Assembly: GCF_018324685.1 (NCBI RefSeq) | Contig: NZ_AP023354.1 | Location: 2,976,001 to 3,040,000, forward strand | Source of the DNA: Actinocatenispora sera | GTDB taxonomy: Bacteria; Actinomycetota; Actinomycetes; Mycobacteriales; Micromonosporaceae | Reading direction: 5' to 3' | Length of the DNA stretch: 64,000 bases | In this document: positions 1 to 64,000 of the stretch, piece by piece | Position numbering within the stretch: the first letter of the stretch is position 1 | How the letters are laid out: every line of letters begins with the position of its first letter | The notes under the pieces: generated by a model | What the model was told of the DNA's origin: nothing | Seen by the model: only the letters and a program-made list of their open reading frames with translations | Databases searched by the model: none | Made by a program: the position numbers and the translations under genes

Positions 1-551
1 ATCAGCATGGGCAGGAAGCCGGCGCGATCGCTCGTGCCGTGCGCGATGTTGGCGAGCCGTACGACCGAGGACCGCACCCCCTGCCCGGCGAGGTCGACGA
101 CGGCGCTCTCCACGACGTTGCGGGCCCGCAGGGTGCCCCGGTGCTCCTCGCCGGCGGGCAGAGCCGGGTCGTCCTCGGTGACCGGCCGCCCCAGGTTCCC
201 GGGCGAGCCGATGCTTCCCGCCGCGACCAGTGGCTTCCCGGTTCCCGCGAGCGCCGCACCGTACGCGTGCATGATCGGGAGCTCTGCGGCGGCCACGGCG
301 TCCATCCCGCCGGAGGGCAGCAGGTCCTGCCGGTGGCCGACGTGGACGACGCCGTCGGAGTCCGCGGCTGCCTGCTTGAGCCCGTCGAGATCCTGAAGGT
401 CGCCGCGGTGCACCTTCGCGCCGAGGGCGGACAGGGCCGCCGCGGACGCGTCCGACCGGGCCAGACCGGTGACCTCGTGCCCGGCGGCGATGAGTTCGGG
501 GATGATGTACGAACCGGAATGGCCGGTCCCCCCAGCGACGAATACGCGCAT
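1..551 (-). CDS. NAD(P)-binding epimerase/SDR-like protein (partial)
   Basis: The reading frame opens with ATG at 551 on the minus strand (MRVFVAGGTGHSG) and runs off the window at base 1, so about 183 residues are visible. The N-terminal GGTGHSG matches the glycine-rich dinucleotide-binding loop of atypical/extended SDRs (NAD-dependent epimerase/dehydratase family), and it is followed by LARSD, typical of the end of beta-2 where the NADP ribose is read. The substrate cannot be told. An AAGGA-like ribosome site precedes the ATG. It follows the F420-reductase-like gene at 638-1270 in the same direction, separated by a strong hairpin. Confidence 0.8.
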   Translation of the reverse strand, partial: MRVFVAGGTGHSGSYIIPELIAAGHEVTGLARSDASAAALSALGAKVHRGDLQDLDGLKQAAADSDGVVHVGHRQDLLPSGGMDAVAAAELPIMHAYGAALAGTGKPLVAAGSIGSPGNLGRPVTEDDPALPAGEEHRGTLRARNVVESAVVDLAGQGVRSSVVRLANIAHGTSDRAGFLPML

Positions 552-583
552 CTGACTGTCCTTGTGAGGGTAGGTGCAGGGGG

Positions 584-621
584 TTTTCTCGCGCCGGAGA
601 AAGGCGTCCGGCGCGAGAAAA
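584..621. terminator. 15-bp perfect hairpin between two minus-strand genes
   Basis: Bases 584-598 and 607-621 are perfectly complementary (15 bp) around an 8-base loop. It lies directly after the stop of the gene at 638-1270 and before the start of the gene ending at 551. The T residues are inside the stem and not after it, so it is either an atypical terminator or an mRNA-stabilising hairpin. Confidence 0.5.
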
Positions 622-637
622 AGTGGCGGAGACGAGC

Positions 638-1270
638 TCAGTCGAGAACGGTGAGACCGAGCGAGAAATTGGTGTGCTTGACGGAGTGGGTCATCAGCCC
701 CAACTCCAGCAGACCGACGTTTTCCAGTGCCCGCGCCATGAACAGCTCTCCGATGTCCCAGGGGCGTAGCCCCAGGCTTTCGACGAACGCGGACAGGCGT
801 GCTTTGGCCTGCTCGTCGTCGCCGGCGATGAAGATGTCCAGCGGGCGGTCCTCGGCCGGGCCGGCCGCCAGGATGTGGGAGAACACGGTGTTGAACGCCT
901 TGACGACGGGTGCGTCGCCGGGAGCCGCCTTGGCGAGTTCCTGAGCGCCGGAACTGTTGTCGGGCACCACGAAGCCCTGCAGATCGGGGGTTACGGGGTT
1001 GGTGATGTCGACGATGACCTTGCCGCTCAGCGCGTTCCCGTACTGCCGCACCACCGCCGCCGCTACGGCGTACGGCATCGCGAGAATGACGATGTCCCCC
1101 GTCGGGGCGGCGCCGGGAGTGCCGACCGAGGCGCCGCCGAGCGTGGCGGCCAGTTCCTTGGCCTTGACCTGGTCGCGGCCGATGATCTCGACGGCGTGCC
1201 CGCCGGCGAGTGCCCGGCCGGCCAGGGCGCGAGCCATGTTTCCCAGTCCGATGATACTGATGGCGGTCAT
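638..1270 (-). CDS. NADPH-dependent F420 reductase-like (NAD(P)-binding) protein
   Basis: This 210-residue protein begins MTAISIIGLGNMAR, the GxGxxA-type Rossmann loop of the F420:NADP oxidoreductase / ProC-like family, followed by EIIGRD at the NADP-phosphate-reading turn. VKAFNTVF in mid-sequence is a family landmark. I chose the ATG at 1270 because AAGGA lies 7 bases upstream; the frame is open further upstream but that part overlaps a regulatory palindrome. It is divergent from a LysR gene (1450), which likely controls it. A paralogue with the same architecture lies at 3940-4575. Whether it really uses F420 is not shown; many family members act on other substrates. Confidence 0.8.
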   Translation of the reverse strand: MTAISIIGLGNMARALAGRALAGGHAVEIIGRDQVKAKELAATLGGASVGTPGAAPTGDIVILAMPYAVAAAVVRQYGNALSGKVIVDITNPVTPDLQGFVVPDNSSGAQELAKAAPGDAPVVKAFNTVFSHILAAGPAEDRPLDIFIAGDDEQAKARLSAFVESLGLRPWDIGELFMARALENVGLLELGLMTHSVKHTNFSLGLTVLD

Positions 1271-1353
1271 GGGCGTTCCTTGCTTTCCGGGCTTTGGCCC
1301 CGCAGTCAATTCGGCGTCGAATTCTCGTGTCGCATTCACGTCGACGTCTTGAG

Positions 1354-1387
1354 TGTTCGGATTCGATGCTGCCATCGAATCCGAACA
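1354..1387. promoter_or_regulatory. Perfect 15-bp-arm palindrome (candidate LysR operator)
   Basis: Arms TGTTCGGATTCGATG (1354-1368) and its exact complement (1373-1387) flank the 4-base centre CTGC. It sits between the divergent reductase (start 1270) and LysR (start 1450) genes, where an auto- and cross-regulatory site is expected. Confidence 0.6.
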
Positions 1388-1449
1388 GCGTCCAAGACCT
1401 GTTGAAGCGGTGGTGATACCCTGGGGACATCACCGGATTTAGGGGTCCC

Positions 1450-2361
1450 GTGGATCTGGATCTGCGCAAGCTGCGCTACTTCGTGACCGTGGCCGACCGG
1501 CTGCACTTCGGCCGCGCCGCCGAAGAGCTGCACATCGCCCAACCGGTGCTGAGTCGACAGATCCGCGCGCTCGAGCACGATCTCGGGGTCTCGCTGTTCA
1601 GCAGGGACCGCCGCGGGGTCGAGCTGACAGCTGCGGGAAGGCAACTGCTGGCCGACGCCGGTCCGCTGCTCGCGTCCACCCACGCGGTCCGCCGCCGGGT
1701 TTCCGCGGCCGAGACCGGCACGCGACGGCTGATGGTCGGTTTCCGGGCCGGTATTCCGGTCATTCCGGCGACCCGTGCCTTCGAGAAGCAGCACCCGGAC
1801 GTGCTCGTGGACGTGCGGCGGATCGAAGGCGACGACCAGGCGGCGATGCTGCTCGACGGCCGCATCGACATCGGCTACGTGCGGCTGCCCATCGACGAGG
1901 CCGGCCTGCGCATCATCCCGCTGTACGCCGAGCCGCGGATGGCAGTGCTGCCCGCTGGGCACCGGTTCGCCGGCAAGGACGAGATCACCGAGGCCGACCT
2001 GGCCGGCGAATCGCTGATCTGGCACGGAGACCAGGGCACGCAGCCCACCAAGCTGCCGTTCCGCAACGCCGGGTACCCGGTGCGCGGGGTGGACGAGACG
2101 CTCGAGCATGTCGCGGCCGGGCGGGGCATCTCCTTCCTGGCTCGCTCGGCGTCGGTGTTCTACTCGCATCCCGACGTCGTCTACGTGCCCGTTCCGGAAC
2201 TGGCACCCGACCAGGTGTGCCTCGCGGTGACGGCATCGCAGGCCTCGCCGGTGGTGCGTGACTTCGTCGCTGCGGCCCGGTCGGTGGCCGGGATCACGTC
2301 GGAGTGCGGGAACTACGAGATGTGGCAGCTCGGCGGCGAGGCCGCCGCTACGCCTGAGTAG
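1450..2361 (+). CDS. LysR-family transcriptional regulator
   Basis: The 303-residue protein begins (GTG start, AGGGG upstream) with DLDLRKLRYFVTVADRLHFG and RAAEELHIAQPVLSRQIRAL, the classical LysR winged helix-turn-helix. The rest fits the periplasmic-binding-like co-inducer domain (about residues 90-290), with the usual PEG-less AGHRF / GRGISFLA landmarks. Length is normal. It is divergent from the reductase gene at 638-1270, with a long palindrome in between, so control of that gene is likely. The effector is unknown. Confidence 0.92.
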   Translation: MDLDLRKLRYFVTVADRLHFGRAAEELHIAQPVLSRQIRALEHDLGVSLFSRDRRGVELTAAGRQLLADAGPLLASTHAVRRRVSAAETGTRRLMVGFRAGIPVIPATRAFEKQHPDVLVDVRRIEGDDQAAMLLDGRIDIGYVRLPIDEAGLRIIPLYAEPRMAVLPAGHRFAGKDEITEADLAGESLIWHGDQGTQPTKLPFRNAGYPVRGVDETLEHVAAGRGISFLARSASVFYSHPDVVYVPVPELAPDQVCLAVTASQASPVVRDFVAAARSVAGITSECGNYEMWQLGGEAAATPE

Positions 2362-2417
2362 CCGGTACGCCTGTGCGGTCCGCCCGCTGCGTGACGGGCC
2401 GCCTCGATGGGGCGTCG

Positions 2418-3029
2418 TCAGCTGGACACTGCCTCCCGTGGACGGTCGACGCCGACCGTGGCGGGGATGGCGTTGTCGATGAGGACCGCGGCGATGGCGG
2501 CTGCCTCGGGGAAGGCGTCGGCGTTGAGCACCCGGGTACGGGCCGCGGCGCCGTCGATGAGCAGCGCGAGCTGCTCGCCGAGCCGTTCGGGGTCGGTGGC
2601 GCCGGCCTCGCGGGCGGTGTCGGTGAGCCGCGCGGCGACGGCCATCTTGTACTCGCGTGCGTACCGGGACCCGGGGTGCTCGGGGTCGTGTAGCTCGACG
2701 GCGGCGGCGATGAACGGGCACAGCGGGGCGTTGGGCGGCACGTCGAAGGCGGCGAGCAGCCGTTCCCGCGGCGTGAGGTCGGTGCGGTCGAACACGCTGG
2801 ACAGCACCGAGGGGTCGAACCGGCGCAGGTACTCGGCGACGAGCTCGTCCTTGCCGGTGAAGTGCTGGTAGGCCGTGCGCTTGGACACCTGGGCCGCGGC
2901 GCACAGCTGGTCCATGCCGGTGCGGTTGATGCCCTGCTGGCGAAACAGCTGCTGGGACGCGCTGAGGATGCGCTCGCGGGCGCCCCGCCCGCGGCGACGG
3001 CCCGTGGGGCCCTTCTCCAACTCCGTCAT
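2418..3029 (-). CDS. TetR/AcrR-family repressor
   Basis: The 203-residue protein has a TetR N-terminal DNA-binding domain (ARERILSASQQLFRQQGINR ... VSKRTAYQHFTGKDELVAEY, about residues 17-65) and an alpha-helical ligand domain. The start is an ATG at 3029. It faces the SDR gene at 3173, and the 140-base gap carries two identical 14-base sites (3057 and 3110), probable operators. It likely represses the SDR/reductase pair 3173-4575 and itself. Confidence 0.9.
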   Translation of the reverse strand: MTELEKGPTGRRRGRGARERILSASQQLFRQQGINRTGMDQLCAAAQVSKRTAYQHFTGKDELVAEYLRRFDPSVLSSVFDRTDLTPRERLLAAFDVPPNAPLCPFIAAAVELHDPEHPGSRYAREYKMAVAARLTDTAREAGATDPERLGEQLALLIDGAAARTRVLNADAFPEAAAIAAVLIDNAIPATVGVDRPREAVSS

Positions 3030-3056
3030 GCGCTCAGCCTACCTCACTTGAAAACC

Positions 3057-3070
3057 GATCGGTGTACATA
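3057..3070. promoter_or_regulatory. GATCGGTGTACATA repeat, copy 1
   Basis: First copy of a 14-base direct repeat in the tetR-SDR intergenic region. It overlaps the 10-base palindrome ACCGATCGGT (3054-3063). Confidence 0.5.
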
Positions 3071-3109
3071 GTTGCGGTCGGGCCGACCGCCCCGTACGGT
3101 AGGCACACA

Positions 3110-3123
3110 GATCGGTGTACATA
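3110..3123. promoter_or_regulatory. GATCGGTGTACATA repeat, copy 2
   Basis: Second exact copy, 53 bases from the first (about five helical turns) and 50 bases before the SDR start. The phasing suggests two TetR-dimer sites on one DNA face. Confidence 0.5.
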
Positions 3124-3172
3124 ACATCGACGCCCAGGTGCGCACGAAGGCACCGACTCGAGGGAGCGACTC

Positions 3173-3907
3173 ATGGGAAAGCTCGACGGCAAGGTTGCGG
3201 TCATCACCGGCGGCACGACCGGCCTGGCCCTGGCCGGCGCGAAGCTGTTCGTCGACGAGGGCGCGTACGTGTTCCTCACCGGCCGCCGCCAGGAGGCCCT
3301 GGATGTGGCGGTGAAGGAGATCGGCCGCAACGTCACCGGAATCCAGGGCGACGCCGCCAACCTGGCCGACCTGGACCGCCTGTACGAGACCGTCAGGCGG
3401 GAGAAGGGCAGCATCGACGTGCTGTGGGCCAGCGCCGGTGGCGGCGAACCGGCCCCGCTCGGCGAGATCACCGAGGCCCAGTTCGACACCTGGTTCGGGC
3501 TCAACGCCCGCGGCACGCTGTTCACCGTCCAGAAGGCGCTGCCGCTGTTCAACGACGGCGGCTCGATCTTCATGACCGGCTCCAACGCCTCGCTCAGCGC
3601 CTTCCCCGGCTGGAGCGTCTACGCCGGCAGCAAGGCCGTCCAACAGGCGTGGGCCCGCGTCTGGCTCAACGAGCTCAAGGACCGCCGCATCCGCGTCAAC
3701 GTCCTGACCCCCGGCCAGGTCGCCACCGCCAAGCAGGAAGAGCTCTTCGACGAGGCCACCAAGCGCCAGTTCGAGTCCCTGATCCCCCGCGGGCAGATGG
3801 GCAGCCCGGACGAGATCGCCGCCGTCGCGCTCTTCCTCGCCTCCGACGACTCCAGCTACGTCAACGGCGTGGAGCTGGTCGCCGACGGCGGCACCATCGC
3901 CGTCTGA
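3173..3907 (+). CDS. SDR-family oxidoreductase
   Basis: The 244-residue classical short-chain dehydrogenase has the cofactor loop at residues 12-18 (TGGTTGLA; the last Gly of TGxxxGxG is Ala), the catalytic Ser in MTGSNAS, the YAGSK Tyr-x3-Lys pair and the late LTPG motif. GGGAG lies 8 bases before the ATG. It is followed after 32 bases by the F420-reductase-like gene, so the two probably form an operon under the divergent TetR. The substrate is not deducible. Confidence 0.9.
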   Translation: MGKLDGKVAVITGGTTGLALAGAKLFVDEGAYVFLTGRRQEALDVAVKEIGRNVTGIQGDAANLADLDRLYETVRREKGSIDVLWASAGGGEPAPLGEITEAQFDTWFGLNARGTLFTVQKALPLFNDGGSIFMTGSNASLSAFPGWSVYAGSKAVQQAWARVWLNELKDRRIRVNVLTPGQVATAKQEELFDEATKRQFESLIPRGQMGSPDEIAAVALFLASDDSSYVNGVELVADGGTIAV

Positions 3908-3939
3908 TCCCAACAACCACTTCAAGGGCAGGAGATCTC

Positions 3940-4575
3940 ATGAGCGCCATCAGCATCATCGGTACCGGGAACATGGCCCGCACCATCGGCGCGCGGGCGG
4001 TGGCCGGCGGCAACACCGTCGAGATCATGGGCCGCGATCGGGCCAAGGCCGCGGACGTGGCCCAGGCTCTCGGCGGCGGCACCACGACGGGAGAGTGGGG
4101 CACCGCCCCGGCCGGGGACATCGTCATCATGGCCCTGCTGTACGACGGGGTCGTGCCGGTCGTCGCCCGCTACGGGGACGCTCTCGCGGGCAAGGTCGTC
4201 ATCGACATCAGCAACCCCTTCAACGCCACGTTCGACGGGCTGGACCACCGCGAGGAGACCTCGATCGCGCAGCGGGCCGCCACGGTGGCCCCGCAAAGCA
4301 CCAGCCTGGTGAAGGCGTTCAACACCGTCTTTCGTCAGGTCCTGGAGAAGGGCCGGCCCGACATCTTCCTCGCCGGCGACGATGCGCAGGCCAAGAAGGA
4401 CGTGGCGGTGTTCGTCGAGAGCCTCGGGCTGCGCCCGCTGGACGTCGGCGGCCTGAAGATGGCGCACTGGCTCGAAGGAGCGGGCGTGGTCACGGTCGGC
4501 CTCGCCAACCACGGGGTGGGGAACCTGGACTTCTCCCTGAGCATCACCGAGCTTCCCGCCTCGGCCACCACCTGA
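3940..4575 (+). CDS. NADPH-dependent F420 reductase-like protein (paralogue)
   Basis: This 211-residue protein begins MSAISIIGTGNMARTIGARA with the Rossmann loop, then EIMGRDRAK. It shares VKAFNTVF, the ESLGLRP stretch and near-equal length with the protein at 638-1270, so the two are paralogues. GGAG lies 6 bases before the ATG. It lies directly downstream of an SDR gene, which suggests coupled redox steps or a shared cofactor. Confidence 0.82.
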   Translation: MSAISIIGTGNMARTIGARAVAGGNTVEIMGRDRAKAADVAQALGGGTTTGEWGTAPAGDIVIMALLYDGVVPVVARYGDALAGKVVIDISNPFNATFDGLDHREETSIAQRAATVAPQSTSLVKAFNTVFRQVLEKGRPDIFLAGDDAQAKKDVAVFVESLGLRPLDVGGLKMAHWLEGAGVVTVGLANHGVGNLDFSLSITELPASATT

Positions 4576-4604
4576 CCGGAGGCCGGCGGCTCGACCGTGT
4601 CACC

Positions 4605-4629
4605 GGGGGCGGCTGCGTCAGCCGCTCCC
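4605..4629. terminator. Hairpin between convergent genes
   Basis: GGGGGCGGCT (4605-4614) pairs with AGCCGCTCCC (4620-4629) around a 5-base loop, with one G-T pair. It lies between the stops of the plus-strand reductase and the minus-strand oxidoreductase. Confidence 0.5.
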
Positions 4630-4662
4630 GGTTCGGCTCGGGCGGAGGGGTTCTCGGTGGCG

Positions 4663-5652
4663 CTACAGCGTGACGACGATCTTCTTGCCGCCGTGCAATC
4701 CATGGTCGAAGCGGCGATGCGCCGCGACGACGTCGTCGAGCGCGAACACCTGGTCGATGGCGGGCTGTAGCGCACCCAGGCGCACCCCGGCGTCCAGGAA
4801 CGCCGCCGCACGCCGGACCACCGAGGGATCGACGAGGTGGTCGAAGGCCCGGTAGTCGACGACGGTGACCGGCGCGTCGCCAGGGTCGGGGGTGGGCCGC
4901 GGATCGAGGAACCCCGCCGCGACCAGCGTCCCGCCGGGGCGGGTCGCCGCCAGCAGGTCCTGCTGGCCGGGCCCGCGGACGAGATCCAGGACGACGTCCA
5001 CGCCGGTTCCGCCGGTACGGCGGTGGGCGGCGTCGGCGACGTTCTCGCGATCGGTGGCGATCACCACGGCGGCCCCGGCGGCGAGCAGTTCCGCCGATCT
5101 CGCGGTCGCCCGGGTCACGCCGATGGGCACCGCGCCGATCTAGTGCGCGATCTGCATCGCCGCGCGCCCCACGCCACCCGAGGCGCCCGAGATGAGGACC
5201 CGATCGGCGGGGCGCATCCGCGCCGTCTCGACCAGCGCGTGGTAGGCGGTGAAGTAGGCGACCCAGAACGCCGCCGCCTGCGGGACGTCGAGTCCGGCCG
5301 GCCGGTGGACGACCGCGCTCGCCGGGATCGTGATCTGCTCGGCGTAACTGCCCCGGACGACCGAGTCCGGGATGGCCGTGACGACGACCGGTTCCCCCGG
5401 CCGCAGCCCGCGGACCTGGGCGCCGACCGCGTCGATGACACCGGTGGCTTCGATCCCGAGGCGGGCGTGCGGCAGCGGTACGGGCGCCGGCGAGGCGCCG
5501 GCGCGCATCATCGCATCGATCGGATTGACGGCGAACGCCTCGATGCGCACCCGTACCTCGCCGGCCCCGGCCCCGGGCTCGGGCACGGGCTCGTCGACGA
5601 TGCGCAACACCTCCGGCCCACCGAACTCGTCGAAGACGACGACTCGTGGCAT
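4663..5652 (-). pseudogene. NADP-dependent quinone oxidoreductase (MDR family), interrupted by in-frame TAG
   Basis: Read from ATG at 5652, a 329-codon frame of normal length codes for a zinc-less medium-chain reductase. The N-terminal GroES-like part ends at codon 170 (ISGASGGVGRAAMQIAH), where a TAG at 5140-5142 falls; the same frame continues IGAVPIGVTRATARSAELLA and ends KKIVVTL. The reading frame is kept on both sides, so this is a point nonsense change, a sequencing error or a stop that is read through. Such enzymes reduce quinones or enals with NADPH. The divergent HxlR regulator at 5733 is of the type that controls quinone reductases. Confidence 0.85.
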
Positions 5653-5709
5653 GGTGGCTCCTTCGTGTCCGGTTTCGTTCTCGCCTCACCACGCTAGGTC
5701 GACGTGCGT

Positions 5710-5721
5710 TACCTGCAGGTA
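5710..5721. promoter_or_regulatory. TACCTGCAGGTA palindrome (candidate HxlR operator)
   Basis: Perfect 12-bp palindrome between the divergent oxidoreductase (start 5652) and hxlR (start 5733). TAC-N6-GTA resembles the half-sites reported for the redox HxlR regulators YodB and QorR. Confidence 0.5.
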
Positions 5722-5732
5722 CCTTGGATCTC

Positions 5733-6086
5733 ATGCAGAACACGGCAGGGCCGGCCTTCCTCGCCGACTGCCCGACCCGTCTCTCGACCGAGATCCTCGC
5801 CGACAAGTGGTCCGCACTGGTGCTGTTCGGGCTCAGCCAGCGCCCGCGCCGGCACGGCGAACTGATCGAGGCGATCGGCGGCATCTCCCGCAAGGTGCTG
5901 ACCCAGACGCTGCGCCGGCTCCAGCAGTACGGCCTGATCGAACGCCACGCCGAAACGGCGCGGCCGGTCGAGTACCGCCTCACCGACCTCGGTCAGACCC
6001 TCATCGAGCCCATCGAGGTCCTGACCAGCTGGGCCAGGGACCACGGCGCGGCGATCGCCGACTTCCAGGAGGCGGCCGAAGCCTGA
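5733..6086 (+). CDS. HxlR-family (QorR/YodB-like) redox-sensing regulator
   Basis: The 117-residue protein is a single winged-helix HxlR domain: CPTRLSTEILADKWSALVLF, then GGISRKVLTQTLRRLQQYGL as recognition helix and the wing EYRLTDLGQ. The Cys just before the first helix (residue 13) sits where quinone/diamide-sensing family members (YodB, HypR, QorR) have theirs. I start at the ATG at 5733, which gives the normal length. The neighbouring, divergent quinone oxidoreductase gene is the probable target. Confidence 0.88.
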   Translation: MQNTAGPAFLADCPTRLSTEILADKWSALVLFGLSQRPRRHGELIEAIGGISRKVLTQTLRRLQQYGLIERHAETARPVEYRLTDLGQTLIEPIEVLTSWARDHGAAIADFQEAAEA

Positions 6087-6087
6087 C

Positions 6088-6121
6088 GAAGCCCGGCGCC
6101 GGATCTTTGGCGCCGGGCTTC
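6088..6121. terminator. Bidirectional terminator, 13-bp perfect stem
   Basis: GAAGCCCGGCGCC (6088-6100) pairs fully with 6109-6121 around an 8-base loop containing TTT. It lies between the convergent hxlR and beta-galactosidase genes. Confidence 0.7.
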
Positions 6122-6133
6122 GGGCGGGTTGGG

Positions 6134-9100
6134 TCAGCCGGTGCAGGTGAGTTGGGCGTCGGCCCAGTCGGCGTTGTCGTGGCCGATGCCGTCGCCGGCG
6201 TCACCGACCTGCAGGACCAGTTCGTGCACGCCGGTGACATCGGCGGTCAGGTGCTGGGCTGCGGTGGTTCCGGTCAGCACGCCGGTACTCGCCACCGTCC
6301 GGCCGTCGGCGAGCACGGTGAAGGTGACCGAACCCTTCCCGCCAGCGGAGTCGTCGACACCCGCGTAGCTGCTGAACGAGGTGCACTTTCCGGCGAGATC
6401 GAGGACCACGGTGCTGACCGCGTTGGTACCCACGCCCTTGGCGTAGGTGGTACCGCGGATGGTGATCGGGCTCCCGTCCCCGGCGCCGCTGCCGCCGACG
6501 TTGGTGTCGCGTTCGACGGGGCCGTAGCCGTTCGTCGCGGAGACGAACGGAAGGTCGCTGACGTACACCAGCCCGGCGGGGCGGATCGTGACCGGGTAGG
6601 TGGATCCGGCCCGGGCGGTGGCGCCGTCCTGCCGGTAGCCGACGATCGCGGCCAGGGAGTACGCGCCGGCCGGCGCATCGGAGCCGACCGTGACCCGCCA
6701 ACTCAGCGGTACCGTCGCGCCCGGCGCAAGCATGGCCGGTGCCTGCCGGACCGCGGTGGCGCTCCAGCCGGTGGGTACGTCCAGGCGGGCGTCGATGGCC
6801 GTGAGGGTCCCGCCCGCGTCGTTGCGCAGCACACCGCCGACGGTGAAGCTGTCCCCGGGCTTCGGCTGATCCGGTATGTCGGTACTGGTCAGCGGGGTGA
6901 CGGAGGCCCGGCTCGGCAACGTGGGCCGGCCGTAGACGCTGGCGCTCCAGTTCGGGGCGTGGTTCTGGTGCACCGTGACGCCACCGCGCACGGTGCCCAG
7001 GTCGGTCAGCGCCACCTTCTCCGGCCCGTTGCCGGGGCCGCCGTCGCTGGTCACGGCCAGCGCGATGGTGTTGTCGCCCCGCGGGTTCAGGATGCCGTCG
7101 GGCACCGGGAAGGTGTGCTGCGGGCCGACGTCGGCGATGTACTGGCCGACGTTCCAGCCGTTGACGTAGATCAGCGCCCGGTAGTTCGCGTCCGACCGGG
7201 CGGTGTCGGGATCGCCGATGGTCAGGCCGATCGAGGCGTCGTCGTCCGCCGGTACGTTCAGCGACACGCGGGTGCGGTACCAGGTGGTGCCGGGCGCCGC
7301 GCCGGCCTGTGGAAGGGTGGTGTTCGCCCAGGAGCCGTCGGGGTAGCCGGGAAGCTGCCAGCCGTGCCGCTCGCCGTAGAGACCGCTGGCGTTCATCACC
7401 CCGCGGGCGGTGTCGACGATGTTCTCGCCGCCCAGGTTGCCCTGGATGCGCCAGCTGATGGCCGGCTGCGCCGGGCTACCTGCCGAGTCGGTCATCGTGG
7501 CCGCGATCAGCCCACGCCCCTCCTTGTGCGCGTCGTTGACGCCGCCGTCCTCGTTGTGGCCGTCGTTGCGGACCATCACCGACAGCACGTGCGAACCGTT
7601 GGTACGCAACCGCTCGGGCACCGTGAACGTGGCGGTACCGGTGGTCGGCGGGCTGCTGGCGCCGGTCTTGAGCACGTCCTGGCCGAGGTAGACGCCGTCC
7701 AGCCAGGCCTGCAGCATGCCGGCGCCGCCACCGCCGTAGCGCAGCGCGATCGTACTGGCGTCCGAGCCGCCGGTGTAGCGGCCGCGGTACCAGACGTCGC
7801 CCTGGTGGAAGCCGTAGTCGTCGGCGGTCAGTACCGGTTGGCCCGCCGGCGGCTTGGTGGTGGAGTTCGTCGTGGTCCGGTCGGCGTGCTGCCAGCCGGA
7901 GTCGTCGAATGCGGGCGTCGATTCCGGCGAGCCGGCCGCGGTCTGCCAGGTGGCGGTGCCCAGGTCGGGCAGCGTCACCGCCTGCGCGCCGGGCAGCTTC
8001 GAGGTGGCGAGCAGGCTGCCGTCTGGCTGGGCCTTGGTGGCCACGTCGTCGCCGTTCCAGACGATCGACCGGATCTTGGCCGGGCCCCACACCTCCAGCG
8101 GGGCGGGGTCGGTCGTGTCGCCGGTCAGGTGCAGGCTGGCGCCGTGCGAGGCCGCCGTGCGGACCAGTTCCGGGCCGCGTTCCAGGACCGGGCCGGCCGC
8201 GGTGTCCTGCTGCCAGAACGTACCGGCGGTGTCGGTGTCGGCCAGCAGCAGCGTCAGCGGATCCCGCCCGCCGCCGCTGATCCGGACCCGGGCGAGACCG
8301 TCGTGCACGTAGTCGAGCCGCAGGTCGCCGCTGGTGGCGTCGTAGCTGCTCGCCACCGATCCGGACAGCACCTGCACCGTCGGCTCGCTGTCGTAGCGCA
8401 GCACGGTCTCGCCGTCCTCGCCGTGCGGCGCGTACAGCAGCGCCAGCTGGCCTTTGCCCGTGTCGAGGTGGGTCATGATCTGCGAGGTGGAGTAGACCAG
8501 GTGTGGGCTGGCGGTGCCGGCCGCGGAGTCCAGGTCGTAGTTCGCGGTGAGGATCTTGGCGTCCTGCCCGTCGATGCGCAGCCGACCCTGCTGCGGCACG
8601 GTGTAGCTGCCGTCCGCGGTGTCGACCGGGAAGCTGAACGCGGTGTCGGTCGTGGCGTTGGACGGGTCGTGCATCGCCACGTAGAAGTGGGTTCCGGTGT
8701 CGGGATTGACGTCGTGGTAGACCTTGATCTCGGAACTCGACGGCGTGATCGGGTCACCCTTGTCGACCTTGGTCACCGGCTCGACGCTCTGCAGGAACAG
8801 GCCGAGTTGTTTCATCGTGGTGGCCTTCGGCCGGATCTGCCGGGCCTCGCTGATCGCGGCGCCGTAGTCGTACGAGCTGTAGACCACCGGCGCGGGCAGC
8901 CAGCCCCAGGAGGTGCCGCCGTAGGTCATGTAGACGTTGTGGATGCTCAGCCGGTTGGCGATGTCGGTGCCGTAGGTGACCCGCTCGTAGCCGGAGCCCT
9001 CCTGCTTCGACATGCACTCGTAGCTGCCCGGACCGCCCCAGTAGTCGAACCAGCCGCCGCCGCGCTCGGCGACGAAACCGGGGGTGTTGGGCGAGGCGGT

Positions 9101-10030
9101 CGAGCCGCCCTTGGCACCGCCGGCGCCCCAGATGCCCCAGTCCGGTGCGACGGTGGGCGATCCGGGGGTGTTGTTGCTGTGGCAGGAACCGCCGCCGTAG
9201 CCGTCGAACGCGTACAGGTCGGTCGGTCCCTCGACCGTGCCGGGCACGTCGCTGCCGGTGGGCACCCACACGCCGTTGCGGCCCTTGTCGTTGTGGAAGA
9301 TCGGCACCGTGATGCCGTCCTGGCGAGCCATCTCGTACAGGTGCTGCAGGTAGTTCTTCTGCGCGGTCCCGGTCGAGGCGAGTTCGTTCTCGATCTGGTA
9401 GAGGATCACCGGCCCGGTGCCGTTGGTGTACTGGTGGCGGGCCAGGATCGCATCGATGTGGTGCAGCCACTCGTCGGCGGCCGCGAGGTAGTCCGGTGCG
9501 TCGCTGCGTGCCCGGCCCGCCTGCGTGGTCAGCCAGCCGGGGAACCCGCCGCCGTTGGTCTCGCCGTTGATGTACGGCCCGGGGCGGGCGATGACGTACA
9601 ACCCGGTCTGCTGGGCGATGTCGAGCAGCTCGTCGACGTCGCGGACGCCGCCGAAGTCGTACTGGCCGGGTGCGGGGGAGTGGTAGGCCCAGTCGAAGTA
9701 CAGCGACACCGCGTTGTAGCCCTCGGCCTTGATCTTCTGCAACACGTCGCGCCACAGATCCGGGCTGGGCAGCCGGAAGTAGTGGAACTCGCCGGACCAG
9801 ACGTAGGTCCGCTTGCCGTCGAGCAGCAACGAGTACTTGTCGAACGTGACCGTGTGCGCCGTCGCGGTGCCTGCCCGGCCGGCGGGAGCCGGGGCGGCGC
9901 CGGCCGTGGAGTCGAAGCTCGCCGCGAGCATCGTCACCACGAGGGCGAGGCCGATCACGGTTCGGGTGAACGCGCGCCGGTGCGGCCAGTGCGAGCGAGC
10001 TGAGGGGGCGTGAGAGTTCGAACGCAGCAT
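6134..10030 (-). CDS. Secreted GH35 beta-galactosidase with C-terminal NPCBM domain
   Basis: The 1298-residue protein starts with a signal peptide (RR near residue 19, hydrophobic 24-38, AGAAPA cleavage region). The GH35 TIM barrel begins about residue 58, with GEFHYFRLP, ARPGPYINGE and QIENELAS (Glu216 as acid/base) and VAERGGGWFDYWG holding the likely nucleophile Glu. Beta-sandwich galactose-binding-like domains follow, then a NEW3-like segment (about 1040-1150) and an NPCBM-type carbohydrate-binding domain (about 1160-1298). It should release terminal beta-galactose from plant or other polysaccharides outside the cell. GGAG precedes the ATG. It is transcribed alone; the upstream region carries palindromes that may bind a sugar repressor. 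Confidence 0.93.
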   Translation of the reverse strand: MLRSNSHAPSARSHWPHRRAFTRTVIGLALVVTMLAASFDSTAGAAPAPAGRAGTATAHTVTFDKYSLLLDGKRTYVWSGEFHYFRLPSPDLWRDVLQKIKAEGYNAVSLYFDWAYHSPAPGQYDFGGVRDVDELLDIAQQTGLYVIARPGPYINGETNGGGFPGWLTTQAGRARSDAPDYLAAADEWLHHIDAILARHQYTNGTGPVILYQIENELASTGTAQKNYLQHLYEMARQDGITVPIFHNDKGRNGVWVPTGSDVPGTVEGPTDLYAFDGYGGGSCHSNNTPGSPTVAPDWGIWGAGGAKGGSTASPNTPGFVAERGGGWFDYWGGPGSYECMSKQEGSGYERVTYGTDIANRLSIHNVYMTYGGTSWGWLPAPVVYSSYDYGAAISEARQIRPKATTMKQLGLFLQSVEPVTKVDKGDPITPSSSEIKVYHDVNPDTGTHFYVAMHDPSNATTDTAFSFPVDTADGSYTVPQQGRLRIDGQDAKILTANYDLDSAAGTASPHLVYSTSQIMTHLDTGKGQLALLYAPHGEDGETVLRYDSEPTVQVLSGSVASSYDATSGDLRLDYVHDGLARVRISGGGRDPLTLLLADTDTAGTFWQQDTAAGPVLERGPELVRTAASHGASLHLTGDTTDPAPLEVWGPAKIRSIVWNGDDVATKAQPDGSLLATSKLPGAQAVTLPDLGTATWQTAAGSPESTPAFDDSGWQHADRTTTNSTTKPPAGQPVLTADDYGFHQGDVWYRGRYTGGSDASTIALRYGGGGAGMLQAWLDGVYLGQDVLKTGASSPPTTGTATFTVPERLRTNGSHVLSVMVRNDGHNEDGGVNDAHKEGRGLIAATMTDSAGSPAQPAISWRIQGNLGGENIVDTARGVMNASGLYGERHGWQLPGYPDGSWANTTLPQAGAAPGTTWYRTRVSLNVPADDDASIGLTIGDPDTARSDANYRALIYVNGWNVGQYIADVGPQHTFPVPDGILNPRGDNTIALAVTSDGGPGNGPEKVALTDLGTVRGGVTVHQNHAPNWSASVYGRPTLPSRASVTPLTSTDIPDQPKPGDSFTVGGVLRNDAGGTLTAIDARLDVPTGWSATAVRQAPAMLAPGATVPLSWRVTVGSDAPAGAYSLAAIVGYRQDGATARAGSTYPVTIRPAGLVYVSDLPFVSATNGYGPVERDTNVGGSGAGDGSPITIRGTTYAKGVGTNAVSTVVLDLAGKCTSFSSYAGVDDSAGGKGSVTFTVLADGRTVASTGVLTGTTAAQHLTADVTGVHELVLQVGDAGDGIGHDNADWADAQLTCTG

Positions 10031-10101
10031 CGTGCGGCTCCTGGTCTCTACCAGTAGAAACTCACCTGTCCACGGAGGGTGGATTGCGTTGGAGTTTGAT
10101 C

Positions 10102-10115
10102 GTTCGCGAGCGAAC
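10102..10115. promoter_or_regulatory. GTTCGC-GA-GCGAAC inverted repeat
   Basis: Six-bp arms around GA, 72 bases upstream of the beta-galactosidase start. Together with the 10-bp palindrome GTTCATGAAC at 10167-10176 it could be an operator for a sugar-responsive regulator. No regulator gene for it is seen here. Confidence 0.35.
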
Positions 10116-10236
10116 CTGTCAAGAGTTGTCCCAGGCCGAGCGGGCCCAGGCCGTTCGAGCCTGGTTGTTCATGAACGATTACGTCCAAATACCAGCGCGC
10201 CGCCGCATTCCGGTCGAGATGCCGCCTCCATTTGAC

Positions 10237-10255
10237 TGACTGACTTCGTCAGTCA
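10237..10255. promoter_or_regulatory. TetR operator TGACTGAC-TTC-GTCAGTCA
   Basis: Perfect 8-bp arms with a 3-base centre lie 12 bases before the TetR start at 10267, so it overlaps the expected promoter or 5' leader. Autorepression is likely. Confidence 0.6.
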
Positions 10256-10266
10256 ATAATCAGCCC

Positions 10267-10962
10267 ATGCGTGGACGGGTACCGCCGAGGCCGGTGGCAG
10301 AGATCGCCGAGGCCGGGGCACGGGTGTTCCTGACCAAGGGCTACCGGGCGGCCGGGATCTCCGACGTCGCCGCTGCGCTGAAACTCAGCCACGGCGCGGT
10401 CTACACGTACGTCCGGAGCAAGGAGGCGTTGCTCTACCTCGCGCTGCTGCGACTGACGCGACCCGAGGCGCTGGCCGGGCTGGAGATTCCGGTGGCCACA
10501 CCGACCGCCGCGCAGGTCGCCGCGGCGTTCGAGACCGGCGACGACCCGTTCCCGGTACTGACCGCGGCGGTCGGCCCCGACCGCCCACACGTCGCGGTCG
10601 CCGCGGAACTCGCCGCCGTCGTCGACGAGCTGTACGGGTTCGTCGAGCACAACCGGCACCTGCTCGCGCTGGTCGAGCGCTGCGCCGCCGACCTGCCCGA
10701 GCTGGCGCAGTACTACTTCGTGCGGCGCCGGCGCGCGCTGCTCGCCTCGCTCGCCGAGTTCCTGGAGCGCCACCTGCGCTCGGGTGCGCTGCGCCCGATG
10801 CCGGACGTGCCGGCCGCGGCGCGGTTCATCGTCGAAACCGTCACCTGGTTCGCCTGGCACCGCCGCGACGACCCCGACTCCGCCGACCTCGACGACGACG
10901 CGTGCCGGCGCACCGTGCGTCACCTGCTGCTCGCCGCGTTCGTCCCCGACACGCCCGCCTGA
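10267..10962 (+). CDS. TetR-family regulator
   Basis: The 231-residue protein has the TetR helix-turn-helix (AEAGARVFLTKGYRAAGISD, then LSHGAVYTYVRSKEALLYL) and a helical C-terminal domain. It reads in the same direction as the GT39-like gene 24 bases downstream, so it may be its regulator in an operon. A strong palindrome precedes its start. Confidence 0.9.
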   Translation: MRGRVPPRPVAEIAEAGARVFLTKGYRAAGISDVAAALKLSHGAVYTYVRSKEALLYLALLRLTRPEALAGLEIPVATPTAAQVAAAFETGDDPFPVLTAAVGPDRPHVAVAAELAAVVDELYGFVEHNRHLLALVERCAADLPELAQYYFVRRRRALLASLAEFLERHLRSGALRPMPDVPAAARFIVETVTWFAWHRRDDPDSADLDDDACRRTVRHLLLAAFVPDTPA

Positions 10963-10986
10963 CCCTCGAACGGAGACCGCACCGTC

Positions 10987-12684
10987 GTGCCCGATCTCGA
11001 ACTACCCGCCACCGCCCACCGTGCCGGCGCGCCCGCCGCCGGACCCGCCGCGCCCGATCGGGGCGCCGACGAGCCGGCGTCCGGGTCCGGTGCGTCCGAC
11101 CGGGGCGCCGACGGGCCGCTCTCCGGGTCCGCCGCGCCGGATCGGGGCGCCGACGAGCCGCTCTCCGGGTCCGTCGCCGGCCCTGCCCGGGACGAACCCA
11201 CCGTCGACGGGAGGCGGCGTGCCACGCTGGCGTGGCGGCCGGTACTGGCGATCATGGCGGTCACCGGGCTCGTGCACCTCGCGGTGGCGACCCGGTTCGG
11301 CTGGCATCGCGACGAGTTCTACTACGTGATCTCCGGCCGTCACCTGGCCTGGGGCTACCCCGATCAGCCGCCGCTGGCCCCGCTCCTGGCCCGGCTGGCC
11401 GCCGACCTGCCCGGCGGGGTACTGCCGCTGCGGCTGCTCGCGATCGCCGCCCAGCTCGGCTGCGTACTGCTGGTCGCCGCGCTGGTCGCCGAGCTCGGCG
11501 GGCGCGGCCGCGCCCAGGCCGTCGCGGCCGGCGCCGTCGCCGCCTGCCCGGTGTTCGTCGCCGCCTCGATGCTGTTCGGTACCACCGTGCTCGACCAGCT
11601 GGCCTGGGCCGCCGTGTTGCTCACCGTGACCCGCGCGCTGCGTACCGGCACGGTGCGCGGCTGGCTGCTGGCGGGCGCCGTCGCCGGGATCGGGTTGGAG
11701 AACAAGGACACCATCGGCGTGCTGCTGCTCGGCATCACGATCGGCGTGCTGCTGTTCCACCGCGCCGCACTGCGCACCGCCGGGCCGTGGCTGGGCGCGG
11801 CGCTCGCTGTACTGCTGACCGTACCGAACCTGCTGTGGGACGCCCGGCACGGCTGGCCCGAACTGCACATGGGCGCGGTACTGGCGGCGCAGCAGGGCGG
11901 CCCGCTCGGCTCCCTGGCCCAGCTGCCCGAACTGGCGCTGCTGCTGGCCGGTCCGCCGCTGGTCACGCTGTGGTTCTTCGGCATCCGCTGGCTGGCCTCG
12001 GAGTCCGGCCGCAACCACCGGTGGATCCTCGTGGTGGCGGCGACCGCGATCGTGGTGTTCACCGCCAGCGGCGGCAAGAGCTACTACCCGGCGCCGGTGC
12101 TGATCGGGCTGTTCGCCGCCGGCAGCAGGTGGTTCGAGGCCCGCAGCGTCGCGACGGCGCCGCGGCAGCGCTGGCGGTACCCGGTCGCGATCGTCACCTG
12201 CGGGATCTTCGCCGTCGTGTTCGGCCTGCCGGTGCTGCCGGTACGCGCCGAGAACGTGTTGCGCGCGGTCAACCCGCAGCCGGTGGAGACCTACGGCTGG
12301 CCGTCGTTCGTCCGGCAGGTCACCGCGGCCGCGGCCACGATGCCGCCCGGTACCACCATCTTCACCAGCAACTACGGTGAGGCCGGGGCGCTGACCACGC
12401 TCGGCCCGGCCGACGGGCTGCGACTACCGGTCGCCAGCGGGCACAACGCATACATGCTGTGGGGCCCGCCGCCCGGTACCACGCCCGACCACGTGCTGTG
12501 CGTCGGCGAGTTCCACCCGCACTACCTGCACCGCGCCTGGTCCGACGTGCGGGAGATCGCGCCGATCACCACCCCGGGCGGCATCGTGGACGAGGAGACC
12601 GCCCAGCACGCCGCCATCTACTCCTGCTCCCGGCCACACGGCAACTGGACCCGACTCTGGCCCGCTCTCCGCCACCTCGACTAG
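10987..12684 (+). CDS. GT39/ArnT-like polytopic glycosyltransferase
   Basis: After a disordered N-terminus (about 75 residues), the 565-residue protein has about ten to eleven membrane segments and the first-loop motif WHRDEFYYV, in which the acidic pair resembles the catalytic Asp-Glu of C-fold GT-39/GT-83 transferases that use polyprenyl-phosphate sugars. PDQPPLAPLLARL follows, as in many actinobacterial glycosyltransferase family 39 proteins. The N-terminus holds three 14-residue repeats (42-bp period, DRGADEPxSGS). GTG start at 10987 with ACGGAGA upstream. The acceptor (protein, lipid or wall sugar) is unknown. Confidence 0.85.
   Translation: MPDLELPATAHRAGAPAAGPAAPDRGADEPASGSGASDRGADGPLSGSAAPDRGADEPLSGSVAGPARDEPTVDGRRRATLAWRPVLAIMAVTGLVHLAVATRFGWHRDEFYYVISGRHLAWGYPDQPPLAPLLARLAADLPGGVLPLRLLAIAAQLGCVLLVAALVAELGGRGRAQAVAAGAVAACPVFVAASMLFGTTVLDQLAWAAVLLTVTRALRTGTVRGWLLAGAVAGIGLENKDTIGVLLLGITIGVLLFHRAALRTAGPWLGAALAVLLTVPNLLWDARHGWPELHMGAVLAAQQGGPLGSLAQLPELALLLAGPPLVTLWFFGIRWLASESGRNHRWILVVAATAIVVFTASGGKSYYPAPVLIGLFAAGSRWFEARSVATAPRQRWRYPVAIVTCGIFAVVFGLPVLPVRAENVLRAVNPQPVETYGWPSFVRQVTAAAATMPPGTTIFTSNYGEAGALTTLGPADGLRLPVASGHNAYMLWGPPPGTTPDHVLCVGEFHPHYLHRAWSDVREIAPITTPGGIVDEETAQHAAIYSCSRPHGNWTRLWPALRHLD
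11059..11184 (+). repeat. 42-bp tandem repeat, three units, in the GT39 N-terminus
   Basis: Units start at 11059, 11101 and 11143, each opening CGGGGCGCCGACG, coding for 14 residues (DRGADxPxSGSxAx). It is in-frame, so changes in copy number would only alter the length of the flexible tail. Confidence 0.75.
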
Positions 12685-12761
12685 GCCCGACTTCGACTGC
12701 GCCGGCCGCGCGGGTGCCGCCGGTCTGTGCGGCATGCCGGGACCGGAAGAGCGACCGGCAG

Positions 12762-13706
12762 CTATCCGAGGCGCCGGAGCGCCGCCTCGACAGCATCCTC
12801 GACCCGGGAAGTCATGCCGGACACCTCGACGGGACGGCGCCCGGCGACCTGACCGCGGATCCACTTCGGCTGGCTGTCGCCATGGTGCAGCAGGGCGTAC
12901 AGGTCCCACCACGGATCGAGCGTCACCCCGGCGATCGACTCGTAGAGCAACCGGAGCTGCTCGGACCACTCGGGCGATTCGAGCGCCGCCAGGTACCGGC
13001 GACACTGCCCGACGTCGATCGCGCGCGGCCCTCGATGGATGCCGTTCCAGTCGGTCAGCCCGGTGATTCTCCCGCGCGACCACAGCAGGTTGACCGGCAG
13101 GAAGTCGCCGTGCAGGAACACGGCGGTGTCCTCCGGTGGCGGCGCCGCCATGGCGGCAAACGCCGCCTTCCACACAGCTGGCCTCCGCGCGCCGGCCGGC
13201 ACCCGGAGCTCGCCGACGGGCGCGATCCAGGAATCCGTCCACGGGTCGAACGTCTCCGCGGGTAGATCGAGGGAATGCAGCGACACGGCGATCTCCGCGA
13301 TCCGCGTCAGCCACGACCGAGGGTCCGCCGGATCGAGGTGAACGTGCCCCGGCAGCCGGGTCATCAGCAACGACGGCGCGCCGCCGGTCGATGCACCGGC
13401 CACGTCGGTGGCCAGGACGCTCGGGACCGGGAGCCCGCTTCCCGCCACGACACCAAGGTTGGCGATCTCGTTCGCCAAGGCTTCCTGCAGGCCGAGCCCG
13501 GCCGGGTACTGCCGCAGCACGACGAAACTTCGCCCGCCACGCCCCTCGACAGTCACCCGGTGCACGGCAGAGCAGACACCACCGGTCAATCGGCGGTAGC
13601 CGACGACGCGGCTGCCTCGACCCATCGAGGCCGCAACCCAGGCGAGGGTCTCCGCGGAGGGCCGACGCTGCCTGAACCCGCCGTCCCGCCAGTCGCCGTC
13701 GGTCAT
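12762..13706 (-). CDS. Aminoglycoside phosphotransferase-like (APH) kinase
   Basis: The 314-residue protein has the small-molecule kinase fold of the APH family: catalytic loop HGDFLPVNLLW (about residues 203-213) and the metal-binding motif GLTDWNGIHRGP, in which DW replaces the usual DFD/DW. The family phosphorylates aminoglycosides, macrolides, homoserine, choline and others; nothing here picks a substrate, and resistance should not be assumed. It is convergent with the GT39 gene and stands alone. Confidence 0.85.
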   Translation of the reverse strand: MTDGDWRDGGFRQRRPSAETLAWVAASMGRGSRVVGYRRLTGGVCSAVHRVTVEGRGGRSFVVLRQYPAGLGLQEALANEIANLGVVAGSGLPVPSVLATDVAGASTGGAPSLLMTRLPGHVHLDPADPRSWLTRIAEIAVSLHSLDLPAETFDPWTDSWIAPVGELRVPAGARRPAVWKAAFAAMAAPPPEDTAVFLHGDFLPVNLLWSRGRITGLTDWNGIHRGPRAIDVGQCRRYLAALESPEWSEQLRLLYESIAGVTLDPWWDLYALLHHGDSQPKWIRGQVAGRRPVEVSGMTSRVEDAVEAALRRLG

Positions 13707-13829
13707 GTGATCGAGGCTATTGGGCGCGGAACCCCCGGCGACAGCCGTTTCTCACCCGCAGCGGCGATGACCCGGCCGGACACCACCGGGGACTGGCGCG
13801 ATGGAGTAGGCGGGTGAGGTGGGCACGGC

Positions 13830-13863
13830 GGGGAGCCGCCGGCGCTACGGCCGGCGGCTCCCC
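13830..13863. terminator. 14-bp perfect hairpin
   Basis: Bases 13830-13843 pair fully with 13850-13863 around the loop GCTACG. It lies 6 bases after the stop of the minus-strand GNAT gene. No T tract follows. Confidence 0.6.
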
Positions 13864-13868
13864 GGTCG

Positions 13869-14633
13869 CTACGACCGCTGTACGGGCAGCGAGAGGTAGA
13901 GGCGGGTGCCCTGCGGCCGGAAACCGACGCGCTCGTAGACCCGGCGGGAGCCGTCGCCGGAGTACTCCAGCCACACCGATCCGGCTCCCTGGACGAACAT
14001 CGCCTCGGCCAGCGCCGCGGTCACCGCGGTCGCGATGCCCCGTCCGCGGTATGCGGGCCGGGTACCGACACCGCCCAGCTCGGCGGTGTCCTCGGCCGGC
14101 GGGGAGCACGCCGCCCCACCGGCACAGCCGCCGTCGGCTGCCGGTACGAAGCGCACCGCCCCGCCGTCGTCCTGCATGCGCCGCAGCCGGGCGACGCCCT
14201 CCGGGGAGGACGCGAAACCGTCGCCGAACGCCTCACCGAGCGCGGCATCCAGCGCCGCGTACTGCTCGTCGGTGGCGGGTGTCTGCACCCGGGGAACCGA
14301 GACGGCCCGGGGAACCGTCAACGTGTCGGGGGTGCAGACGAGGTACTCGTGTACCGCCTCGGTGGTGAAGCCGGCCGCGCGCAGGGCCGGCTCGACCCGC
14401 GGTGCGGCCTGCGGCGCGAACTCCAGCCGGGGCAGCAGACCGCGGTCCCGGAACTGCGCGACCAGGCCGGCAACGTCGTTCGCGGTCGGCGCGGCACCGG
14501 GCAGCGGCGTGGCGTAGTTCAGGTACGGGCTGTCGGTGTCCGGGCTGAATCCTGCGACGAATCCGCCGGTCTCGACGACCAGCGGGCGGCGCCGAAGGTT
14601 GGCCACGGCGAAGCGTTGAATCTGGGTGTCCAT
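13869..14633 (-). CDS. GNAT-family N-acetyltransferase
   Basis: The 254-residue protein has the acetyl-CoA loop in its C-terminal half: ELGGVGTRPAYRGRGIATAV, matching the R/Q-x-x-G-x-G/A pyrophosphate-binding motif, then YERVGFRP. The N-terminal 120 residues are of another, less conserved type. I place the start at the ATG at 14633 (MDTQIQRFAVANL); an upstream in-frame ATG at 14711 would add an unlikely basic tail. The substrate is unknown. Confidence 0.82.
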   Translation of the reverse strand: MDTQIQRFAVANLRRRPLVVETGGFVAGFSPDTDSPYLNYATPLPGAAPTANDVAGLVAQFRDRGLLPRLEFAPQAAPRVEPALRAAGFTTEAVHEYLVCTPDTLTVPRAVSVPRVQTPATDEQYAALDAALGEAFGDGFASSPEGVARLRRMQDDGGAVRFVPAADGGCAGGAACSPPAEDTAELGGVGTRPAYRGRGIATAVTAALAEAMFVQGAGSVWLEYSGDGSRRVYERVGFRPQGTRLYLSLPVQRS

Positions 14634-14948
14634 GGTGGGTACTGACCTCACGAAGTCTCGAACGAAGCCCCGGCGGTGCGGGGCAGGAGAGAACGGCGGT
14701 GTGCAGGACACCGCATCGTGGGGCCGCCGCGGGGGCGTGGCAGTGCGGCTGCCGCGTGGCAGCCGGTCAGTGCCGGCGGCGGCCGCTGGGGCGCGCCGAG
14801 TTCATTGGCTTCGTTCCTCACCGTGAGCGCGGCTGCGTGGCCGCAGCGCGCCGGCCAGCATGCCAGGGCCGCCGGCGTGCCGGCAAACGGTTATCGGAAC
14901 CTGCGCGGGCGGCCCCGGCAGGGTCGGCTGGGCACCGCGACCCGGTGC

Positions 14949-16319
14949 TCAGTTCGAGACCCGATCGGAGGGCAGCTCGGGCGCCCGGTCCGGGGTGCGG
15001 GAACGGTGCCGTGCCACGGTACTGGCCAGGCCGATCAGGCAGACCGCCGCCGCGATCAGGAACGGTACGGCCGGCGTGCGCGGCGACAGGGTGGCACCGG
15101 CCGCCGCGGCAGCGAGGGTGGCGCCGACCTGGCGGGTGGCGTTGAGGATGCCGCCGACCGCGCCGGCGGCATCCGGCGCGGCACGGTCGACCGCGTAGCC
15201 CACCAACGCCGGCAGCGTCCAGGACACGCCGGCCCCGCACAGCAACAGCCCGACACCGAGCAGTACGGCGTGGTCGCCGGCCACCGCGGCCGCGGCCAGG
15301 CACAGCCCGACCGGGAACGCGACGAAACCCAGCCTGATCGGCACCACCGGTCCGAAGGCGGCCACCAGCCGCCCGGTCAGCAGCGGGTTGACCGCCACCA
15401 GCAGCGTCATCGGCAGCAGCGCGACCCCCGTTCGAGCCGGGCTCGCCGCCAGCACCAGCGGGATCGAGAAGATCACCGTGGTCAGCGCGTAGTTGATCGC
15501 GGCGCCCCAGCCGAACGCGGTCCACACCGGCCGGTTGCGCCGCAGCGAGCCCGGGACCAGCGGCGCCGGCGAGGACCGATCGATCGCCGCCGTGCCGAAC
15601 GCCAGAGCCAGCGCGACCAGGCCGAACAGGGCGGCCTGCGGCCACGAGCGCTGGCCGGCCCGGGTGATCGCGAGCGTCGCGGAGGCAAGCGTCGCGGCCA
15701 GCACGAGATGCGGCAGCCACGAGATCGCCCGGGCCCGCCGCACGGTGGCGATCCGCGACCGGCACAGCACCAGTACGACCAGCGCCAGCGGCGCGTTGAG
15801 CACGAACACGGCGCGCCAGCCCGCCACGGCGATCAACCACCCGCCCAGTACGGGGCCCGCCGCCATCGCGGCGCCGCTGATCGCCGCCCAGGCGCTGATC
15901 GCCCGCCCGCGCGAGCGCGGCTGCCGGTACAGGTGGGCGATCAGGGCGAGCGAGCTCGGCACGATCGCGGCGGCGAAAAGCCCCAGCAGCGCCCGGAACA
16001 CCAGCAGCGCGGCGAGGTCGGGCGAGCACGCGCAGGCCAGCGAGGCGGCGCCGAAGCCGGCCACCCCGACGACGAAGACCCGGTAGCCGCCGAGCCGGTC
16101 GGCGAGGCTGCCGCCCAGCACCAGCGCGGCGGCCAGCGCCATGGTGTAGGTCGTGGTCGCCCAGCCGACGCCGACGACGCCGGTGTGCAGCGAGGTCATG
16201 ATGCTGCGCTCGGCGACGGCGAGCACCGTGGTGTCCAGCAACACCATGAAGTACGCGAGCGACAGTCCGAGCAGTTGCGGGGTCCGGGAACGTTCGGCGG
16301 GCACGGTGGGCGCGGACAC
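14949..16319 (-). CDS. DHA2-type MFS exporter (14 TM)
   Basis: The 456-residue protein has 14 predicted membrane helices and the opening LLDTTVLAVAERSI, the LDxTVxN-like motif of DHA2 drug:proton antiporters. GGSLADRLGGYR is the MFS motif A after TM2. The GTG start at 16319 has AAGGAG 4 bases upstream. It faces a LysR gene at 16441 over 121 bases, the usual regulator-exporter pairing. The exported compound is unknown. Confidence 0.9.
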   Translation of the reverse strand: MSAPTVPAERSRTPQLLGLSLAYFMVLLDTTVLAVAERSIMTSLHTGVVGVGWATTTYTMALAAALVLGGSLADRLGGYRVFVVGVAGFGAASLACACSPDLAALLVFRALLGLFAAAIVPSSLALIAHLYRQPRSRGRAISAWAAISGAAMAAGPVLGGWLIAVAGWRAVFVLNAPLALVVLVLCRSRIATVRRARAISWLPHLVLAATLASATLAITRAGQRSWPQAALFGLVALALAFGTAAIDRSSPAPLVPGSLRRNRPVWTAFGWGAAINYALTTVIFSIPLVLAASPARTGVALLPMTLLVAVNPLLTGRLVAAFGPVVPIRLGFVAFPVGLCLAAAAVAGDHAVLLGVGLLLCGAGVSWTLPALVGYAVDRAAPDAAGAVGGILNATRQVGATLAAAAAGATLSPRTPAVPFLIAAAVCLIGLASTVARHRSRTPDRAPELPSDRVSN

Positions 16320-16404
16320 GACTCTCCTTGTACCGACGGTGACGGGACGCTGCACCACGCTGCTCCCGTACGCCGCCCGGTTCGACCGGCCCGGCCGCAT
16401 CCCC

Positions 16405-16421
16405 GTTCGGCATCTCCGAAC
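16405..16421. promoter_or_regulatory. GTTCGG-CATCT-CCGAAC inverted repeat
   Basis: Six-bp arms around a 5-base centre in the MFS-LysR intergenic region, 20 bases before lysR. Candidate LysR site. Confidence 0.45.
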
Positions 16422-16440
16422 ACCTGCCTACGCTGGGCGG

Positions 16441-17319
16441 GTGGACCTGGACCAACTCCGCACCGCGCTCGCGCTGCTGCGGTACCGGACGATCAACCGC
16501 ACGGCCGCGGCCGAGGGCCTCGCGCCGTCGTCGGTGTCCGACCGCGTCCGCCGGCTGGAGGCCGAACTCGGCGCGCCGCTGTTCTCCCGCGACCACACCG
16601 GCATGCACCCGACCGCCGCCGGCCGCGACTACCTCCGGGCCGCGGCCACCGCGCTGGCGACGCTCGACGAGGCCGCCGAGCACCTGCACGCCACGCCGGG
16701 TCTGGTCGTCGGCGCGCAGGCGTCCGTCGCCGACGAACTGCTCCCGGCGGTACTCGACGAGCTGCGTCGCTCGCACCCCGACCTTCGGGTACGGCTCCGG
16801 CCGGATCCCGACCGCGGGCGGCTGCTGGCGGCGCTCGACGGCGGCGAGATCGACGCCGCGGTCCTGCTCGACACCGGCGAGCAGGTCGGCGATCTCGGGT
16901 TCCCGCCGCCGGCATCGGCGCCGGAACATCTCGACCTGCGTACCGTGGCGATGACCGTGGTCGCCGCGCCACGCCATCCGCTGCTCGGCCGGCCGGCGAC
17001 CATGGACGAGATCCGGCGCACCGGCGGGCTGCTCGGGCGCGAGCCCGGCTGCTCGTTCTGGATGGCCACCCGGCGCTGGCTCGGCCCCGACGTCGACCTC
17101 ACCGCCGTCGGCGGCCTGGCCCAGGTACGCGACTGGGTCGCCACCGGCCGCGGCATCGCGCTGCTGCCCCGCTTCGCCGTCCGTGCCGACCTCGACTCCG
17201 GCCGCCTCGCCGCGCTGGACGTAGCGGTACCGCCGCTGCAGTTGCGGCTGATCTGGCGGCACGACGACGACGCGGCCGACCGGCTCCGGCCGCTGCTCTA
17301 CGCGCTGACCCGGGCGTGA
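16441..17319 (+). CDS. LysR-family transcriptional regulator
   Basis: The 292-residue protein starts at GTG 16441 with DLDQLRTALALLRYRTINRT and AAAEGLAPSSVSDRVRRLEA (helix-turn-helix). SFWMATRRWL and the C-terminal half fit the substrate-binding-like effector domain. It probably controls the divergent exporter, and it shares no close neighbours downstream. Confidence 0.9.
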   Translation: MDLDQLRTALALLRYRTINRTAAAEGLAPSSVSDRVRRLEAELGAPLFSRDHTGMHPTAAGRDYLRAAATALATLDEAAEHLHATPGLVVGAQASVADELLPAVLDELRRSHPDLRVRLRPDPDRGRLLAALDGGEIDAAVLLDTGEQVGDLGFPPPASAPEHLDLRTVAMTVVAAPRHPLLGRPATMDEIRRTGGLLGREPGCSFWMATRRWLGPDVDLTAVGGLAQVRDWVATGRGIALLPRFAVRADLDSGRLAALDVAVPPLQLRLIWRHDDDAADRLRPLLYALTRA

Positions 17320-17434
17320 CCGGCGGATTCCGCTCGCCGGCGCCCGCCCCCGGTGGGTACGATCGCGTTTCGCCGCGGGGACGCCACCGCCCCTCGGCTA
17401 CGCGTTCCGGCGTTCGAGAGTGGGTATCTGGTTC

Positions 17435-17815
17435 ATGGCGGCTCGTATCGGTGAACTCGTCCTCGGTTGTCGCGACCCCCAGTTGCTGGCGCGGTTCTGG
17501 TGCGAGATGCTCGACTTCGTCGTACTCGACCGCGAGGACGACGGCACCCTGGAGATCGGTCCGCGCGAGGGATGGGGCGGCCCGCAGGCGACGATCATCC
17601 TCAGCTACCGGGACGAGCCGGAGCCGGGCAAGTCCCGGCTGCACATCGACCTCAACCCCACCGACCGCGACCAGGACGCCGAACTGGAGCGCCTGCTGAA
17701 GCTCGGCGCCCGCCCGGCCGACATCGGCCAGACCGGCGAGGAACCCTGGCACGTACTGGTCGACCCGGAGGGCAACGAGTTCTGCCTGCTCCGCGCCCGC
17801 ATCGACCCGGTCTGA
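17435..17815 (+). CDS. VOC (glyoxalase/dioxygenase fold) family protein
   Basis: The 126-residue protein has one or two VOC beta-alpha-beta-beta-beta units: MAARIGELVLGCRDPQLLAR, FWCEMLDF, LHIDLNP, HVLVDPEGNEFCLL. This is the actinobacterial VOC subgroup often annotated as glyoxalase-like; its reaction is unknown. The ATG at 17435 is preferred; a GTG at 17420 would add five residues. Confidence 0.85.
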   Translation: MAARIGELVLGCRDPQLLARFWCEMLDFVVLDREDDGTLEIGPREGWGGPQATIILSYRDEPEPGKSRLHIDLNPTDRDQDAELERLLKLGARPADIGQTGEEPWHVLVDPEGNEFCLLRARIDPV

Positions 17816-17937
17816 CCCGCCCGCCGGCGCTCCGCGCGCCCGATCGGTCGTTCCTCCGCCCCTCCGCTGGGCCGTCGCGGGCGCCCGGATCGGTTGTGCA
17901 TCCGGCACCGCCCCGCCCGGTGGTCTCGGGCGCCCGG

Positions 17938-18153
17938 TCAGCGGTGTGTCTCGGTTCGAGTGACCCGACGATGCGGCGACGGGATTGGTTCGAGCTCGGT
18001 CAACGGATGCGCTGCCGACCCGGCACGATCCCAGTCGATCAACGCCAGTTGCCCCGGTAGCAACCCGACCACCGTCCCCCGCGACGCGCACAGGTCGCCG
18101 CGCCGTTCGTGGTCGTCGCGATCGAAAACCCTGTCACCAATACGGATCTGCAC
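17938..18153 (-). CDS. Small conserved-looking hypothetical protein
   Basis: A 71-codon frame starts at GTG 18153 with GGGGG 4 bases upstream. The sequence MQIRIGDRVFDRDDHERRG ... VVGLLPGQLALIDWDR looks like a small beta-rich (KOW/SH3-like) domain, but I do not recognise a family. It ends 5' to a 120-base gap that holds nothing obvious. Gene status rests on the ribosome site, codon use and domain-like pattern. Confidence 0.55.
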   Translation of the reverse strand: MQIRIGDRVFDRDDHERRGDLCASRGTVVGLLPGQLALIDWDRAGSAAHPLTELEPIPSPHRRVTRTETHR

Positions 18154-18229
18154 ACGATCACCCCCATCAGGAATCCTGCATGCCGCGGGTCCGCCGCCGG
18201 GCCGGGCCGGCTCGTCCAGCCCGACAATG

Positions 18230-18814
18230 TCATCCGGTTGGTGGGGCTGCCCGCAGGAGAAGACCCCGCCGTCCGGCGTGGCCGGCGGGCTGAAGGAACT
18301 GCCTCGCCCGCCTCCTGTGACGCCGGCTCCGCTGCGGGTTTGAAATCTCAGCTACCAGCGGGGCGGGCAGCGTTGCGCGCAGTCGGTCGATGACGCGCAG
18401 GATCTCGCCGCGATTCTTCGCCGACTTCAGCCAGCCGGGCAACCGGGCCAGCATCGTCAGCCCGCCGACGTCGCCGCGTTCGCGCAACCGCGCACCGACG
18501 TAGCCTTCCAGGACGTCCAGGTGGGCTTCGTTGAACGCCCACAGAGTCTGCCCGCAGCAGCGCTCCCGCAGCCACAGCGGCTGATGAAAGTACGGATCGC
18601 TCGGCCCGCCCCCGCCCTGGCACGAGTACGTGACCGGTCCCGCGCCGGGCGAGTCCCGTACGTGGCCACATGCACGGCACGATAGTCGGCGCGGCCATCG
18701 GTCCGAGTACCGATCGGGAGCCTGATCGCCGAGCCACGGCGCCACCTCGGCACGGCCCCGGCAGCCGGGGCAGACCACGTGGACCGGGTACTCCGCCAAC
18801 GCCTCCAGCGACAC
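18230..18814 (-). CDS. Zinc-ribbon protein of unknown function
   Basis: The 194-residue protein begins MSLEALAEYPVHVVCPGCRG and has a second pair CRACG, a four-Cys zinc ribbon over residues 15-50. A conserved-looking central block (PLWLRERCCGQTLWAFNEAH, then RLPGWLKSAKNRGEIL) recalls an uncharacterised family found in many bacteria. The last about 40 residues are basic and low in complexity and may lie beyond the conserved domain. It lies 51 bases downstream of the SUKH-like gene, so the two may be co-transcribed. Function unknown. Confidence 0.7.
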   Translation of the reverse strand: MSLEALAEYPVHVVCPGCRGRAEVAPWLGDQAPDRYSDRWPRRLSCRACGHVRDSPGAGPVTYSCQGGGGPSDPYFHQPLWLRERCCGQTLWAFNEAHLDVLEGYVGARLRERGDVGGLTMLARLPGWLKSAKNRGEILRVIDRLRATLPAPLVAEISNPQRSRRHRRRARQFLQPAGHAGRRGLLLRAAPPTG

Positions 18815-18865
18815 ACCTGGGTCTGCGGCCAGCCGTGCTCCACCGGCGTGGTGCGTGCCGACCGG

Positions 18866-19303
18866 TCACACGATCATCCTGTAGCCGAGTTCTTCGGCGG
18901 CGATACTCCAGAACGAGTCCTCGTCGGCGACCGCGGGTGCGTCGAGTTCCCGGAACCTGGCCCGCAGCGCATCGGCGAACTGGTCTGCGCCACGCTCGGA
19001 CGCTTCGGCATCGTTCGACTCGTGGGCCTCCACCTCGGCGTTGGCCTTCACATACTCGTGCGTGAACGCGACGAACGCCTCGACGCTGGCGTTGACCAGA
19101 TCGGGTTCGTCGTCGTCGGGCAGGATCCACAGCGATCCGTCGTCGCGGCGTACGCCCAGGGCGCTGATGCCGGAATCGAGCGCCACGATCGCGTGCGGCA
19201 CCCCGCCGACGGAGCGCTCCGACAGCGGAGCGGCCTGCCACTCGCCCGGGTACGGGCAGCCGGCGGAGCCGGCGAACAACGCGACCAGCGCGGCATCATC
19301 CAT
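18866..19303 (-). CDS. SUKH-like (candidate immunity) protein
   Basis: The 145-residue acidic protein has a layout reminiscent of SUKH-4 immunity proteins: a hydrophobic core ALDSGISALGVRRDDGSLWI, then PDLVNASVEAFVAFTHEYV, and an aromatic acidic end EDSFWSIAAEELGY. SUKH proteins commonly neutralise contact-dependent nuclease toxins. No toxin gene lies next to it, and the match is by eye, so an unrelated protein is possible. Confidence 0.5.
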   Translation of the reverse strand: MDDAALVALFAGSAGCPYPGEWQAAPLSERSVGGVPHAIVALDSGISALGVRRDDGSLWILPDDDEPDLVNASVEAFVAFTHEYVKANAEVEAHESNDAEASERGADQFADALRARFRELDAPAVADEDSFWSIAAEELGYRMIV

Positions 19304-19325
19304 GCGCGGAATCTATCCGCACCGC

Positions 19326-20246
19326 CTACGTCGAGGCGGTGTCGGTGGTGTCGACGGGTTCGGTGGCGAGGGTGGCGGCCCAGGTGGCGAGCAGCTTCAG
19401 GTTGTCGGCGGTGGGGGTGTTGGGGTCGGCGGTGTAGATGTTGAGCCGCAGTTCGGGTTCGGAGGCCAGCGGCATCGACTCGAAGTTGAGGTCGAGCCGG
19501 CCGACGACCGGGTGGCGCAGCCGCTTGCGGCCGCTGCGGTGGAACTTGACGTTCTGCGAGGCCCAGTGCCGGCGGAACAGCTCGCTCTGGGTGGACAGCT
19601 CGCCGATGAGGGTGATGAGGGCTCGGTCGTGCGGGTTGTGGCCGGCTTCCAGCCGCAGCGCCGCGGCGGCGTCCTCGGCGATGCGATCGTGGTCGACGAA
19701 GTACTCCCGCGCCGCCGGGTCGAGGAAGGCGAACCGGGTGGTGTTGGCGGGCCGGTTGCCCTTCGCACCGGCCACCGGCGAGGCGAGGACGGGGGAGTAG
19801 AGCGCCCGCGCCATCGGGTTCATGGCGAGGATGTCGTGCCGGGAGTTACGTACCCAGGCGGGTGCGTCGGTGATCGCGTCGAGCACCTGCCGGATGACCG
19901 GCCGTACCGTGGTCGCGGCGGGGCGGCGGCGACGGTTGGTGGCGGGGCCGGCGGCGCGGGCGAGCGCGAACAGGTGCTCGCGCTCGGCCTCGTCGAGCTG
20001 CAGGGCGTTCGCGACACCGTCCAGGACGGAGTCGGAGGCGCCGGTCAGGTTCCCCCGTTCCATCCGCACGTAGTAGTCGACGCTGACCCCGGCGAGCAAT
20101 GCGACCTCCTCGCGGCGCAGGCCCTTGACGCGCCGGCGTCCGCCGTAGGCGGGCAGCCCGGCCTGCTGCGGGGTGATGCGTTCGCGTCGGGAGATCAGGA
20201 AGTCCCTGACCTGGGCGCGTTGCTGCGGGGTGTCCACCCGGTCCAC
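19326..20246 (-). CDS. XRE-family regulator with MmyB-like C-terminal domain
   Basis: The protein of about 306 residues starts with RDFLISRRERITPQQAGLP and RVKGLRREEVALLAGVSVDY, then YVRMERGNLTGASDSVLDGV: the typical actinobacterial helix-turn-helix with the MmyB ligand-binding-like C-terminus (WVRNSRHDILAMNPMARALY). Two GTG starts, 20246 and 20237, are both possible. It faces an aldo-keto reductase gene across a 19-bp palindrome and probably represses it; this regulator-oxidoreductase pairing is common in actinomycetes. Confidence 0.88.
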   Translation of the reverse strand: MDRVDTPQQRAQVRDFLISRRERITPQQAGLPAYGGRRRVKGLRREEVALLAGVSVDYYVRMERGNLTGASDSVLDGVANALQLDEAEREHLFALARAAGPATNRRRRPAATTVRPVIRQVLDAITDAPAWVRNSRHDILAMNPMARALYSPVLASPVAGAKGNRPANTTRFAFLDPAAREYFVDHDRIAEDAAAALRLEAGHNPHDRALITLIGELSTQSELFRRHWASQNVKFHRSGRKRLRHPVVGRLDLNFESMPLASEPELRLNIYTADPNTPTADNLKLLATWAATLATEPVDTTDTAST

Positions 20247-20271
20247 GGTAGGCGCCGGCGCGCCGGCCAGG

Positions 20272-20290
20272 GAGGTAAAGCCTTTACCTC
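20272..20290. promoter_or_regulatory. 19-bp palindrome GAGGTAAAG-C-CTTTACCTC
   Basis: Perfect 9-bp arms with a single central base, 26 bases upstream of the XRE gene start and 35 bases before the aldo-keto reductase start. Strong candidate operator of the XRE/MmyB regulator. Confidence 0.65.
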
Positions 20291-20324
20291 TCAGCCCGGT
20301 CGTTCGGCTTCTAGCCTCGGACGC

Positions 20325-21218
20325 ATGACCTCGACTCCAGACCTGCTGATGAACAACGGTGTGACCATGCCCGCGCTCGGCTTTGGCGTGTTCCAGAGCT
20401 CGCCGGAGGAGACCGCGGCCGCGGTCGAGACGGCCCTGCGGGTCGGCTACCGGCACATCGACACCGCCGCCGCGTACTTCAACGAGCGTCAGGTCGGCGA
20501 GGGCATCCGCCGATCCGGGGTGGACCGCGCCGACGTGTTCGTCGAGACCAAGGTGTGGGTCAGCGACTACGGCTACGACACGACATTGCACGCGTTCGAC
20601 AAGGCCGCCCGCAAGCTCGGCGTCGACCAGCTCGATCTGCTCATCCTGCACCAGCCGGCCCCGGACCGCTTCGATCAGACGATCGCGGCATACCAGGCGT
20701 TGGAGACGCTGCTGGCCGACGGCAAGGTCCGCGCGATCGGTGTCAGCAACTTCATGCCGCACCACCTCGACGAGTTGCTGAAGCAGACCACGATCGTGCC
20801 TGCGGTCAACCAGATCGAACTGCACCCGTACTTCGCGCAGCCGGAGGTGCAGCGCGCCGACGCCGAGCACGGCATCCTCACCCAGGCGTGGTCGCCGATC
20901 GGTGGCATCACGTTCTACCCGGGTTGGGGTGAGCACCGCCGCAACGTTCTCGACGATCCCACCATCGGCGCCATCGCCGCCGAGCACGGCAAGTCGCCGG
21001 CGCAGGTGATGCTGCGCTGGCAGCTGCAGCACGGCCGCTCCGCCATCCCCAAGTCCACCAACCCGGGCCGGATCGCGGAGAACTTCGACGTCTTCGACTT
21101 CGAGCTGACCGCCGACCAGGTCGCGAGCATGGATGCGCTGGACACCGGCGTACGCAACGGCCCCGACCCCGACGTGGCCCGCCCGGAGATGTTCGCCCGG
21201 GTCATCCCGGAGGACTGA
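20325..21218 (+). CDS. Aldo-keto reductase
   Basis: The 297-residue AKR has the conserved GYRHIDTAAAYFNERQVGEG (catalytic Asp and Tyr), the Lys in FVETKVWV, LLILHQPAP (catalytic His in the usual LIHxP position) and IPKSTNPGRIAEN for NADP. It is of the AKR5/2,5-diketo-gluconate reductase-like group. Start ATG 20325. It is followed by a cupin gene 79 bases on, likely the same transcript. Real substrates are unknown. Confidence 0.93.
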   Translation: MTSTPDLLMNNGVTMPALGFGVFQSSPEETAAAVETALRVGYRHIDTAAAYFNERQVGEGIRRSGVDRADVFVETKVWVSDYGYDTTLHAFDKAARKLGVDQLDLLILHQPAPDRFDQTIAAYQALETLLADGKVRAIGVSNFMPHHLDELLKQTTIVPAVNQIELHPYFAQPEVQRADAEHGILTQAWSPIGGITFYPGWGEHRRNVLDDPTIGAIAAEHGKSPAQVMLRWQLQHGRSAIPKSTNPGRIAENFDVFDFELTADQVASMDALDTGVRNGPDPDVARPEMFARVIPED

Positions 21219-21297
21219 GTCCGGCAACGCCAACCAGCCGGAGCCGCCTCGCGGCGGCTCGATCCTGCCCGGCACACGCGATACGGAGATCATCGAG

Positions 21298-21717
21298 ATG
21301 CAGAAGAATCCTCGGGCCGGCACCATGCGGATGGCGGCGGCGAGTTTCACCGGTGAGGTCTGGCTGGATCCGGTCTTCGACGGTGACGGCAGCTCCCGGC
21401 TGACCGTCGTGTTGGTCCGGTTCACCCCCGGTGCCCGCAGCAACCGGCACTCGCACGCCAACGGGCAGCTGCTGGTCTGCACCGACGGCGTGGGACTGGT
21501 CGCCACCCGCGACGGCAACACCGTCCTGTTGCGTGCCGGCGAGAGCGTGTGGACACCGGCCGGCGAGGAGCACTTCCACGGTGGTACCGCCGAGCACATG
21601 ATGTGCCACTACGCCATCCTGGACGCCGCCGGCCACGCCGACGCCACGACCTGGCGGGAGGCCGTCACCGACGAGCAGTACGCCGCCGCCAACGCCGCCG
21701 TGGCCGTGCAGCGATGA
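21298..21717 (+). CDS. Cupin-domain protein
   Basis: The 139-residue single-domain cupin has motif 1 RHSHANGQLLVCTDGVG (the two His of the metal site; the usual Glu is Gln) and motif 2 PAGEEHFHGG. Such proteins cluster with aldo-keto reductases and carboxymuconolactone-decarboxylase genes in actinomycetes. GGAG lies about 10 bases before ATG 21298. Function unknown, probably metal-dependent. Confidence 0.85.
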   Translation: MQKNPRAGTMRMAAASFTGEVWLDPVFDGDGSSRLTVVLVRFTPGARSNRHSHANGQLLVCTDGVGLVATRDGNTVLLRAGESVWTPAGEEHFHGGTAEHMMCHYAILDAAGHADATTWREAVTDEQYAAANAAVAVQR

Positions 21718-21763
21718 CCAGCGGCCGCAGCGGCGGTCCACCGGCGGCGGGAGGCACCCGAGG

Positions 21764-22294
21764 TCAGGTCGTTGCCCGGCGGCGGCGTCGGTAGGCGGCG
21801 ACGCGGGCCCGGTTCTGACAGGTCACCGAGCAGAAGCGACGATCGTGCGTGGGGGAGGCGTCGACGAACACGTCGGCGCAGGCCCGCCCGGTGCAGATTC
21901 CCAGTCGATCGCTGCCGTACCGGTCGAGGTGCTCGCGCAGGGTCAGGGCGCCGGCTGCGACCAGCGCGTGGGCGGGCGCGCCGACCGTCCAGGCGGCCAG
22001 GACGCCGTCCGCGCCGTCGACGATGGTCGGGCGTACCCCGGTGTCGGTGAGCATCGCGGCGACCAGGGCGACGCGTTCGGCCGGATCGGTGCTGGCGAAG
22101 ACCGGATGCAGCAGGTCGGCGGCGCGGCGCATCGCCGGCTCGTCGACCTGCTCCTCGGGCACGCCGAGGCCGGCCGGCGGCCGGGCCGGGAACGGGTGGT
22201 CGGTCTCGCCGGCGACCTCGCGCGGCACGGTGCCCCATTCGTTCACCAGTTCCACCAGCGCGGCCGGCTGCATCGGATCGAGAGTGATCGGCAC
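21764..22294 (-). CDS. CGNR zinc-finger protein
   Basis: The 176-residue protein ends in the CGNR zinc finger: CTGRACADVFVDASPTHDRR then FCSVTCQNRARVAAYRRRRR (four Cys). The N-terminal part matches the ABATE stress-induced-regulator-like domain usually fused to it. Members are thought to bind nucleic acid and regulate transcription. It is divergent from a LysE exporter gene at 22379. Confidence 0.9.
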   Translation of the reverse strand: MPITLDPMQPAALVELVNEWGTVPREVAGETDHPFPARPPAGLGVPEEQVDEPAMRRAADLLHPVFASTDPAERVALVAAMLTDTGVRPTIVDGADGVLAAWTVGAPAHALVAAGALTLREHLDRYGSDRLGICTGRACADVFVDASPTHDRRFCSVTCQNRARVAAYRRRRRATT

Positions 22295-22305
22295 CCCACG
22301 AGTGT

Positions 22306-22331
22306 AACGCGCAGCCTAGCGTCAGCGCGTT
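22306..22331. promoter_or_regulatory. AACGCGC-N12-GCGCGTT inverted repeat
   Basis: Seven-bp arms between the divergent CGNR and LysE genes. Candidate operator, weaker than others in this window. Confidence 0.35.
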
Positions 22332-22378
22332 GCTTGGCGTACGGTACTAAGCATGTCCAGTGCGTTACGGATTCGGTC

Positions 22379-23014
22379 ATGATCGACGCCAGCCTGCTGC
22401 CCGCCTACGTCGTGGCCGTGCTGCTGATCGCCCTCGCCCCGGGGCCCGACATGGCCTACATCGTGGCTGCCGCCACCGCGCACGGCCCGCGGGCCGGGGT
22501 GCTGTCCGCCGCCGGCATGGCGCTGGGCATGGTCGTGCACGTCACGGCCACCGTGGTGGGGGTCGCTGCGCTCGTGACGGCCGTGCCGGTCGCGCTGGAT
22601 GCGATCCGTCTCGCCGGCGCGGTCTACCTGGGCTGGCTCGCCGTGGACACGCTGCGCTCCGCCGCCGCCGGCGGGCTGACCGGGCGCGTCGCGCCGAGCC
22701 GCGGTCAGCTGCTGCGCCGGGCGACCCTGACCAACCTCGCGAACCCGAAGGTGATCCTGTTCTTCGCCGCGTTCCTGCCGCACTTCGTCCGGGCCGACCG
22801 CGGTGCGGTCGCCGGTCAGCTCCTGGTGCTCGGCGCGGTGTTTCTGCTCGTCGGGCTGGTGGTGGACAGTGCGATCGGGCTCGCCGCCGGGCAACTGCGC
22901 ACCGCGCTGGCGCCGGGCTCGCGGGCCGGCCGCGCCCTCACCGTGCTGGCCGGCGCCACCTTCGCGGTACTGGCCGTCCTGCTGGTGGTCGACGTGGTCA
23001 CGGCGTGGCGCTGA
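22379..23014 (+). CDS. LysE/RhtB-family amino-acid exporter
   Basis: The 211-residue membrane protein has about six helices and the family signature ALAPGPDMAYIV at residues 17-28, plus NLANPKVILFFAAFLPHFV. It should export an amino acid or analogue. Start ATG 22379. Its 3' end overlaps the stop of the convergent TetR gene by 17 bases. Confidence 0.9.
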   Translation: MIDASLLPAYVVAVLLIALAPGPDMAYIVAAATAHGPRAGVLSAAGMALGMVVHVTATVVGVAALVTAVPVALDAIRLAGAVYLGWLAVDTLRSAAAGGLTGRVAPSRGQLLRRATLTNLANPKVILFFAAFLPHFVRADRGAVAGQLLVLGAVFLLVGLVVDSAIGLAAGQLRTALAPGSRAGRALTVLAGATFAVLAVLLVVDVVTAWR

Positions 23015-23642
23015 GCAGCGCGCGGGCGAGGTGATCGAGGCCGGCCCCCGCGCGCGCGGCCGGGTACTCGCCGGTGAGCGCGGCGCGTAGGTCGGCGGCG
23101 AGCGGCGCGAGCAGCGCGTGCGCCAGGTAGTCGGCGTCGAGTTCGGGTCGCGCCTGGTGCAGCAGGATCGCCACGTGCCGATGCCAGAACCGGTACGCGC
23201 CGATCCGGTACCGGGCGCCGGGGCTTGCGGTCTCGGACACCCGGATCAGGTCGAGGTGGGTGTCGAGGAACTCCGCGTACGCGCCGAGGAAGGCGCGGAG
23301 CCGCTCCCCGGCCGGCGCGCCCGGCCCCAGCGGCGGCTCGCCGGACAGGATCTGTTGCTGCAGCACGCTCTCGCGGGCGTCGAGGACCGCGACGGCGAGG
23401 CCGGCCTTGTCGCCGAACCGGCGAAACAGCGTGCCCTTGCCGACGCCGGCGGCGGCGGCGACGGCGTCCATCGACACCGCGCCGACGCCGTGCTCGGCGA
23501 ACAGCCGCTCGGCGGCGTCGAGGATCTTCGCCCGGTTCCGCACCGCGTCGGCGCGGGTCGCGGGCGCGGTGGGTGCGGCGAGGCGCAGCAACTCCGGGGG
23601 AGCACTTGCGGAAGCGGACTGCGGTCCGTTAATGTCGTCCAT
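22998..23642 (-). CDS. TetR-family repressor
   Basis: The 214-residue protein has the TetR helix-turn-helix after a 30-residue tail: AVRNRAKILDAAERLFAEHG, then GVGKGTLFRRFGDKAGLAVA. It faces the rhodanese/YceI pair. Two GGACT-NN-RGTCC sites lie at 23616-23627 (inside the first codons) and 23650-23661, so it likely represses both itself and the pair. Confidence 0.9.
   Translation of the reverse strand: MDDINGPQSASASAPPELLRLAAPTAPATRADAVRNRAKILDAAERLFAEHGVGAVSMDAVAAAAGVGKGTLFRRFGDKAGLAVAVLDARESVLQQQILSGEPPLGPGAPAGERLRAFLGAYAEFLDTHLDLIRVSETASPGARYRIGAYRFWHRHVAILLHQARPELDADYLAHALLAPLAADLRAALTGEYPAARAGAGLDHLARALLSATP
23616..23627. promoter_or_regulatory. TetR site GGACT-GC-GGTCC
   Basis: First of two related sites flanking the tetR start; 34 bases from the second (start to start). 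It lies inside the tetR coding region near codons 5-9. Confidence 0.5.
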
Positions 23643-23649
23643 GGCAAGT

Positions 23650-23661
23650 GGACTGTAGTCC
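23650..23661. promoter_or_regulatory. TetR site GGACT-GT-AGTCC
   Basis: Second site, perfect 5-bp arms, between the divergent tetR and rhodanese starts. Confidence 0.55.
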
Positions 23662-23684
23662 GAATCTACCGAAGGACGCCACCC

Positions 23685-24026
23685 ATGACCGCATCCATCA
23701 CCCGCGACGAGCTGCGCGCGGCCGTCGAGACCGGCACCGTCACCGTCGTCGACGCCCTCGGCGGCGAGTACTGGCAGCGGCAGCACCTGCCGGGCGCGAT
23801 CCCGCTCGTCGCGGCCGAGGTCCAGGCCCGGGCCGCGGACCTGCTGCCCGACACCGCCGCGCCGATCGCCGTCTACTGCTCCAACCCCGCCTGCGGCAAC
23901 AGCAAGGACGTCGCCGCGCGGCTCGAACGCCTCGGGTACACCGACGTCCGGACCTACCGGGACGGCATCGAGGACTGGGTCGGCGCCGGCCTACCCACCG
24001 AGTCGGCGACGGAGGCGCGGGCATGA
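23685..24026 (+). CDS. Rhodanese-like domain protein
   Basis: The 113-residue single rhodanese domain has the active loop YCSNPACGNSK; the nucleophile position is the first or second Cys of this loop, similar to the persulfide-carrier type. It overlaps the YceI gene by ATGA (24023-24026), so the two are translationally coupled. Sulfur-relay or redox defence is plausible. Confidence 0.88.
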   Translation: MTASITRDELRAAVETGTVTVVDALGGEYWQRQHLPGAIPLVAAEVQARAADLLPDTAAPIAVYCSNPACGNSKDVAARLERLGYTDVRTYRDGIEDWVGAGLPTESATEARA

Positions 24027-24601
24027 CCACCACACCCATGCCGGTACGAACGGTCGACGGGGTCACGCTTCCGGCGCCCGGCAGCTGGCGCATCGACCCC
24101 GGCCACGCCGAGGTCGCGTTCGTGGGCCGGCACTTCCTGATCACGAAGGTCCGCGGTCGGTTCACCGGGGTCCGGGGCGCCGTCGCGGTGGCGGAGGCAC
24201 CGGCCGACTCGTCGGTCACCGTCGACATCGACATGACCACCGTCGACTCCGGCGACGCCACCCGCGACGAGCACCTGCGCTCGGCGGACCTGTTCGACGT
24301 CGAGCGGTTCCCGACCGCGACGTTCCGCAGCACCGAGGTGCGCTGGCACGGTACGCAGGGAACGGTCACCGGCGAGCTGACCGTGCACGGCGTCAGCCGG
24401 TCCGTCGAGCTCGCCGCCGAGTTCCGCGGGCACGTCCGCGATCCGTGGGGCGGCGACCGCGCCGTCTTCTCGGCCACCACCACCATCGACCGGGAGGCGT
24501 TCGGGCTGACCTGGAACATGGTGCTCGACAGCGGCAGCCTGCTCGTCTCCCGCGAGATCACCGTCGAGATCGAGGTGGAGACCGTACTGGAGCCGCACTG
24601 A
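24023..24601 (+). CDS. YceI-family protein
   Basis: The 192-residue protein has the YceI lipocalin-like fold: GSWRIDPGHAEVAFVGRHFL, VRGRFTGVRG, DATRDEHLRSADLFDVERFP, ATFRSTEV, GELTVHGVSRSV. Family members bind polyisoprenoid lipids in a beta-barrel. No signal peptide is seen, so it is cytoplasmic as in many actinobacteria. It is coupled to the upstream rhodanese gene. Confidence 0.92.
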   Translation: MTTTPMPVRTVDGVTLPAPGSWRIDPGHAEVAFVGRHFLITKVRGRFTGVRGAVAVAEAPADSSVTVDIDMTTVDSGDATRDEHLRSADLFDVERFPTATFRSTEVRWHGTQGTVTGELTVHGVSRSVELAAEFRGHVRDPWGGDRAVFSATTTIDREAFGLTWNMVLDSGSLLVSREITVEIEVETVLEPH

Positions 24602-24638
24602 CCAGGTATGCCACGACCGCGAGCCACGGTCGGGCACA

Positions 24639-24677
24639 GCGCCGCCGGGCGCCCGATCCTGGGTGGCCCGGCGGCGC
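24639..24677. terminator. 12-bp perfect hairpin after yceI-like gene
   Basis: GCGCCGCCGGGC (24639-24650) pairs exactly with 24666-24677 around a 15-base loop. It marks the end of the rhodanese-YceI transcript. The following 217 bases up to 24895 hold only the promoter region of the next gene as far as I see. Confidence 0.55.
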
Positions 24678-24894
24678 GGGGCCGAACCGACTCGCCGCCC
24701 CGCCAACCGGGATCGGGGCGGTCCGCCGACCGAGCGGGTGCCGGTACGACTCCGCCGTGACGGCGCCGAGGCGTCCCAGCTACGGTGACGGTCGCCGGGG
24801 TGGCCCCGGCGCACGGGGAGATGTCGGTGACCACCGACCACACGGCACGGCCCTCGCGTCGCTGCGGCGGCGACGAGGCGGACGGGAGTACGAC

Positions 24895-25443
24895 ATGGGC
24901 ACCGCACTGATCGTCGGTGATGTCCAGCGGGGCATCACCGGCAGCTACCCGTTCGCCGCGCGGGTCGTACCGCCGCTCACCGACCTGCTGCCCCGCGCCC
25001 GGGCGGCCGGCGCGCTGATCGTGTTCGTCCACTTCGGCTTCCGGTCCAACGGTGCCGATCTGCCGCCGAACAACCCGCTGTTCCGGTCCTTCTTCGACGC
25101 CGGGGACGCCTTTCACGAACAGTCGGACGGACCCGAGATCGCCCTGCCGGTCACCGCCGACGACGTCGTGATCCTCAAGCGCCGGGCCAGCGCGTTCGCC
25201 GGTACCGACCTCGATCTGGTGCTGCGCGCGCGGGGCATCGACACGCTCGCGATCGCCGGCGTCGCCACCAGCGCCATGGTGGCCGCCACCTGTTACGACG
25301 CGGCCGACCGCGACTACCGGCTGACCGTCCTGCGCGACGGCTGCGGCGACGGCGACCCGGCCGTACACGACTTCTTCATGGACACCGTGTTCCCCAGCCG
25401 CGGCGTCGAGGTCACCTCCTGCGCGGACTGGCAGCCGGCCTGA
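24895..25443 (+). CDS. Isochorismatase-like hydrolase lacking the nucleophile Cys
   Basis: The 182-residue protein has the isochorismatase fold: ALIVGDVQ (Asp9) and VILKRRASAF (Lys). The loop that normally reads GxxTNxCVxxT here reads GVATSAMVAATCYDAADRDY, so Met replaces the catalytic Cys. It may be an isochorismatase-like binding protein or use another chemistry. GGGAG precedes ATG 24895. Same direction as the TetR gene 55 bases later. Confidence 0.85.
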   Translation: MGTALIVGDVQRGITGSYPFAARVVPPLTDLLPRARAAGALIVFVHFGFRSNGADLPPNNPLFRSFFDAGDAFHEQSDGPEIALPVTADDVVILKRRASAFAGTDLDLVLRARGIDTLAIAGVATSAMVAATCYDAADRDYRLTVLRDGCGDGDPAVHDFFMDTVFPSRGVEVTSCADWQPA

Positions 25444-25497
25444 GACCGGTGCCGGTCGTCGCCTCGTCCGAGCCAGCGCACGGCTAGGCTGCGGACG

Positions 25498-26091
25498 ATG
25501 GCACGGACCAAGGGGGACCACGACGCCCGGCGCCGCGAGGTGTCCGAGGCGGTCTGGCGGGTTCTCGACGCGCACGGGTTCGGTGGCCTGACCCTGCGCG
25601 CGGTCGCCGCCGAGCTGGGCGCCACCACCGGCCTGCTGACCCACTACTTCGCCACCAAGCGCGACCTCGTGGCGTACGCGCTCGACCTGCTCGAACAGCG
25701 GACCCTCGACCGGCCCCGCGAGACGGCACCGGACGAGTCGGCGGCGCTACGCGTCGCGCTGCTCGGGGTTCTGCCGCTGACCGCCGAGGCGGCGACGAGC
25801 AACCGGATCTGGGTCTCCTCCTGGGATCCCGCGCTCGCCGACGCCGGGCTCAGTCGCGACCACGCCCGCCGGTACGCCCGCAGTCGCGACCGGCTGCGCG
25901 ACCTGGTCGCTGCCGGGCAGCGGCGCGGCGACCTCGCCGCCGGCGACCCGGCCGACATCGCCGCCGGCGCGCAGGCGTTCGTGCTCGGGCTGGTCGTCCA
26001 GTCGCTGTTCGAGCCGGCCGCGTTTCCGGCCCGGCGCCAGGTCGCGCTCGTGGACGGCTACCTGCGTAGCCTTTCGCCGATGCCACGCTGA
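25498..26091 (+). CDS. TetR-family regulator
   Basis: The 197-residue protein has DARRREVSEAVWRVLDAHGF and LGATTGLLTHYFATKRDLVA, the TetR/BetI-like helix-turn-helix, followed by a BetI_C-like helical domain (SNRIWVSSWDPALAD). Its partner may be the hydrolase upstream. Confidence 0.9.
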   Translation: MARTKGDHDARRREVSEAVWRVLDAHGFGGLTLRAVAAELGATTGLLTHYFATKRDLVAYALDLLEQRTLDRPRETAPDESAALRVALLGVLPLTAEAATSNRIWVSSWDPALADAGLSRDHARRYARSRDRLRDLVAAGQRRGDLAAGDPADIAAGAQAFVLGLVVQSLFEPAAFPARRQVALVDGYLRSLSPMPR

Positions 26092-26241
26092 CGCCGGACC
26101 CGGTGCGGTACCGGCGATGCGCGGCTGTCGGATCCGGCCGCGGCCTCGCTCCGAGACCACGGGGGCTACGGCATCGCGCGTCTGGTACCTATGCTGGACG
26201 ACACGCGTGCCCCATAAGGCCGATTCGGACGGGTGAGGCCG

Positions 26242-26859
26242 ATGCGACGAACGCTTCTGGTGGTGCCGGCCCTGCTGCTCGCCGCCGCCGGCACGGGTGC
26301 TGCCGGTTGCTCCGCGGACCGGGAGAGTCCCGAGCGTTCCGCCGCGTCCGGTCGGGCGACCCCCACCCGGGCCATGATCACGTGGGTGGATGCGGTGTGT
26401 GCCGCTGACGACGACCTGCAGGCGAAGCAGGGCGCCGTCCGGGTCCTCGCGTACAGCATGGTTCCGCGCCAACCGACCCGCACGGAGATCGTCCGTCTCG
26501 TCGCCGGGGCGCGCCGGGATCTCCAGCAGAGCCTGACGACCTTCCAGAAGATGGACAAGGGGACCGTCGAGGGCGGCGACCGGCTGGTCGCCGCCTACAT
26601 CGCGGCCGTGCAGGACGCGGTCTCCGCGATCAAGAAGCTGGAGACGACGGCGAAGGACAGCTCCGTTTCCCACAACGTGCTGCTCGATGTTCCCGGCGAC
26701 CTTGCCGGCGCGATCACGGTCGCGCCGGCGGGCACCGACCTGCCGACGCTGCGCACCCGCAACGCGGCGCTGGACCGGGCGTACCGGCAGGCCGACAGCT
26801 GCCAGCACAAGCACTATCGGCCGGCGAGGACGAGCCCGAAGCCCACCTCGACGACCTAG
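26242..26859 (+). CDS. Putative lipoprotein of unknown function
   Basis: The 205-residue protein has an N-terminal signal (MRRTLLVVPALLLAAAGTG) ending in a lipobox-like AAGC at residue 23, so it should be lipid-anchored outside. The mature part is helical with Cys residues at about 53 and 188. I recognise no domain. ATG 26242 is preferred over a GTG nine bases earlier. Its TAG stop is the first part of a 56-base hairpin. Confidence 0.75.
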   Translation: MRRTLLVVPALLLAAAGTGAAGCSADRESPERSAASGRATPTRAMITWVDAVCAADDDLQAKQGAVRVLAYSMVPRQPTRTEIVRLVAGARRDLQQSLTTFQKMDKGTVEGGDRLVAAYIAAVQDAVSAIKKLETTAKDSSVSHNVLLDVPGDLAGAITVAPAGTDLPTLRTRNAALDRAYRQADSCQHKHYRPARTSPKPTSTT

Positions 26860-26914
26860 GGTCTGTTCGCAAGTCCCGCGGCCTTGCTCGGCCGGGGGCT
26901 TGCGGAACAGACCC
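26859..26914. repeat. Palindromic element (short form), also likely terminator
   Basis: GGGTCTGTTCGCAAG (26859-26873) pairs with 26899-26914 with one bulged G. The inside (TCCCGCG ... CTCGGCCGGGGG) matches the inner ends of the 165-bp palindrome in the tRNA array at 58136-58300. It also sits between convergent genes, where it can stop transcription. Confidence 0.6.
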
Positions 26915-26995
26915 GAGCGGGACCTCGACGCCGCGCCGAGCGGGCAGTCGAACGGGCCTGGCACGGCGGCCAGCTGGCCGTGACGATGTTCCGGC

Positions 26996-28387
26996 TCAGC
27001 GGAGGTGGCCGTCCCCGGTGGCCACGTACTTGGTGCTGGTCAGCTCGGGCAGCCCCATCGGCCCGCGGGCGTGCAGCTTCTGGGTGGAGATGCCGATCTC
27101 GGCACCGAAGCCGAACTCGCCGCCGTCGACGAACCAGGTGGACGCGTTGACCAGTACCACGGCGGCGTCGACGCGGGCCACGAAGTCGCGGGCCGCCGAC
27201 TGCGAGCGGGTCACGATCGCCTCCGAGTGGCCGGAGGAGAAGCGCCGGATGTGCTCGACCGCGGCGTCCAGGCTCGGCACGTCGGCCACGGCGAGATCCA
27301 GCGACAGGTACTCGCGCGACCAGTCGTCGTCGGTGGCGGGCACCACCTCGACGCCGACCCGCTTTCCTTGTGCCGCAACCGATGCGTCGCCGTGTACGGT
27401 GACGCCAGCCGCGGCGAGGGCCGGCAGCAGCATCCGGTGGAACCGAGCCGAGACCGCCTCGTGCACCAGCACGGTCTCGGTCGAACAACACACCGACGGC
27501 CGGCCGGTCTTGCCGTTGAGAACGATGCCGAGCGCGTCGTCGAGGTCAGCGTCGGCGTCGACGAACACGTGACAGTTGCCGACCCCGGTCTCGATGACCG
27601 GGACCGTGGACTCCTCGACGACGGTACGGATGAGGGCCGCGCCACCGCGCGGGATCAGCACGTCGACCAGGCCGCGCGCCCGCATCAGCGCCCGGACCGC
27701 GTCGTGCGTGCCGCCGGGCACCAGCTGCACCGCGTCGGTGGGCAGGCCGGTGGCGTCGAGCGCGTCCCGCAGTACCGCCACGATCGTCTCGTTGGAGCAC
27801 CGGGCCGACGCGGAGCCACGCAGCAGTACGGCATTGCCTGACTTGAGGGTGAGCCCGGCGGCATCGACGGTGACGTTCGGACGGCCCTCGTAGACGATGC
27901 CGACCACCCCGAAGGGGACCCGGAGCTGGCGCAGCTCCAGCCCGTTCGCCAGGGTGGAGCCGCGGACGACCTCGCCGACCGGGTCGGGCAGTCCGGCGAC
28001 CGTGCACAGCCCGTCCGCCATCCCCTCGATCCGGCGGGCGTTCAGCGTCAACCGGTCCAGCATCGCCGCGGCGGTGCCGGCGGCGCGCGCGGCGGACACG
28101 TCGAGCTCGTTCGCGGCGAGGATCTCGGCGCTGCGCGACAGCAGCGCCGCGGCCATCGCCCGCAGCGTACGGTCCTTCGCCGCGCGCGGGAGCACGGCCA
28201 GCGCGGCGGCCGCGGTACGGGCGCGCACGGCGCATTCCCGCACCGCGCTCGCCGTGCCGGCGTCACCGGACGGCAGGTGCTGACGAGTGGTGGAGACCGG
28301 CGGGTTCGGCTCTGCTGGGCCGGATCGAGTGGCGTTGCCACCGTGCCCCGGGTCGTTGCCGGGCCGCGTGTGGTGGGTCGTGATCAC
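26996..28387 (-). CDS. proA: Gamma-glutamyl phosphate reductase
   Basis: The 463-residue enzyme makes glutamate-5-semialdehyde from gamma-glutamyl phosphate in proline synthesis. Family landmarks are [35 protein letters not shown]-like [15 protein letters not shown], the catalytic Cys in [14 protein letters not shown], and [11 protein letters not shown]-like [23 protein letters not shown] start 28387 overlaps the stop of the preceding NIPSNAP-like gene (GTGA) and has GGAG 5 bases upstream, so there is an N-terminal extension of about 45 residues compared with usual ProA. No proB lies nearby. Confidence 0.95.
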
Positions 28388-28704
28388 GACTGCTCCGTTC
28401 GGGGTGACGCCGGGCGCAGGAACGTCCGGTCGAACCGCCGGATGCATTCGGTGCGTGTAGCCAGCTTCCACAGGAGCCGGGCGTCCTCGTCGCGGCGGAT
28501 GCGCTCCCGGTAGCGCTCGTAGTCGGCCAGGCTCGGGAAGGAGAACAGCGCGTACCCGATGTCGTTGGCCCCCTCGTGCGGCAGGTAGCAGCCGTGGTGG
28601 ACACCTCCGTTGCGGGTCACGATCGGGACCCATCCGGTGACGTACTCCTCGAAGGCGTCGACCCGGGCCGGGTCGATCTCGTACCGCAGGTGGCAGGTGA
28701 TCAT
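28384..28704 (-). CDS. NIPSNAP-family protein
   Basis: The 106-residue protein ([20 protein letters not shown] ... [12 protein letters not shown]) is a ferredoxin-like NIPSNAP/dimeric alpha-beta barrel protein. It is translationally coupled to proA by a 4-base overlap, an unusual partnership. Function unknown. Confidence 0.85.
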
Positions 28705-28749
28705 CCGCTGCCCTTTCTGTGCCGCGCCGACGTGCTGCTATCTTCATCG

Positions 28750-28761
28750 TAACAACTGTTA
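28750..28761. promoter_or_regulatory. TAACA-AC-TGTTA palindrome
   Basis: Five-bp arms between the divergent NIPSNAP-like and GNAT genes, 17 bases before the GNAT start. Candidate operator. Confidence 0.4.
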
Positions 28762-28778
28762 TGTGAATCGGAGTCAGC

Positions 28779-29417
28779 ATGTTCGAGCGCACGCTGCGAG
28801 ACGGCGCCAGCCTCCGGCCGCTGGAGCCGTGGCATGCCGAGGAGTTCGCCGCCCACCTGGACCGGGCCCGGGAACACATCCGACCGTGGGTCGGCCCCGG
28901 GTTCGTCACCGACGACCTCGACGGCGCCCGCGGCACGCTGCGCGGCTACGCCGAGCGGCAGGCCGCCGACGGCGCCCGCCTGTTCGGCATCTGGCTCGAC
29001 GCCACCCTCGTCGGTGGCGTGATGTTCACCGCGTTCGACGCCGCTCTGGGCTGCTGCGAGATCGGCTGCTGGCTGGAGCCGGGTGCCGAGGGGCGCGGCC
29101 TGGTCACCCCCGCCTGCGCCGTGCTGCTCGACTGGGCGCTGGGCACCCGGGGGCTGCACCGCGCCGAGTGGCGCTGCCGTGCCGACAACGAGCGCAGCGC
29201 CGCGGTCGCCCGTCGCCTCGGCATGACGCTGGAGGGGGTGCGCCGGGAGTTCTGGCCCTACGCGGGCACCCGGTACGACAAGCAGGTCTGGGCGATCCTC
29301 GCGCCGGACTGGACCGCGCGCGCGGTACAGCCGCCGCGGGGAGATGCCCGGCGGCCCAGCCGGTCGGTGGCTCCGACCGCGACCGAGCCGTTCGAGTACC
29401 AGAGGAGGGTGTGCTGA
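28779..29417 (+). CDS. RimJ/RimL-type GNAT acetyltransferase
   Basis: The 212-residue protein has the Acetyltransf_3 layout: [39 protein letters not shown] (acetyl-CoA loop) and [20 protein letters not shown]. The stop overlaps the next start (TGATG at 29415-29419), so it is coupled to the peptidase gene. Confidence 0.88.
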
Positions 29418-30553
29418 TGGCCGAGGCAGGCGAGAACACGGCGAACGAACACGACGACGTGGCGGATCCCTACGGGCCGCGCCGGGACCGGGCCCTGGCC
29501 GCGGCGCTCGACGCCGGCTTCGCCGGCCTGATCGCGACGCCCGGGCCGGACCTCGCGTACCTGACCGGCTACACGCCGACGACGGCCAGCGAGCGGTTCA
29601 CCGCACTGCTGCTGACCCCGGACATCGAACCGACCCTGGTGGTACCCACGCTGGAGCGCCCCGATGCCGAACGCGTCGGCGCCGCACCCCGCTACCGGGG
29701 CTGGCGTGACGAGACCGACCCGTACCAGATCGTCGCGGCGCTGCTCGGCCGGGCCGGCCGCTACGCCGTTTCCGACGCCGCCTGGGCGCTGCACCTGCTG
29801 GCGCTGCAGGCCACGATCCCGGGAGCCGGCTACACCGCGATGACCGACGCGCTGCCGATGCTGCGGGCGGTCAAGGACGCCGCGGAACGCTCGCGCCTGG
29901 CGGCCGCCGGGGCCGCCGCCGACGCCGTCTACGAACGGATCGTCGAGACCGCGTTCGCCGGCAGCCGGGAGCGCGACGTGGCCGCCGCCCTCGACGCGTT
30001 GCTGCGCGAGCACGGGCACGAACAGGTCGACTTCACCATCGTCGCGTCCGGCCCGCACTCGGCGAATCCGCACCACCACTCCGGCGACCGGATCATCGAG
30101 GCCGGCGACACCGTGGTGCTGGACTTCGGCGGCCTGCGCGACGGGTACGGCTCCGACACCACCCGCACGGTGCACGTCGGCGAACCCGCAGCGCAGGTCC
30201 GCGAGGTACACGAACTGGTCCGGACCGCCCAGCAGGCGGCCTTCGAGGCCGTCGCCCCGGGCGTCTCGTGCCAGGACGTCGACGCGGTCGCACGCGACAT
30301 CATCACCGCGGCCGGCCACGGCGAACACTTCATCCACCGGACCGGCCACGGGATCGGTTTGACCACGCACGAACCGCCGTACATCGTCGCGGGGGAGAAG
30401 CAGGCGCTGACGCCCGGGATGTGCTTCTCGCTCGAACCCGGCGTCTACCTGCCGGGACGGTTCGGCGTCCGGATCGAGGACATCGTCGCCGTGACCGACA
30501 CCGGCGCCGTGCGACTCAACAACACCGCGCACCGCCTCCAGCTCGTCGGGTGA
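29417..30553 (+). CDS. M24 Xaa-Pro aminopeptidase/dipeptidase
   Basis: The 378-residue protein has a creatinase-like N-terminal domain and the pita-bread M24 domain with all five metal ligands: Asp in VVLDFGG, Asp in SDTTRT, His in HRTGHGIG, Glu in SLEPGVY and Glu in RIEDIVAV. It should cleave X-Pro bonds with two metal ions in the cytoplasm. It overlaps the GNAT gene upstream. Confidence 0.93.
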   Translation: MAEAGENTANEHDDVADPYGPRRDRALAAALDAGFAGLIATPGPDLAYLTGYTPTTASERFTALLLTPDIEPTLVVPTLERPDAERVGAAPRYRGWRDETDPYQIVAALLGRAGRYAVSDAAWALHLLALQATIPGAGYTAMTDALPMLRAVKDAAERSRLAAAGAAADAVYERIVETAFAGSRERDVAAALDALLREHGHEQVDFTIVASGPHSANPHHHSGDRIIEAGDTVVLDFGGLRDGYGSDTTRTVHVGEPAAQVREVHELVRTAQQAAFEAVAPGVSCQDVDAVARDIITAAGHGEHFIHRTGHGIGLTTHEPPYIVAGEKQALTPGMCFSLEPGVYLPGRFGVRIEDIVAVTDTGAVRLNNTAHRLQLVG

Positions 30554-30579
30554 CGGCAGACCGCGCACCCGCCACGCGT

Positions 30580-31425
30580 TCAGTCGGACCGGGGCCAGAG
30601 ATCGTACGGGTCGTCGCCCGGGCGGAAGCCGTGCGCCTCGGCCATCGCGGCCGCCTGCCGGAACCCGTGCGCGACGGCGGTGGGCAGATGCGCGTCGCTG
30701 CCGAAGCTCACCGCGTCGCCGCCCTCCTGGTACCACCAGGTCAGAATCGTCGGGTCCAGCGGCAGCCGGGTGTTGATCTCCAGCGCCCGGCCGGACCCGG
30801 CGGTGGCCCGCAGCGCGGTGCGGAACTCGTCCTCAAAGGCGCGCGGATCGAACCGGCCGGACGGCCAGGACCGGATCGGGTAGTCGACGTGCGCCAGCAC
30901 CGCGAACTCGTCGCTGCCGGCCACCAGCCGGACGATCTCGGCCAGGTACGCCCGGACGACATCGGCCGCCGGCCGACGCGGGTAGATGCCCCACGGTTCG
31001 GCGTAGCCGGCGCCGTCCGGCAGGCAGTGCAGGGAACCGAGCACCCGGTCGAACCGGCCGGCGCGCAGGATCGCCGCACACTCCGCGGTGTACCAGTGCG
31101 GCTCGCCCAGCTCCAGGCCGCTGAGGATGCGCAGCCCCGGGAAGCGTTCGCGGCAGGTCTCGATCGCCGCGAGGTACCCCGCCGGATCGAACGGCGGCGG
31201 CGTCAGTAGCCCGTCCGGCCCCGCCAGCGCGGTGAGGTGGTCCTGGACGTATGGACCGTCGACGGCGACCGGCCACGTGGTGTGGTCCAGGTGTTCAGTG
31301 AACGCGATCGCGGGCAGCCCGTACTCCACCGCCTGCGCGCAGGAGCGCTCCATCGAACCCAGCGGCGCGTCCCAGGACCACTCGCTGTGCACATGGCCGT
31401 CGGCCGGAAGCGCCACGCCGCACAC
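30580..31425 (-). CDS. PHP-domain phosphatase (histidinol-phosphatase-like)
   Basis: The 281-residue protein has the PHP metal motifs: DGHVHSEWSWD, FTEHLD, a mid Glu (SGLELGE), SLHCLPDG, AHVDYP and SDAH near the end. HisK-type histinol-phosphate phosphatases and other PHP hydrolases share these. GTG start 31425 with GAGGTGAG upstream. No his genes lie nearby, so the substrate is open. Confidence 0.88.
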   Translation of the reverse strand: MCGVALPADGHVHSEWSWDAPLGSMERSCAQAVEYGLPAIAFTEHLDHTTWPVAVDGPYVQDHLTALAGPDGLLTPPPFDPAGYLAAIETCRERFPGLRILSGLELGEPHWYTAECAAILRAGRFDRVLGSLHCLPDGAGYAEPWGIYPRRPAADVVRAYLAEIVRLVAGSDEFAVLAHVDYPIRSWPSGRFDPRAFEDEFRTALRATAGSGRALEINTRLPLDPTILTWWYQEGGDAVSFGSDAHLPTAVAHGFRQAAAMAEAHGFRPGDDPYDLWPRSD

Positions 31426-31470
31426 CTCACCTCTCGCGCATCTGCGGACTGCCAGCCACTCGGGTCGCGG

Positions 31471-31803
31471 TCAGCTGGTCCGAAGCCCGATGGTGCACCA
31501 GATCGTCGCACCGAAGTCGTCGGTGCTGATCCGCTCGGTGCGGGTGAAGCCGATCTTGTCCAGCACCCGGAACGACTGCTCGTTCCAGGACCGTACCGTC
31601 GCCCAGAGCTGGCGGCGTCCGGTGCCGGCCGCGGCGTCGACCGTGGCGCGGGCGGCTTCGGTCGCGTACCCGTTGCCGTGGTCGGCGCGCAGCAGTTCGT
31701 AGGCGATCTCCGGCTCGTCCGCGCTGGCGTGCCCCGCGACCAGCCCGCAGTAGCCGGCGAACCGGTGGGTCGTCAGCCGCATCGGCATCGACGCATAATC
31801 CAC
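31471..31803 (-). pseudogene. GNAT acetyltransferase fragment (N-terminus missing)
   Basis: The 110-residue frame keeps the C-terminal half of a RimL-like GNAT (EIAYELLRADHGNGYATEAA, then NEQSFRVLDKIGFTRT) but lacks the usual first 50 or so residues. I see no coding continuation upstream in other frames. It may be a decayed gene, or a very short form. Confidence 0.6.
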
Positions 31804-31895
31804 CCCTCGCAGGGTAGCGGCCGACTCCGGCCCGGCAGGGCGTCACCCCGGCCCGGTACGGCGTCACCCGGCCGGACCGACGTTCGGCGGCGCTG

Positions 31896-32657
31896 TCAGT
31901 CGTGGTGGTCGGGGGCCTCGGTGTTGAGCACCTCGCGGGCCTCGGTGCTGAGCACCTCGCGGGCCTCGGTGCTGAGCACCTCGCGGGCCTGGTTGGCCGC
32001 GCGCGTGATGCTCTCGCCGATGAAGTCCATGAACCGGGCGATGTTCTGCAGCCGGATCGCCGCCGGGCCGTCGAACACCTCGACGCCCTGCCGGGCGGCC
32101 TCGGCGAACCGGGCATGCCCGCGGGCGCTGGCGATCATCGACCGGTACCAGACGTCGTTGTCGACCACGTAGCGTTCCCGGCGGTGCTCGTCGCGTTCCC
32201 GGCCGACCAGCCCCTGGCCTTCCAGGAACGCCACCGCCTTGGACACCGACGCCGGGCTGATCTGCAGGTACCGGGCCAGCTCGGCGGCGGTCATGCTGCC
32301 CGTGTCGCTGGTGAACAGGCAGGTCAACACCCGCGCGGTCATCTTCGGCAGGCCCTGCTGCATCAGCAGCGTGGTGAAGTTCTCCCGGTACTCCTGGGTC
32401 GCGTCGGTGTCGGCTCCGTCGGCCGGCTGGGTACCGCGGGGGGCGGCCGGGCGGCGCCGGTGCGCGCGGCGTTCCGTCGCGCGGTGGGCGAGATCGGCCC
32501 GGTAGCCGGTGGGCCCGCCGTTGCGCAGGACCTCGCGGGTGATCGTCGAGGTGGGCCGGTCGAGCCGGCGGGCGATCTCGGCGTAGGCGAGGCCGTCACC
32601 GAGGCCCAGCGCGATCTGTTGGCGTTCCTGCTGGGTGAGCCTGCCTCCGGGCACCAC
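31896..32657 (-). CDS. MarR/GbsR-like regulator with two helix-turn-helix regions
   Basis: The 253-residue protein opens with an IS30/Hin-like helix-turn-helix (LTQQERQQIALGLGDGLAYA, EIARRLDRPTSTITREVLRN) and then has a GbsR/MarR winged helix (KMTARVLTCLFTSDTGSMTA, LQISPASVSKAVAFLEGQGL). The C-terminus is three octapeptide repeats AREVLSTE. It is divergent from the DUF4097 gene, with four TGTTGCA sites between, and is the probable regulator there. Confidence 0.85.
   Translation of the reverse strand: MVPGGRLTQQERQQIALGLGDGLAYAEIARRLDRPTSTITREVLRNGGPTGYRADLAHRATERRAHRRRPAAPRGTQPADGADTDATQEYRENFTTLLMQQGLPKMTARVLTCLFTSDTGSMTAAELARYLQISPASVSKAVAFLEGQGLVGRERDEHRRERYVVDNDVWYRSMIASARGHARFAEAARQGVEVFDGPAAIRLQNIARFMDFIGESITRAANQAREVLSTEAREVLSTEAREVLNTEAPDHHD
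31916..31987 (-). repeat. 24-bp tandem repeat, three units
   Basis: Units at 31916-31939, 31940-31963 and 31964-31987 differ at one base only. They code for AREVLSTE repeats at the end of the MarR/GbsR-like regulator. In-frame, so copy-number change alters only tail length. Confidence 0.85.
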
Positions 32658-32709
32658 GGCCTCCTCGTGTCCTGCGTCGCCGCGAGCTTAGCGTTCACTT
32701 TCCATTCAT

Positions 32710-32804
32710 TGCAACACCGGAGGCGCCTGTTGTTGCATTGAATCACTGTCCTGTTGCAACGAAAACTCGGTGTTGAGCTGCGTATATGTCAGCACAATGC
32801 AACA
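32710..32804. promoter_or_regulatory. Cluster of four TGTTGCA/TGCAACA sites
   Basis: Sites at 32710-32716, 32731-32737 and 32752-32758 are spaced exactly 21 bases, two helical turns; a fourth is at 32798-32804. They fill the 228-base gap between the MarR/GbsR-like regulator and the DUF4097 gene, a region visibly richer in A+T than its surroundings. Confidence 0.65.
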
Positions 32805-32885
32805 ACGCTATTGCTCGCACTGGAAAGGCAACGTAGCGTTTCTGATGTTGGAAACAAGGATCGCAGCTATCCGCGGGAGCACACG

Positions 32886-33548
32886 ATGCAGACGTTCGCC
32901 ACCACCGCCCCGATCACCACCGTGCTGGACGTCCCGGCCGGACGGATCCAGTTCATCGCCGCTGACCGTGCCGACGCCACCGTCGAGATCCGGCCCGCCG
33001 ACGCCGGCCGCAAGCGCGACCGCGCGCTCGCCGAGGAGACCACGATCGACTACACCGAGGGCATCCTGCGCATCCAGGCGCCGACCAGGAACCAGTACCT
33101 CGGCCCCTCCGGCGCCATCGAGGTCACCGTGCAGCTGCCCACCGGTTCCCGGGTCGAGGCGAAGACCGCCAGCGCCGAGTTTCGCGGCGTGGGCCGGCTC
33201 GGCGACATCAGCTACGACAGCAAGCACGGCCCGATCAGGATCGACGAAGCGGCCAGCGCGCAGCTGACCACCCTCGCCGGCGACGTGACCGTCGGCCGCC
33301 TCACCGGTGCCGCCCGGATCAGTACCAGTAAGGGCGACATCCGCATCGACGAGGCGACGCGCGGCACGCTGACGCTGCGCACCGAAGCCGGCGACGTGTC
33401 CGTGGGTGCCGCGGCGGGCGTGTCCGCTGAGTTCCGGGGCGGCACCCGCTACGGCCGGATCCACGAGGCGCTGCGCAACGACGGCGACATCGCGCTGACC
33501 ATCCACGCGACCACCTCGTACGGCAACATCACCGCCCGCAGCCGCTGA
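32886..33548 (+). CDS. DUF4097-family beta-helix protein
   Basis: The 220-residue protein (MQTFATTAPITTVLDVPAGR, then repeated G-D-I/V-x-V strands such as LAGDVTVGRLTG, KGDIRIDEATRG, EAGDVSVGAAAG) matches DUF4097, a putative adhesin-like right-handed beta-helix. No signal peptide is present. GGGAG precedes ATG 32886. DUF4097 genes in actinomycetes often pair with a small regulator as here. Confidence 0.88.
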   Translation: MQTFATTAPITTVLDVPAGRIQFIAADRADATVEIRPADAGRKRDRALAEETTIDYTEGILRIQAPTRNQYLGPSGAIEVTVQLPTGSRVEAKTASAEFRGVGRLGDISYDSKHGPIRIDEAASAQLTTLAGDVTVGRLTGAARISTSKGDIRIDEATRGTLTLRTEAGDVSVGAAAGVSAEFRGGTRYGRIHEALRNDGDIALTIHATTSYGNITARSR

Positions 33549-33620
33549 CCCGCCGGGCCGTCGCCCCACACCGGGGCAACGGCACGGATCCCTTCTGTAC
33601 CAAGGTGAGAGGACCTTTCG

Positions 33621-35891
33621 ATGAGCACCGACGCGAACTACCAGGCCGCCGAGAAGCTGCTGCGCCGGCCGGTGAGCCCCGGCGAACTGGTCGTCGGCAA
33701 CCAGATCCGTCCACAATGGATCGAGGGCACCGGACGTTTCTGGTACAAGGTGGCCACCGGTACCGGGACCCGGTTCGTTCTGGTCGATCCGGCGGCCGGC
33801 ACCCGCGAGCCGCTGTTCGACCACGCCCGGCTCGCCGCCGCCCTGGCCGCGGCCGCCGGCCAGCCGGTCGACGCCGAAGCGCTGCCGTTCACCACGATCG
33901 TGCTGCGCGCCGACGCCGTCGAGCTCCTCGCCTTCGGCGGCTACTGGCGCTGCGGGCTCGACGACTACCGTTGCGAGCCCGCCGAGTTCACCCCGCCGGC
34001 CAACCCGCTGGACGTACCGTCCCCGGACGGCAGCGTCGCGGTGTCGCAGCGCGGGCCGAACCTGTGGGCGGTGGCCGGCGACCGCGAGTGGCCGCTGACC
34101 ACCGACGGCGAACCGCAATACCAGTACGGCACCAGCCCGGAGAGCCTGGGCAACGGCACCCTGCTGCGCAAGTTCGGCATCCCGTACCTGCCGCCGGCCG
34201 TCGCCTGGTCGCCCGACTCGACGAAGGTCCTCACCCACCGCACCGACGAGCGTGACGTGCGGCAGACCGCGCTGATCGAGTCGCGGCCCGCCGACGGCGG
34301 CGCGCCGGCACTGCACACCCAGCGGTACGCCTATGCCGGCGACGACGCCGCTCCGCGCGCCGAACTGGTGGTCCTCGACGTCGCCGCCGGCACCGTGGTC
34401 CGCGCCCAGGCCGACCCGCTGTTCGCCCCGACGGTCTCGCCGGTGATGGGAAAGTCTGCCTGGTGGTCCGACGACGGATCCGCGGTCTGGTACCTGAGCC
34501 AGACCCGCGACCGGCACACCCTGTCGCTGCACCGGCTCGACCCGGCCACCGGCGAGGTCGGCACCGTGCTCACCGAAACCGGCGACACCCGGGTCGAGCC
34601 CAACCAGTGGATGTACGAGCCGCCCATCGTGCGGGTGCTCGCCGACGAGGTCCTCTGGTACTCCCAGCGCGACGGCTGGGGCCACCTGTACCGCTACGAC
34701 GCGCACACCGGTGCGCTGCTCAACCAGGTCACCCGCGGGCAGTGGGCGGTCCGGCAGATCCTGCACGTCGACGAGGCCGCGCGGGTGGTGTACTTCACCG
34801 CGGCCGGCCTGGTCGAGGCCGACCCGTACCGGCGCAGCGTGTGCCGGGTCGGCCTGGACGGCTCCGGTTTCGCGCTGGTCACCGACGACGAGTACGACCA
34901 CGTCGTCACGATGCCGGCCGACCACGCCTGGTTCGTCGACTCCGCATCCACAGTGGACACCGCCCCGGTGACGACCGTACGGGACTGGACCGGCCGGGTC
35001 CTGGTCGAGTTGGAACGCGCCGACACCGGCAAGCTCGCGGCGCTGGGCTGGACGCCGCCGGAGCGGTTCCGCGTCAAGGCCGCCGACGGGGTCACCGACA
35101 TCTACGGCGTGCTGTACCGCCCGCACGGCTTCGATCCGGCCGCCCGGTACCCGGTGGTCGACACCATCTACCCGGGACCGCAGGTCAACCGGGTCGATCC
35201 GTGCTTCGACCAGGGTGGGATGGGCCTGGACGCCGAACCGCTCGCCGCGCTCGGCTTCGCCGTGCTCGCGGTCGACGGGCGCGGCACCCCGGGACGTGAC
35301 AAGGCGTTCCACGACGCCTCGTACGGCCGGCTGGGCGACGCCGGGTCGATCGACGACCACGTCGCCGCGTTGCGCCAGCTCGCCGAGACCAGGCCGTGGC
35401 TGGACCTGGACCGGGTCGGCATGCTCGGCCACTCCGGCGGCGGGTACGCCACCGTCCGGGCGATGCTGGACCACCCGGAGGTCTACCGGGTCGGTGCGGC
35501 GCTGTCCGGACCGCACGAGCCCCGGTTCTTCAGCCTCGACTTCGTGGAGGCCTACGACGGCGCCGGCAACCCCGACGCCTGGGCCCGCTCGTCCAATGTG
35601 GACATTGTGGATCGGTTGGTGGGCAAGCTGCTGCTGGTGCACGGCGAGATGGACGACCGGGTCCATCCGGACCACACGATGCGGCTGGCCGACCGGCTGG
35701 TCGCCGCCGGCAAGGACTTCGAGATGCTCATCGTGCCGGGCGCCGAGCACATGTTCATCGACTGCCTCGCCTACGTGCGCACCCGCTGCTGGGACTTCCT
35801 GGTCCGCGAACTGATGGGCGCCCAGCCGCCGACCTACCGCCCCGCCCCGATCGTCCTGGACCCCGACCTGCTCAGCGACCTGTTCGCCTGA
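33621..35891 (+). CDS. S9 prolyl oligopeptidase (DPP-IV-like)
   Basis: The 756-residue protein has a DPP-IV-type beta-propeller N-terminal region and an alpha/beta-hydrolase C-terminal domain with GMLGHSGGGYATVRA (nucleophile Ser), the Asp in GEMDDRVHPDHT and the His in PGAEHMF. The DGW/YWS-like strands and RVDP region fit dipeptidyl peptidases. No secretion signal is seen. It lies 72 bases after the DUF4097 gene, same direction. Confidence 0.93.
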   Translation: MSTDANYQAAEKLLRRPVSPGELVVGNQIRPQWIEGTGRFWYKVATGTGTRFVLVDPAAGTREPLFDHARLAAALAAAAGQPVDAEALPFTTIVLRADAVELLAFGGYWRCGLDDYRCEPAEFTPPANPLDVPSPDGSVAVSQRGPNLWAVAGDREWPLTTDGEPQYQYGTSPESLGNGTLLRKFGIPYLPPAVAWSPDSTKVLTHRTDERDVRQTALIESRPADGGAPALHTQRYAYAGDDAAPRAELVVLDVAAGTVVRAQADPLFAPTVSPVMGKSAWWSDDGSAVWYLSQTRDRHTLSLHRLDPATGEVGTVLTETGDTRVEPNQWMYEPPIVRVLADEVLWYSQRDGWGHLYRYDAHTGALLNQVTRGQWAVRQILHVDEAARVVYFTAAGLVEADPYRRSVCRVGLDGSGFALVTDDEYDHVVTMPADHAWFVDSASTVDTAPVTTVRDWTGRVLVELERADTGKLAALGWTPPERFRVKAADGVTDIYGVLYRPHGFDPAARYPVVDTIYPGPQVNRVDPCFDQGGMGLDAEPLAALGFAVLAVDGRGTPGRDKAFHDASYGRLGDAGSIDDHVAALRQLAETRPWLDLDRVGMLGHSGGGYATVRAMLDHPEVYRVGAALSGPHEPRFFSLDFVEAYDGAGNPDAWARSSNVDIVDRLVGKLLLVHGEMDDRVHPDHTMRLADRLVAAGKDFEMLIVPGAEHMFIDCLAYVRTRCWDFLVRELMGAQPPTYRPAPIVLDPDLLSDLFA

Positions 35892-35930
35892 CCCCGGCGA
35901 GCCCTCCGTCGTCACCCTCGGCCACGGCGG

Positions 35931-35953
35931 CACCGAGCCTGCCCGGCTCGGTG
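35931..35953. terminator. 9-bp hairpin between convergent genes
   Basis: CACCGAGCC (35931-35939) pairs with GGCTCGGTG (35945-35953), loop TGCCC. It lies between the S9 peptidase and the convergent HxlR gene. Confidence 0.6.
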
Positions 35954-35966
35954 TGGCCGGGTCGGG

Positions 35967-36443
35967 TCAGGGGGTGGCGCCGCGGCGGATCTCGATGTCG
36001 GTCGGCGGTGTGGTCGCGGGTTGCTCGCCGGCACAGACACGCACGTCGACGGGCCGGCCGGTACTGGCGTCGACGAACCTGATCGGCGCGCCGGCATCCT
36101 GCAGGTGCCGGTCGCCCCACTGCACCAGCGACAGGAACACCGGCAGCAGCTCCTCCCCGGCCTCGGTCAACCGGTACTGGTCGCGGGTGCGTTTGCCCTG
36201 CTCGCGGTAGGGGGAGCGAACCACGATTCCGGCTGCTTCGAACTGCTTGAGCGCCCGGGACACCGCCGGGGCCGAACTCTCGGTGCGGTCGACGAAGTCG
36301 TCGAAGCGCACGGTGCCGAAGAACAGCTCGCGCAGCACCTGGAAGGCGGTCCGGGTGCTGAGCACCTCCAGCACCCGCGTCATCGAGCAGAGGCCACCGA
36401 TGCGCCACCGGGTGCGGTCACGAAGCTCGCCCTCGAAATCCAT
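35967..36443 (-). CDS. HxlR-family regulator
   Basis: The 158-residue protein has the HxlR winged helix (MTRVLEVLSTRTAFQVLREL, APAVSRALKQFEAAGIVVRS, DQYRLTEAGEELLPV) and a short C-terminal extension with one Cys. It faces the carbonic anhydrase gene across two palindromes and likely represses it. Confidence 0.88.
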   Translation of the reverse strand: MDFEGELRDRTRWRIGGLCSMTRVLEVLSTRTAFQVLRELFFGTVRFDDFVDRTESSAPAVSRALKQFEAAGIVVRSPYREQGKRTRDQYRLTEAGEELLPVFLSLVQWGDRHLQDAGAPIRFVDASTGRPVDVRVCAGEQPATTPPTDIEIRRGATP

Positions 36444-36452
36444 CCGGCTCCC

Positions 36453-36476
36453 CTGACTGACGCTTGCGTTAGTCAG
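36453..36476. promoter_or_regulatory. HxlR operator 1, CTGACTGACG-N4-CGTTAGTCAG
   Basis: Ten-bp arms with one mismatch, 10 bases before the hxlR start. Confidence 0.6.
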
Positions 36477-36495
36477 CCTAGCATGGTCTGATGAT

Positions 36496-36519
36496 CTGAC
36501 TAACGAACTCGTTAGTCAG
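36496..36519. promoter_or_regulatory. HxlR operator 2, CTGACTAACG-AACT-CGTTAGTCAG
   Basis: Perfect 10-bp arms, 43 bases from operator 1 (about four turns), 36 bases before the carbonic anhydrase start. Confidence 0.7.
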
Positions 36520-36554
36520 ACTTTCGGGCTGATCGCCAACCAACGGGGGACACC

Positions 36555-37088
36555 ATGACCGTCGTCGACACACTCACCCAACGCAACGAGCAGTTCTCCC
36601 GTACCGGCTTCAGGCCCGGACTGTGGATGCTGCCCACCCTGCGCTCCGTGCTGCTGGGCTGCGTCGACCCGCGGGTCGACCCCGCGCACGTGCTCGGCGT
36701 CGACACCGGAGAGCTCGCCGTCATCCGCAACGTCGGCGGCCGCGCCACCCCCGACGCGATCGCCGAGATCGCGCTGCTCGCCCGGCTGACCCGTACCCTG
36801 CTCGCCGAGCATGCCCCGGTCGCCGACCTGATCGTCATGCAGCACACCGACTGCGGCATCACCCGCCTGCAGGATCCGCCCGAGCAGCTCGCCGACTACT
36901 TCCACGTCGACCCGGCGGCACTGCCGGACAAGCACGTCGCCGACCCGCGCGCCGCGGTCGACGCCGACGTCGCGGCGTTGCGAGCGGTACCGGAGATCGC
37001 CACCGCCTTCCGCGTCAGCGGCATCGTCTACGACGTCGAAACCGGGCGTGTCGACCTCGTCACCGCCCAGCCGGCGCCGACGCCCTGA
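36555..37088 (+). CDS. Beta-class carbonic anhydrase
   Basis: The 177-residue protein has the zinc site of beta carbonic anhydrases: CVDPRVDP (Cys and the Asp-Arg dyad) and QHTDCGI (His and Cys). It interconverts CO2 and bicarbonate, or belongs to the related carbon-disulfide hydrolase-like group. GGGGGACACC precedes ATG 36555. Control by the divergent HxlR protein is likely. Confidence 0.92.
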   Translation: MTVVDTLTQRNEQFSRTGFRPGLWMLPTLRSVLLGCVDPRVDPAHVLGVDTGELAVIRNVGGRATPDAIAEIALLARLTRTLLAEHAPVADLIVMQHTDCGITRLQDPPEQLADYFHVDPAALPDKHVADPRAAVDADVAALRAVPEIATAFRVSGIVYDVETGRVDLVTAQPAPTP

Positions 37089-37247
37089 CCGTGCCGGCGC
37101 CCGGTGCCGCGAACCACCGGTACCGGCGCAGGGGATGCCGCGGCGGCCGGCACGCCTCGGCCACCCACGCGGATCCGGCGGTACGCCTCGGCGCGGGCGC
37201 GGCCACCACCGCGGCTCTGTCGCAGGCAGGCGGTAGCGTCGGCGGCT

Positions 37248-38312
37248 ATGGATGGGAGCGGACGGGTACTGGCGGCGTGGCGCGGCGGGTTCGGGCGGGC
37301 CGAGCTGACCGCGCGGCGGGTGGCCGGGCTGCTGGAGGTGCCCGGCTGCGCCCGGCGCGAGGTGCTGGATGCCGCCGAACTGCCGCTGCCGGAGGTCGCC
37401 GGGCTGCTCGGCTGCCCGCCGCCCCGGCTGAGCCCGTTCGTGCACGCGCGCCGGCGCCGGTTCGACGCCGTGTGCACCGACGACGGCCTGGCGGCGCTGC
37501 TGCCACTGGTCCGTGACGGGCTCGGCCTGCCGATCGACACCGGCCGCAGCCATCAGGTGCCCGGCGCCGACGCGGCCGAGCGGGCCGCGGCCACCGACCG
37601 GCTGCTCGCCGAGCTACCCGAGCGTTCCCTGACCCTGCTGCGCGACCCGGTCCTGCCGCTGCGGCTCGGTGACCGCGAACAGTGGCTTACCCTGGAGGCG
37701 CTGCTGGTCACCGGCACGCTACCGCGGCACGTGGTCGCCATCCGTACCTTCCCGCGCCAGGACGGCGTCGCCGACCCCACCCAGGTGGCCGCCGCCGCCC
37801 GCGAGATCGCCGCGGCCGTGCTGGCGTTGCGCGCCCGCACCGAGGTGTCCCGCCGCGCCCTGCTGGTACTGCCGGAGAACGCGTCGCTGCAGCCGGTCGC
37901 CGCGCCGCTCGACGTCGCGCCGCAGCTGGCCCGGCTCACCGCCCTGGTGCGTACCGCCGGCGACGGCACCCGGCTCGCCGCGCTGCTCGCCGGCACACCC
38001 GCGCTGCCCGACCCGGCCACCGGCGACGCCCCGCAGCGCACCGCCGCCGCGGTCGCCGCGCTGCCGCACCGGTTCGGCGACGGCTGCCTGCGCTGCGATC
38101 TGTTCACCTTCTGCCGCGGCGAGCAGGAAGACGCCGAGGCCATCGGCCGACTCGGTACTGCGGTGACCAACGCCTGCGCCTCGGTGCCCACCGTCGACGC
38201 CGCACTCGCGCTCGCCGACGGCAGCCGCGTCCCGACCGGCGCCGCCGAGACCGCCCTGGCCGACGGGCTGTCCCGCGCCGCTCGCGCGCTCGAACTGGCC
38301 ACCGCCCGATGA
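37248..38312 (+). CDS. Unknown protein with Cas4/AddB-like Cys cluster
   Basis: The 354-residue protein carries a C-terminal GCLRCDLFTFC (Cys280, Cys283, Cys289) plus an early Cys34 (PGCARREVLD). One early Cys plus C-x2-C-x5-C at the end is the arrangement that binds a 4Fe-4S cluster in Cas4, AddB and related PD-(D/E)xK nucleases. The mid region (VVAIRTFPR, then a long helix AAAAREIAAAVLAL) could be the nuclease core, but no clear D...E-x-K triad is seen. Its stop overlaps the next start (ATGA at 38309), and a helicase gene follows, so it likely works on DNA or RNA ends with that helicase. Confidence 0.6.
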   Translation: MDGSGRVLAAWRGGFGRAELTARRVAGLLEVPGCARREVLDAAELPLPEVAGLLGCPPPRLSPFVHARRRRFDAVCTDDGLAALLPLVRDGLGLPIDTGRSHQVPGADAAERAAATDRLLAELPERSLTLLRDPVLPLRLGDREQWLTLEALLVTGTLPRHVVAIRTFPRQDGVADPTQVAAAAREIAAAVLALRARTEVSRRALLVLPENASLQPVAAPLDVAPQLARLTALVRTAGDGTRLAALLAGTPALPDPATGDAPQRTAAAVAALPHRFGDGCLRCDLFTFCRGEQEDAEAIGRLGTAVTNACASVPTVDAALALADGSRVPTGAAETALADGLSRAARALELATAR

Positions 38313-39985
38313 GTGACCTCGCCACCTACCGGCGGCTGCTCGCCCGGCGACAGCGGCGTGCGGTGCCGGCCGCCGCCCGCTGCCACCCTTACCTGGCCGG
38401 CGAGCCGCTGGTGATCGTCGGGTACCACCTGGCGGGAGAGCCGGCCGCACCGCTCGCCCTGCGGTACGGGACCGCGCCCGGCCGGTGGCGCACCGTGGTG
38501 GTGCCCGAGCCGCGCGACCGTACCCTGCGCTTCGCGGCGCTGGCCACCTTCGGTGCCGATCTGCGGGACCACCTGACCGGGTTCAGCGACCGCGACGACG
38601 TGCCGGTGCTCGATCGCCGCGGCGTACAGACCGACACCGAGCAGGTCTGCCGGCGCGCCCCGCAACTGCTGGTGCCGAACGCGGCCACCGCCGCCTGGCT
38701 GTGCGACACCCTCGGCCGCTCGCTGCGCTACCTGCGCGCCGACGGCGAACACCCCGTCGACCCGGTACTGCCGGCCATCGGCGCCGACCTGAGCTTCTTC
38801 GCCACCCGCCGGGTGCTGCCCGGCTCCGCGCTGGTGCTCGCCGCCGGCGACCTGCTGACCACGCACTGGGTCACCGGCCAGCTCCCGGCCGAGGACGCCA
38901 ACCTGCACACCGCGCTCGCCTGGGTCGACCCGCGGCACGGCACTGTATCCGGCGCGCCGGTGGACGCCCGCCCCGATATCGAGGACACCGCACCGGGCTC
39001 GGTCGATGCCCGCGGCTCCGCTGTGGCCGGTTCGGGCGGGCCGGCTCGGTCACCTGGCGTCGACGCGGTGGTGGCGGCACTGGCGGCCGAGGCGCTGCCG
39101 CCGGCCGGGCCGGTGCCCGACCCGCACTTCGACGCGACCCGGCTGGCCCCGGCGATCGAGCGGTACCACGCCGACGGCGACCCGGAGCCGCTGACCGCCC
39201 TGCTCGACGCGGCACTCGACCCGGCCTGGCGGGCCACCTGGCGGGTTCGGGAGCTGGTCGCGGCGCTGCCACCGGCCGCGCACGCCGAACCGCGCCGGGA
39301 GTCCGACCGCCGCGCCTGGACCCGCCACCTGGACCGGGTCGCCGCCGGTACGGCGCACTTCAGCGCCCGGCTCGACCAGCTCCGCGCCTTCCGGTTCCTC
39401 GGCGAGCTGGAGTCGCGTACCGCGGCGCTGGAGCGGCAGATGGCGCTCGACGATCCGCTGGTGCTGGCCGGCTACGTTGCGTCCGGTGAGGCGCTGTCCG
39501 GCCAGGTCGTCGCCCGCGACCACGAACGCCGTGAACTCAATGCTCGCGGCAGCAAGGTGTTGCGCCCGCTGCTGCGCATCCGGCCGCATCTCGCCTTCGA
39601 CCGCCCCGCCGGTACCGAGCTGTGGCTGGTCGACCGGCCCGGCGTCCAGGTCCGTACCGGTGTGGTCGGCGCCGACGGCGCGCTCGACTGCATCGTGGTC
39701 AAGGGGATGGGCCGCACCCCGCAGCAGGCCGACGCGGCGTTGCCGGCGGTCGGCGCCGACGTGGTGCTGGCCCCGTTCGGCCCGCAACCGGTCTTCGGCG
39801 ACACCCTCCCGGAAGACCTGCCCTGGACCCACCGCACCACCGAACCCGACGACGGCCCCGATCCGGGCACCGACCCCGAGGTCGGCACCGGTGGCGAGCC
39901 GGGCACCAGACCCGAGGCCGACAGCGGTGGCGAGCCGGGCACCAGACCCGAGGCCGACAGCGGTGGCGAGGAGGGACGACGGTGA
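38309..39985 (+). CDS. Unknown protein, middle gene of helicase operon
   Basis: The 558-residue protein is not recognised. Residues 1-210 read as an ordered alpha/beta domain (LVIVGYHLAGEPAAPLALRY, RTLRFAALATFGADLRDHLT); a helical, basic part spans about 260-420 (ESRTAALERQMALDDPL); a small beta domain follows (RPAGTELWLVDRPGVQVRTG); the last 60 residues are acidic, Pro/Gly-rich repeats. Start overlaps the previous stop by ATGA and the next start overlaps its stop by GTGA, so all three proteins are made together, perhaps as a complex. Confidence 0.6.
   Translation: MSDLATYRRLLARRQRRAVPAAARCHPYLAGEPLVIVGYHLAGEPAAPLALRYGTAPGRWRTVVVPEPRDRTLRFAALATFGADLRDHLTGFSDRDDVPVLDRRGVQTDTEQVCRRAPQLLVPNAATAAWLCDTLGRSLRYLRADGEHPVDPVLPAIGADLSFFATRRVLPGSALVLAAGDLLTTHWVTGQLPAEDANLHTALAWVDPRHGTVSGAPVDARPDIEDTAPGSVDARGSAVAGSGGPARSPGVDAVVAALAAEALPPAGPVPDPHFDATRLAPAIERYHADGDPEPLTALLDAALDPAWRATWRVRELVAALPPAAHAEPRRESDRRAWTRHLDRVAAGTAHFSARLDQLRAFRFLGELESRTAALERQMALDDPLVLAGYVASGEALSGQVVARDHERRELNARGSKVLRPLLRIRPHLAFDRPAGTELWLVDRPGVQVRTGVVGADGALDCIVVKGMGRTPQQADAALPAVGADVVLAPFGPQPVFGDTLPEDLPWTHRTTEPDDGPDPGTDPEVGTGGEPGTRPEADSGGEPGTRPEADSGGEEGRR
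39890..39970 (+). repeat. 36-bp tandem repeat in middle operon gene
   Basis: Two exact 36-bp units (39890-39925, 39926-39961) and 9 bases of a third code for GGEPGTRPEADS repeats just before the stop. Confidence 0.85.
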
Positions 39986-41316
39986 CCGGGCTGTTGACCG
40001 GATCGCCGGCCGCCGCGCACGCCGCGGCGGTCGAACGCACCTGGTCGTACCTGACGGGCGGCGCGCGCACCGTGGTGGTCGACTCGCCGCCCGGTGCCGG
40101 CAAGTCGACGCTGGTGCGGCAGCTGACCGCGCGGCTGGTCGACACCGGCGTGCAGGTGCCGGTCATCACCCAGACCAACGACCAGGCCGACGATCTCGCC
40201 GCGGCGATCGCCGGCGCCGTCGCGCCGGCCCGGGTCGGCCGGCTGCACGCCGGCGGCTACACACCGCCGATCGCGGACGCCAGCGAGACCCCGGTCGGGT
40301 ACTCGACGAAGGTCGCGGATCTGGGCGGCTGCGCGGTGCTGGTGGCCACGGCGGCGAAGTGGGCGTTCGTCGACGCGGCCGACCACCACTTCGAGCTGGG
40401 CATCGTCGACGAGGCGTACCAGATGTCCTCGGCGGCGCTGGTGCGGGTCGCCGAGCTGTTCGACCGGCTGCTGCTGGTCGGCGACCCGGGACAGCTGTCG
40501 CCGTTCACGATCGCCGACGAGCACGTGCTCCGCTCGTACGCGACGTGGCCGCTGGACACCGCCGCCGGCACGATCCTGCGCAACCATCCGGACACCCCGG
40601 TGGTGCCGCTGCCGGTGTCGTGGCGACTGCCGCCGAGCGCCGCCGAGTTGGTGTCGGATTCCTTCTACACCAGGCCGTTTCGCGCCGGTACCGAGCCGGG
40701 GCAGCGTTCGCTGCGGATCGCCGCACCGGGCACCGACGCCTATGGTGACGTGCTGTCGACGGCGGCCGCCACCGGCTGGGGCCTGCTGGAACTGCCCGAG
40801 GCGTACCTGCCGCGCACCGATCCGGCCGCGGTCGCCGCCATCGCGACCCTGGTGACCCGGCTGCTCGGGACCGAGGTGTCCACAGTGGACGAGTCTGGTA
40901 CCGGCACGCTCGGCCCGGCGCAGCTCGCGGTCGGGGTCACCCACCGCGACCAGCGGGCGTTCGTGACCGCGGCGCTGGCCGAGCGCGGCATCGCCCCCGG
41001 CACCGTCACCGTCGACACCGCGAACCGGTTGCAGGGCCGCCAGTACGAGCTGGTCGTCGCCTGGCATCCGCTGTCCGGCCGGCGCGACGCCTCGGCGTTC
41101 CACCTGGAAGCCGGCCGCCTGTGCGTACTGGCCTCCCGGCACCGGCACGCCTGCGTGGTGGTCTCCCGCGCCGGCGTCGCCGACCAGCTCGCCGCCTACC
41201 CCGCCGACGAACCGGTCTGGCTGGGGGCCGACCCGCCGCAGGTCGACGGCTGGACCGCCAACCTCACCTTCCAGTCGCACCTCGACACCGTTCGCGTCGC
41301 CCTGCCCGCACGCTGA
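39982..41316 (+). CDS. Superfamily 1 (UPF1-like) helicase
   Basis: The 444-residue protein has SF1 motifs in order: Walker A SPPGAGKST (about residues 35-43), Ia TQTNDQADDL, II IVDEAYQM (DEAY, residues 143-146), III VGDPGQLSPF (167-175), IV SWRLPPS, V DTANRLQGRQYELVV and VI VLASRHRHACVVVSR. DEAx with GDPxQLxP is the UPF1/Dna2-like group (5'-to-3' on DNA or RNA). It is compact, without extra accessory domains. GTG start 39982 overlaps the preceding stop. Partner of the Cys-cluster and unknown proteins. Confidence 0.85.
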   Translation: MTGLLTGSPAAAHAAAVERTWSYLTGGARTVVVDSPPGAGKSTLVRQLTARLVDTGVQVPVITQTNDQADDLAAAIAGAVAPARVGRLHAGGYTPPIADASETPVGYSTKVADLGGCAVLVATAAKWAFVDAADHHFELGIVDEAYQMSSAALVRVAELFDRLLLVGDPGQLSPFTIADEHVLRSYATWPLDTAAGTILRNHPDTPVVPLPVSWRLPPSAAELVSDSFYTRPFRAGTEPGQRSLRIAAPGTDAYGDVLSTAAATGWGLLELPEAYLPRTDPAAVAAIATLVTRLLGTEVSTVDESGTGTLGPAQLAVGVTHRDQRAFVTAALAERGIAPGTVTVDTANRLQGRQYELVVAWHPLSGRRDASAFHLEAGRLCVLASRHRHACVVVSRAGVADQLAAYPADEPVWLGADPPQVDGWTANLTFQSHLDTVRVALPAR

Positions 41317-41319
41317 CCG

Positions 41320-41341
41320 CCGGCGTCGCCTGCGACGCCGG
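41320..41341. terminator. 10-bp hairpin after helicase operon
   Basis: CCGGCGTCGC (41320-41329) pairs with GCGACGCCGG (41332-41341), loop CT, directly after the helicase stop. Confidence 0.55.
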
Positions 41342-41500
41342 GCCGGCGCCGAATCCCCCGGCCGTAGGCGGAGGGGCACGTGCCGGCGGTACGGGCTGAC
41401 GGTGCGGTCGCCGCAATCCAGAAGCGCGGCCGGAGCCTCGGGCGAGGTTTGAGGGTTTCCGGCTCGATCCAGCGGCCGGCCGAAGGCAAAGCCTTCCTCG

Positions 41501-41513
41501 ATCGTTCAACGAT
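41501..41513. promoter_or_regulatory. ATCGTT-C-AACGAT palindrome
   Basis: Six-bp arms, 14 bases before the Imm-5-like start, overlapping a TACGAT -10-like box (41513-41518). Candidate operator/promoter. Confidence 0.45.
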
Positions 41514-41526
41514 ACGATTCAGGGGC

Positions 41527-42132
41527 ATGGCGTCCGACCCGCACTCCGTGCCCGGAGACTTCCCGCTGTCCATGGACGAGCTGCGCGTCGTGGCCCGCTA
41601 CGCCGTCGCGGCTGCCCACGACGTCCTGCCCGCCTTCGAACGGGCGGTACCCGACGATCCCCGTCCCCGTGCCGCGATCGACGCGGCCTGGTGCTTCGTG
41701 CACGGCGCCCGCCGGACGAGGCGGCAGCGCGTCGCATCCGTCGCCGCCCATCGGGCCGCCCGGGCGGCGCCCGGCGACATCGCGCGGCTGGCGGCACGAG
41801 CGGCCGGTGACGCCGCATCGGCCGCGTACCTGCATCCCCTCGCCCGGGCCAGCCAGGTCGCTCACATCCTGCGGGCCGCCGCCACCGCCGCGCACATCGC
41901 CGAGCTGCAGGCCGGCGGCGACCCTGCGATCGCCGACGCGTTCCTGGAACGGTCGCGGCGCCGGGCGACGCCGGTACTGATCGATGTGCTGCGACGCTAC
42001 CCGTCCCCGGCCGGCGGCTCCGGCCGCGTTGCACACCTGATGGCCACGCTGGACCGGTTGCTGCGTCGGGCGCCCGTGCCGGCGTCGGTGGTGGTGCTGC
42101 CGCAACACGACGGGACGGAGGCGATGGCATGA
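41527..42132 (+). CDS. Imm-5-like protein, copy 1
   Basis: The 201-residue helical protein (MDELRVVARYAVAAAHDVLP, PRAAIDAAWCFVHGARRTRR, AAGDAASAAYLHPLARASQV) matches the Imm-5-like domain found in putative immunity proteins of polymorphic toxin systems. It overlaps the next gene by ATGA. No toxin gene is adjacent. Start ATG 41527 with AGGGG upstream. Confidence 0.75.
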   Translation: MASDPHSVPGDFPLSMDELRVVARYAVAAAHDVLPAFERAVPDDPRPRAAIDAAWCFVHGARRTRRQRVASVAAHRAARAAPGDIARLAARAAGDAASAAYLHPLARASQVAHILRAAATAAHIAELQAGGDPAIADAFLERSRRRATPVLIDVLRRYPSPAGGSGRVAHLMATLDRLLRRAPVPASVVVLPQHDGTEAMA

Positions 42133-42644
42133 TCCTGCCGAAGGTTCGTGACCCGCGGCTGGTGACCGTTCGCCGGGGCGGCACCCTCACCGATGCCGAC
42201 CACCGGCTGCTGGCGCTCTGGGCAGCCTCGTGCGCCGAGCACGTGTTGCCACTGTTCGAGGTGGTCCGGCCGGACGACAGCCGGCCGCGAGACGCGATCG
42301 AGGCTGCGCGCGCCTGGACCCGCGGCGAGCTGGCGATGATGCGGGCTCGGGCGGTCGGCGGGCATGCCATGGGCGCGGCCCGTGACCTGCGCGGCGCCGC
42401 ACGCCACGCCGCGTACGCCGCCGGGCAGGCGGCCTGCGTCGCGCACGTCGCCGCGCACGACCTCGGCGCGGCCGCCTACGCGATCAAGGCCGCCCGGGCC
42501 GGCCGATCGGGCGATGAGAGCAGGGCCGCCGGCGTCGAGGAGTGCCGATGGCAGCGCGCGCAGCTCCCGGCGGCGATCCGCGAGCTGGTACTCGACGACC
42601 AACGCGCCCGCAACGACATCTGCTGGTCGGTGTTCGAGTGTTGA
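42129..42644 (+). CDS. Imm-5-like protein, copy 2
   Basis: The 171-residue protein (LPKVRDPRLVTVRRGGTLTD, ADHRLLALWAASCAEHVLPL, GARDLRGAARHAAYAAGQ-like block, LVLDDQRARNDICWSVFEC) is a well-conserved putative immunity protein of the Imm-5-like group. It is distantly related to copy 1, with which it is translationally coupled. Confidence 0.8.
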   Translation: MILPKVRDPRLVTVRRGGTLTDADHRLLALWAASCAEHVLPLFEVVRPDDSRPRDAIEAARAWTRGELAMMRARAVGGHAMGAARDLRGAARHAAYAAGQAACVAHVAAHDLGAAAYAIKAARAGRSGDESRAAGVEECRWQRAQLPAAIRELVLDDQRARNDICWSVFEC

Positions 42645-42683
42645 CCACCGGACGCCGGCCGGCCGTGCCACCGTGATCGCGGC

Positions 42684-42707
42684 GCCGGCCGTGTGCACAC
42701 GGCCGGC
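42684..42707. terminator. 24-bp perfect palindrome between convergent genes
   Basis: GCCGGCCGTGTG and its exact complement without a loop, between the Imm-5-like pair and the MBL-fold gene. Works in either direction. Confidence 0.6.
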
Positions 42708-42718
42708 CGGAGCGCAGG

Positions 42719-43429
42719 TCAGCCGAGCGGGTCGGGCACGGGGTCCGTGGCGGCTGCCCGCCGCAACGCCTCGGTTGCCGCGCCGACCAGCGGGCGCCCG
42801 TGGCCGAAGCAGACCACGTCGGCGGCGAGCCCACCGAGCCGGCGAAACGATCGCGCGGCCTGTTGCCGGTCACGGTTGAACGGGCCCAGCAGCACCACCC
42901 CGTCGTGCTCGGCGGCGACGTCACCGGTGAACAGCACGCGGGCCTCCGGCAGGTGCAGCGCGATGCTGCCGGGTGTGTGCCCGGGTGTCGCGACCACCTG
43001 CGCGCCCAGCTCGGTCAACACCTCCGCGTCGTCGAGTTCGTGGTCCACCCGCGACGGCGGCGGGTCCGGCAGGCCCTGCGACACCTGCGCGTGCAGCGCC
43101 CGCTCCGCCGCGGTGAGCACCGGCTCGTCCCCGACGCGCTCGCCCCGGATGACCGGGGCGTCGGCGCGGTGCGCGAACACCCGGACGTTCGGCCAGCCGG
43201 CCACCTCGGCGGCGGCGCCGGCATGGTCGGCGTGCCAGTGCGTCAGCACCAGCTGGGTGACCGCGTCGCGGTCGAGGCCCCAGCCGCGTAGCGCCGCCGC
43301 GATGGCCTCGCCGGTGCCGACCCGGCCGGCGTCGACCAGCAACACCCCGCCGGAATGACGCAGCAGATAGGCCTGCCCGGGCGGGTCGACCACCATCCGC
43401 AGGTCGGCGCGCAGCTCGACGATCTCCAT
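42719..43429 (-). CDS. MBL-fold metallo-hydrolase
   Basis: The 236-residue protein has the metallo-beta-lactamase zinc ligands: THWHADH, the GHTPGS His, the Asp in LFTGDVAAEH and the late His in FGHGRP. It is a glyoxalase-II-like hydrolase; nothing suggests a beta-lactamase. Start ATG 43429 (MEIVELRADLRMV) chosen over an upstream in-frame ATG because the domain begins here. Confidence 0.9.
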   Translation of the reverse strand: MEIVELRADLRMVVDPPGQAYLLRHSGGVLLVDAGRVGTGEAIAAALRGWGLDRDAVTQLVLTHWHADHAGAAAEVAGWPNVRVFAHRADAPVIRGERVGDEPVLTAAERALHAQVSQGLPDPPPSRVDHELDDAEVLTELGAQVVATPGHTPGSIALHLPEARVLFTGDVAAEHDGVVLLGPFNRDRQQAARSFRRLGGLAADVVCFGHGRPLVGAATEALRRAAATDPVPDPLG

Positions 43430-43575
43430 GCCGCCCACCGTATCCCGCCACCGTCGCCGCGACAGCAACCTTCGCTGACGGCAGAACACCGGCGCACCCA
43501 CCAGCCCCGCTGCACCGGCCAAACGGGCCGCGAGGACTCGTGGACTGCGCGCCGGGCTGATTAGGCTGCACCGTC

Positions 43576-44094
43576 ATGACCAGCGATCTGGGCTACACCT
43601 GCTCCTGTTGCGGCGCCCACCATGCGCAGCTGCCGATGGCCTACAGCGTCGAAGCGCCCGATCTCTGGGACGCCCGCTTCGACGGTCGGTCCGACAGCCT
43701 GCTCTCGTCCGACCAGTGCGTCATCCAGGATCAGGTCTACTTCGTCAAGGGCCTGATCGAGATACCCGTCATCGACAGCGACCAGGTGTTCTCGTGGGGC
43801 GTGTGGGTGTCGCTCAGCCGGCAGAACTACCAGCGCGCCGTCGAGGTGTGGGAGGCGCCCGGACGCGACCAGGAGTCGCCGTACTTCGGCTGGTTGAGCA
43901 CCGAGCTTCCGGTCTACTCGCCCGCCACCACCAACCTGAAGACCAACCTGCACACCCGGCCGGTCGGCGAGCGCCCGTTCGTCGAGCTCGAACCCACCGA
44001 CCACCCGCTCGCCGTCGAGCAGCGTACCGGCATCAGCCTCGACCGGGTTCGCGCGATCGCCGAAGCGGTCCGGCACAGCAACGAAAACCGCTGA
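43576..44094 (+). CDS. DUF2199 protein
   Basis: The 172-residue protein (YTCSCCGAHHAQLPMAYSVE, SDQCVIQDQVYFVKGLIEIP, FSWGVWVSLSRQNY, FVELEPTDHPLAVEQRTGIS) is a clear DUF2199 member with a CxCC metal-like site. Function unknown. It is convergent with the large membrane protein at 44105. Confidence 0.9.
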   Translation: MTSDLGYTCSCCGAHHAQLPMAYSVEAPDLWDARFDGRSDSLLSSDQCVIQDQVYFVKGLIEIPVIDSDQVFSWGVWVSLSRQNYQRAVEVWEAPGRDQESPYFGWLSTELPVYSPATTNLKTNLHTRPVGERPFVELEPTDHPLAVEQRTGISLDRVRAIAEAVRHSNENR

Positions 44095-44104
44095 AAGTCT
44101 GTCC

Positions 44105-45958
44105 TTAGTGGACGATGATGGAGCGGAAGGCGGAACGTATGTCGCTCTTGGACGGATCGACCGACTGCTTGGTGGACGGGTCGGAGTTGTAGTAGGGCGC
44201 GGTGGTGGTGTAGCTGAGCACCGACGGGCAGCTGGAGCCGCCGATCTGGATCGTGCGGTCGGCGAGCTTGCGGCCGGTGCGCAGCTCGTACACCTGCACC
44301 GGTAGCGCGATCTTGTAGAACGTCACGTCGAGGGGCGTGCCGGGATGTTCGTTGCTCTGGTAGGGGCAGGTGCGGGTGGCGCTGCCGCGCTTCTCGGTGC
44401 CGACGCACACGATCAGCGCCGCCTTGGTGGTGTCGTCGGTCTGCCAGGACGACGGCAGCTTGCTGGTGTAGTCGTCGCCGCCGAAGAACATGCCGCGGTT
44501 GGTGCCCTTGCGGTAGTGGGTCGCGTCGACGTACTTTTCCGGCGCCTGGCAGTACTCCGGCCAGCCGTCCGCGCCGCTGGCGTTGAGCAGCGTGTTGGCG
44601 TGGTCGAGCCGGATCGCCTTGTCCGCCTTGGCAACCCCGGCGTTCGCCTTCGCGGTGCGGGAGTCCTTCGGGTACTGCGTGAGCAGCTGCCGGTAGCGCT
44701 TCTTCGCCTGCTTCCAGTGCCCGTCGGACATCAGCGCATCGCCGCACCCCAGCAGCGCCGCCGGTGCGGCCTTGGGTACCACCGTGCCGGCGCGGTCGAG
44801 CAGCGTGTGGTCGTGCTTGCGCGCGCGCAGCCAGTCGGTGACGGTGGCGGTGTTGCAGGCGTCGCGGGTCGGCAACGCGTGCAGGAAACCGGTCAGCGCC
44901 CGGTCGACCATTCGGTCGTGGCCGGGCAGCGTGGTCAGCACGCTAGCCAGGCCGGTGAACCCGCTCGCCAGGCCATGGGTGTCGCCGGTTCGCAGCGCCC
45001 GCCGCAGGCTCGCGCTGGCGGCGTCGACCTTCCGACACGCCTCGCGGGTCCGATCGCCGCGGACGGTCAGCGGGGCGTCGGTGACCCGGTCACCGAAGCC
45101 GATCCGGGCCAGCGCGGCGCGCGCGGCGGTGCAGTCACCGCTGGCCCGCGCGTCGCTCAAGGCGCCGTCGACGGTCTGTGCATCGAACCGCAGCAACCCC
45201 AGCACGAGCAGCACCGGTACGGCGAAGCACAGCGCGATCAGCCGCTGCCGGGCCACGCCGGTACGGGGTGCGGTACCGCCGCCGAGCAGCCAGCCGTGGG
45301 CGATCAGCGCGAGCCACCAGACGCCGACGACGACCTCGAACCAGAGCGAACGGAACGCGGTGACGAGCAGCAGGAGCAGGACGAAGGTGATCATGTCGGC
45401 GAGGACGGCCAGACCGCGGCGGCGCACCAGCACGTACCCGACGCCGAGCAGCGACGCGTTGCCCACCGCAGCCGCCAACCGGTCGTGGTACCGCGGCGGC
45501 GCCGGCGGCTGCACCGGTGCCGCACCTGCCGTCGGCCACGCCCCGGCCGTCGGCGTATCGGGACCGGTCCACGGGGCCCCGCCTGCCGACGGCGGCAGGC
45601 CACCCAGGCTGGGCGGTGCCCCCGCACCCACCGGGCCGGGCGAGCCGGCCGTCGGCCAGGGCCCCACCTCCGGCGAGCCCGCGACCGGCCCGGGCCCCGG
45701 GATCGGCTGATCGGGCGAGCCGGCCGCCGGCCAGGGCGCCGCGGCCGGCTGCTCCGTCGAGCCGTACGGCAGCGCGGGTGCTGGGCCCGTCTGATCCGGT
45801 GCGGTCATCGGCATTCCGGGGACCGCGGGCGGCTGTGCCGGCGGGCTCGCGGGCAGGCCGGCGCTCGGCGACCGGGGCGGTTGGCCGGTGGCTGCTTCGT
45901 TGCCGGGGGCCGGCGGACGACTCCAGGGGTTCGGCTCGGTCGGAGTCCCGTCCTGCAT
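44105..45958 (-). CDS. Pro-rich membrane protein with TPR-like extracytoplasmic part
   Basis: The 617-residue protein has a Pro/Gly/Ala-rich cytoplasmic tail (about 1-165), three to four membrane helices (about 180-290, including ADMITFVLLLLLVTAFRSLW), and then a helical-repeat region (WKQAKKRYRQLLTQYPKDSR) with several Cys residues and a C-terminal beta region. ATG 45958 has GGAGG 7 bases upstream. I do not know a function; Cys pairs suggest the C-terminal part is outside. Confidence 0.75.
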   Translation of the reverse strand: MQDGTPTEPNPWSRPPAPGNEAATGQPPRSPSAGLPASPPAQPPAVPGMPMTAPDQTGPAPALPYGSTEQPAAAPWPAAGSPDQPIPGPGPVAGSPEVGPWPTAGSPGPVGAGAPPSLGGLPPSAGGAPWTGPDTPTAGAWPTAGAAPVQPPAPPRYHDRLAAAVGNASLLGVGYVLVRRRGLAVLADMITFVLLLLLVTAFRSLWFEVVVGVWWLALIAHGWLLGGGTAPRTGVARQRLIALCFAVPVLLVLGLLRFDAQTVDGALSDARASGDCTAARAALARIGFGDRVTDAPLTVRGDRTREACRKVDAASASLRRALRTGDTHGLASGFTGLASVLTTLPGHDRMVDRALTGFLHALPTRDACNTATVTDWLRARKHDHTLLDRAGTVVPKAAPAALLGCGDALMSDGHWKQAKKRYRQLLTQYPKDSRTAKANAGVAKADKAIRLDHANTLLNASGADGWPEYCQAPEKYVDATHYRKGTNRGMFFGGDDYTSKLPSSWQTDDTTKAALIVCVGTEKRGSATRTCPYQSNEHPGTPLDVTFYKIALPVQVYELRTGRKLADRTIQIGGSSCPSVLSYTTTAPYYNSDPSTKQSVDPSKSDIRSAFRSIIVH

Positions 45959-46227
45959 CGCGTGTTCCTCCATCACCGGCGGATCCGTCGCCCCGGGTTC
46001 CGCGGAGCTGGCCACGGCTCGGCGCGCCGGCCGTGGAGACGGCGGGCGGGGCATGGACCGGTTGACGGAGAGGGGGATCGGGCCAACGGTGGTGATTCTA
46101 GGAGGGACACGAGACGGACACCACGTCCGTTGCGGCCCCGTGCAAACACCGCGCTGGAGGCGGTTTCGAACCACCCGGCGCCGACCGGGACGGGGCCGCC
46201 GACGCGCCCGCGGGGAGTCCGTCGCGG
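45959..46227. other. 269-base intergenic region
   Basis: Holds the promoter region of the Pro-rich membrane protein; a minus-strand TAGAAT -10-like box is at 46095-46100. A TTTCGAACC at about 46164 resembles a tRNA T-loop but has no cloverleaf around it. Confidence 0.4.
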
Positions 46228-46593
46228 TCAGCTCGCCCGGCGGCGGATGATGGCGCGTTCGATCAGGGTGACGGCGGCGTGCGGGTCGGGCACCTGGATG
46301 ATCAGCCGCGCGTACCGGTCGTCGCGCAGCTCGATGACGATGGCCTTGGCGGGATCGCGGACGTCCCAGAAGACCCGGTCGCCGCCGACGCGGAAGCTGC
46401 CCGCGGTGATGACGCCCGGCATGTGGGTGCCGGCGGTACGCACGCCCTTCGGCTCCTTGTTCACGCCCGGGTCGATGGTGGCGCCGCGGACGTTGGCCAG
46501 CGGGATCTCCAGCCGGCTGCGCAGTGCCCAGAGGCGGTCGAGTCCCTCGATCTCCACGACGAGCGTGTTGCCGTCGATCTCGACGGTTGCCAT
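46228..46593 (-). CDS. PH-like/DUF hypothetical protein
   Basis: The 121-residue protein (MATVEIDGNTLVVEIEGLDR, LEIPLANVRGATIDPGV, VFWDVRDPAKAIVIEL) looks like a bacterial PH-like beta-barrel. It sits 9 bases after the TetR gene, so both are in one transcript. Function unknown. Confidence 0.75.
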   Translation of the reverse strand: MATVEIDGNTLVVEIEGLDRLWALRSRLEIPLANVRGATIDPGVNKEPKGVRTAGTHMPGVITAGSFRVGGDRVFWDVRDPAKAIVIELRDDRYARLIIQVPDPHAAVTLIERAIIRRRAS

Positions 46594-46602
46594 TGGTCTC
46601 CT

Positions 46603-47136
46603 TCAGGGTCGTGCGTCGATACGGTCGAACAGGGCTGGTCCGGCGCCGTCCGCGTGCTCGCCGATGCGGGCGCGCAGGCGCAGGCCGAGGATCGCGGCGC
46701 TGGCGGCGCGGGTCAGTGGCGCGGTGGCGTCGCCGCCGACCCCGGCCGCGGTGGCGTCGTCGAACTCGCGCAGTACCGAGGTGACCTCGTCGGCGACCTC
46801 GGCGTCCACCGGTGCGCGTTCGATCATCGCGATCAGCAGCAGGTCGAGGTCGGGTGTGGCGTCGTCGGCGAGGAACCGGTCGTACAGGGCCCGCGTCGGG
46901 TCGGGGTTCGCGGCGACCTGGTGCAGCAGCGGCCGTACCTGGTGCTCCAGGTACCAGCGCAGGGCTGCGAGGTAGAGCCCGCGCTTGCTGCCGAACGTCT
47001 TGTACAGGCTGTTGCGGTGCACGCCGAGATGGGTCACCAGATCGTCCACCGAGATCCCGTCGTAGGCCCGGCTCGCGAACAGCGCCACGGCGGCCGCGAC
47101 CACCTGTGCCTCGTCGAATGCCCTCGGTCGACCCAT
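46603..47136 (-). CDS. TetR-family repressor
   Basis: The 177-residue protein has GRPRAFDEAQVVAAAVALFA and LGVHRNSLYKTFGSKRGLYL (TetR helix-turn-helix). It faces a zinc-type dehydrogenase gene (47280), with a large palindrome at 47152-47191 that carries an inner perfect GAACGATCGTTC. It probably regulates itself with the PH-like gene and the dehydrogenase. Confidence 0.9.
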   Translation of the reverse strand: MGRPRAFDEAQVVAAAVALFASRAYDGISVDDLVTHLGVHRNSLYKTFGSKRGLYLAALRWYLEHQVRPLLHQVAANPDPTRALYDRFLADDATPDLDLLLIAMIERAPVDAEVADEVTSVLREFDDATAAGVGGDATAPLTRAASAAILGLRLRARIGEHADGAGPALFDRIDARP

Positions 47137-47151
47137 GGCAGGATCGTAGCC

Positions 47152-47191
47152 AGTTGAGGAACGATCAGTCAAGAACGATCGTTCCTCAACT
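47152..47191. promoter_or_regulatory. 15-bp-arm inverted repeat (TetR operator)
   Basis: AGTTGAGGAACGATC (47152-47166) and its exact complement (47177-47191), 10-base centre. The inner palindrome GAACGATCGTTC is at 47173-47184. Confidence 0.7.
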
Positions 47192-47279
47192 CGCTGCCGT
47201 GCCGGTCGCCCTCTGCTCGATGCAGACCGACTTCGCCACGGAACTGGCAAGCCACGAGGATCGTCTGGAAGGAGCGGCC

Positions 47280-48335
47280 ATGCCGACATCGGTACCGCAT
47301 GCGACCACCACTGCGGTCGTCGCGCACGGGGCGAACGACCTGCGCGTCGAACGGATCGAGCGGGGCGAACCCGCACCCGGCGAGGCGGTGGTCGCGGTCG
47401 CCTACGGCGGCGTGTGCGGCTCGGACCTGCACTACTGGCGCGACGGCGCGGTCGGCGAGTCGATCCTGCGGGCGCCGATGGTGCTCGGCCACGAGATCGT
47501 CGGCGTGGTGGCCCGGCCGGCCGCCGACGGCTCGGGACCCGCCGCGGGTACGCCGGTCGCCGTGCATCCCGCGACCCGGCACCCCACCGAGGTGCGGTTC
47601 CCGGCCGACCGGCCGAACCTGTCGCCGGGGGTCGGCTACCTCGGGTCGGCCGCCCGGGGCCCGCACACCCCGGGCGCGTTCGCCGGCGAGGTCAACCTGC
47701 GCGCCTCCATGCTCCGCGCGCTACCGGCCGACCTCGACCTGCGTACCGCGGCGCTGGCCGAACCGGCGAGCGTGGCCTGGCACGCGGTCGACCGGGCCGG
47801 CAGCGTGGCCGGAAAGCGGGTACTGGTCGTCGGCGCCGGCCCGATCGGTGCGCTGGCGGTCGCGGTCGCCCACCGTGGTGGTGCGGCCGAGATCGTCGCC
47901 GTCGACGTGTACGAGCATCCGCTGTCGATCGCGACGGCCGTCGGCGCGACCCGCACCCTGCACGCCGGGGAGGCTGCGGAGATCGCCGCAGTGGACGCCG
48001 ACGTGGTCGTCGAGTCCTCGGGAACCCAGCAGGGGCTGGCCTCGGCCATCCGGGGCGCCACCCGCGGCGGCACCGTGGTGCTGGTCGGGATGCTGCCGAC
48101 CGGCGACCAGCCGGTACCGATCTCGCTGGCGATCACGCGGGAACTGACGCTGACCGGTTCGCTGCGGTTCAACGACGAGATCGATGCCGTCCTCGCGTCG
48201 CTGACCGACGGCAGCCTCGTCGTGGACCCGATCGTCACCCACACCTTCCCGGTGGCCGATGCGCTCCGGGCGTTCACCGTGGCCGCCGACCCGTCGGTGT
48301 CGGGCAAGGTACTGCTGGATTTCCGTGAGCGATGA
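47280..48335 (+). CDS. Zinc-binding MDR dehydrogenase (L-idonate 5-dehydrogenase-like) without structural-zinc Cys
   Basis: The 351-residue protein has the catalytic-zinc motifs GGVCGSDLHYW and LGHEIVG, and the Rossmann loop VVGAGPIGALAVAVA. L-idonate/sorbitol-like dehydrogenases carry a four-Cys structural-zinc lobe where this protein reads RHPTEVRFPADRPNLSPG, with no Cys. GSAARGPHTPGAFA fits the idonate group. Start ATG 47280 with GGAG upstream. Oxidises a sugar acid or polyol with NAD(P). Confidence 0.88.
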   Translation: MPTSVPHATTTAVVAHGANDLRVERIERGEPAPGEAVVAVAYGGVCGSDLHYWRDGAVGESILRAPMVLGHEIVGVVARPAADGSGPAAGTPVAVHPATRHPTEVRFPADRPNLSPGVGYLGSAARGPHTPGAFAGEVNLRASMLRALPADLDLRTAALAEPASVAWHAVDRAGSVAGKRVLVVGAGPIGALAVAVAHRGGAAEIVAVDVYEHPLSIATAVGATRTLHAGEAAEIAAVDADVVVESSGTQQGLASAIRGATRGGTVVLVGMLPTGDQPVPISLAITRELTLTGSLRFNDEIDAVLASLTDGSLVVDPIVTHTFPVADALRAFTVAADPSVSGKVLLDFRER

Positions 48336-48392
48336 GTTCCGCTGTCCCGGCTCGTCTGCCCGGGTGAGGAAGCGTCGTCGAGGAGGACCGTC

Positions 48393-48776
48393 ATGAGCAA
48401 TCCGGTGATCGGGGTGCCGGTGGTCGGCGTGCCGGTGGCAGACCAGGACAAAGCGATCGAGTTCTACACCGAGGTCTTCGGGTTCACCACCCGGATGGAC
48501 GCGCCGCTGCCGCAACTGGGCAGCCGGTGGATCGTGCTCGCGCCGGCCGGCGCCGGCGCCGAGGCGACCGGGATCGCGCTGATCCAGGCCCGCGACGGGC
48601 TGCCGACCGGCGTCGAAACCGGCATCCGGCTCGCCGTGGCCGACGCCGCCGCCAAGCACGCCGAGCTGATCGAGCGCGGTGTCCCGGTCGGCGAGCTGCT
48701 GCGCTGGCCGGGCACGCCGCCGATGTTCACCGCCACCGACCAGGACGGCAACGGCCTGGAGATCATCGAGCAATAG
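48393..48776 (+). CDS. VOC-family protein
   Basis: The 127-residue VOC protein (VPVADQDKAIEFYTEVFGFT, DQDGNGLEIIEQ) is a glyoxalase/bleomycin-resistance-fold monomer unit. GAGGAGG precedes ATG 48393. Its end overlaps the convergent MFS gene by 14 bases. Confidence 0.9.
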   Translation: MSNPVIGVPVVGVPVADQDKAIEFYTEVFGFTTRMDAPLPQLGSRWIVLAPAGAGAEATGIALIQARDGLPTGVETGIRLAVADAAAKHAELIERGVPVGELLRWPGTPPMFTATDQDGNGLEIIEQ

Positions 48777-49962
48777 CGGCCGGCGCCGGCGCCGGCCGCC
48801 CGGCGGGGGAGGCCACCGCGGCGCGGCGGTCGAGTACCACCGAGGCGACGGCGAGCAGCAGCGCGCCGGCCGCCATCGCCGCGCCGACCACGGTGGCGGC
48901 CGAGTAGCCGAAGCCGGCCGAGATCACCAGGCCGCCGAGCGCCGCGGCGATCGCGTTGCCGAGATTGAACGCGCCGATGTTGACCGCCGAGGCCAGCGTC
49001 GGTGCGGCCGGCGCGGTGTCGATGATGCGCTTCTGCAGCGGCGGTACGGTCGTGAACCCGAGCGCGCCGATCAACGCGACGGTGACCGCAGCGCCGACGC
49101 GGGTGTGTCCGGTGACGGTGAACGCAGCCAGCACCGCCACGAGGGCGGCCAGTGCCACCAACAGCGTGGGCATCAGCCGGCGGTCGGCCAGCCGCCCGCC
49201 GAGCAGGTTGCCGGCGACCATCCCGGCGCCGAACAGCACCTGCAGCCACATCACGGCGCTCGCCGGGTACCCGGCGACGCTGGTCATCAGCGGGGCAAGG
49301 TAGGTGACGGCAGTGAACACGCCGCCGAAGCCCAGCACGGTCATCCCCATCGCCAGCAGTACCTGCGGGTTGCGCAGCGCGCGGGTCTCGTCCCGCAGCC
49401 GTACCCCGGCCGGGCGCGGCAGCCGCGGCACCAGGGTGGCGATGCCGGCGAGCCCGGCGACCCCGAGCGCGGCGATCAACAGGAACGTGATGCGCCAGCC
49501 CAGCTGCTGGCCGACGAACGTACCCAGCGGGACGCCGACGACGTTGGCCAGGGTCAGGCCGCTGAACATCAGCGAGATGGCGGCGGCGCGGCGCGCGGGC
49601 GCGACCAGTTCGGCGGCGACGACCGCACCGATGCCGAAGAACGCGCCGTGCGTGAGCGAGGTGACCATGCGCCCGGCGAGCACCAGCCCGTAGACCGGGG
49701 CGAGCGCGGTGACTACGTTGCCGACCACGAACAGTCCCATCAGCAGCATCAGCATCGGCCGGCGCGCGACGCGGGTGCCCAGTGCGGTCATCACGGGGGC
49801 ACCGATCAGCACGCCCAGCGCGTACCCGCTGACCAGTTGGCCGGCGGTGGGGATCGAGGTGTGCAGGCTGCCGGCGATGTCCGACAGCAGCCCCATCGGG
49901 GCGAATTCGGTGGTACCGATGCCGAATGCACCGATCGCCAGGGCGATCAACGCGAGGGGCAT
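48763..49962 (-). CDS. DHA1-type MFS exporter (AraJ/Cmx-like)
   Basis: The 399-residue protein has 12 membrane helices and the DHA1 opening ALAIGAFGIGTTEFAPMGLL, typical of sugar-efflux/AraJ and chloramphenicol-exporter relatives. GTRVARRPMLMLLMGLF is motif A. It faces a MarR gene at 50093, its probable regulator. Confidence 0.9.
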   Translation of the reverse strand: MPLALIALAIGAFGIGTTEFAPMGLLSDIAGSLHTSIPTAGQLVSGYALGVLIGAPVMTALGTRVARRPMLMLLMGLFVVGNVVTALAPVYGLVLAGRMVTSLTHGAFFGIGAVVAAELVAPARRAAAISLMFSGLTLANVVGVPLGTFVGQQLGWRITFLLIAALGVAGLAGIATLVPRLPRPAGVRLRDETRALRNPQVLLAMGMTVLGFGGVFTAVTYLAPLMTSVAGYPASAVMWLQVLFGAGMVAGNLLGGRLADRRLMPTLLVALAALVAVLAAFTVTGHTRVGAAVTVALIGALGFTTVPPLQKRIIDTAPAAPTLASAVNIGAFNLGNAIAAALGGLVISAGFGYSAATVVGAAMAAGALLLAVASVVLDRRAAVASPAGRPAPAPAAIAR

Positions 49963-50004
49963 GCCGTCCTCCAGTTGCAGAAGCGTTCATCAACTCCACG
50001 AAGT

Positions 50005-50029
50005 TAATTGCATACGCCTGATAATTGCA
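50005..50029. promoter_or_regulatory. Two TAATTGCA direct repeats
   Basis: TAATTGCA at 50005-50012 and ATAATTGCA ending at 50029, 17 bases apart, in the MFS-MarR intergenic region. Candidate MarR sites or part of the promoters. Confidence 0.4.
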
Positions 50030-50092
50030 AGCGCGGGCTATATTTGCCAGCGGGTAATGTGGCGACGATCGCCACGGCCACGGAGGTGGGAG

Positions 50093-50542
50093 ATGGCCAC
50101 ACGCACCCGGCGAGCGGGGCTGGCGCAGGGCTGGTGCGCCCTGTCGGTGCTGCACGACCGCATTGACGCCCGCCTCGAGCGGGCGCTGCAGGCCGAGCAC
50201 GAGCTCAGCGTCCGCGAGTTCTCGCTGCTCGACGTGCTCAGCCGGCAACACGACGGGCCCGGCGGCCACCTGCGGATGAGCCAGGTTGCCGAGGCGGTGG
50301 TGCTCAGCCAGAGCGCCACCACCCGACTCGTCGGCCGGCTGGAGGACCGCGGCCTGCTGGCGCGCTACCTGTGCCCGGACGATCGCCGCGGCATCTACAC
50401 CGACGTCACCCCCGCCGGTACCGCGCTGCTGGAGGCCGCCCGACCCACCAACGACGCCGCGCTGCGCGATGCTCTCGACGCCGCCCTCGACGACCCCGAC
50501 CTCGCCCCGCTGGCCCACGCCGTGGAGACTCTGCACCCCTGA
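50093..50542 (+). CDS. MarR-family regulator
   Basis: The 149-residue protein has the MarR winged helix: ELSVREFSLLDVLSRQHDGP, VVLSQSATTRLVGRLEDRGL, DDRRGIYTDVTPAGTALLEA. GGAGGTGGGAG precedes ATG 50093. It faces the DHA1 exporter gene and likely controls it. Confidence 0.92.
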   Translation: MATRTRRAGLAQGWCALSVLHDRIDARLERALQAEHELSVREFSLLDVLSRQHDGPGGHLRMSQVAEAVVLSQSATTRLVGRLEDRGLLARYLCPDDRRGIYTDVTPAGTALLEAARPTNDAALRDALDAALDDPDLAPLAHAVETLHP

Positions 50543-50573
50543 TCCCCCGGCCGCGGTGAACGCCGGGCTCGGA

Positions 50574-51377
50574 TCAGCGCGCCGCGCGCACGAACGCCAG
50601 CAGGTCGTTGTTGAGCCGGTCCCGGTGCGACAGCTGCAGCATGTGCGCCGCGTTGCGGTACACCAGCAGCGTGCCGTTTCTGGCCAACCGTGCCGACCGG
50701 CGACCGCAGGTCTCCACCGGGGCGAACGCGTCATGATCGCCGTGCACGATCAGCATCGGCGCCTCGATCGCGCTCAGCTCGGCGCTGAAGTCCGCGGCCA
50801 GGTTCGCCGCCGTGCACGCCACGGCCGCGTACTGCGACACGCCCAGCCAGTCGCGGACCGTGCGCTCCCGGTCGAGTTCGGCGATCGCTGCGCCGGGCAG
50901 TCCGTCGCCGAAGGACAGGCCGGCGTTGTCGGCGACCCAGCGGCCGTAGTCGCTGCGTAGCCGCGTGAGCAACGCCGCCCGGGAGTCGGCGTCGACGTGC
51001 AGCCTCGGTACGGTCGAGGCGACCAGCGCCACCCGAGCGACGCGCCGAGCGCCGTGCCTGCTCAGGTACCGCACGACCTCGCCGCCGCCCATCGAGTGGC
51101 CGACCAGCGTGACCTCGGTCAGGCCCAGCGTGTCGAGCAAGGTGGCCAGATCGTCGGCGAGAGTGTCGAAGTCGTAGCCGGTGCCCGGGTCGTCGGAGCG
51201 ACCGTGGCCGCGACGGTCGTACGCGATGGCGCGGTAACCGTGGTCGGCCATCCACAGCAGCTGCTGCTGCCACATGTCGCTGCTCATCAGCATGCTGTGT
51301 ACGAACACGACGGGCCGGCCGCGGCCCCAGTCGCGGTAGAACAACGCGGATCCGTCTCGGGTCGACAGGCTCGGCAC
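50574..51377 (-). CDS. Alpha/beta hydrolase (non-heme chloroperoxidase-like)
   Basis: The 267-residue protein has FVHSMLMSSDMWQQQLLWMA, DRRGHGRSDDP, the nucleophile elbow VGHSMGGGEVVRYL, the Asp in VHGDHDAFAPV and the His in NAAHMLQL. It belongs to the cofactor-free haloperoxidase/esterase group. Alone, convergent with marR. Confidence 0.92.
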   Translation of the reverse strand: MPSLSTRDGSALFYRDWGRGRPVVFVHSMLMSSDMWQQQLLWMADHGYRAIAYDRRGHGRSDDPGTGYDFDTLADDLATLLDTLGLTEVTLVGHSMGGGEVVRYLSRHGARRVARVALVASTVPRLHVDADSRAALLTRLRSDYGRWVADNAGLSFGDGLPGAAIAELDRERTVRDWLGVSQYAAVACTAANLAADFSAELSAIEAPMLIVHGDHDAFAPVETCGRRSARLARNGTLLVYRNAAHMLQLSHRDRLNNDLLAFVRAAR

Positions 51378-51502
51378 GACAACTCCTCGGCACGCACTCG
51401 GTTGGCTGACCGCAGGCGCCGGACGCCGCGGTCTCGGGGCCTGCCACGCCCAGCTTCGGCGCTACCGCGGCCGGACGGTCAACCCGTACGGGCGGCGAAA
51501 CC

Positions 51503-51517
51503 CTCCCCTGGGGGGAG
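51503..51517. promoter_or_regulatory. MerR-type operator CTCCCC-TGG-GGGGAG
   Basis: Six-bp arms with 3-base centre, ending 6 bases before the merR start; GC-rich CCCTCCCC-GGGGAG dyads are typical autoregulatory sites of actinomycete MerR-family genes. It also holds the ribosome site GGGGGAG. Confidence 0.6.
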
Positions 51518-51523
51518 ACCACA

Positions 51524-52342
51524 ATGGTGGCCATGGACGGGTACCTGTCGATCGGTGACTTCTCCCGTGCGACGCACCTGACGATCAAGATGCTGCGCCA
51601 CTACCACCAGCTCGGCCTGCTCGTCCCCGCCGAGGTCGATCGGCGTACCGGTTACCGCCGCTACGCCGCCGACCAGCTACCCAGTGCCCAGGTGATAGCC
51701 CGGTTCCGTGAGCTGGGTATGCCGCTGGACCAGATCGGGCGACTGCTCGCCACCGCGGACCCGCGGGATCGCAACGAGCGGATCACCGCACATCTGCGGC
51801 AGGTGGAAGACGAACTGGAGCGGACCCGGCATACGGTGGCCGGGTTGCGCTCGATGCTCGCCGGGCCGACCGACCAGACCGGGAACGTCCGGCTGCGCCG
51901 CATCCCGGCGGTGCGGGCCGCCGCGATCACCGAGGTGGTCAACGCCGGGGACGCGGTCGCCTGGCTGCAGGGGGCGGTCGGTGAGCTCACCGCGATTCTC
52001 GCCGCCCAACGCGTGTCGCCGACCGGCCCGGCCGGCGGCATCTACGCCGACGAGGTGTTCACCCGGCACCGTGGTCGGGCAACCATCTTCGTGCCCTGCG
52101 CGGCGGGGATCCAGCCCATCGGCAGAGTGACCGCGCACCTCGTCCCGCCCGCCGAGGTGGCGGTGATGACGCACTGCGGACCGCCCACCGAGGTGGCCGG
52201 TACCTACGCCGCGCTTGCTGGTTACGTCGCTCGCCACGCGGTTCCGGTCGCCGGCCCCATCCGGGAGTACTACCTCGTCGGTCAGCGAGACACCGCCGAT
52301 CCACGCAGTGGCGTACCGAAATCTGCTGGCCGGTGTTCCTGA
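51524..52342 (+). CDS. MerR-family regulator with GyrI-like domain, frameshifted at the end
   Basis: The 272-residue frame has the MerR helix-turn-helix (YLSIGDFSRATHLTIKMLRH, YHQLGLLVPAEVDRRTGYRR), a coiled coil, and a GyrI-like effector domain. The last residues after PIREYYLVGQRDTADP do not fit; in the next frame the sequence reads WRTEICWPVF and runs to a TAG at 52374, the usual ending of this family. A 1-base loss near 52300-52306 explains this. The helix-turn-helix is intact, so the protein may still bind DNA. Confidence 0.85.
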   Translation: MVAMDGYLSIGDFSRATHLTIKMLRHYHQLGLLVPAEVDRRTGYRRYAADQLPSAQVIARFRELGMPLDQIGRLLATADPRDRNERITAHLRQVEDELERTRHTVAGLRSMLAGPTDQTGNVRLRRIPAVRAAAITEVVNAGDAVAWLQGAVGELTAILAAQRVSPTGPAGGIYADEVFTRHRGRATIFVPCAAGIQPIGRVTAHLVPPAEVAVMTHCGPPTEVAGTYAALAGYVARHAVPVAGPIREYYLVGQRDTADPRSGVPKSAGRCS

Positions 52343-52461
52343 CCGGAACCGGCGACTCGGACGCGCCGGCGTAGCCGGCGAACCCCGGCCCGAACGGCTC
52401 GGTACCGGCGCTCGCCGGCGCGCCGGACGTGCTTGCCGAGCCCGCCCGGCACCGGCCCCGG

Positions 52462-53142
52462 TCAGGCCAGGCGGGCCACCGCCGGCTCGACCGCCTTCCC
52501 GTCCGGGACGGCCGGGCCGGCGGCGCGGTCGGCGAGCAGGTCGGCGACGTCGGTCAGCGCCATCTCGATGCGGCCGTGTACCCGCGGATTGAGCAGGGTG
52601 GTGCCGTCGAAGTCGCCGGACGAGGCGAAGATCGCCACCGGGATCGTCAACGCCTGGAAGAACCCGAACAGCGGCCGCATCGCGTGCTCCAGCATCAGCG
52701 CGTGGTGCTCACCGCCGCCGGTCGCGGCCAGCAGCACCGGCTTGTTCGCCAGCGCGTACTGGTCGATCAGGTCGAAGAAGTGCTTGAACAGTCCCGGGTA
52801 CGAGCCGCGGAACACCGGGGCGGCGGCGATGAGCAGGTCGGCACCCTCCGCCCGGCGCAACACGGCGTCCACCTCCGGCGCGATGTCCTCGCGGTCGGTG
52901 GCGCCGGTGAAGACCGGCCCGAGCCGGTAGACGTCGATCCGGTCGGTGACGATGGGCTGCATCGTGCCGAGGGTGCTCAGTACGGCGTCGACCAGGCCCA
53001 TCGTCTTGGACTTCTCGTTCGGGCTGCCGTTGACGATCACGACCCGCAGCGCCCGCCGGCCCAGCGCCGGGGGAGTGCCCGCCATGCCGCGGTCGGTGTC
53101 GGTGCTCAGGCCGGTTCCGGCCGGGGCGGTGTCGGTGCTCAT
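52462..53142 (-). CDS. NADPH-dependent FMN reductase
   Basis: The 226-residue protein has the flavodoxin-like FMN_red fold: VIVNGSPNEKSKTMGLVDAV, AAPVFRGSYPGLFKHFFDLI, ATGGGEHHALMLEHAMRPLF. It should supply reduced flavin to the LLM monooxygenase encoded upstream, with which it overlaps by ATGA (53139-53142). Confidence 0.92.
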   Translation of the reverse strand: MSTDTAPAGTGLSTDTDRGMAGTPPALGRRALRVVIVNGSPNEKSKTMGLVDAVLSTLGTMQPIVTDRIDVYRLGPVFTGATDREDIAPEVDAVLRRAEGADLLIAAAPVFRGSYPGLFKHFFDLIDQYALANKPVLLAATGGGEHHALMLEHAMRPLFGFFQALTIPVAIFASSGDFDGTTLLNPRVHGRIEMALTDVADLLADRAAGPAVPDGKAVEPAVARLA

Positions 53143-54200
53143 GCGGCGCTCCGTTCCCGGCGGGCGATCTCACGGCGTACGGCCGGGGCCACCTCGGTAC
53201 CGAGCAGCTCGATCGCCTTCAGGTGATCTCGTTGCGGCATGCCGCCGAACCCCATCTGGATGATGGCCCGCCGCACCCCGTACAGCTCGTGGTAGGTCAG
53301 CAGCTTGTCCACGACCTCCTGCGGGCTGCCGACCAGCAGCCCGGCCCGCGGTCCGGCCTGCCCGTCGAACGCGATGCGCGGAATGCGTACCCCGTGCCCG
53401 CGCTGGTGGTTGTTGTCCGCCATGCCCTGGGCGAAGTACGGGTACATGGTGTCGCGGGCGGCCCGGTCGGTGCGGGCCACGTACCCGTGGGTGTTGATGC
53501 TGATCGGTAGATCCTCGGCGGCGTGCCCCGCCTGCTCGGCCGCGGCTCGGTACAGCTCGACCGTCTGCTGGTGTTGGGTGATCGGCCCGGTCAGCAGCGC
53601 CAGCGCCATCGGTAGCCCGAGCCGGCCGGTGCTGATCGCCGAGGCGGGGGAGCCGCCGACGCCGATCCAGATCGGGATGCCGTCACCGTCGGCGCGCGGC
53701 GCGATGTCCGCGTCGGTCAGCGCCGGCCGGAAGGTACCCGACCAGGTCAGCGGGTTCTGGGCGCGGATCTTCAACAGCAGGTCGAGCTTCTCCCGGAACA
53801 GGTCGGCATAGTCGGCCAGGTCGTAGCCGAACAGCGGGAACGACTCGGTGTACGAGCCGCGTCCCGCGATGATCTCCGCCCGCCCGGCGGACAGCAGGTC
53901 CAGCGTGGCGAACTGCTCCCAGACCCGGACCGGATCCTCCGAGCTGAGCACGGTGACCGAACTGGTCAGCCGGATCCGTTCGGTCGCCTCGGCCGCGGCG
54001 GCGAGCAGGATCGTCGGCGCCGAGCCGACGAAGTCGGAGCGGTGGTGCTCGCCGACCCCGAACACGTCCAGCCCGACCTGGTCGGCCAGCCGGGCCTGCT
54101 CGATCGTGTCGCGCACCCGTTGCCGCGGCGAGGGCAGCCGCCCGCTCACCGGATCGGCGGTCACCTCGCCGAACGTCATGATTCCGACCTGGAATGTCAT
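53139..54200 (-). CDS. LLM-class flavin-dependent monooxygenase
   Basis: The 353-residue TIM-barrel protein (FQVGIMTFGEVTADPVSGRL, FGVGEHHRSDFVGSAPTILL, GRAEIIAGRGSYTESFPLFG, WIGVGGSPASAI) belongs to the luciferase-like monooxygenases of the CE1758 type. It likely oxidises a substrate with FMNH2 from the coupled reductase. GAGAGGGG precedes ATG 54200. Divergent from a MarR gene. Confidence 0.92.
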   Translation of the reverse strand: MTFQVGIMTFGEVTADPVSGRLPSPRQRVRDTIEQARLADQVGLDVFGVGEHHRSDFVGSAPTILLAAAAEATERIRLTSSVTVLSSEDPVRVWEQFATLDLLSAGRAEIIAGRGSYTESFPLFGYDLADYADLFREKLDLLLKIRAQNPLTWSGTFRPALTDADIAPRADGDGIPIWIGVGGSPASAISTGRLGLPMALALLTGPITQHQQTVELYRAAAEQAGHAAEDLPISINTHGYVARTDRAARDTMYPYFAQGMADNNHQRGHGVRIPRIAFDGQAGPRAGLLVGSPQEVVDKLLTYHELYGVRRAIIQMGFGGMPQRDHLKAIELLGTEVAPAVRREIARRERSAA

Positions 54201-54265
54201 CGTGTACCCCTCTCCGCGCGTGCGGCCCCGACCGGTGCCGGCACCGCCGCTCGCGACCAATTATC

Positions 54266-54279
54266 TGTCTGCGCAGACA
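54266..54279. promoter_or_regulatory. MarR operator TGTCTGCGCAGACA
   Basis: Perfect 14-bp palindrome in an AT-rich setting between the divergent LLM (start 54200) and marR (start 54331) genes. Confidence 0.65.
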
Positions 54280-54330
54280 AATTATCGCAGGCGGATATTC
54301 CCACCGGCGCGACGGGATACAGTGCCCGGC

Positions 54331-54810
54331 ATGGCGACCGATCGGCTCAGCGACCTCGAGGACGCCGCCTGGCGCGGCTTCCTCACCACCCACGACCGGC
54401 TCTGGCGGGCGCTGGAGGCAAGCCTCGCCACCGTCCCCGTCACCATGGCCGAGTACAGCGTGCTCGCCCTGCTCGGCGCCGCCGGGCCCGCCGGCATGCG
54501 GATGTCCGATCTCGCCGAGCGCCGCGTGATGTCCACCGGCGGCTTCACCCGCCTGGCCGACCGGCTGGAGCGCCGCGGCCTGATCGAACGACGCCGCTCC
54601 GGGCTCGACGGCCGCAGCATCGAGGCGGTACTCACCCGCGAGGGCCGTGCCCTGTTGCGCAAGGCGTGGCGCCGCCACCACGCCGATCTCCGGGACCTGT
54701 TCTTCGACCGGCTCGACGAGGATGATCTGCGTCACCTCGCCGACATCTGGACCCGCCTCGACCCCGCCGCCACGGCAACCCCGGACGGTACCCACACCGA
54801 CAGCAGCTGA
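54331..54810 (+). CDS. MarR-family regulator
   Basis: The 159-residue protein has the MarR winged helix (VTMAEYSVLALLGAAGPAGM, VMSTGGFTRLADRLERRGLI, DGRSIEAVLTREGRALLRKA). It likely represses the divergent monooxygenase-reductase pair. The 230 bases that follow up to 55041 show nothing I can name. Confidence 0.9.
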   Translation: MATDRLSDLEDAAWRGFLTTHDRLWRALEASLATVPVTMAEYSVLALLGAAGPAGMRMSDLAERRVMSTGGFTRLADRLERRGLIERRRSGLDGRSIEAVLTREGRALLRKAWRRHHADLRDLFFDRLDEDDLRHLADIWTRLDPAATATPDGTHTDSS

Positions 54811-55040
54811 CCGTCACCGGTCCACCCGCGCCGAGGACGGACGACCGCGGGCCTGCGCGCCCGTACGCGGTTCCGGCGCCGCCAACCGAGGACCGTCGGC
54901 CGCTCAGCGCGTACCGGCGTGGACGGCGAACGAGCGCGCGCGGTACCGGCCTGGGCGGCGGACGGCCGTCACCCGACCGGACGTGGCGCGCGCCGCACCG
55001 GGTCGTACTACACCGGTACGGCGCGCACCCGCGGCCGCGA

Positions 55041-56641
55041 TCAGACCTCGCCGCGGGAGAAGTCGGCGATCAGGCCCGGCACCGCGGCGTCGAAACCGGA
55101 CACGTCCAGCATCCCGGCGTCCGCCGGATCGGCGATCGTGAACTTCGTCGGCGTCAGCGCCGCGACCACCAGCCGCGCCGGGATCCCGGTCGCCGCACGG
55201 TACTCGGCCAGCGCCTGGTGCGGGTGCACCCGGCCGGCCCACGTCTCGTTGTCGGTCAGCACCACGAACGTGTCCACCTCGACGCCCTGTTCCCGCGCCC
55301 ACACCATCGGCAGCGCGCAGTCGGTACCACCGAACGGCAGGTTCGACACGGCGTCGACCGCGTCGTCGAGCCGCTGCCGCGGGCTGATCGCCAGGGGCGT
55401 CAACCCCGCATCCCGGTACGAGCCGGCACTGGTGAAGCCGACGATCGCGTGCGCCGGCTCGGTCGCCGCGGTCACCAGCGCCAGCGCCGCCGACGCCTCC
55501 CGGCACGATACCGGCAGGCCGCCGGCCGGCGACATCATCGAACCCGACACGTCCAGTGCCAGCAGCGTCCGCTTCCCGGCCGGGCGCACCGCACCGTACG
55601 CCGCGTAGAACGCCGCGTCCAGCGCATCCACGATCGGTGCCGACGGAACCCAGGTACGGTCCGAACGACCCGACGCGCCCGCCGCGTAGGTGCGCGCGGC
55701 CACCAGCACGTTGACCGGATGCACCCGCGCCGCCGCCAACCGCTGCGGGTCGGTCAGCTGAGCCGCCACCGCCGCCGCCCGCGACGACATCGGAGCGAGC
55801 AGCCCCAGCCGGGTCAGCCGCGGCAGCTGCCGCAGCAGCGCCGTCTGCGGCAGACCACGGTCCAGCAGCGCGGCCCACACGTCCGGCTCGGTCAACGCCG
55901 CATCCGGCAGCATCTCCCAGGACAGACCAGCAGTGCCGATCAGCCGTACCCAGCTCGCGACGTCGCTCGTCGCGTTCGCGGCGAGGAAAGCGCGGTACAG
56001 CGGCAACTCCGCCAGCTCCGCATCCCGGCCACAGACCAGGTCGAACAGCGCCCGCCGCGCCGGCTCGCCGGTGACCGGGTGCGCCAGCCGCAACAGGTCG
56101 CGATGCGTCCAGCCCTCCCGCTGCCGGTACTTCACCAGCTGGTACTCCAAGCGCTCCAGGCTGGAATCCAGGTACCAACCGGCGACCGCGCGACGAGCCC
56201 CCGGCCCCAGCCGGCGAACTGCTCGCGGTAGCGGGCGAACAGGAACAGGTGCGTACCGGTACGGCACACCTGCGGCAGCGCCGCGAACGCCGCGCGCCGA
56301 CCGTCCACGTCACCCAGCGCCGAGGCGGCGGCCAACGCGAACACGGCCGGGTTCTGCCGCGGCGCGCGCCCCGACGTCGACACCTCGACCACCGTACGCA
56401 CCAGCTCGGTCGCGTCCGCACCGGCAGCGTCGAGCACGACCTGCGCGTTGTCCGCGGCCAGCTCGGACGCCGAGGTGTAGTACGTGCCCGAGTCCACGCC
56501 CAGCGTCAGGAACCGGTGCAGCCGGGCGGCCGGCGTCACGGTGAAGCCGTAGCCGCCGGCGTTGTTGGCGACCTGCCGAGCATCGGCTCGCCGACCCTGC
56601 GGCGTGCGGCGCAGGTTGATACCCGCAAGAGCGTCGACCAT
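55041..56641 (-). pseudogene. rsr: Ro60/TROVE-domain protein (Rsr), split by a frameshift
   Basis: Read from ATG 56641 (AAGGAG upstream), the first frame codes for the N-terminal TROVE part (AAQN-less INLRRTPQGRRADARQVANN, GGYGFTVTPAARLHRFLTLG, SGTYYTSASELAADN, SGRAPRQNPAVFALA, RYREQFAGWGRG). At about 56193-56200 it breaks; the other frame resumes RRAVAGWYLDSSLERLEYQL, continues the HEAT-like TROVE region and ends in a vWA domain with intact MIDAS (LALDVSGSM). One missing C near GGGCTC restores a 533-codon gene, normal for Ro60. Ro60 is a ring-shaped protein that binds misfolded RNAs and Y RNAs. It ends the tRNA array and reads in the same direction. Confidence 0.85.
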
Positions 56642-56844
56642 TGCGGTACTCCTTCGAAACGGCGCCCGACCCCGCGAAGCAGCGGAGCCGGGCGGATGGC
56701 GGCGGGCGTGTGCCGAGCGCCGGGATCGGATCCAGGTGAGGGATAACCGACGCTCCCCGGCCCGCCGTGCAGCCGTGGGCGTGACGGACATGACGTGCCG
56801 ACCGGCTTGACGCCGACCGCAGGGCGGCCGAGCATCCGGCGCCG
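56642..56844. other. Leader region between tRNA array and Ro60 gene
   Basis: This 203-base stretch lies between the last tRNA-like element and the Ro60 start. On the minus strand it opens with GGCGCC-TC-GGCGCC-like hairpin (at about 56838-56851). I see no ORF; a Y-RNA could be encoded here or in the adjacent tRNA-like elements. Confidence 0.3.
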
Positions 56845-56912
56845 AGGCGCCGCGGGACTCGAACCCGCAACCCGGAGGTTGTTGCCAGATAACCGATCGA
56901 CTCCGGCCCGTC
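56845..56912 (-). ncRNA. tRNA-like element C next to the Ro60 gene
   Basis: Has a perfect T-arm (GCGGG TTCGAGT CCCGC) and a D-arm-like GGCC-N10-GGTT, but no acceptor pairing, no us-able anticodon stem, and A at position 33. CCGGAG ... CTCCGG can form a long hairpin instead. The T-arm and D-arm are nearly those of element A. Candidate Y-RNA-like or decayed tRNA. Confidence 0.4.
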
Positions 56913-56934
56913 ACGATGAAGTTGTGGGGGATGG

Positions 56935-56983
56935 GCGTGTTGTGCGCTCCGGGACAAGTGCTCTACCGTTGAGCTACGCCGGC
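56935..56983 (-). ncRNA. tRNA 5' half (element B)
   Basis: GCCGGCG, T8-A9, D-arm GCTC-AACGGTA-GAGC and A26 are canonical, but no matching anticodon arm or T-arm follows. Its acceptor 5' strand pairs with the acceptor 3' strand of element A just upstream, so halves of one tRNA appear in swapped order. Confidence 0.4.
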
Positions 56984-56986
56984 TCG

Positions 56987-57058
56987 TACCGGCGGCGGGA
57001 CTCGAACCCGCAACTCTCCATTAGATGTGGTAACCGAATCGCTCCGGCCCATCCCCGC
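56987..57058 (-). tRNA. tRNA-like element A (Arg TCT by position), doubtful
   Basis: T-arm and D-arm are good and T8-G9 is present, but the 5' strand GCGGGGA does not pair with the 3' strand CGCCGGT. The loop CATCTAA gives TCT with A33. Not a normal tRNA. Confidence 0.4.
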
Positions 57059-57086
57059 GCCGTACCGGCTGGTACGGCGACGTCTG

Positions 57087-57105
57087 TCCACAGTGGATGG
57101 CATGG
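57087..57105. repeat. 19-bp inverted repeat, left copy
   Basis: TCCACAGTGGATGGCATGG; its exact complement is at 60238-60256. The two copies bracket nearly the whole tRNA array. Confidence 0.7.
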
Positions 57106-57109
57106 TTCG

Positions 57110-57188
57110 AGGTCCCGCTCGGAGTCGAACCGAGACGTGTCCACTCGCTTTGCAGGCGAGCCGCTCCACCGGGAACGCCCACGGGACC
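57110..57188 (-). tRNA. tRNA-Cys (GCA)
   Basis: Acceptor GGTCCCG/CGGGACC, T73, loop CTGCAAA, stem CTCGC/GCGAG, T-loop TTCGACT. No CCA encoded. Confidence 0.9.
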
Positions 57189-57199
57189 TGGAACGCACG

Positions 57200-57272
57200 T
57201 GCGCCCGGCTGGGATCGAACCAGCGACCTTCCGGGTCGGAGCCGGATGCTCTGTCCGCTGAGCTACGAGCGC
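57200..57272 (-). tRNA. tRNA-Arg (CCG)
   Basis: Acceptor GCGCTCG/CGGGCGC, loop CTCCGAC, T-loop TTCGATC, A73. Confidence 0.9.
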
Positions 57273-57277
57273 ATGCG

Positions 57278-57359
57278 TGCGCGTCCCTGGTGCCGACCCA
57301 GGTCTGCCCGAAGGCGGCAGCTTTACAGGCTGCTGGACGTGCCGCCGTCCACGACGCGC
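57278..57359 (-). tRNA. tRNA-Tyr (GTA), class II
   Basis: Acceptor GCGCGTC/GACGCGC perfect, loop CTGTAAA, long variable arm CGCCTTCGGGCAGA as expected for bacterial Tyr. The T-loop GTCGGCA departs from TTCRANN. Confidence 0.85.
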
Positions 57360-57363
57360 ATGG

Positions 57364-57438
57364 GGTGACCACCCGGAGTCGAACCGAGGACCTTCAGATC
57401 CACAATCTGACGTGCACCACCGGTACACCATGGTCACC
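57364..57438 (-). tRNA. tRNA-His (GTG) with G-1
   Basis: Acceptor GTGACCA/TGGTCAC with G-1 opposite C73, the His identity element; loop TTGTGGA. Confidence 0.92.
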
Positions 57439-57439
57439 G

Positions 57440-57512
57440 TGCCCGGGGAGGGACTCGAACCCCCGCTCCTCTGCTTGTAGGGCAGCTGCTCTCGCCGCTG
57501 AGCTACCCGGGC
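57440..57512 (-). tRNA. tRNA-Val (TAC), C33
   Basis: Acceptor GCCCGGG/CCCGGGC, A73, loop CCTACAA with C instead of U at position 33. Confidence 0.85.
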
Positions 57513-57553
57513 CCGCCGGCTCCCGTGGTTCTCGGGAACCGGCACCGAACTGG

Positions 57554-57626
57554 CTCTGGAGGCAGGGTTCGAACCTGCAGTCTTCCGGTTAACAGCCGGC
57601 TGCTCTGCCCGTTGAGCTACTCCAGA
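57554..57626 (-). tRNA. tRNA-Asn (GTT)
   Basis: Acceptor TCTGGAG/CTCCAGA, G73, loop CTGTTAA, T-loop TTCGAAC. Confidence 0.93.
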
Positions 57627-57631
57627 ACGCG

Positions 57632-57703
57632 TCGCGCGTGCGGGACTCGAACCCGCTCTGCTGCGGTGAAAGCGCAGCGGCCTAACCCATAGCCGAACGC
57701 GCG
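57632..57703 (-). tRNA. tRNA-Glu (TTC)
   Basis: Acceptor CGCGCGT/ACGCGCG, loop CTTTCAC, T-loop TTCGAGT, A73. Confidence 0.9.
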
Positions 57704-57713
57704 TTCGGTGTGG

Positions 57714-57784
57714 TTGCGGATGTCCGACTCGAACGGCGTCTCGGGATCATGACTCCCGCGTGGTTCCACTCCACCACATCCGCA
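57714..57784 (-). tRNA. tRNA-Met (CAT)
   Basis: Acceptor TGCGGAT/ATCCGCA, loop GTCATGA, A73. Two mismatches in the T stem. The pairing at 1-72 (T-A) argues against an initiator; an Ile2 (lysidine) type is possible. Confidence 0.82.
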
Positions 57785-57814
57785 GTGCACCGCCAGGCAC
57801 TCGGCCCGGCGTCG

Positions 57815-57886
57815 TGCGCCGTGCAGGGCTCGAACCTGCGTCCTCGGATTAAGAGTCCGGTGCTAAACCAGCTCAGCTAACGGCGC
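57815..57886 (-). tRNA. tRNA-Lys (CTT)
   Basis: Acceptor GCGCCGT/ACGGCGC, loop CTCTTAA, T-loop TTCGAGC, A73. Confidence 0.9.
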
Positions 57887-57890
57887 ATGG

Positions 57891-57975
57891 CGGTGAGGGT
57901 GGGAGTTGAACCCACAAAGCCAGAGGCTCTAACGGTTTTCGGGACCGCGCCCGTCGCCGGTCGGGTGGCCTCACC
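57891..57975 (-). tRNA. tRNA-Ser (CGA), class II, C33
   Basis: Acceptor GGTGAGG/CCTCACC, long variable arm AGAGCC-TCT-GGCTTT, loop CCCGAAA with C33, T-loop TTCAACT, G73. Confidence 0.82.
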
Positions 57976-57979
57976 ATGG

Positions 57980-58054
57980 TCGGGTTGGCCGGATTCGAAC
58001 CGGCGGCCTTCCGCTCCCGAAGCGGACGCGCTGACCAAGCTGCGCCACAACCCG
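57980..58054 (-). tRNA. tRNA-Pro (CGG)
   Basis: Acceptor CGGGTTG/CAACCCG, loop TTCGGGA, T-loop TTCGAAT, A73. Confidence 0.92.
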
Positions 58055-58059
58055 ATGCG

Positions 58060-58133
58060 TACCCCCGGCGCGATTCGAACGCGCGACCTCCTGGTTCGTA
58101 GCCAAGCACTCTGATCCGCTGAGCTACGGGGGC
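58060..58133 (-). tRNA. tRNA-Arg (ACG)
   Basis: Acceptor GCCCCCG/CGGGGGT, loop CTACGAA, A73. Its 5' end is 3 bases from the palindromic element. Confidence 0.92.
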
Positions 58134-58135
58134 TC

Positions 58136-58300
58136 AGGGTGTGTTCGAGCATCCCGCGTGCCGGCTGCGGCGGCCCCGTTTGCCCGCTCGCGGCGTTGTC
58201 GGACAGCCCGTGTGCAAGCCCGGCACACGAACTGCCCTCCGCCTTGCGAGCAGACAAACGCGACTCGCCTCGCTCGGCCGGGGGTCCTCGAACACACCCT
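58136..58300. mobile_element. 165-bp palindromic element inside the tRNA array
   Basis: Ends are a perfect 14-bp inverted repeat AGGGTGTGTTCGAG / its complement (58136-58149, 58287-58300). Inner nested repeats include CGTTTG/CAAACG and CGTGTGC/GCACACG, so the whole can fold as a cruciform. No ORF or tRNA. The inner ends match the shorter palindrome at 26859-26914. MITE-like, or a structured RNA. Confidence 0.65.
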
Positions 58301-58302
58301 TG

Positions 58303-58377
58303 TCCTGCCGGCTGGATTCGAACCAGCGGCCTTCGCTGTATCAGAGCGACGCTCGAACCGGGGCGAGCTGCGGCAGG
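58303..58377 (-). tRNA. tRNA-Ile (GAT)
   Basis: Acceptor CCTGCCG/CGGCAGG, loop CTGATAC, T-loop TTCGAAT, A73; position 8 is C. Its 3' end is 3 bases from the palindromic element. Confidence 0.88.
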
Positions 58378-58381
58378 ATTG

Positions 58382-58466
58382 CGGAGAGAGCAGGGATCGA
58401 ACCTGCGCGGGGCGAACCCCGTCGACGGCTTAGCACGCCGCAGCCTTACCACTCGGCCACCTCTCC
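58382..58466 (-). tRNA. tRNA-Ser (GCT), class II
   Basis: Acceptor GGAGAGG/TCTCTCC, loop GTGCTAA, long variable arm CGACGGGGTTCGCCCCGCG, G73. Fully canonical. Confidence 0.95.
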
Positions 58467-58474
58467 CGGCATGG

Positions 58475-58549
58475 CGGTGACGACCGGACTCGAACCGGCG
58501 ACCCTCGGCGTGACAAGCCGATGCTCTGGCCTGACTGAGCTACGCCACC
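58475..58549 (-). tRNA. tRNA-Asp (GTC)
   Basis: Acceptor GGTGGCG/CGTCACC, loop TTGTCAC, G73 as required for Asp. Confidence 0.93.
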
Positions 58550-58562
58550 CGATGATGCTGCG

Positions 58563-58637
58563 TACCCGGGGTGCGATTCGAACGCACACTGTCCTGGTCC
58601 TGAACCAAGCGCCTCCTGCCAGTTGGGCTACCCGGGC
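58563..58637 (-). tRNA. tRNA with Leu anticodon (CAG), class I variable loop
   Basis: Acceptor GCCCGGG/CCCGGGT, A73, loop TTCAGGA, but the variable loop is only about 5 bases (ACAGT). Normal bacterial Leu tRNAs are class II. Confidence 0.8.
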
Positions 58638-58641
58638 ATGG

Positions 58642-58705
58642 TGGACAACCTCGGTATCGAACCGAGCAGGCGCTGTGTGCAAGACAGCGCTGCGCACCTG
58701 CGCGT
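58642..58705 (-). tRNA. Degenerate tRNA, Ala-like (TGC)
   Basis: T-arm CTCGG-TTCGATA-CCGAG and loop CTTGCAC in a stem GCTGT/ACAGC are clear, but no 5' strand pairs with the 3' strand GTTGTCC. Probably broken. Confidence 0.5.
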
Positions 58706-58747
58706 CGCCCTGACGGCGGCGCGGAGCGCGCGTCGCCGGTACCGCCG

Positions 58748-58818
58748 AGCCAACGCCAGGAGTCGAACCTGGACCGGCCGCTTACGAGGCGGCTGCACGG
58801 CCATCGTGCTGCGTCGGC
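58748..58818 (-). tRNA. tRNA-Thr (CGT)
   Basis: Acceptor GCCGACG/CGTTGGC, loop CTCGTAA, T73; position 8 is C. Confidence 0.85.
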
Positions 58819-58819
58819 G

Positions 58820-58894
58820 TGCCCTCGAGGCGATTCGAACGCCTACTGTCGGTCCCCTCAAGACCGTGCCTCCTGCCAGTTGGGCTACGAGGGC
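58820..58894 (-). tRNA. tRNA with Leu anticodon (GAG), class I variable loop
   Basis: Acceptor GCCCTCG/CGAGGGC, A73, loop TTGAGGG, short variable loop ACAGT, D-arm as in the CAG gene. One base from the Thr tRNA. Confidence 0.82.
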
Positions 58895-58898
58895 GGCG

Positions 58899-58970
58899 AT
58901 CCCCCGCGTGGATTCGAACCACGCTTTCGGCGTTCAGAGCGCCGCGTCCTGCCGGATAGACGACGGGGGA
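58899..58970 (-). tRNA. tRNA-Gln (CTG)
   Basis: Acceptor TCCCCCG/CGGGGGA, loop CTCTGAA, T73. The D-arm is Glu-like. Confidence 0.88.
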
Positions 58971-59035
58971 GAGGGGCCGGTGACCCCGTACCTGCCAAGG
59001 CGATCGAGATGCCGTTGGTGGGTCACCGGCCGGGA

Positions 59036-59479
59036 TCAGCGCTTGGTCACCTGCGCCCAGGCCGGGGTGCGCGGTACGACGCGCAGTCGCATGCCGGCCT
59101 CGTCGGGGGTGCGGTCACCCTTGCGCTGGTTGCAGCCGCTGCAGGCGGCCACGGTGTTGCGCCAGGTGTTCTTGCCGCCGCGGGAGCGCGGCAGGATGTG
59201 GTCGACGGTGCTCGCCGGATCGCCGCAGTAGCCGCACCGGTGGCCGTCGCGGGCCATCAGCCCGCGCCGGGACCAGGCCGGTCCGGCGGAGAACCGCCAG
59301 CGCGTGACGACGTAGCGAACCAGCCGCACCACCTTGGGCAGCGGGTAGATGCCGAGCAGCTGGTCGGGCACCGCCTCGTGTACGACGGCGACCTTGCGGC
59401 ACAGCATCCGGATCGCGTGTTGGATCGGCACCCGGTGCAGCGGCCCCAGGTCCGCGTTGAGTACCAGTACCGCGTCCAC
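59036..59479 (-). CDS. HNH endonuclease inside the tRNA array
   Basis: The 147-residue protein carries a complete HNH site: CGYC, VDHILPRSRGG, NTVAACSGCNQRKGDRTP (two CxxC zinc pairs, His and Asn). GTG start 59479 has AAGGAGGT 5 bases upstream, so it is translated on its own. Same direction as the tRNAs; flanked by tRNA-Gly and tRNA-Gln. Such HNH genes occur in mobile tRNA arrays and phages and may drive insertion or cut target DNA. It looks intact. Confidence 0.9.
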   Translation of the reverse strand: MDAVLVLNADLGPLHRVPIQHAIRMLCRKVAVVHEAVPDQLLGIYPLPKVVRLVRYVVTRWRFSAGPAWSRRGLMARDGHRCGYCGDPASTVDHILPRSRGGKNTWRNTVAACSGCNQRKGDRTPDEAGMRLRVVPRTPAWAQVTKR

Positions 59480-59522
59480 CGGGCACCTCCTTCCTGTTGG
59501 CCCGTGGTCGATGTGATGTGCG

Positions 59523-59594
59523 AGCGGCAGGCGGGGTTCGAACCCGCGACCTCGACGATGGCAACGTCGCGCTCTACCTCTGAGCTACAACCGC
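59523..59594 (-). tRNA. tRNA-Gly (GCC)
   Basis: Loop TTGCCAT in stem CGACG/CGTCG, T-arm perfect; one mismatch and one wobble in the acceptor (GCGGTTG/CTGCCGC). Confidence 0.85.
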
Positions 59595-59598
59595 GTGG

Positions 59599-59671
59599 AG
59601 CCGCCGGCCAGACTCGAACTGGCTACCTCCGTCGTACCGGGACGGTGCTCGACCCGATGAGCTACGGCGGC
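59599..59671 (-). tRNA. tRNA-Thr (GGT), C33
   Basis: Acceptor GCCGCCG/CGGCGGC, loop CCGGTAC with C33, T-loop TTCGAGT. Confidence 0.85.
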
Positions 59672-59675
59672 ATCG

Positions 59676-59750
59676 TGCCCTGCGAGGGAGTCGAACCCTC
59701 ACCACACCGGGTTTGAGCCGGCGCCCTCGTGCCAGTTGGGGTAGCAGGGC
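59676..59750 (-). tRNA. tRNA with Leu anticodon (CAA), class I variable loop
   Basis: Acceptor GCCCTGC/GCAGGGC, A73, loop CTCAAAC, about 5-base variable loop. Confidence 0.82.
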
Positions 59751-59755
59751 AGAAG

Positions 59756-59828
59756 AGCGGCCGGCGGGCATCGGACCCGCTTCTCCGGTTTGGAAGACCG
59801 GCGTGTCCGCCGAGTTCACCACGGCCGC
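59756..59828 (-). tRNA. tRNA-Gly (TCC), unusual T-loop
   Basis: Acceptor GCGGCCG/CGGCCGC, loop CTTCCAA; T-loop is TCCGATG rather than TTCRANN. Confidence 0.82.
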
Positions 59829-59832
59829 ACAG

Positions 59833-59904
59833 CAGCGAGTAGGGGAGTCGAACCCCTGTTTCCGGATTGAGAATCCGGCGGCCTGACCGCTAGCCGAACC
59901 CGCC
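59833..59904 (-). tRNA. tRNA-Glu (CTC)
   Basis: Acceptor GGCGGGT/ACTCGCT with two G-T pairs, loop TTCTCAA, G73. Confidence 0.87.
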
Positions 59905-59953
59905 TGGAAAGGCCCGGCCGCGACGGGCTGTGCCGTCGCGGTCGAGACCTCGC

Positions 59954-60030
59954 GGTGCCTCGCGCCCGGTTCGAACGGGCAACCTCCGGGTCTTCACGCC
60001 GGCGCTCCACCTGTTGAGCTTGCGAGGCAC
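59954..60030 (-). tRNA. tRNA-Phe (GAA)
   Basis: Acceptor GTGCCTC/GAGGCAC, loop GTGAAGA; one C-C mismatch closing the anticodon stem. Confidence 0.87.
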
Positions 60031-60033
60031 GAG

Positions 60034-60109
60034 TGGACCGTCAGGGGGTCGAACCCTGCACACGCTGCCTGCCAGGCGGCGCCGCACAGCCGGTGCGTAC
60101 AGCCCATGG
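60034..60109 (-). tRNA. Degenerate tRNA-Ala-like (GGC)
   Basis: Loop CTGGCAG and a perfect T-arm CAGGG-TTCGACC-CCCTG, but the acceptor pairs poorly and the 5' end runs into the neighbouring tRNA. Confidence 0.55.
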
Positions 60110-60181
60110 TCTGGTGCCCGCGAGTCGAACGCGGTGTCTCTTGCTTCCAGGGCAAGCGGGTTCCCGTCTCCCTCGCACCAG
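60110..60181 (-). tRNA. Atypical tRNA, Pro-like (TGG), C33
   Basis: Acceptor CTGGTGC/GCACCAG and T-arm are perfect; loop CCTGGAA gives TGG if C33 is accepted. Position 8 is G and the D-arm is odd, so identity is uncertain. Confidence 0.6.
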
Positions 60182-60237
60182 ATGGGCCGGCCCCCAAGAG
60201 CTCGCTCGTCGCGAGGCTCCGGTCGGGGCCGACCGTT

Positions 60238-60256
60238 CCATGCCATCCACTGTGGA
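60238..60256. repeat. 19-bp inverted repeat, right copy
   Basis: CCATGCCATCCACTGTGGA, exact complement of 57087-57105. It lies in the 116-base gap (60182-60297) that otherwise shows no gene. Confidence 0.7.
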
Positions 60257-60297
60257 GTTGACAATGAGCAGGCCCACCAGCCGTGGCTGGGGGCACG

Positions 60298-60370
60298 CAC
60301 GGGCGGCAGGACTCGAACCTGCAACCGGCGGTGTTGGAGACCGCTGCTCATCCAGTTGAGCTACGCCCGT
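60298..60370 (-). tRNA. tRNA-Trp (CCA), first gene of the array
   Basis: Acceptor ACGGGCG/CGCCCGT, loop CTCCAAC, G73 as required for Trp, T-loop TTCGAGT. Confidence 0.95.
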
Positions 60371-60389
60371 ATTCTGTTGTGCGGCAACG

Positions 60390-60423
60390 AAAAAGCCGCC
60401 CTACCCGGATCGGGTGGGCGGCT
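60390..60423 (-). terminator. Rho-independent terminator just upstream of the array
   Basis: On the minus strand AGCCGCCCACCCG pairs with CGGGTAGGGCGGCT (one bulge) and is followed by TTTTT. It ends the small ORF transcript and stands 20 bases before tRNA-Trp, leaving no room for a normal promoter between. Confidence 0.85.
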
Positions 60424-60446
60424 GCAAGGCGCGCGGTTCGCGTCTG

Positions 60447-60569
60447 TTACACCCACCTACCCGTCTGCTCGACGGCGCTGGCGTGTTCGATGAGCCCCAG
60501 GTAGGGCATGATCGAGCCACCGCACAGCGCGCGGCGCTGCGGGTTGGTGGGCTTCGACCACTCGAACAT
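60447..60569 (-). CDS. Small ORF (40 residues) upstream of the tRNA array
   Basis: ATG 60569 has GACGGAG 7 bases upstream and the ORF (MFEWSKPTNPQRRALCGGSI, ending VEQTGRWV) stops just before the terminator at 60390. A TTGCGT-N18-TATCGT promoter-like pair lies further upstream at about 60630-60660. I do not recognise the peptide; it could be a leader peptide or a small protein. Confidence 0.5.
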   Translation of the reverse strand: MFEWSKPTNPQRRALCGGSIMPYLGLIEHASAVEQTGRWV

Positions 60570-60737
60570 CTGGCTGCTCCGTCTCGGACCGGTTGGCTTG
60601 CTTCTGGCTGTCGTTGCTTTCAACGAAGACGATACGACTGCTATTCCAGTGCACGCAATGATTTAACGACGACGATCCCGACAGCCGCCACCGATCCCGG
60701 CACCAATTGTCGTCAGTTCCGTTGGGGCGTAACGCAA

Positions 60738-61694
60738 CTACGGTTTCGCGACGAGCTCGTCGGAGTGCTTGACCGGTGCCGCGGCGGGTGTGGCCGGGGT
60801 GGCGCGCTGGGCGATGACCGCGCCGGCGAGCACCAGCAGGCCGCCGGCGACCTGGATCGCGGTCATCGACTGGCCCAGCAGCAGCCAGGCGAGCAGCGCG
60901 GCCAGGACCGCTTCCAGGCACGCCACCGTGCTGCCGACCGGCGCGGACAGCCGCCGTACCGCGGCGATGCCGGTCAGGTAGGCGATCACGGTGGTGACCA
61001 CCGCGAGCCACGCCACCAGCAGCCAGGCCGGTACCGCGACGCCGCGTACCGGTGCGGCGGTGGCGAGCAGGTGCCAGGGCAGCGTCCACGGGCGGGCCAC
61101 CAGGGTCAGCGCCGCGGCGCCGACCAGCAGGCCGACGGCGAGCATCGCGGTGGGTGACACCGGCCGCGCGCCGCCGCCCTCGGACAGGACGAAGTAGACG
61201 ACCTGGCAGCAGGCGGCGCCGAGCGCGAGGGCGAGGCCGAGCGGGTCGAACCGGGCGCCGGACCACACCTCGACCACGTTGGCCAGCCCGACCACGGCGA
61301 ACACCACGCCGACCAGCGCGGCGCGAGACACCCGGCGGCGCAGCACCACCCGCACGAACGCGAGGACCAGTACCGGGGCGAAGTACTCGACCAGCAGCGC
61401 CACCCCGACCGGGATGCGGGAGATCGCGGCGAAGTAGCACGCCTGGACGCCGGCGACCGCGAACAGCCCGTACGAGACGATGCGGGTCGGGTGGCGCAGT
61501 GCCGGCAGGTGGCGCACGGCGAGCGGGGACAGCACCAGCGCGGCGCCGGCGACCCGCAGGAACGCCACCTGCAGCGGGTCGATCCCGGCGTCGATCAGCG
61601 GTTTGGCGATCGGCCCGGAGCCGCCGAACGCGACCGCCGAGACCAGCGCGAGCAGCAGGCCGACCCGCCGCGTACCGGAAGCTCCAGAACCCAC
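60738..61694 (-). CDS. EamA/DMT-family exporter
   Basis: The 318-residue protein has ten membrane helices in two EamA repeats (VGLLLALVSAVAFGGSGPIA; AVPAWLLVAWLAVVTTVIAY, EAVLAALLAWLLLGQSM). It exports metabolites or amino acids. Transcribed alone, away from the sigma-factor genes. Confidence 0.92.
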   Translation of the reverse strand: MGSGASGTRRVGLLLALVSAVAFGGSGPIAKPLIDAGIDPLQVAFLRVAGAALVLSPLAVRHLPALRHPTRIVSYGLFAVAGVQACYFAAISRIPVGVALLVEYFAPVLVLAFVRVVLRRRVSRAALVGVVFAVVGLANVVEVWSGARFDPLGLALALGAACCQVVYFVLSEGGGARPVSPTAMLAVGLLVGAAALTLVARPWTLPWHLLATAAPVRGVAVPAWLLVAWLAVVTTVIAYLTGIAAVRRLSAPVGSTVACLEAVLAALLAWLLLGQSMTAIQVAGGLLVLAGAVIAQRATPATPAAAPVKHSDELVAKP

Positions 61695-61778
61695 CGGTGC
61701 ACCGTACGTGCCGCACGCGTCGCTCCGCCGCGAGCTGGATCACCGCGGCGGGCACCCCCCGCGGCACCGGCCAGGCGG

Positions 61779-62975
61779 TCAGTCGGCCGTGGCGAGGCGG
61801 TTGAGGTAGCGCTGCTCGGGGATGTTGCGGGTCAGCTCGGCGGCCCGCCGGAACTCGGCCCGTGCGTGCTCGGTGCGGCCCAGCCGGGCCAGCAGGTGTC
61901 CGCGGGCGGCGTGCGTGCGGTGGCTGGTGTCGGGTAGCTGGCCGAGCAGGTCGAGGCCGGCGGCGGCGCCGTGCACCTCGGCGGTGGCCACGGCGAGCCC
62001 GAGCGCGGTGGCGGGGGAGGGCTCGACCCGGTCGAGCATCTGGTAGAGGGCGAGGATCTGCGGCCAGTCGGTGCCGGCGGCGTCCGGCGCCTCGTCGTGC
62101 ACCGCGGCGATGGCGGCGCGCAGCTGGAAGGCACCGACGTACCCGTGCGGCAGAGTGCGTTCCAGCAGCGCGACGCCCTCGTCGATCAGTGCGCGCTGCC
62201 ACTGGCCGCGATCCTGCGCGTCCAGCGGTACCAGGTCGCCGTGCTGGTCCAGCCGGGCCGGGCTGCGGGCGTGGGTGAGCAGCAGCAGCGCGAGCAGGCC
62301 GGCGTTCTCCGGGTCGGCGGGGGCGCGGCGGACCAGCGTGCGGGCCAGCCGCACCGCGGTCTCGGCAAGCAGCGGGTCGGTGGCCTGCGGCCCGTCGGCC
62401 GCCAGGTGCGCCCGGGTGTACAGCAGCGAGATGGCGTGCCGGACCGCGAGCATCCGGACCGGCAGCTCGGTGGTCGCGGCGGGCACGAACCGGGCGCCGG
62501 CCCGTTTCAGCGTCGCCTTCGCCCGGCTGATGCGCTGCGCCACCGTCGACTCCGGTACGAACAGCCCGGCGGCGATCTCGGCGGTGGTGAGGCCGGCGAC
62601 GGCGCGCAGCATCAGGGCCAGCTGCGAGGTGGGCGTCAGCGCCGGATGCGCGCACAGCACGAACAGGTCGAGCATGTCGTCGCCGGCGGCCGGTGCCTCG
62701 GCGGCGGCGCCGTCGAGGCGGGCCGCCTTCTCCTCGCGCGCGCGGCGGGCGGCGTCGGAGCGCAGCTGGTCGACCAGCCGCCGGGACGCCACCCGCAGCA
62801 GCCAGCCGGCCGGATTGTCCGGTACCCCGTCGCGCGGCCACTGCTCGGCGGCGGCGACGAGCGCCAGCTGTACCGCGTCCTCGCAGTCGGCGAAGTTGCC
62901 GTACCGCCGGGACAGCGCGGCGAGCACGTGCGGCGCCTCCCGCCGCCACACGTCCTCGTACCGCGCCTCGCCCAC
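61779..62975 (-). CDS. ECF42-like sigma factor with C-terminal TPR-like domain
   Basis: The 398-residue protein has sigma region 2 (YEDVWRREAPHVLAALSRRY, DCEDAVQLALVAAAEQWPRD, NPAGWLLRVASRRLVDQLRS), region 4 (LAGLTTAEIAAGLFVPESTV, AQRISRAKATL) and the long helical C-terminal domain (LARTLVRRAPADPENAGLLA ... LLARLGRTEHARAEFRRAAE) of ECF42/SigJ-type factors. GTG start 62975, 5 bases after the YCII stop, so they are co-translated. ECF42 factors use their C-terminal extension and not an anti-sigma factor. Confidence 0.92.
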   Translation of the reverse strand: MGEARYEDVWRREAPHVLAALSRRYGNFADCEDAVQLALVAAAEQWPRDGVPDNPAGWLLRVASRRLVDQLRSDAARRAREEKAARLDGAAAEAPAAGDDMLDLFVLCAHPALTPTSQLALMLRAVAGLTTAEIAAGLFVPESTVAQRISRAKATLKRAGARFVPAATTELPVRMLAVRHAISLLYTRAHLAADGPQATDPLLAETAVRLARTLVRRAPADPENAGLLALLLLTHARSPARLDQHGDLVPLDAQDRGQWQRALIDEGVALLERTLPHGYVGAFQLRAAIAAVHDEAPDAAGTDWPQILALYQMLDRVEPSPATALGLAVATAEVHGAAAGLDLLGQLPDTSHRTHAARGHLLARLGRTEHARAEFRRAAELTRNIPEQRYLNRLATAD

Positions 62976-62980
62976 CGCGC

Positions 62981-63370
62981 TCAGTCCTCGGACCCGCCGC
63001 TCATGACCGGCCGCAGCTCGACCGTCTCGCCCGGGCCGGCGAACAGCTCGGCGATCTGCTCGGCGCGCTGCTGGCTTTCCACGTCGACCAGGAAGAACCC
63101 GGCGAAGTGTTCCTTGCCCTCCGCGTACGGCCCGTCGGAGACGACCCGGTCGCCGTCGCGCCAGCGAAACAGCCGGGACGTGGACGGCGCGCCGAGCGCC
63201 TCGGCGTGTACGAGCTCGCCCCGCTCCATCACCTGGGCGAATCCGTCCTCGAAGTCGGAGTTGAGCCGCCGGCGCACGCTCTCGGGCAGCGCCTGATGCT
63301 CGGGCAGGTAGTCCGAGGTGGGGTGGCCCCAGGGCTGCGGGTTGGAATGGATCAGGATGACGTACTTCAC
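62981..63370 (-). CDS. YCII/DGPF-family protein
   Basis: The 129-residue protein (KYVILIHSNPQPWGHPTSDY, SRLFRWRDGDRVVSDGPYAE, GKEHFAGFFLVDVESQQRAE) is the YCII-related DGPF protein that accompanies ECF42 sigma factors. GTG start 63370 with GAGGAG upstream. Its role is unknown. Confidence 0.93.
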   Translation of the reverse strand: MKYVILIHSNPQPWGHPTSDYLPEHQALPESVRRRLNSDFEDGFAQVMERGELVHAEALGAPSTSRLFRWRDGDRVVSDGPYAEGKEHFAGFFLVDVESQQRAEQIAELFAGPGETVELRPVMSGGSED

Positions 63371-63425
63371 GGGTGCTCCTCGATGTCGTTGGATCGGGCC
63401 GGAGGCGCATCGCCTCCACCCTCGT

Positions 63426-63453
63426 GTCGGGGCCGGGCACCGGATCCTCGACA
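63426..63453 (-). promoter_or_regulatory. Candidate ECF42 promoter TGTCGA-N18-CGAC
   Basis: On the minus strand TGTCGA (63448-63453) and CGAC (63426-63429) are 18 bases apart, 56 bases before the YCII start. This matches the TGTCGA / CGA(C/T)C pattern reported for ECF42 promoters. Confidence 0.6.
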
Positions 63454-63535
63454 CGGTCCGGTCCAACGATCGCCGATCTCGAAAATACCTGAGCCGCGAT
63501 GTCGAGGGCGGCGACCGCAGCTTCGACCTACGGGT

Positions 63536-64000
63536 ATGACACAGCATCCAAGCCAGCCCGACCCGGTCACCACCGAACTGCTCGGCTGGATCCAGCAGGC
63601 CACCGACCGCATCTGCCGTTCCACCGACGGGCTGACCGAGGCGCAGGTACGCACCCCGGCCGCGCGGTCCGGCTGGAGCATCGCCGGCCTGGTCGGGCAC
63701 GTACACGACTCGACCTGGTTCTGGCTGCACCACGTCATCGCCGGCAACCCGATGCAGTTCGGCGAGGACGACGGGTGGGACAACGATCCGGCCCTGCCGT
63801 TCCCGGAGCTGGTGGCCCGGCTGCGCGACGACACGGCGCGCGGCTGCGCCGCGGTGGCCGCGCTGGCCAGTACCGACGCGCCCGGCTGGTGGCCGGAGGG
63901 GGCCTGGGGCGGCTACCGCCAGGACACCGTGCTCGGGGTGCTGGTGCACCTGCTCAACGACAACGCCGCCCACACTGGGCATCTCGATCTTGCCCGCGAG
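63536..64000 (+). CDS. DinB/DUF664-family protein (partial)
   Basis: The frame from ATG 63536 runs off the window at 64000 (155 residues seen). ATDRICRSTDGLTEAQVRTP, GLVGHVHDSTWFWLHHVIAG and LVHLLNDNAAHTGHLDLARE give the three His of the DinB-like metal site. These proteins are often mycothiol- or thiol-dependent transferases in actinobacteria. Divergent from the ECF42/DGPF pair. Confidence 0.88.
   Translation, partial: MTQHPSQPDPVTTELLGWIQQATDRICRSTDGLTEAQVRTPAARSGWSIAGLVGHVHDSTWFWLHHVIAGNPMQFGEDDGWDNDPALPFPELVARLRDDTARGCAAVAALASTDAPGWWPEGAWGGYRQDTVLGVLVHLLNDNAAHTGHLDLARE

What the first reader, a model, noticed from the sequence alone, without database searches (positions are those of the whole stretch)
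55041..60370. tRNA array runs into a Ro60/TROVE gene and carries an HNH gene: a possible RNA-shielding module
The Ro60 gene (start 56641) reads in the same direction as the array, 200 bases after its last element. Ro60 binds Y RNAs, which in bacteria contain tRNA-like parts, and helps exonucleases handle damaged RNA. Co-occurrence of Ro60, a big tRNA array and HNH genes is also seen in large actinobacteriophages such as Bxz1-type phages. A linked module that supplies spare tRNAs and polices damaged ones is an attractive, untested idea.
Basis: partly seen in the sequence, partly recalled or inferred. Interest (0 to 1): 0.87.

Follow-up and report, generated by a model that had tools for sequence, protein, structure and literature searches.

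The report
tRNA operon ending in Ro60
A set of tRNA genes for all 20 amino acids, flanked by signals like those of ribosomal RNA operons, repeatedly ends in genes for Y RNAs and the RNA-quality protein Ro60 in related bacteria, with similar pairings in some phages, which suggests a unit that both supplies and polices tRNAs.

Summary
Twenty-eight tRNA genes covering all 20 amino acids run into a Ro60 gene on the same strand, with an HNH gene inside the array. The Ro60 gene changes frame near 56.2 kb; a same-genus relative (G003) has it intact behind the same array.

The link recurs: 14 of 98 other TROVE genes of the family have 5 or more tRNAs within 10 kb, in 10 genera; 282 of 285 tRNA calls lie upstream on the same strand. 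About 0.3% of 20-kb windows of this genome hold 5 tRNAs. Thirteen of these arrays end in a divergent Ro60-fold protein, one in canonical Ro60.

Against: 17 of 20 selected HNH places are arrays without TROVE; the link is rare outside the family (1 of 80 named loci).

Function (tRNA supply plus quality control) is inferred, not shown.

The parts
60297..60370 (-). tRNA-Trp(cca), first gene of the array, upstream of the leader element
   Evidence: also first in many related arrays
60250..60264 (-). rRNA-type antiterminator-like leader TTGTCAACTCCACAG (TTGAGAACTCCACAG is a common form in related arrays)
   Evidence: both own rRNA operons carry CTTGAGAACTCAACAG before 16S and TTTGAGAACTGCACAGTGGA about 330 bases after 16S; motif with up to 1 mismatch 57 times in 15 genomes, reversed control 0; the window copy differs at two letters and so is not among the 57
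60240..60256 (-). 5' arm of the long-range closing stem (TCCACAGTGGATGGCAT)
   Evidence: complementary to 57087-57103; some two-sided changes keep the pairing in relatives
59522..60181 (-). eight tRNA genes: Pro, Ala, Phe, Glu, Gly, Leu, Thr, Gly
59036..59479 (-). HNH endonuclease gene (147 aa) inside the array
   Evidence: Pfam HNH_5/HNH; in 11 of 15 TROVE-linked arrays, the window's included
57109..58970 (-). nineteen tRNA genes: Gln, Leu, Thr, Ala, Leu, Asp, Ser, Ile, Arg, Pro, Lys, Met, Glu, Asn, Val, His, Tyr, Arg, Cys
   Evidence: order shared with relatives
57892..57975 (-). probable 29th tRNA (Ser-CGA by eye), missed by ARAGORN
   Evidence: tRNA-Sec model 46.0 bits, below its cut-off of 47
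57087..57103 (-). 3' arm of the closing stem (ATGCCATCCACTGTGGA), directly after tRNA-Cys
   Evidence: blastn homology with the TROVE-less array of G002 ends here
56927..57056 (-). Y RNA 1 with permuted tRNA-like domain (T-arm, acceptor-like stem, D-arm)
   Evidence: covariance model R1 63.4 bits, full length; Rfam YrlA only 39.5 bits over a part, below 69; a slightly shorter slice folds no better than shuffles (z -0.93)
56777..56918 (-). probable Y RNA 2
   Evidence: R1 22.9 bits in a 511-base search; fold z-score -3.99 for 56770-56916; conserved in G003
56699..56768 (-). tentative short Y-like RNA 3 (closing stem CGGCGGGC/GCCCGCCG)
   Evidence: by eye, conserved in G003; fold not clearly better than shuffles (z -1.44) and no useful R1 score
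56168..56641 (-). Ro60 gene, N-terminal part (TROVE 1-122), first frame
55041..56207 (-). Ro60 gene, remainder (rest of TROVE and vWA_Ro60), second frame; gene disrupted by a frame change, intact in G003

Best explanation
A polycistronic tRNA operon built like an rRNA operon, with a Ro60 quality-control cassette attached to its end. After tRNA-Trp comes an rRNA-type antiterminator-like leader, which would let RNA polymerase read through several kilobases of mostly untranslated RNA. The leader's 3' half can pair with a trailer directly after tRNA-Cys, closing the tRNA part as a leader-trailer helix. In some lineages Y RNA genes and then a Ro60-family gene follow the trailer on the same strand, so that tRNAs, tRNA-mimicking Y RNAs and Ro60 could be expressed together. 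Most likely use: replenish the tRNA pool and bind or sort damaged or misfolded tRNAs after tRNA-cleaving attack (phage, anticodon nuclease, toxin) or stress. Shown by comparison: linkage, shared order, HNH slot, Y RNAs, leader motif, complementary arms. Inferred: co-transcription, antitermination, tRNA quality control. In this strain the Ro60 frame is broken, so the last step may be lost here.
For: 14 of 98 other TROVE genes of the family have such an array, in 10 genera, 282 of 285 tRNA calls upstream and on the same strand. Isotype order shared with the window in 11 of these 14 arrays beyond all 1000 shuffles. The terminal gene is canonical Ro60 in the window and G003 but falls into one divergent TROVE cluster in the other 13, of which one member was modelled and has a Ro60 fold; so different Ro60s sit at the same place. 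Array state changes at least 9 times on a quick TROVE tree, one change perhaps due to the outgroup row L035. Y RNA model R1 has a hit at E <= 0.001 in 95 of 98 family loci, 58 of the 61 not used to build it, and at E <= 0.01 in 28 of 29 class loci. 22 of 34 Y RNA pairs show two-sided compensatory changes. The leader matches the own rRNA operons' motif and occurs exactly before a mycobacterial plasmid tRNA array. Closing-stem arms show two-sided changes in 5 columns. Both tRNA-Ala genes keep the G3:U70 pair (by eye; rule recalled). RtcB ligase inside one array. Phages of both Ro60 kinds have Ro60 next to or inside tRNA-rich regions.
Against: 17 of 20 fetched HNH places are arrays of 5 or more tRNAs and none of the 20 has a TROVE gene within the stretch (the 20 were picked by me, 7 because one search had shown tRNAs there), so the array does not need Ro60. 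84 of 98 TROVE genes have fewer than 5 tRNAs within 10 kb (some stretches are cut by contig ends). Two of the 14 (L050, L129) have only 5 tRNA calls once a Y RNA read as tRNA is taken out. Outside the family: 1 of 80 named loci and 0 of 25 upstream pieces. No transcription data; the promoter scan found nothing. The window's Y RNA 1 slice does not fold better than shuffles (z -0.93). The arms are so conserved that own pairs (17.8 of 23) barely beat swapped pairs (17.5). The Ro60 gene here is frame-disrupted.
Confidence: 0.5

Rival explanations
1. The array's end is an insertion site. A mobile Y RNA-Ro60 cassette lands there because Y RNAs contain tRNA-like sequence that recombines with tandem tRNA genes; neighbourhood, not function, explains the link.
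For: Linkage is scattered on the TROVE tree and two kinds of Ro60 occur at one place. The homology of the G002 array with the window ends at the trailer, where the cassette begins in the window. Tandem tRNA junctions resemble the Y RNA core (partial R1 hits). Another gene, RtcB, also sits inside an array (L042).
Against: 282 of 285 tRNA calls in the 14 family loci lie upstream and on the same strand, whereas chance insertion would give both orders. Phages show the pairing with other array orders, so not one site. No protein other than TROVE, HNH and their shadow frames recurs in more than 4 of the 15 array loci; integrases were not searched for by name.
Confidence: 0.25
2. The array is a relic of a phage or plasmid that carried tRNAs for its own codon usage; Ro60, Y RNA and HNH are passengers of the same element, now decaying.
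For: tRNA arrays with HNH are known on mycobacterial phages and plasmids (PMC5966550, sections 13 and 16 and passages read). Several family arrays are reduced to 3-6 tRNAs. Ro60 is broken here. 340 of 50,697 phage records match Ro60.
Against: No protein other than TROVE and HNH (with shadow frames) recurs in more than 4 of the 15 array loci (flanking genes were not searched for phage functions). The array persists across many genera with the same order, and its flanking arms are kept, with some compensatory changes.
Confidence: 0.2
3. Ordinary coincidence: Ro60 next to tRNAs has no meaning.
For: Most Ro60 genes examined outside the family have no array.
Against: 14 of 98 observed against about 0.3% of places in this genome, binomial about 2e-19; about 6e-13 at three times the background. 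The background is from one genome with Rfam tRNAs, and the binomial treats related genomes as independent; the tree still demands at least 9 changes.
Confidence: 0.03

Closest known systems
tRNA array units of Mycobacterium (Morgado and Vicente 2018, PMC5966550)
   Same: Dense arrays of 20-39 tRNAs, on chromosomes, plasmids and phages, with HNH endonuclease as the most widespread protein gene (sections 13 and 16 read). The plasmid pCBMA213_1 carries an HNH homologue inside its array and the exact motif TTGAGAACTCCACAG starting 254 bases before the first tRNA of the stretch I fetched.
   Different: Different isotype order in pCBMA213_1 and Ava3 (by eye). A search of the text finds no TROVE, Ro60, antitermination, leader or inverted repeat.
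Rsr/Ro60 with YrlA-type Y RNAs (RNA repair operon rsr-yrlBA-rtcBA, PMC7790460, passages read)
   Same: Ro60-family protein with Y RNAs holding a tRNA-like domain; a link to damaged tRNAs; RtcB present inside one related array.
   Different: Attached to a tRNA array; Y RNA precedes Ro60; no RtcB found in 14 of the 15 array loci as far as fetched. The Y RNAs fall below Rfam's YrlA cut-off in the window, 7 divergent and 5 canonical loci tested.
rRNA operon leader (boxC-type antitermination) and leader-trailer helix (PMC10250234, abstract read)
   Same: A TTGAGAACTC-ACAG motif as in the own rRNA operons, and complementary sequences flanking the RNAs.
   Different: It closes tRNAs, not rRNA; one tRNA lies before the leader; boxA was not established, and the name boxC for this motif is recalled.
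Phages with Ro60 in tRNA-rich regions (Boopy, Samisti12, MeganTheeKilla, Big4, GiJojo, Atuin)
   Same: Ro60 within 5 kb of 5 or more annotated tRNAs on the same strand.
   Different: Other array orders; Ro60 before, inside or after the tRNAs. The leader motif was not found in the fetched stretches of four of them (Samisti12, Boopy, Big4, MeganTheeKilla) and not sought in the other two; the trailer was not sought in any.

Membership tests
tRNA array unit | 20 or more tRNA genes in one dense run (wording of PMC5966550, section 16) | tested here: met
   28 in 3.26 kb
tRNA array unit | isotypes redundant with the rest of the genome | tested here: inconclusive
   69 Rfam tRNAs in the genome, 22 of them in the array; isotypes of the 47 others were not listed
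Ro60/Rsr | TROVE plus Ro60-type vWA domain | tested here: met
   PF05731 and PF25045 over cut-off, in two frames; NCBIfam Rsr 355 bits for the second frame and 470 bits for G003, both under its cut-off of 900
Ro60/Rsr | intact reading frame | tested here: not met
   frame change at 56168-56207; open without stops in G003
YrlA Y RNA (RF02553) | Rfam gathering score of 69 | tested here: not met
   39.5 bits, partial
YrlA Y RNA (RF02553) | stem closed by both ends around a permuted tRNA-like domain, next to a Ro60 gene | tested here: met
   R1 63.4 bits, full length; covariation of the related set
rRNA-type antitermination unit | boxC-like motif as in the own rRNA operons | tested here: met
   the window copy reads TTGTCAACTCCACAG, two changes from TTGAGAACTCCACAG
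rRNA-type antitermination unit | complementary leader and trailer | tested here: met
   17 of 17 core positions complementary in the window (from its two arms); both arms found in 23 of 32 arrays, two of these false
rRNA-type antitermination unit | read-through by a Nus complex | not testable with these tools
   needs transcription assays
RNA repair operon (rsr-yrl-rtcBA) | RtcB/RtcA next to Rsr | tested here: not met
   no RtcB homologue in the window; one inside array L042; RtcA not searched

The most novel reading that the evidence does not exclude
A tRNA rescue operon: a complete, rRNA-style tRNA set coupled to Y RNA decoys and Ro60, put together repeatedly by bacteria and by phages with different Ro60 proteins, to survive tRNA-cleaving attack. 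As a corollary, the permuted tRNA-like core of Y RNAs arose from the junction of two tandem tRNA genes in such an array.
Probability: 0.3. Interest if true: 0.88.

Novelty: new variant of a known kind. Interest (0 to 1): 0.76.

Why it matters
What bacterial Ro60 and Y RNAs do, and why bacteria and phages carry large tRNA arrays, are both open questions. Finding them joined repeatedly, with two different Ro60 subfamilies at the end of the same array type, makes tRNAs the prime candidate client of Ro60 and gives genetically simple loci in which to test it. The rRNA-like leader and closing stem suggest that tRNA arrays are expressed as antiterminated operons; the one tRNA-array paper whose text I searched (PMC5966550) does not mention this.

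Tried and rejected
Looked for conserved neighbour proteins: apart from TROVE, HNH and shadow frames of these, no cluster recurs in more than 4 of the 15 array loci, and the 4-locus clusters are flanking genes of the three g7 loci and L124 or further shadow frames (the 45 top clusters shown). Looked for one clade of array-linked Ro60: not so, at least 9 changes (quick tree with many weak branches; L129 left out as too short; L035, of the other subfamily, stands as an outgroup). An earlier mixed tree joined the two subfamilies over very long branches and lacked 28 of 153 rows. A first regular-expression search for Y units was faulty and was redone; the second still includes false units inside reading frames, so counts rest on the covariance model. 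Intrinsic terminators: 2 found against 2.0 expected, none on the array's strand. HNH plasmid hit L404 had no tRNAs. In the stem count two 3' arms (L286, L294) are false hits inside the HNH gene. The idea that Y RNAs belong to the array itself was rejected: in the 20 TROVE-less HNH places the 30 listed model hits (E <= 1e-4, at most 46.8 bits) lie within the array spans, not after them (against the spans).

Paper searches: no paper in that library holds 'tRNA array' together with 'Ro60'. For one search only the top 8 of 324 listings were seen. Other wordings and closed journals are not covered, so priority is not proved.
Full report
What is there. On the - strand the window reads, in order: tRNA-Trp; a leader; 27 further tRNA genes with an HNH gene between Gly(gcc) and Gln(ctg); a trailer; Y RNA genes; and a Ro60 gene. 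The 28 ARAGORN tRNAs cover all 20 amino acids. Both tRNA-Ala genes keep a G3:U70 pair (read by eye; that this marks alanine tRNAs is recalled). The genome has 69 Rfam tRNAs, 22 of them in the array. The Ro60 frame changes between about 56207 and 56168. An intact copy exists in G003 of the same genus, where array, Y RNAs, Ro60 and flanks are shared with the window; the two other genomes of the genus have no TROVE match.

Is the link real? I searched 354 genomes of the family for TROVE (92 with a match at E <= 1e-8) and fetched up to 10 kb on each side of 98 genes other than the window's, some cut by contig ends. Fourteen have 5 or more tRNAs in the stretch, in 10 genera. Of the 285 tRNA calls in these 14 loci, 282 lie upstream and on the same strand. 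ARAGORN reads some Y RNAs as tRNAs, so the count is slightly high; L050 and L129 keep only 5 calls without them. In the window's genome 0.3% of 20-kb windows hold 5 or more Rfam tRNAs; the binomial chance of 14 of 98 is about 2e-19, or about 6e-13 at three times that background. Relatedness makes these numbers optimistic, but the array state changes at least 9 times on the TROVE tree, one change perhaps due to the outgroup row.

One array type, two kinds of Ro60. The isotype order matches the window's beyond all 1000 shuffles in 11 of the 14 arrays; the three 6-call arrays are not significant. Eleven of 15 arrays, the window's included, hold the HNH (the ten others 70-97% identical to the window's), in the Gly/Gln slot in 9 of the 11; in the other two the neighbouring tRNA genes are missing. 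Yet the terminal gene differs. The window and G003 have canonical Ro60 (TROVE plus PF25045). The other 13 fall into one divergent cluster of 97 loci, in which the listed TROVE match of all 13 starts at profile position 272 or later; Pfam was run on one of them, L052, and sees TROVE 277-351 and a weak VWA_2. An AlphaFold2 model of L052 with an alignment of 44 (pLDDT 88.9) matches solved Ro60 structures: 13 of 13 PDB hits at E <= 0.001 are Ro60 or TROVE entries. So two Ro60 lineages occupy the same place behind one array type.

Y RNAs. Upstream of the divergent genes lie tandem units closed by their own ends around a permuted tRNA-like core (T-arm, acceptor-like stem, D-arm). In an alignment of 39 units from 19 genera, 22 of 34 predicted pairs keep pairing through two-sided changes. 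The resulting model R1 has a hit at E <= 0.001 in 95 of 98 family loci; 37 loci gave training sequences, so 58 of the 61 others have one (read from the table; position and strand of each hit were not checked one by one; no such hit in L046, L078 or L120, the last cut by a contig end). It hits 28 of 29 class loci at E <= 0.01 and 51 of 62 canonical-Ro60 sources at E <= 0.001, some only in part. In the window it finds Y RNA 1 at 63.4 bits and a weak second copy. Rfam's own YrlA reaches its cut-off in none of the window, 7 divergent loci or 5 canonical loci. The slice of the window's Y RNA 1 does not fold better than shuffles (z -0.93), so it rests on the model and on conservation with G003 and other canonical Y RNAs.

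An rRNA-like operon. I compared 32 arrays of 5 or more tRNAs (15 with TROVE, the window's included, and 17 without; the script was given 35 sequences). A 5' arm like TCCACAGTGGATGGCAT next to the first tRNA was found in 25 and a 3' arm like ATGCCATCCACTGTGGA in 25, both in 23; two of the 23 (L286, L294) are false. The letters before the 5' arm often read TTGAGAAC. The own rRNA operons have CTTGAGAACTCAACAG about 150 bases before 16S and TTTGAGAACTGCACAGTGGA about 330 bases after it (the 23S gene was not located). TTGAGAACTCCACAG with up to one mismatch occurs 57 times in 15 genomes and its reversed control 0 times. By coordinates 9 of the 57 lie at arrays fetched here and 4 of the 5 in the window's genome at its rRNA operons; the others were not placed. 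The motif occurs exactly 254 bases before the first tRNA in the fetched stretch of the known mycobacterial array plasmid pCBMA213_1. The name boxC for this type of motif is recalled; the rRNA elements and the leader-trailer helix are described in PMC10250234 (abstract read). Five columns of the stem show two-sided changes that keep the pair, in few lineages; own pairs (17.8 of 23) barely beat swapped pairs (17.5) because the arms are so conserved. The covariation is suggestive rather than strong.

Results against a fixed module. HNH relatives of the array type are common in the family. Of 30 HNH loci 9 lie among 5 or more tRNAs. I then fetched 20 places, chosen partly because tRNAs had been seen there: 17 hold 5 or more tRNAs, none of the 20 has a TROVE gene in the stretch, and no listed Y RNA hit lies after the arrays. 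In G002, same genus, homology with the window ends at the trailer, where the Y RNA-Ro60 cassette begins in the window. Outside the family, 1 of 80 named loci (Sorangium, 6 tRNAs on both sides of Ro60, with an HNH homologue at 37%) and 3 of 35 viral contigs have 5 or more tRNAs within 10 kb, some stretches being short. In the class sample 0 of 25 upstream pieces of 3-6.7 kb do (34 of 59 genes got no such piece), and 29 loci of about 1.5 kb on each side hold at most 2 tRNAs. So the array can live without Ro60 and Ro60 without the array; they are repeatedly joined, not inseparable.

Phages. By tblastn 340 of 50,697 phage records match canonical Ro60 (338 over at least 80% of its length) and 85 match the divergent kind (45 over at least 80%; the two sets may overlap). 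I looked at 12 chosen by hand: 6 have 5 or more annotated tRNAs within 5 kb (Samisti12, Boopy, Big4, MeganTheeKilla, GiJojo, Atuin); 6 do not (Ava3 2, Cashline 0, Sparky 4, prophiGD43A-5 1, Quantum 2, VanLee 1). Several of these phages are rich in tRNAs anyway, so the phage evidence is supportive, not a test.

Reading. Anatomy and recurrence in the family are well supported. The most economical function is expression of a full tRNA set as an antiterminated operon, to which some lineages add Y RNAs and Ro60 to sort or protect tRNAs under damage. [quoted passage not shown] RtcB inside one array fits this. No expression or binding data were available, and in this strain the Ro60 frame is broken. 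The corrections made on checking concern counts and wording; they did not call for a change of the odds.

Noticed in passing
L042:6805-8682: An RtcB RNA ligase gene (open frame 626 aa; recognised by its GTLGGGNHFIE motif, a recalled mark) lies inside the tRNA array of genome G340, between tRNA-Tyr and tRNA-Arg, just before the Y RNA and TROVE gene.
   Followed up: partly
tRNA-tRNA junctions in arrays, e.g. window 57599-57656 and 59561-59630: The Y RNA model gives partial hits (core positions about 46-117) where two tRNA genes adjoin, hinting that the permuted tRNA-like core of Y RNAs could come from tandem tRNA genes.
   Followed up: partly
G000:C1:326484-326498: A further leader-like motif TTGACAACTCCACAG outside the rRNA operons and the array.
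   Followed up: no
window 60373-60586: About 210 bases before tRNA-Trp are shared with G002, including by eye a short open frame and a terminator-like hairpin upstream of the array.
   Followed up: no
family genomes: 352 of 354 genomes have an HNH relative at E <= 1e-20; besides the array-type copy a distant copy (E about 1e-32) seems widespread, and 21 of 30 close copies stand without tRNAs within 1.5 kb.
   Followed up: no
G320 (L124, L288, and C4:546882) and G337 (L297, L298): One genome carries two fetched arrays and a third leader motif next to an HNH; another carries two arrays of the same order on two contigs.
   Followed up: no
L226: A Sorangium contig has canonical Ro60 between tRNA genes and an array-type HNH homologue at 37%, the only one of 80 named loci with 5 or more tRNAs.
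   Followed up: partly
L129 (G350): The array-linked TROVE gene there is open over only 327 aa at the match, so it may be disrupted like the window's, or misassembled.
   Followed up: no
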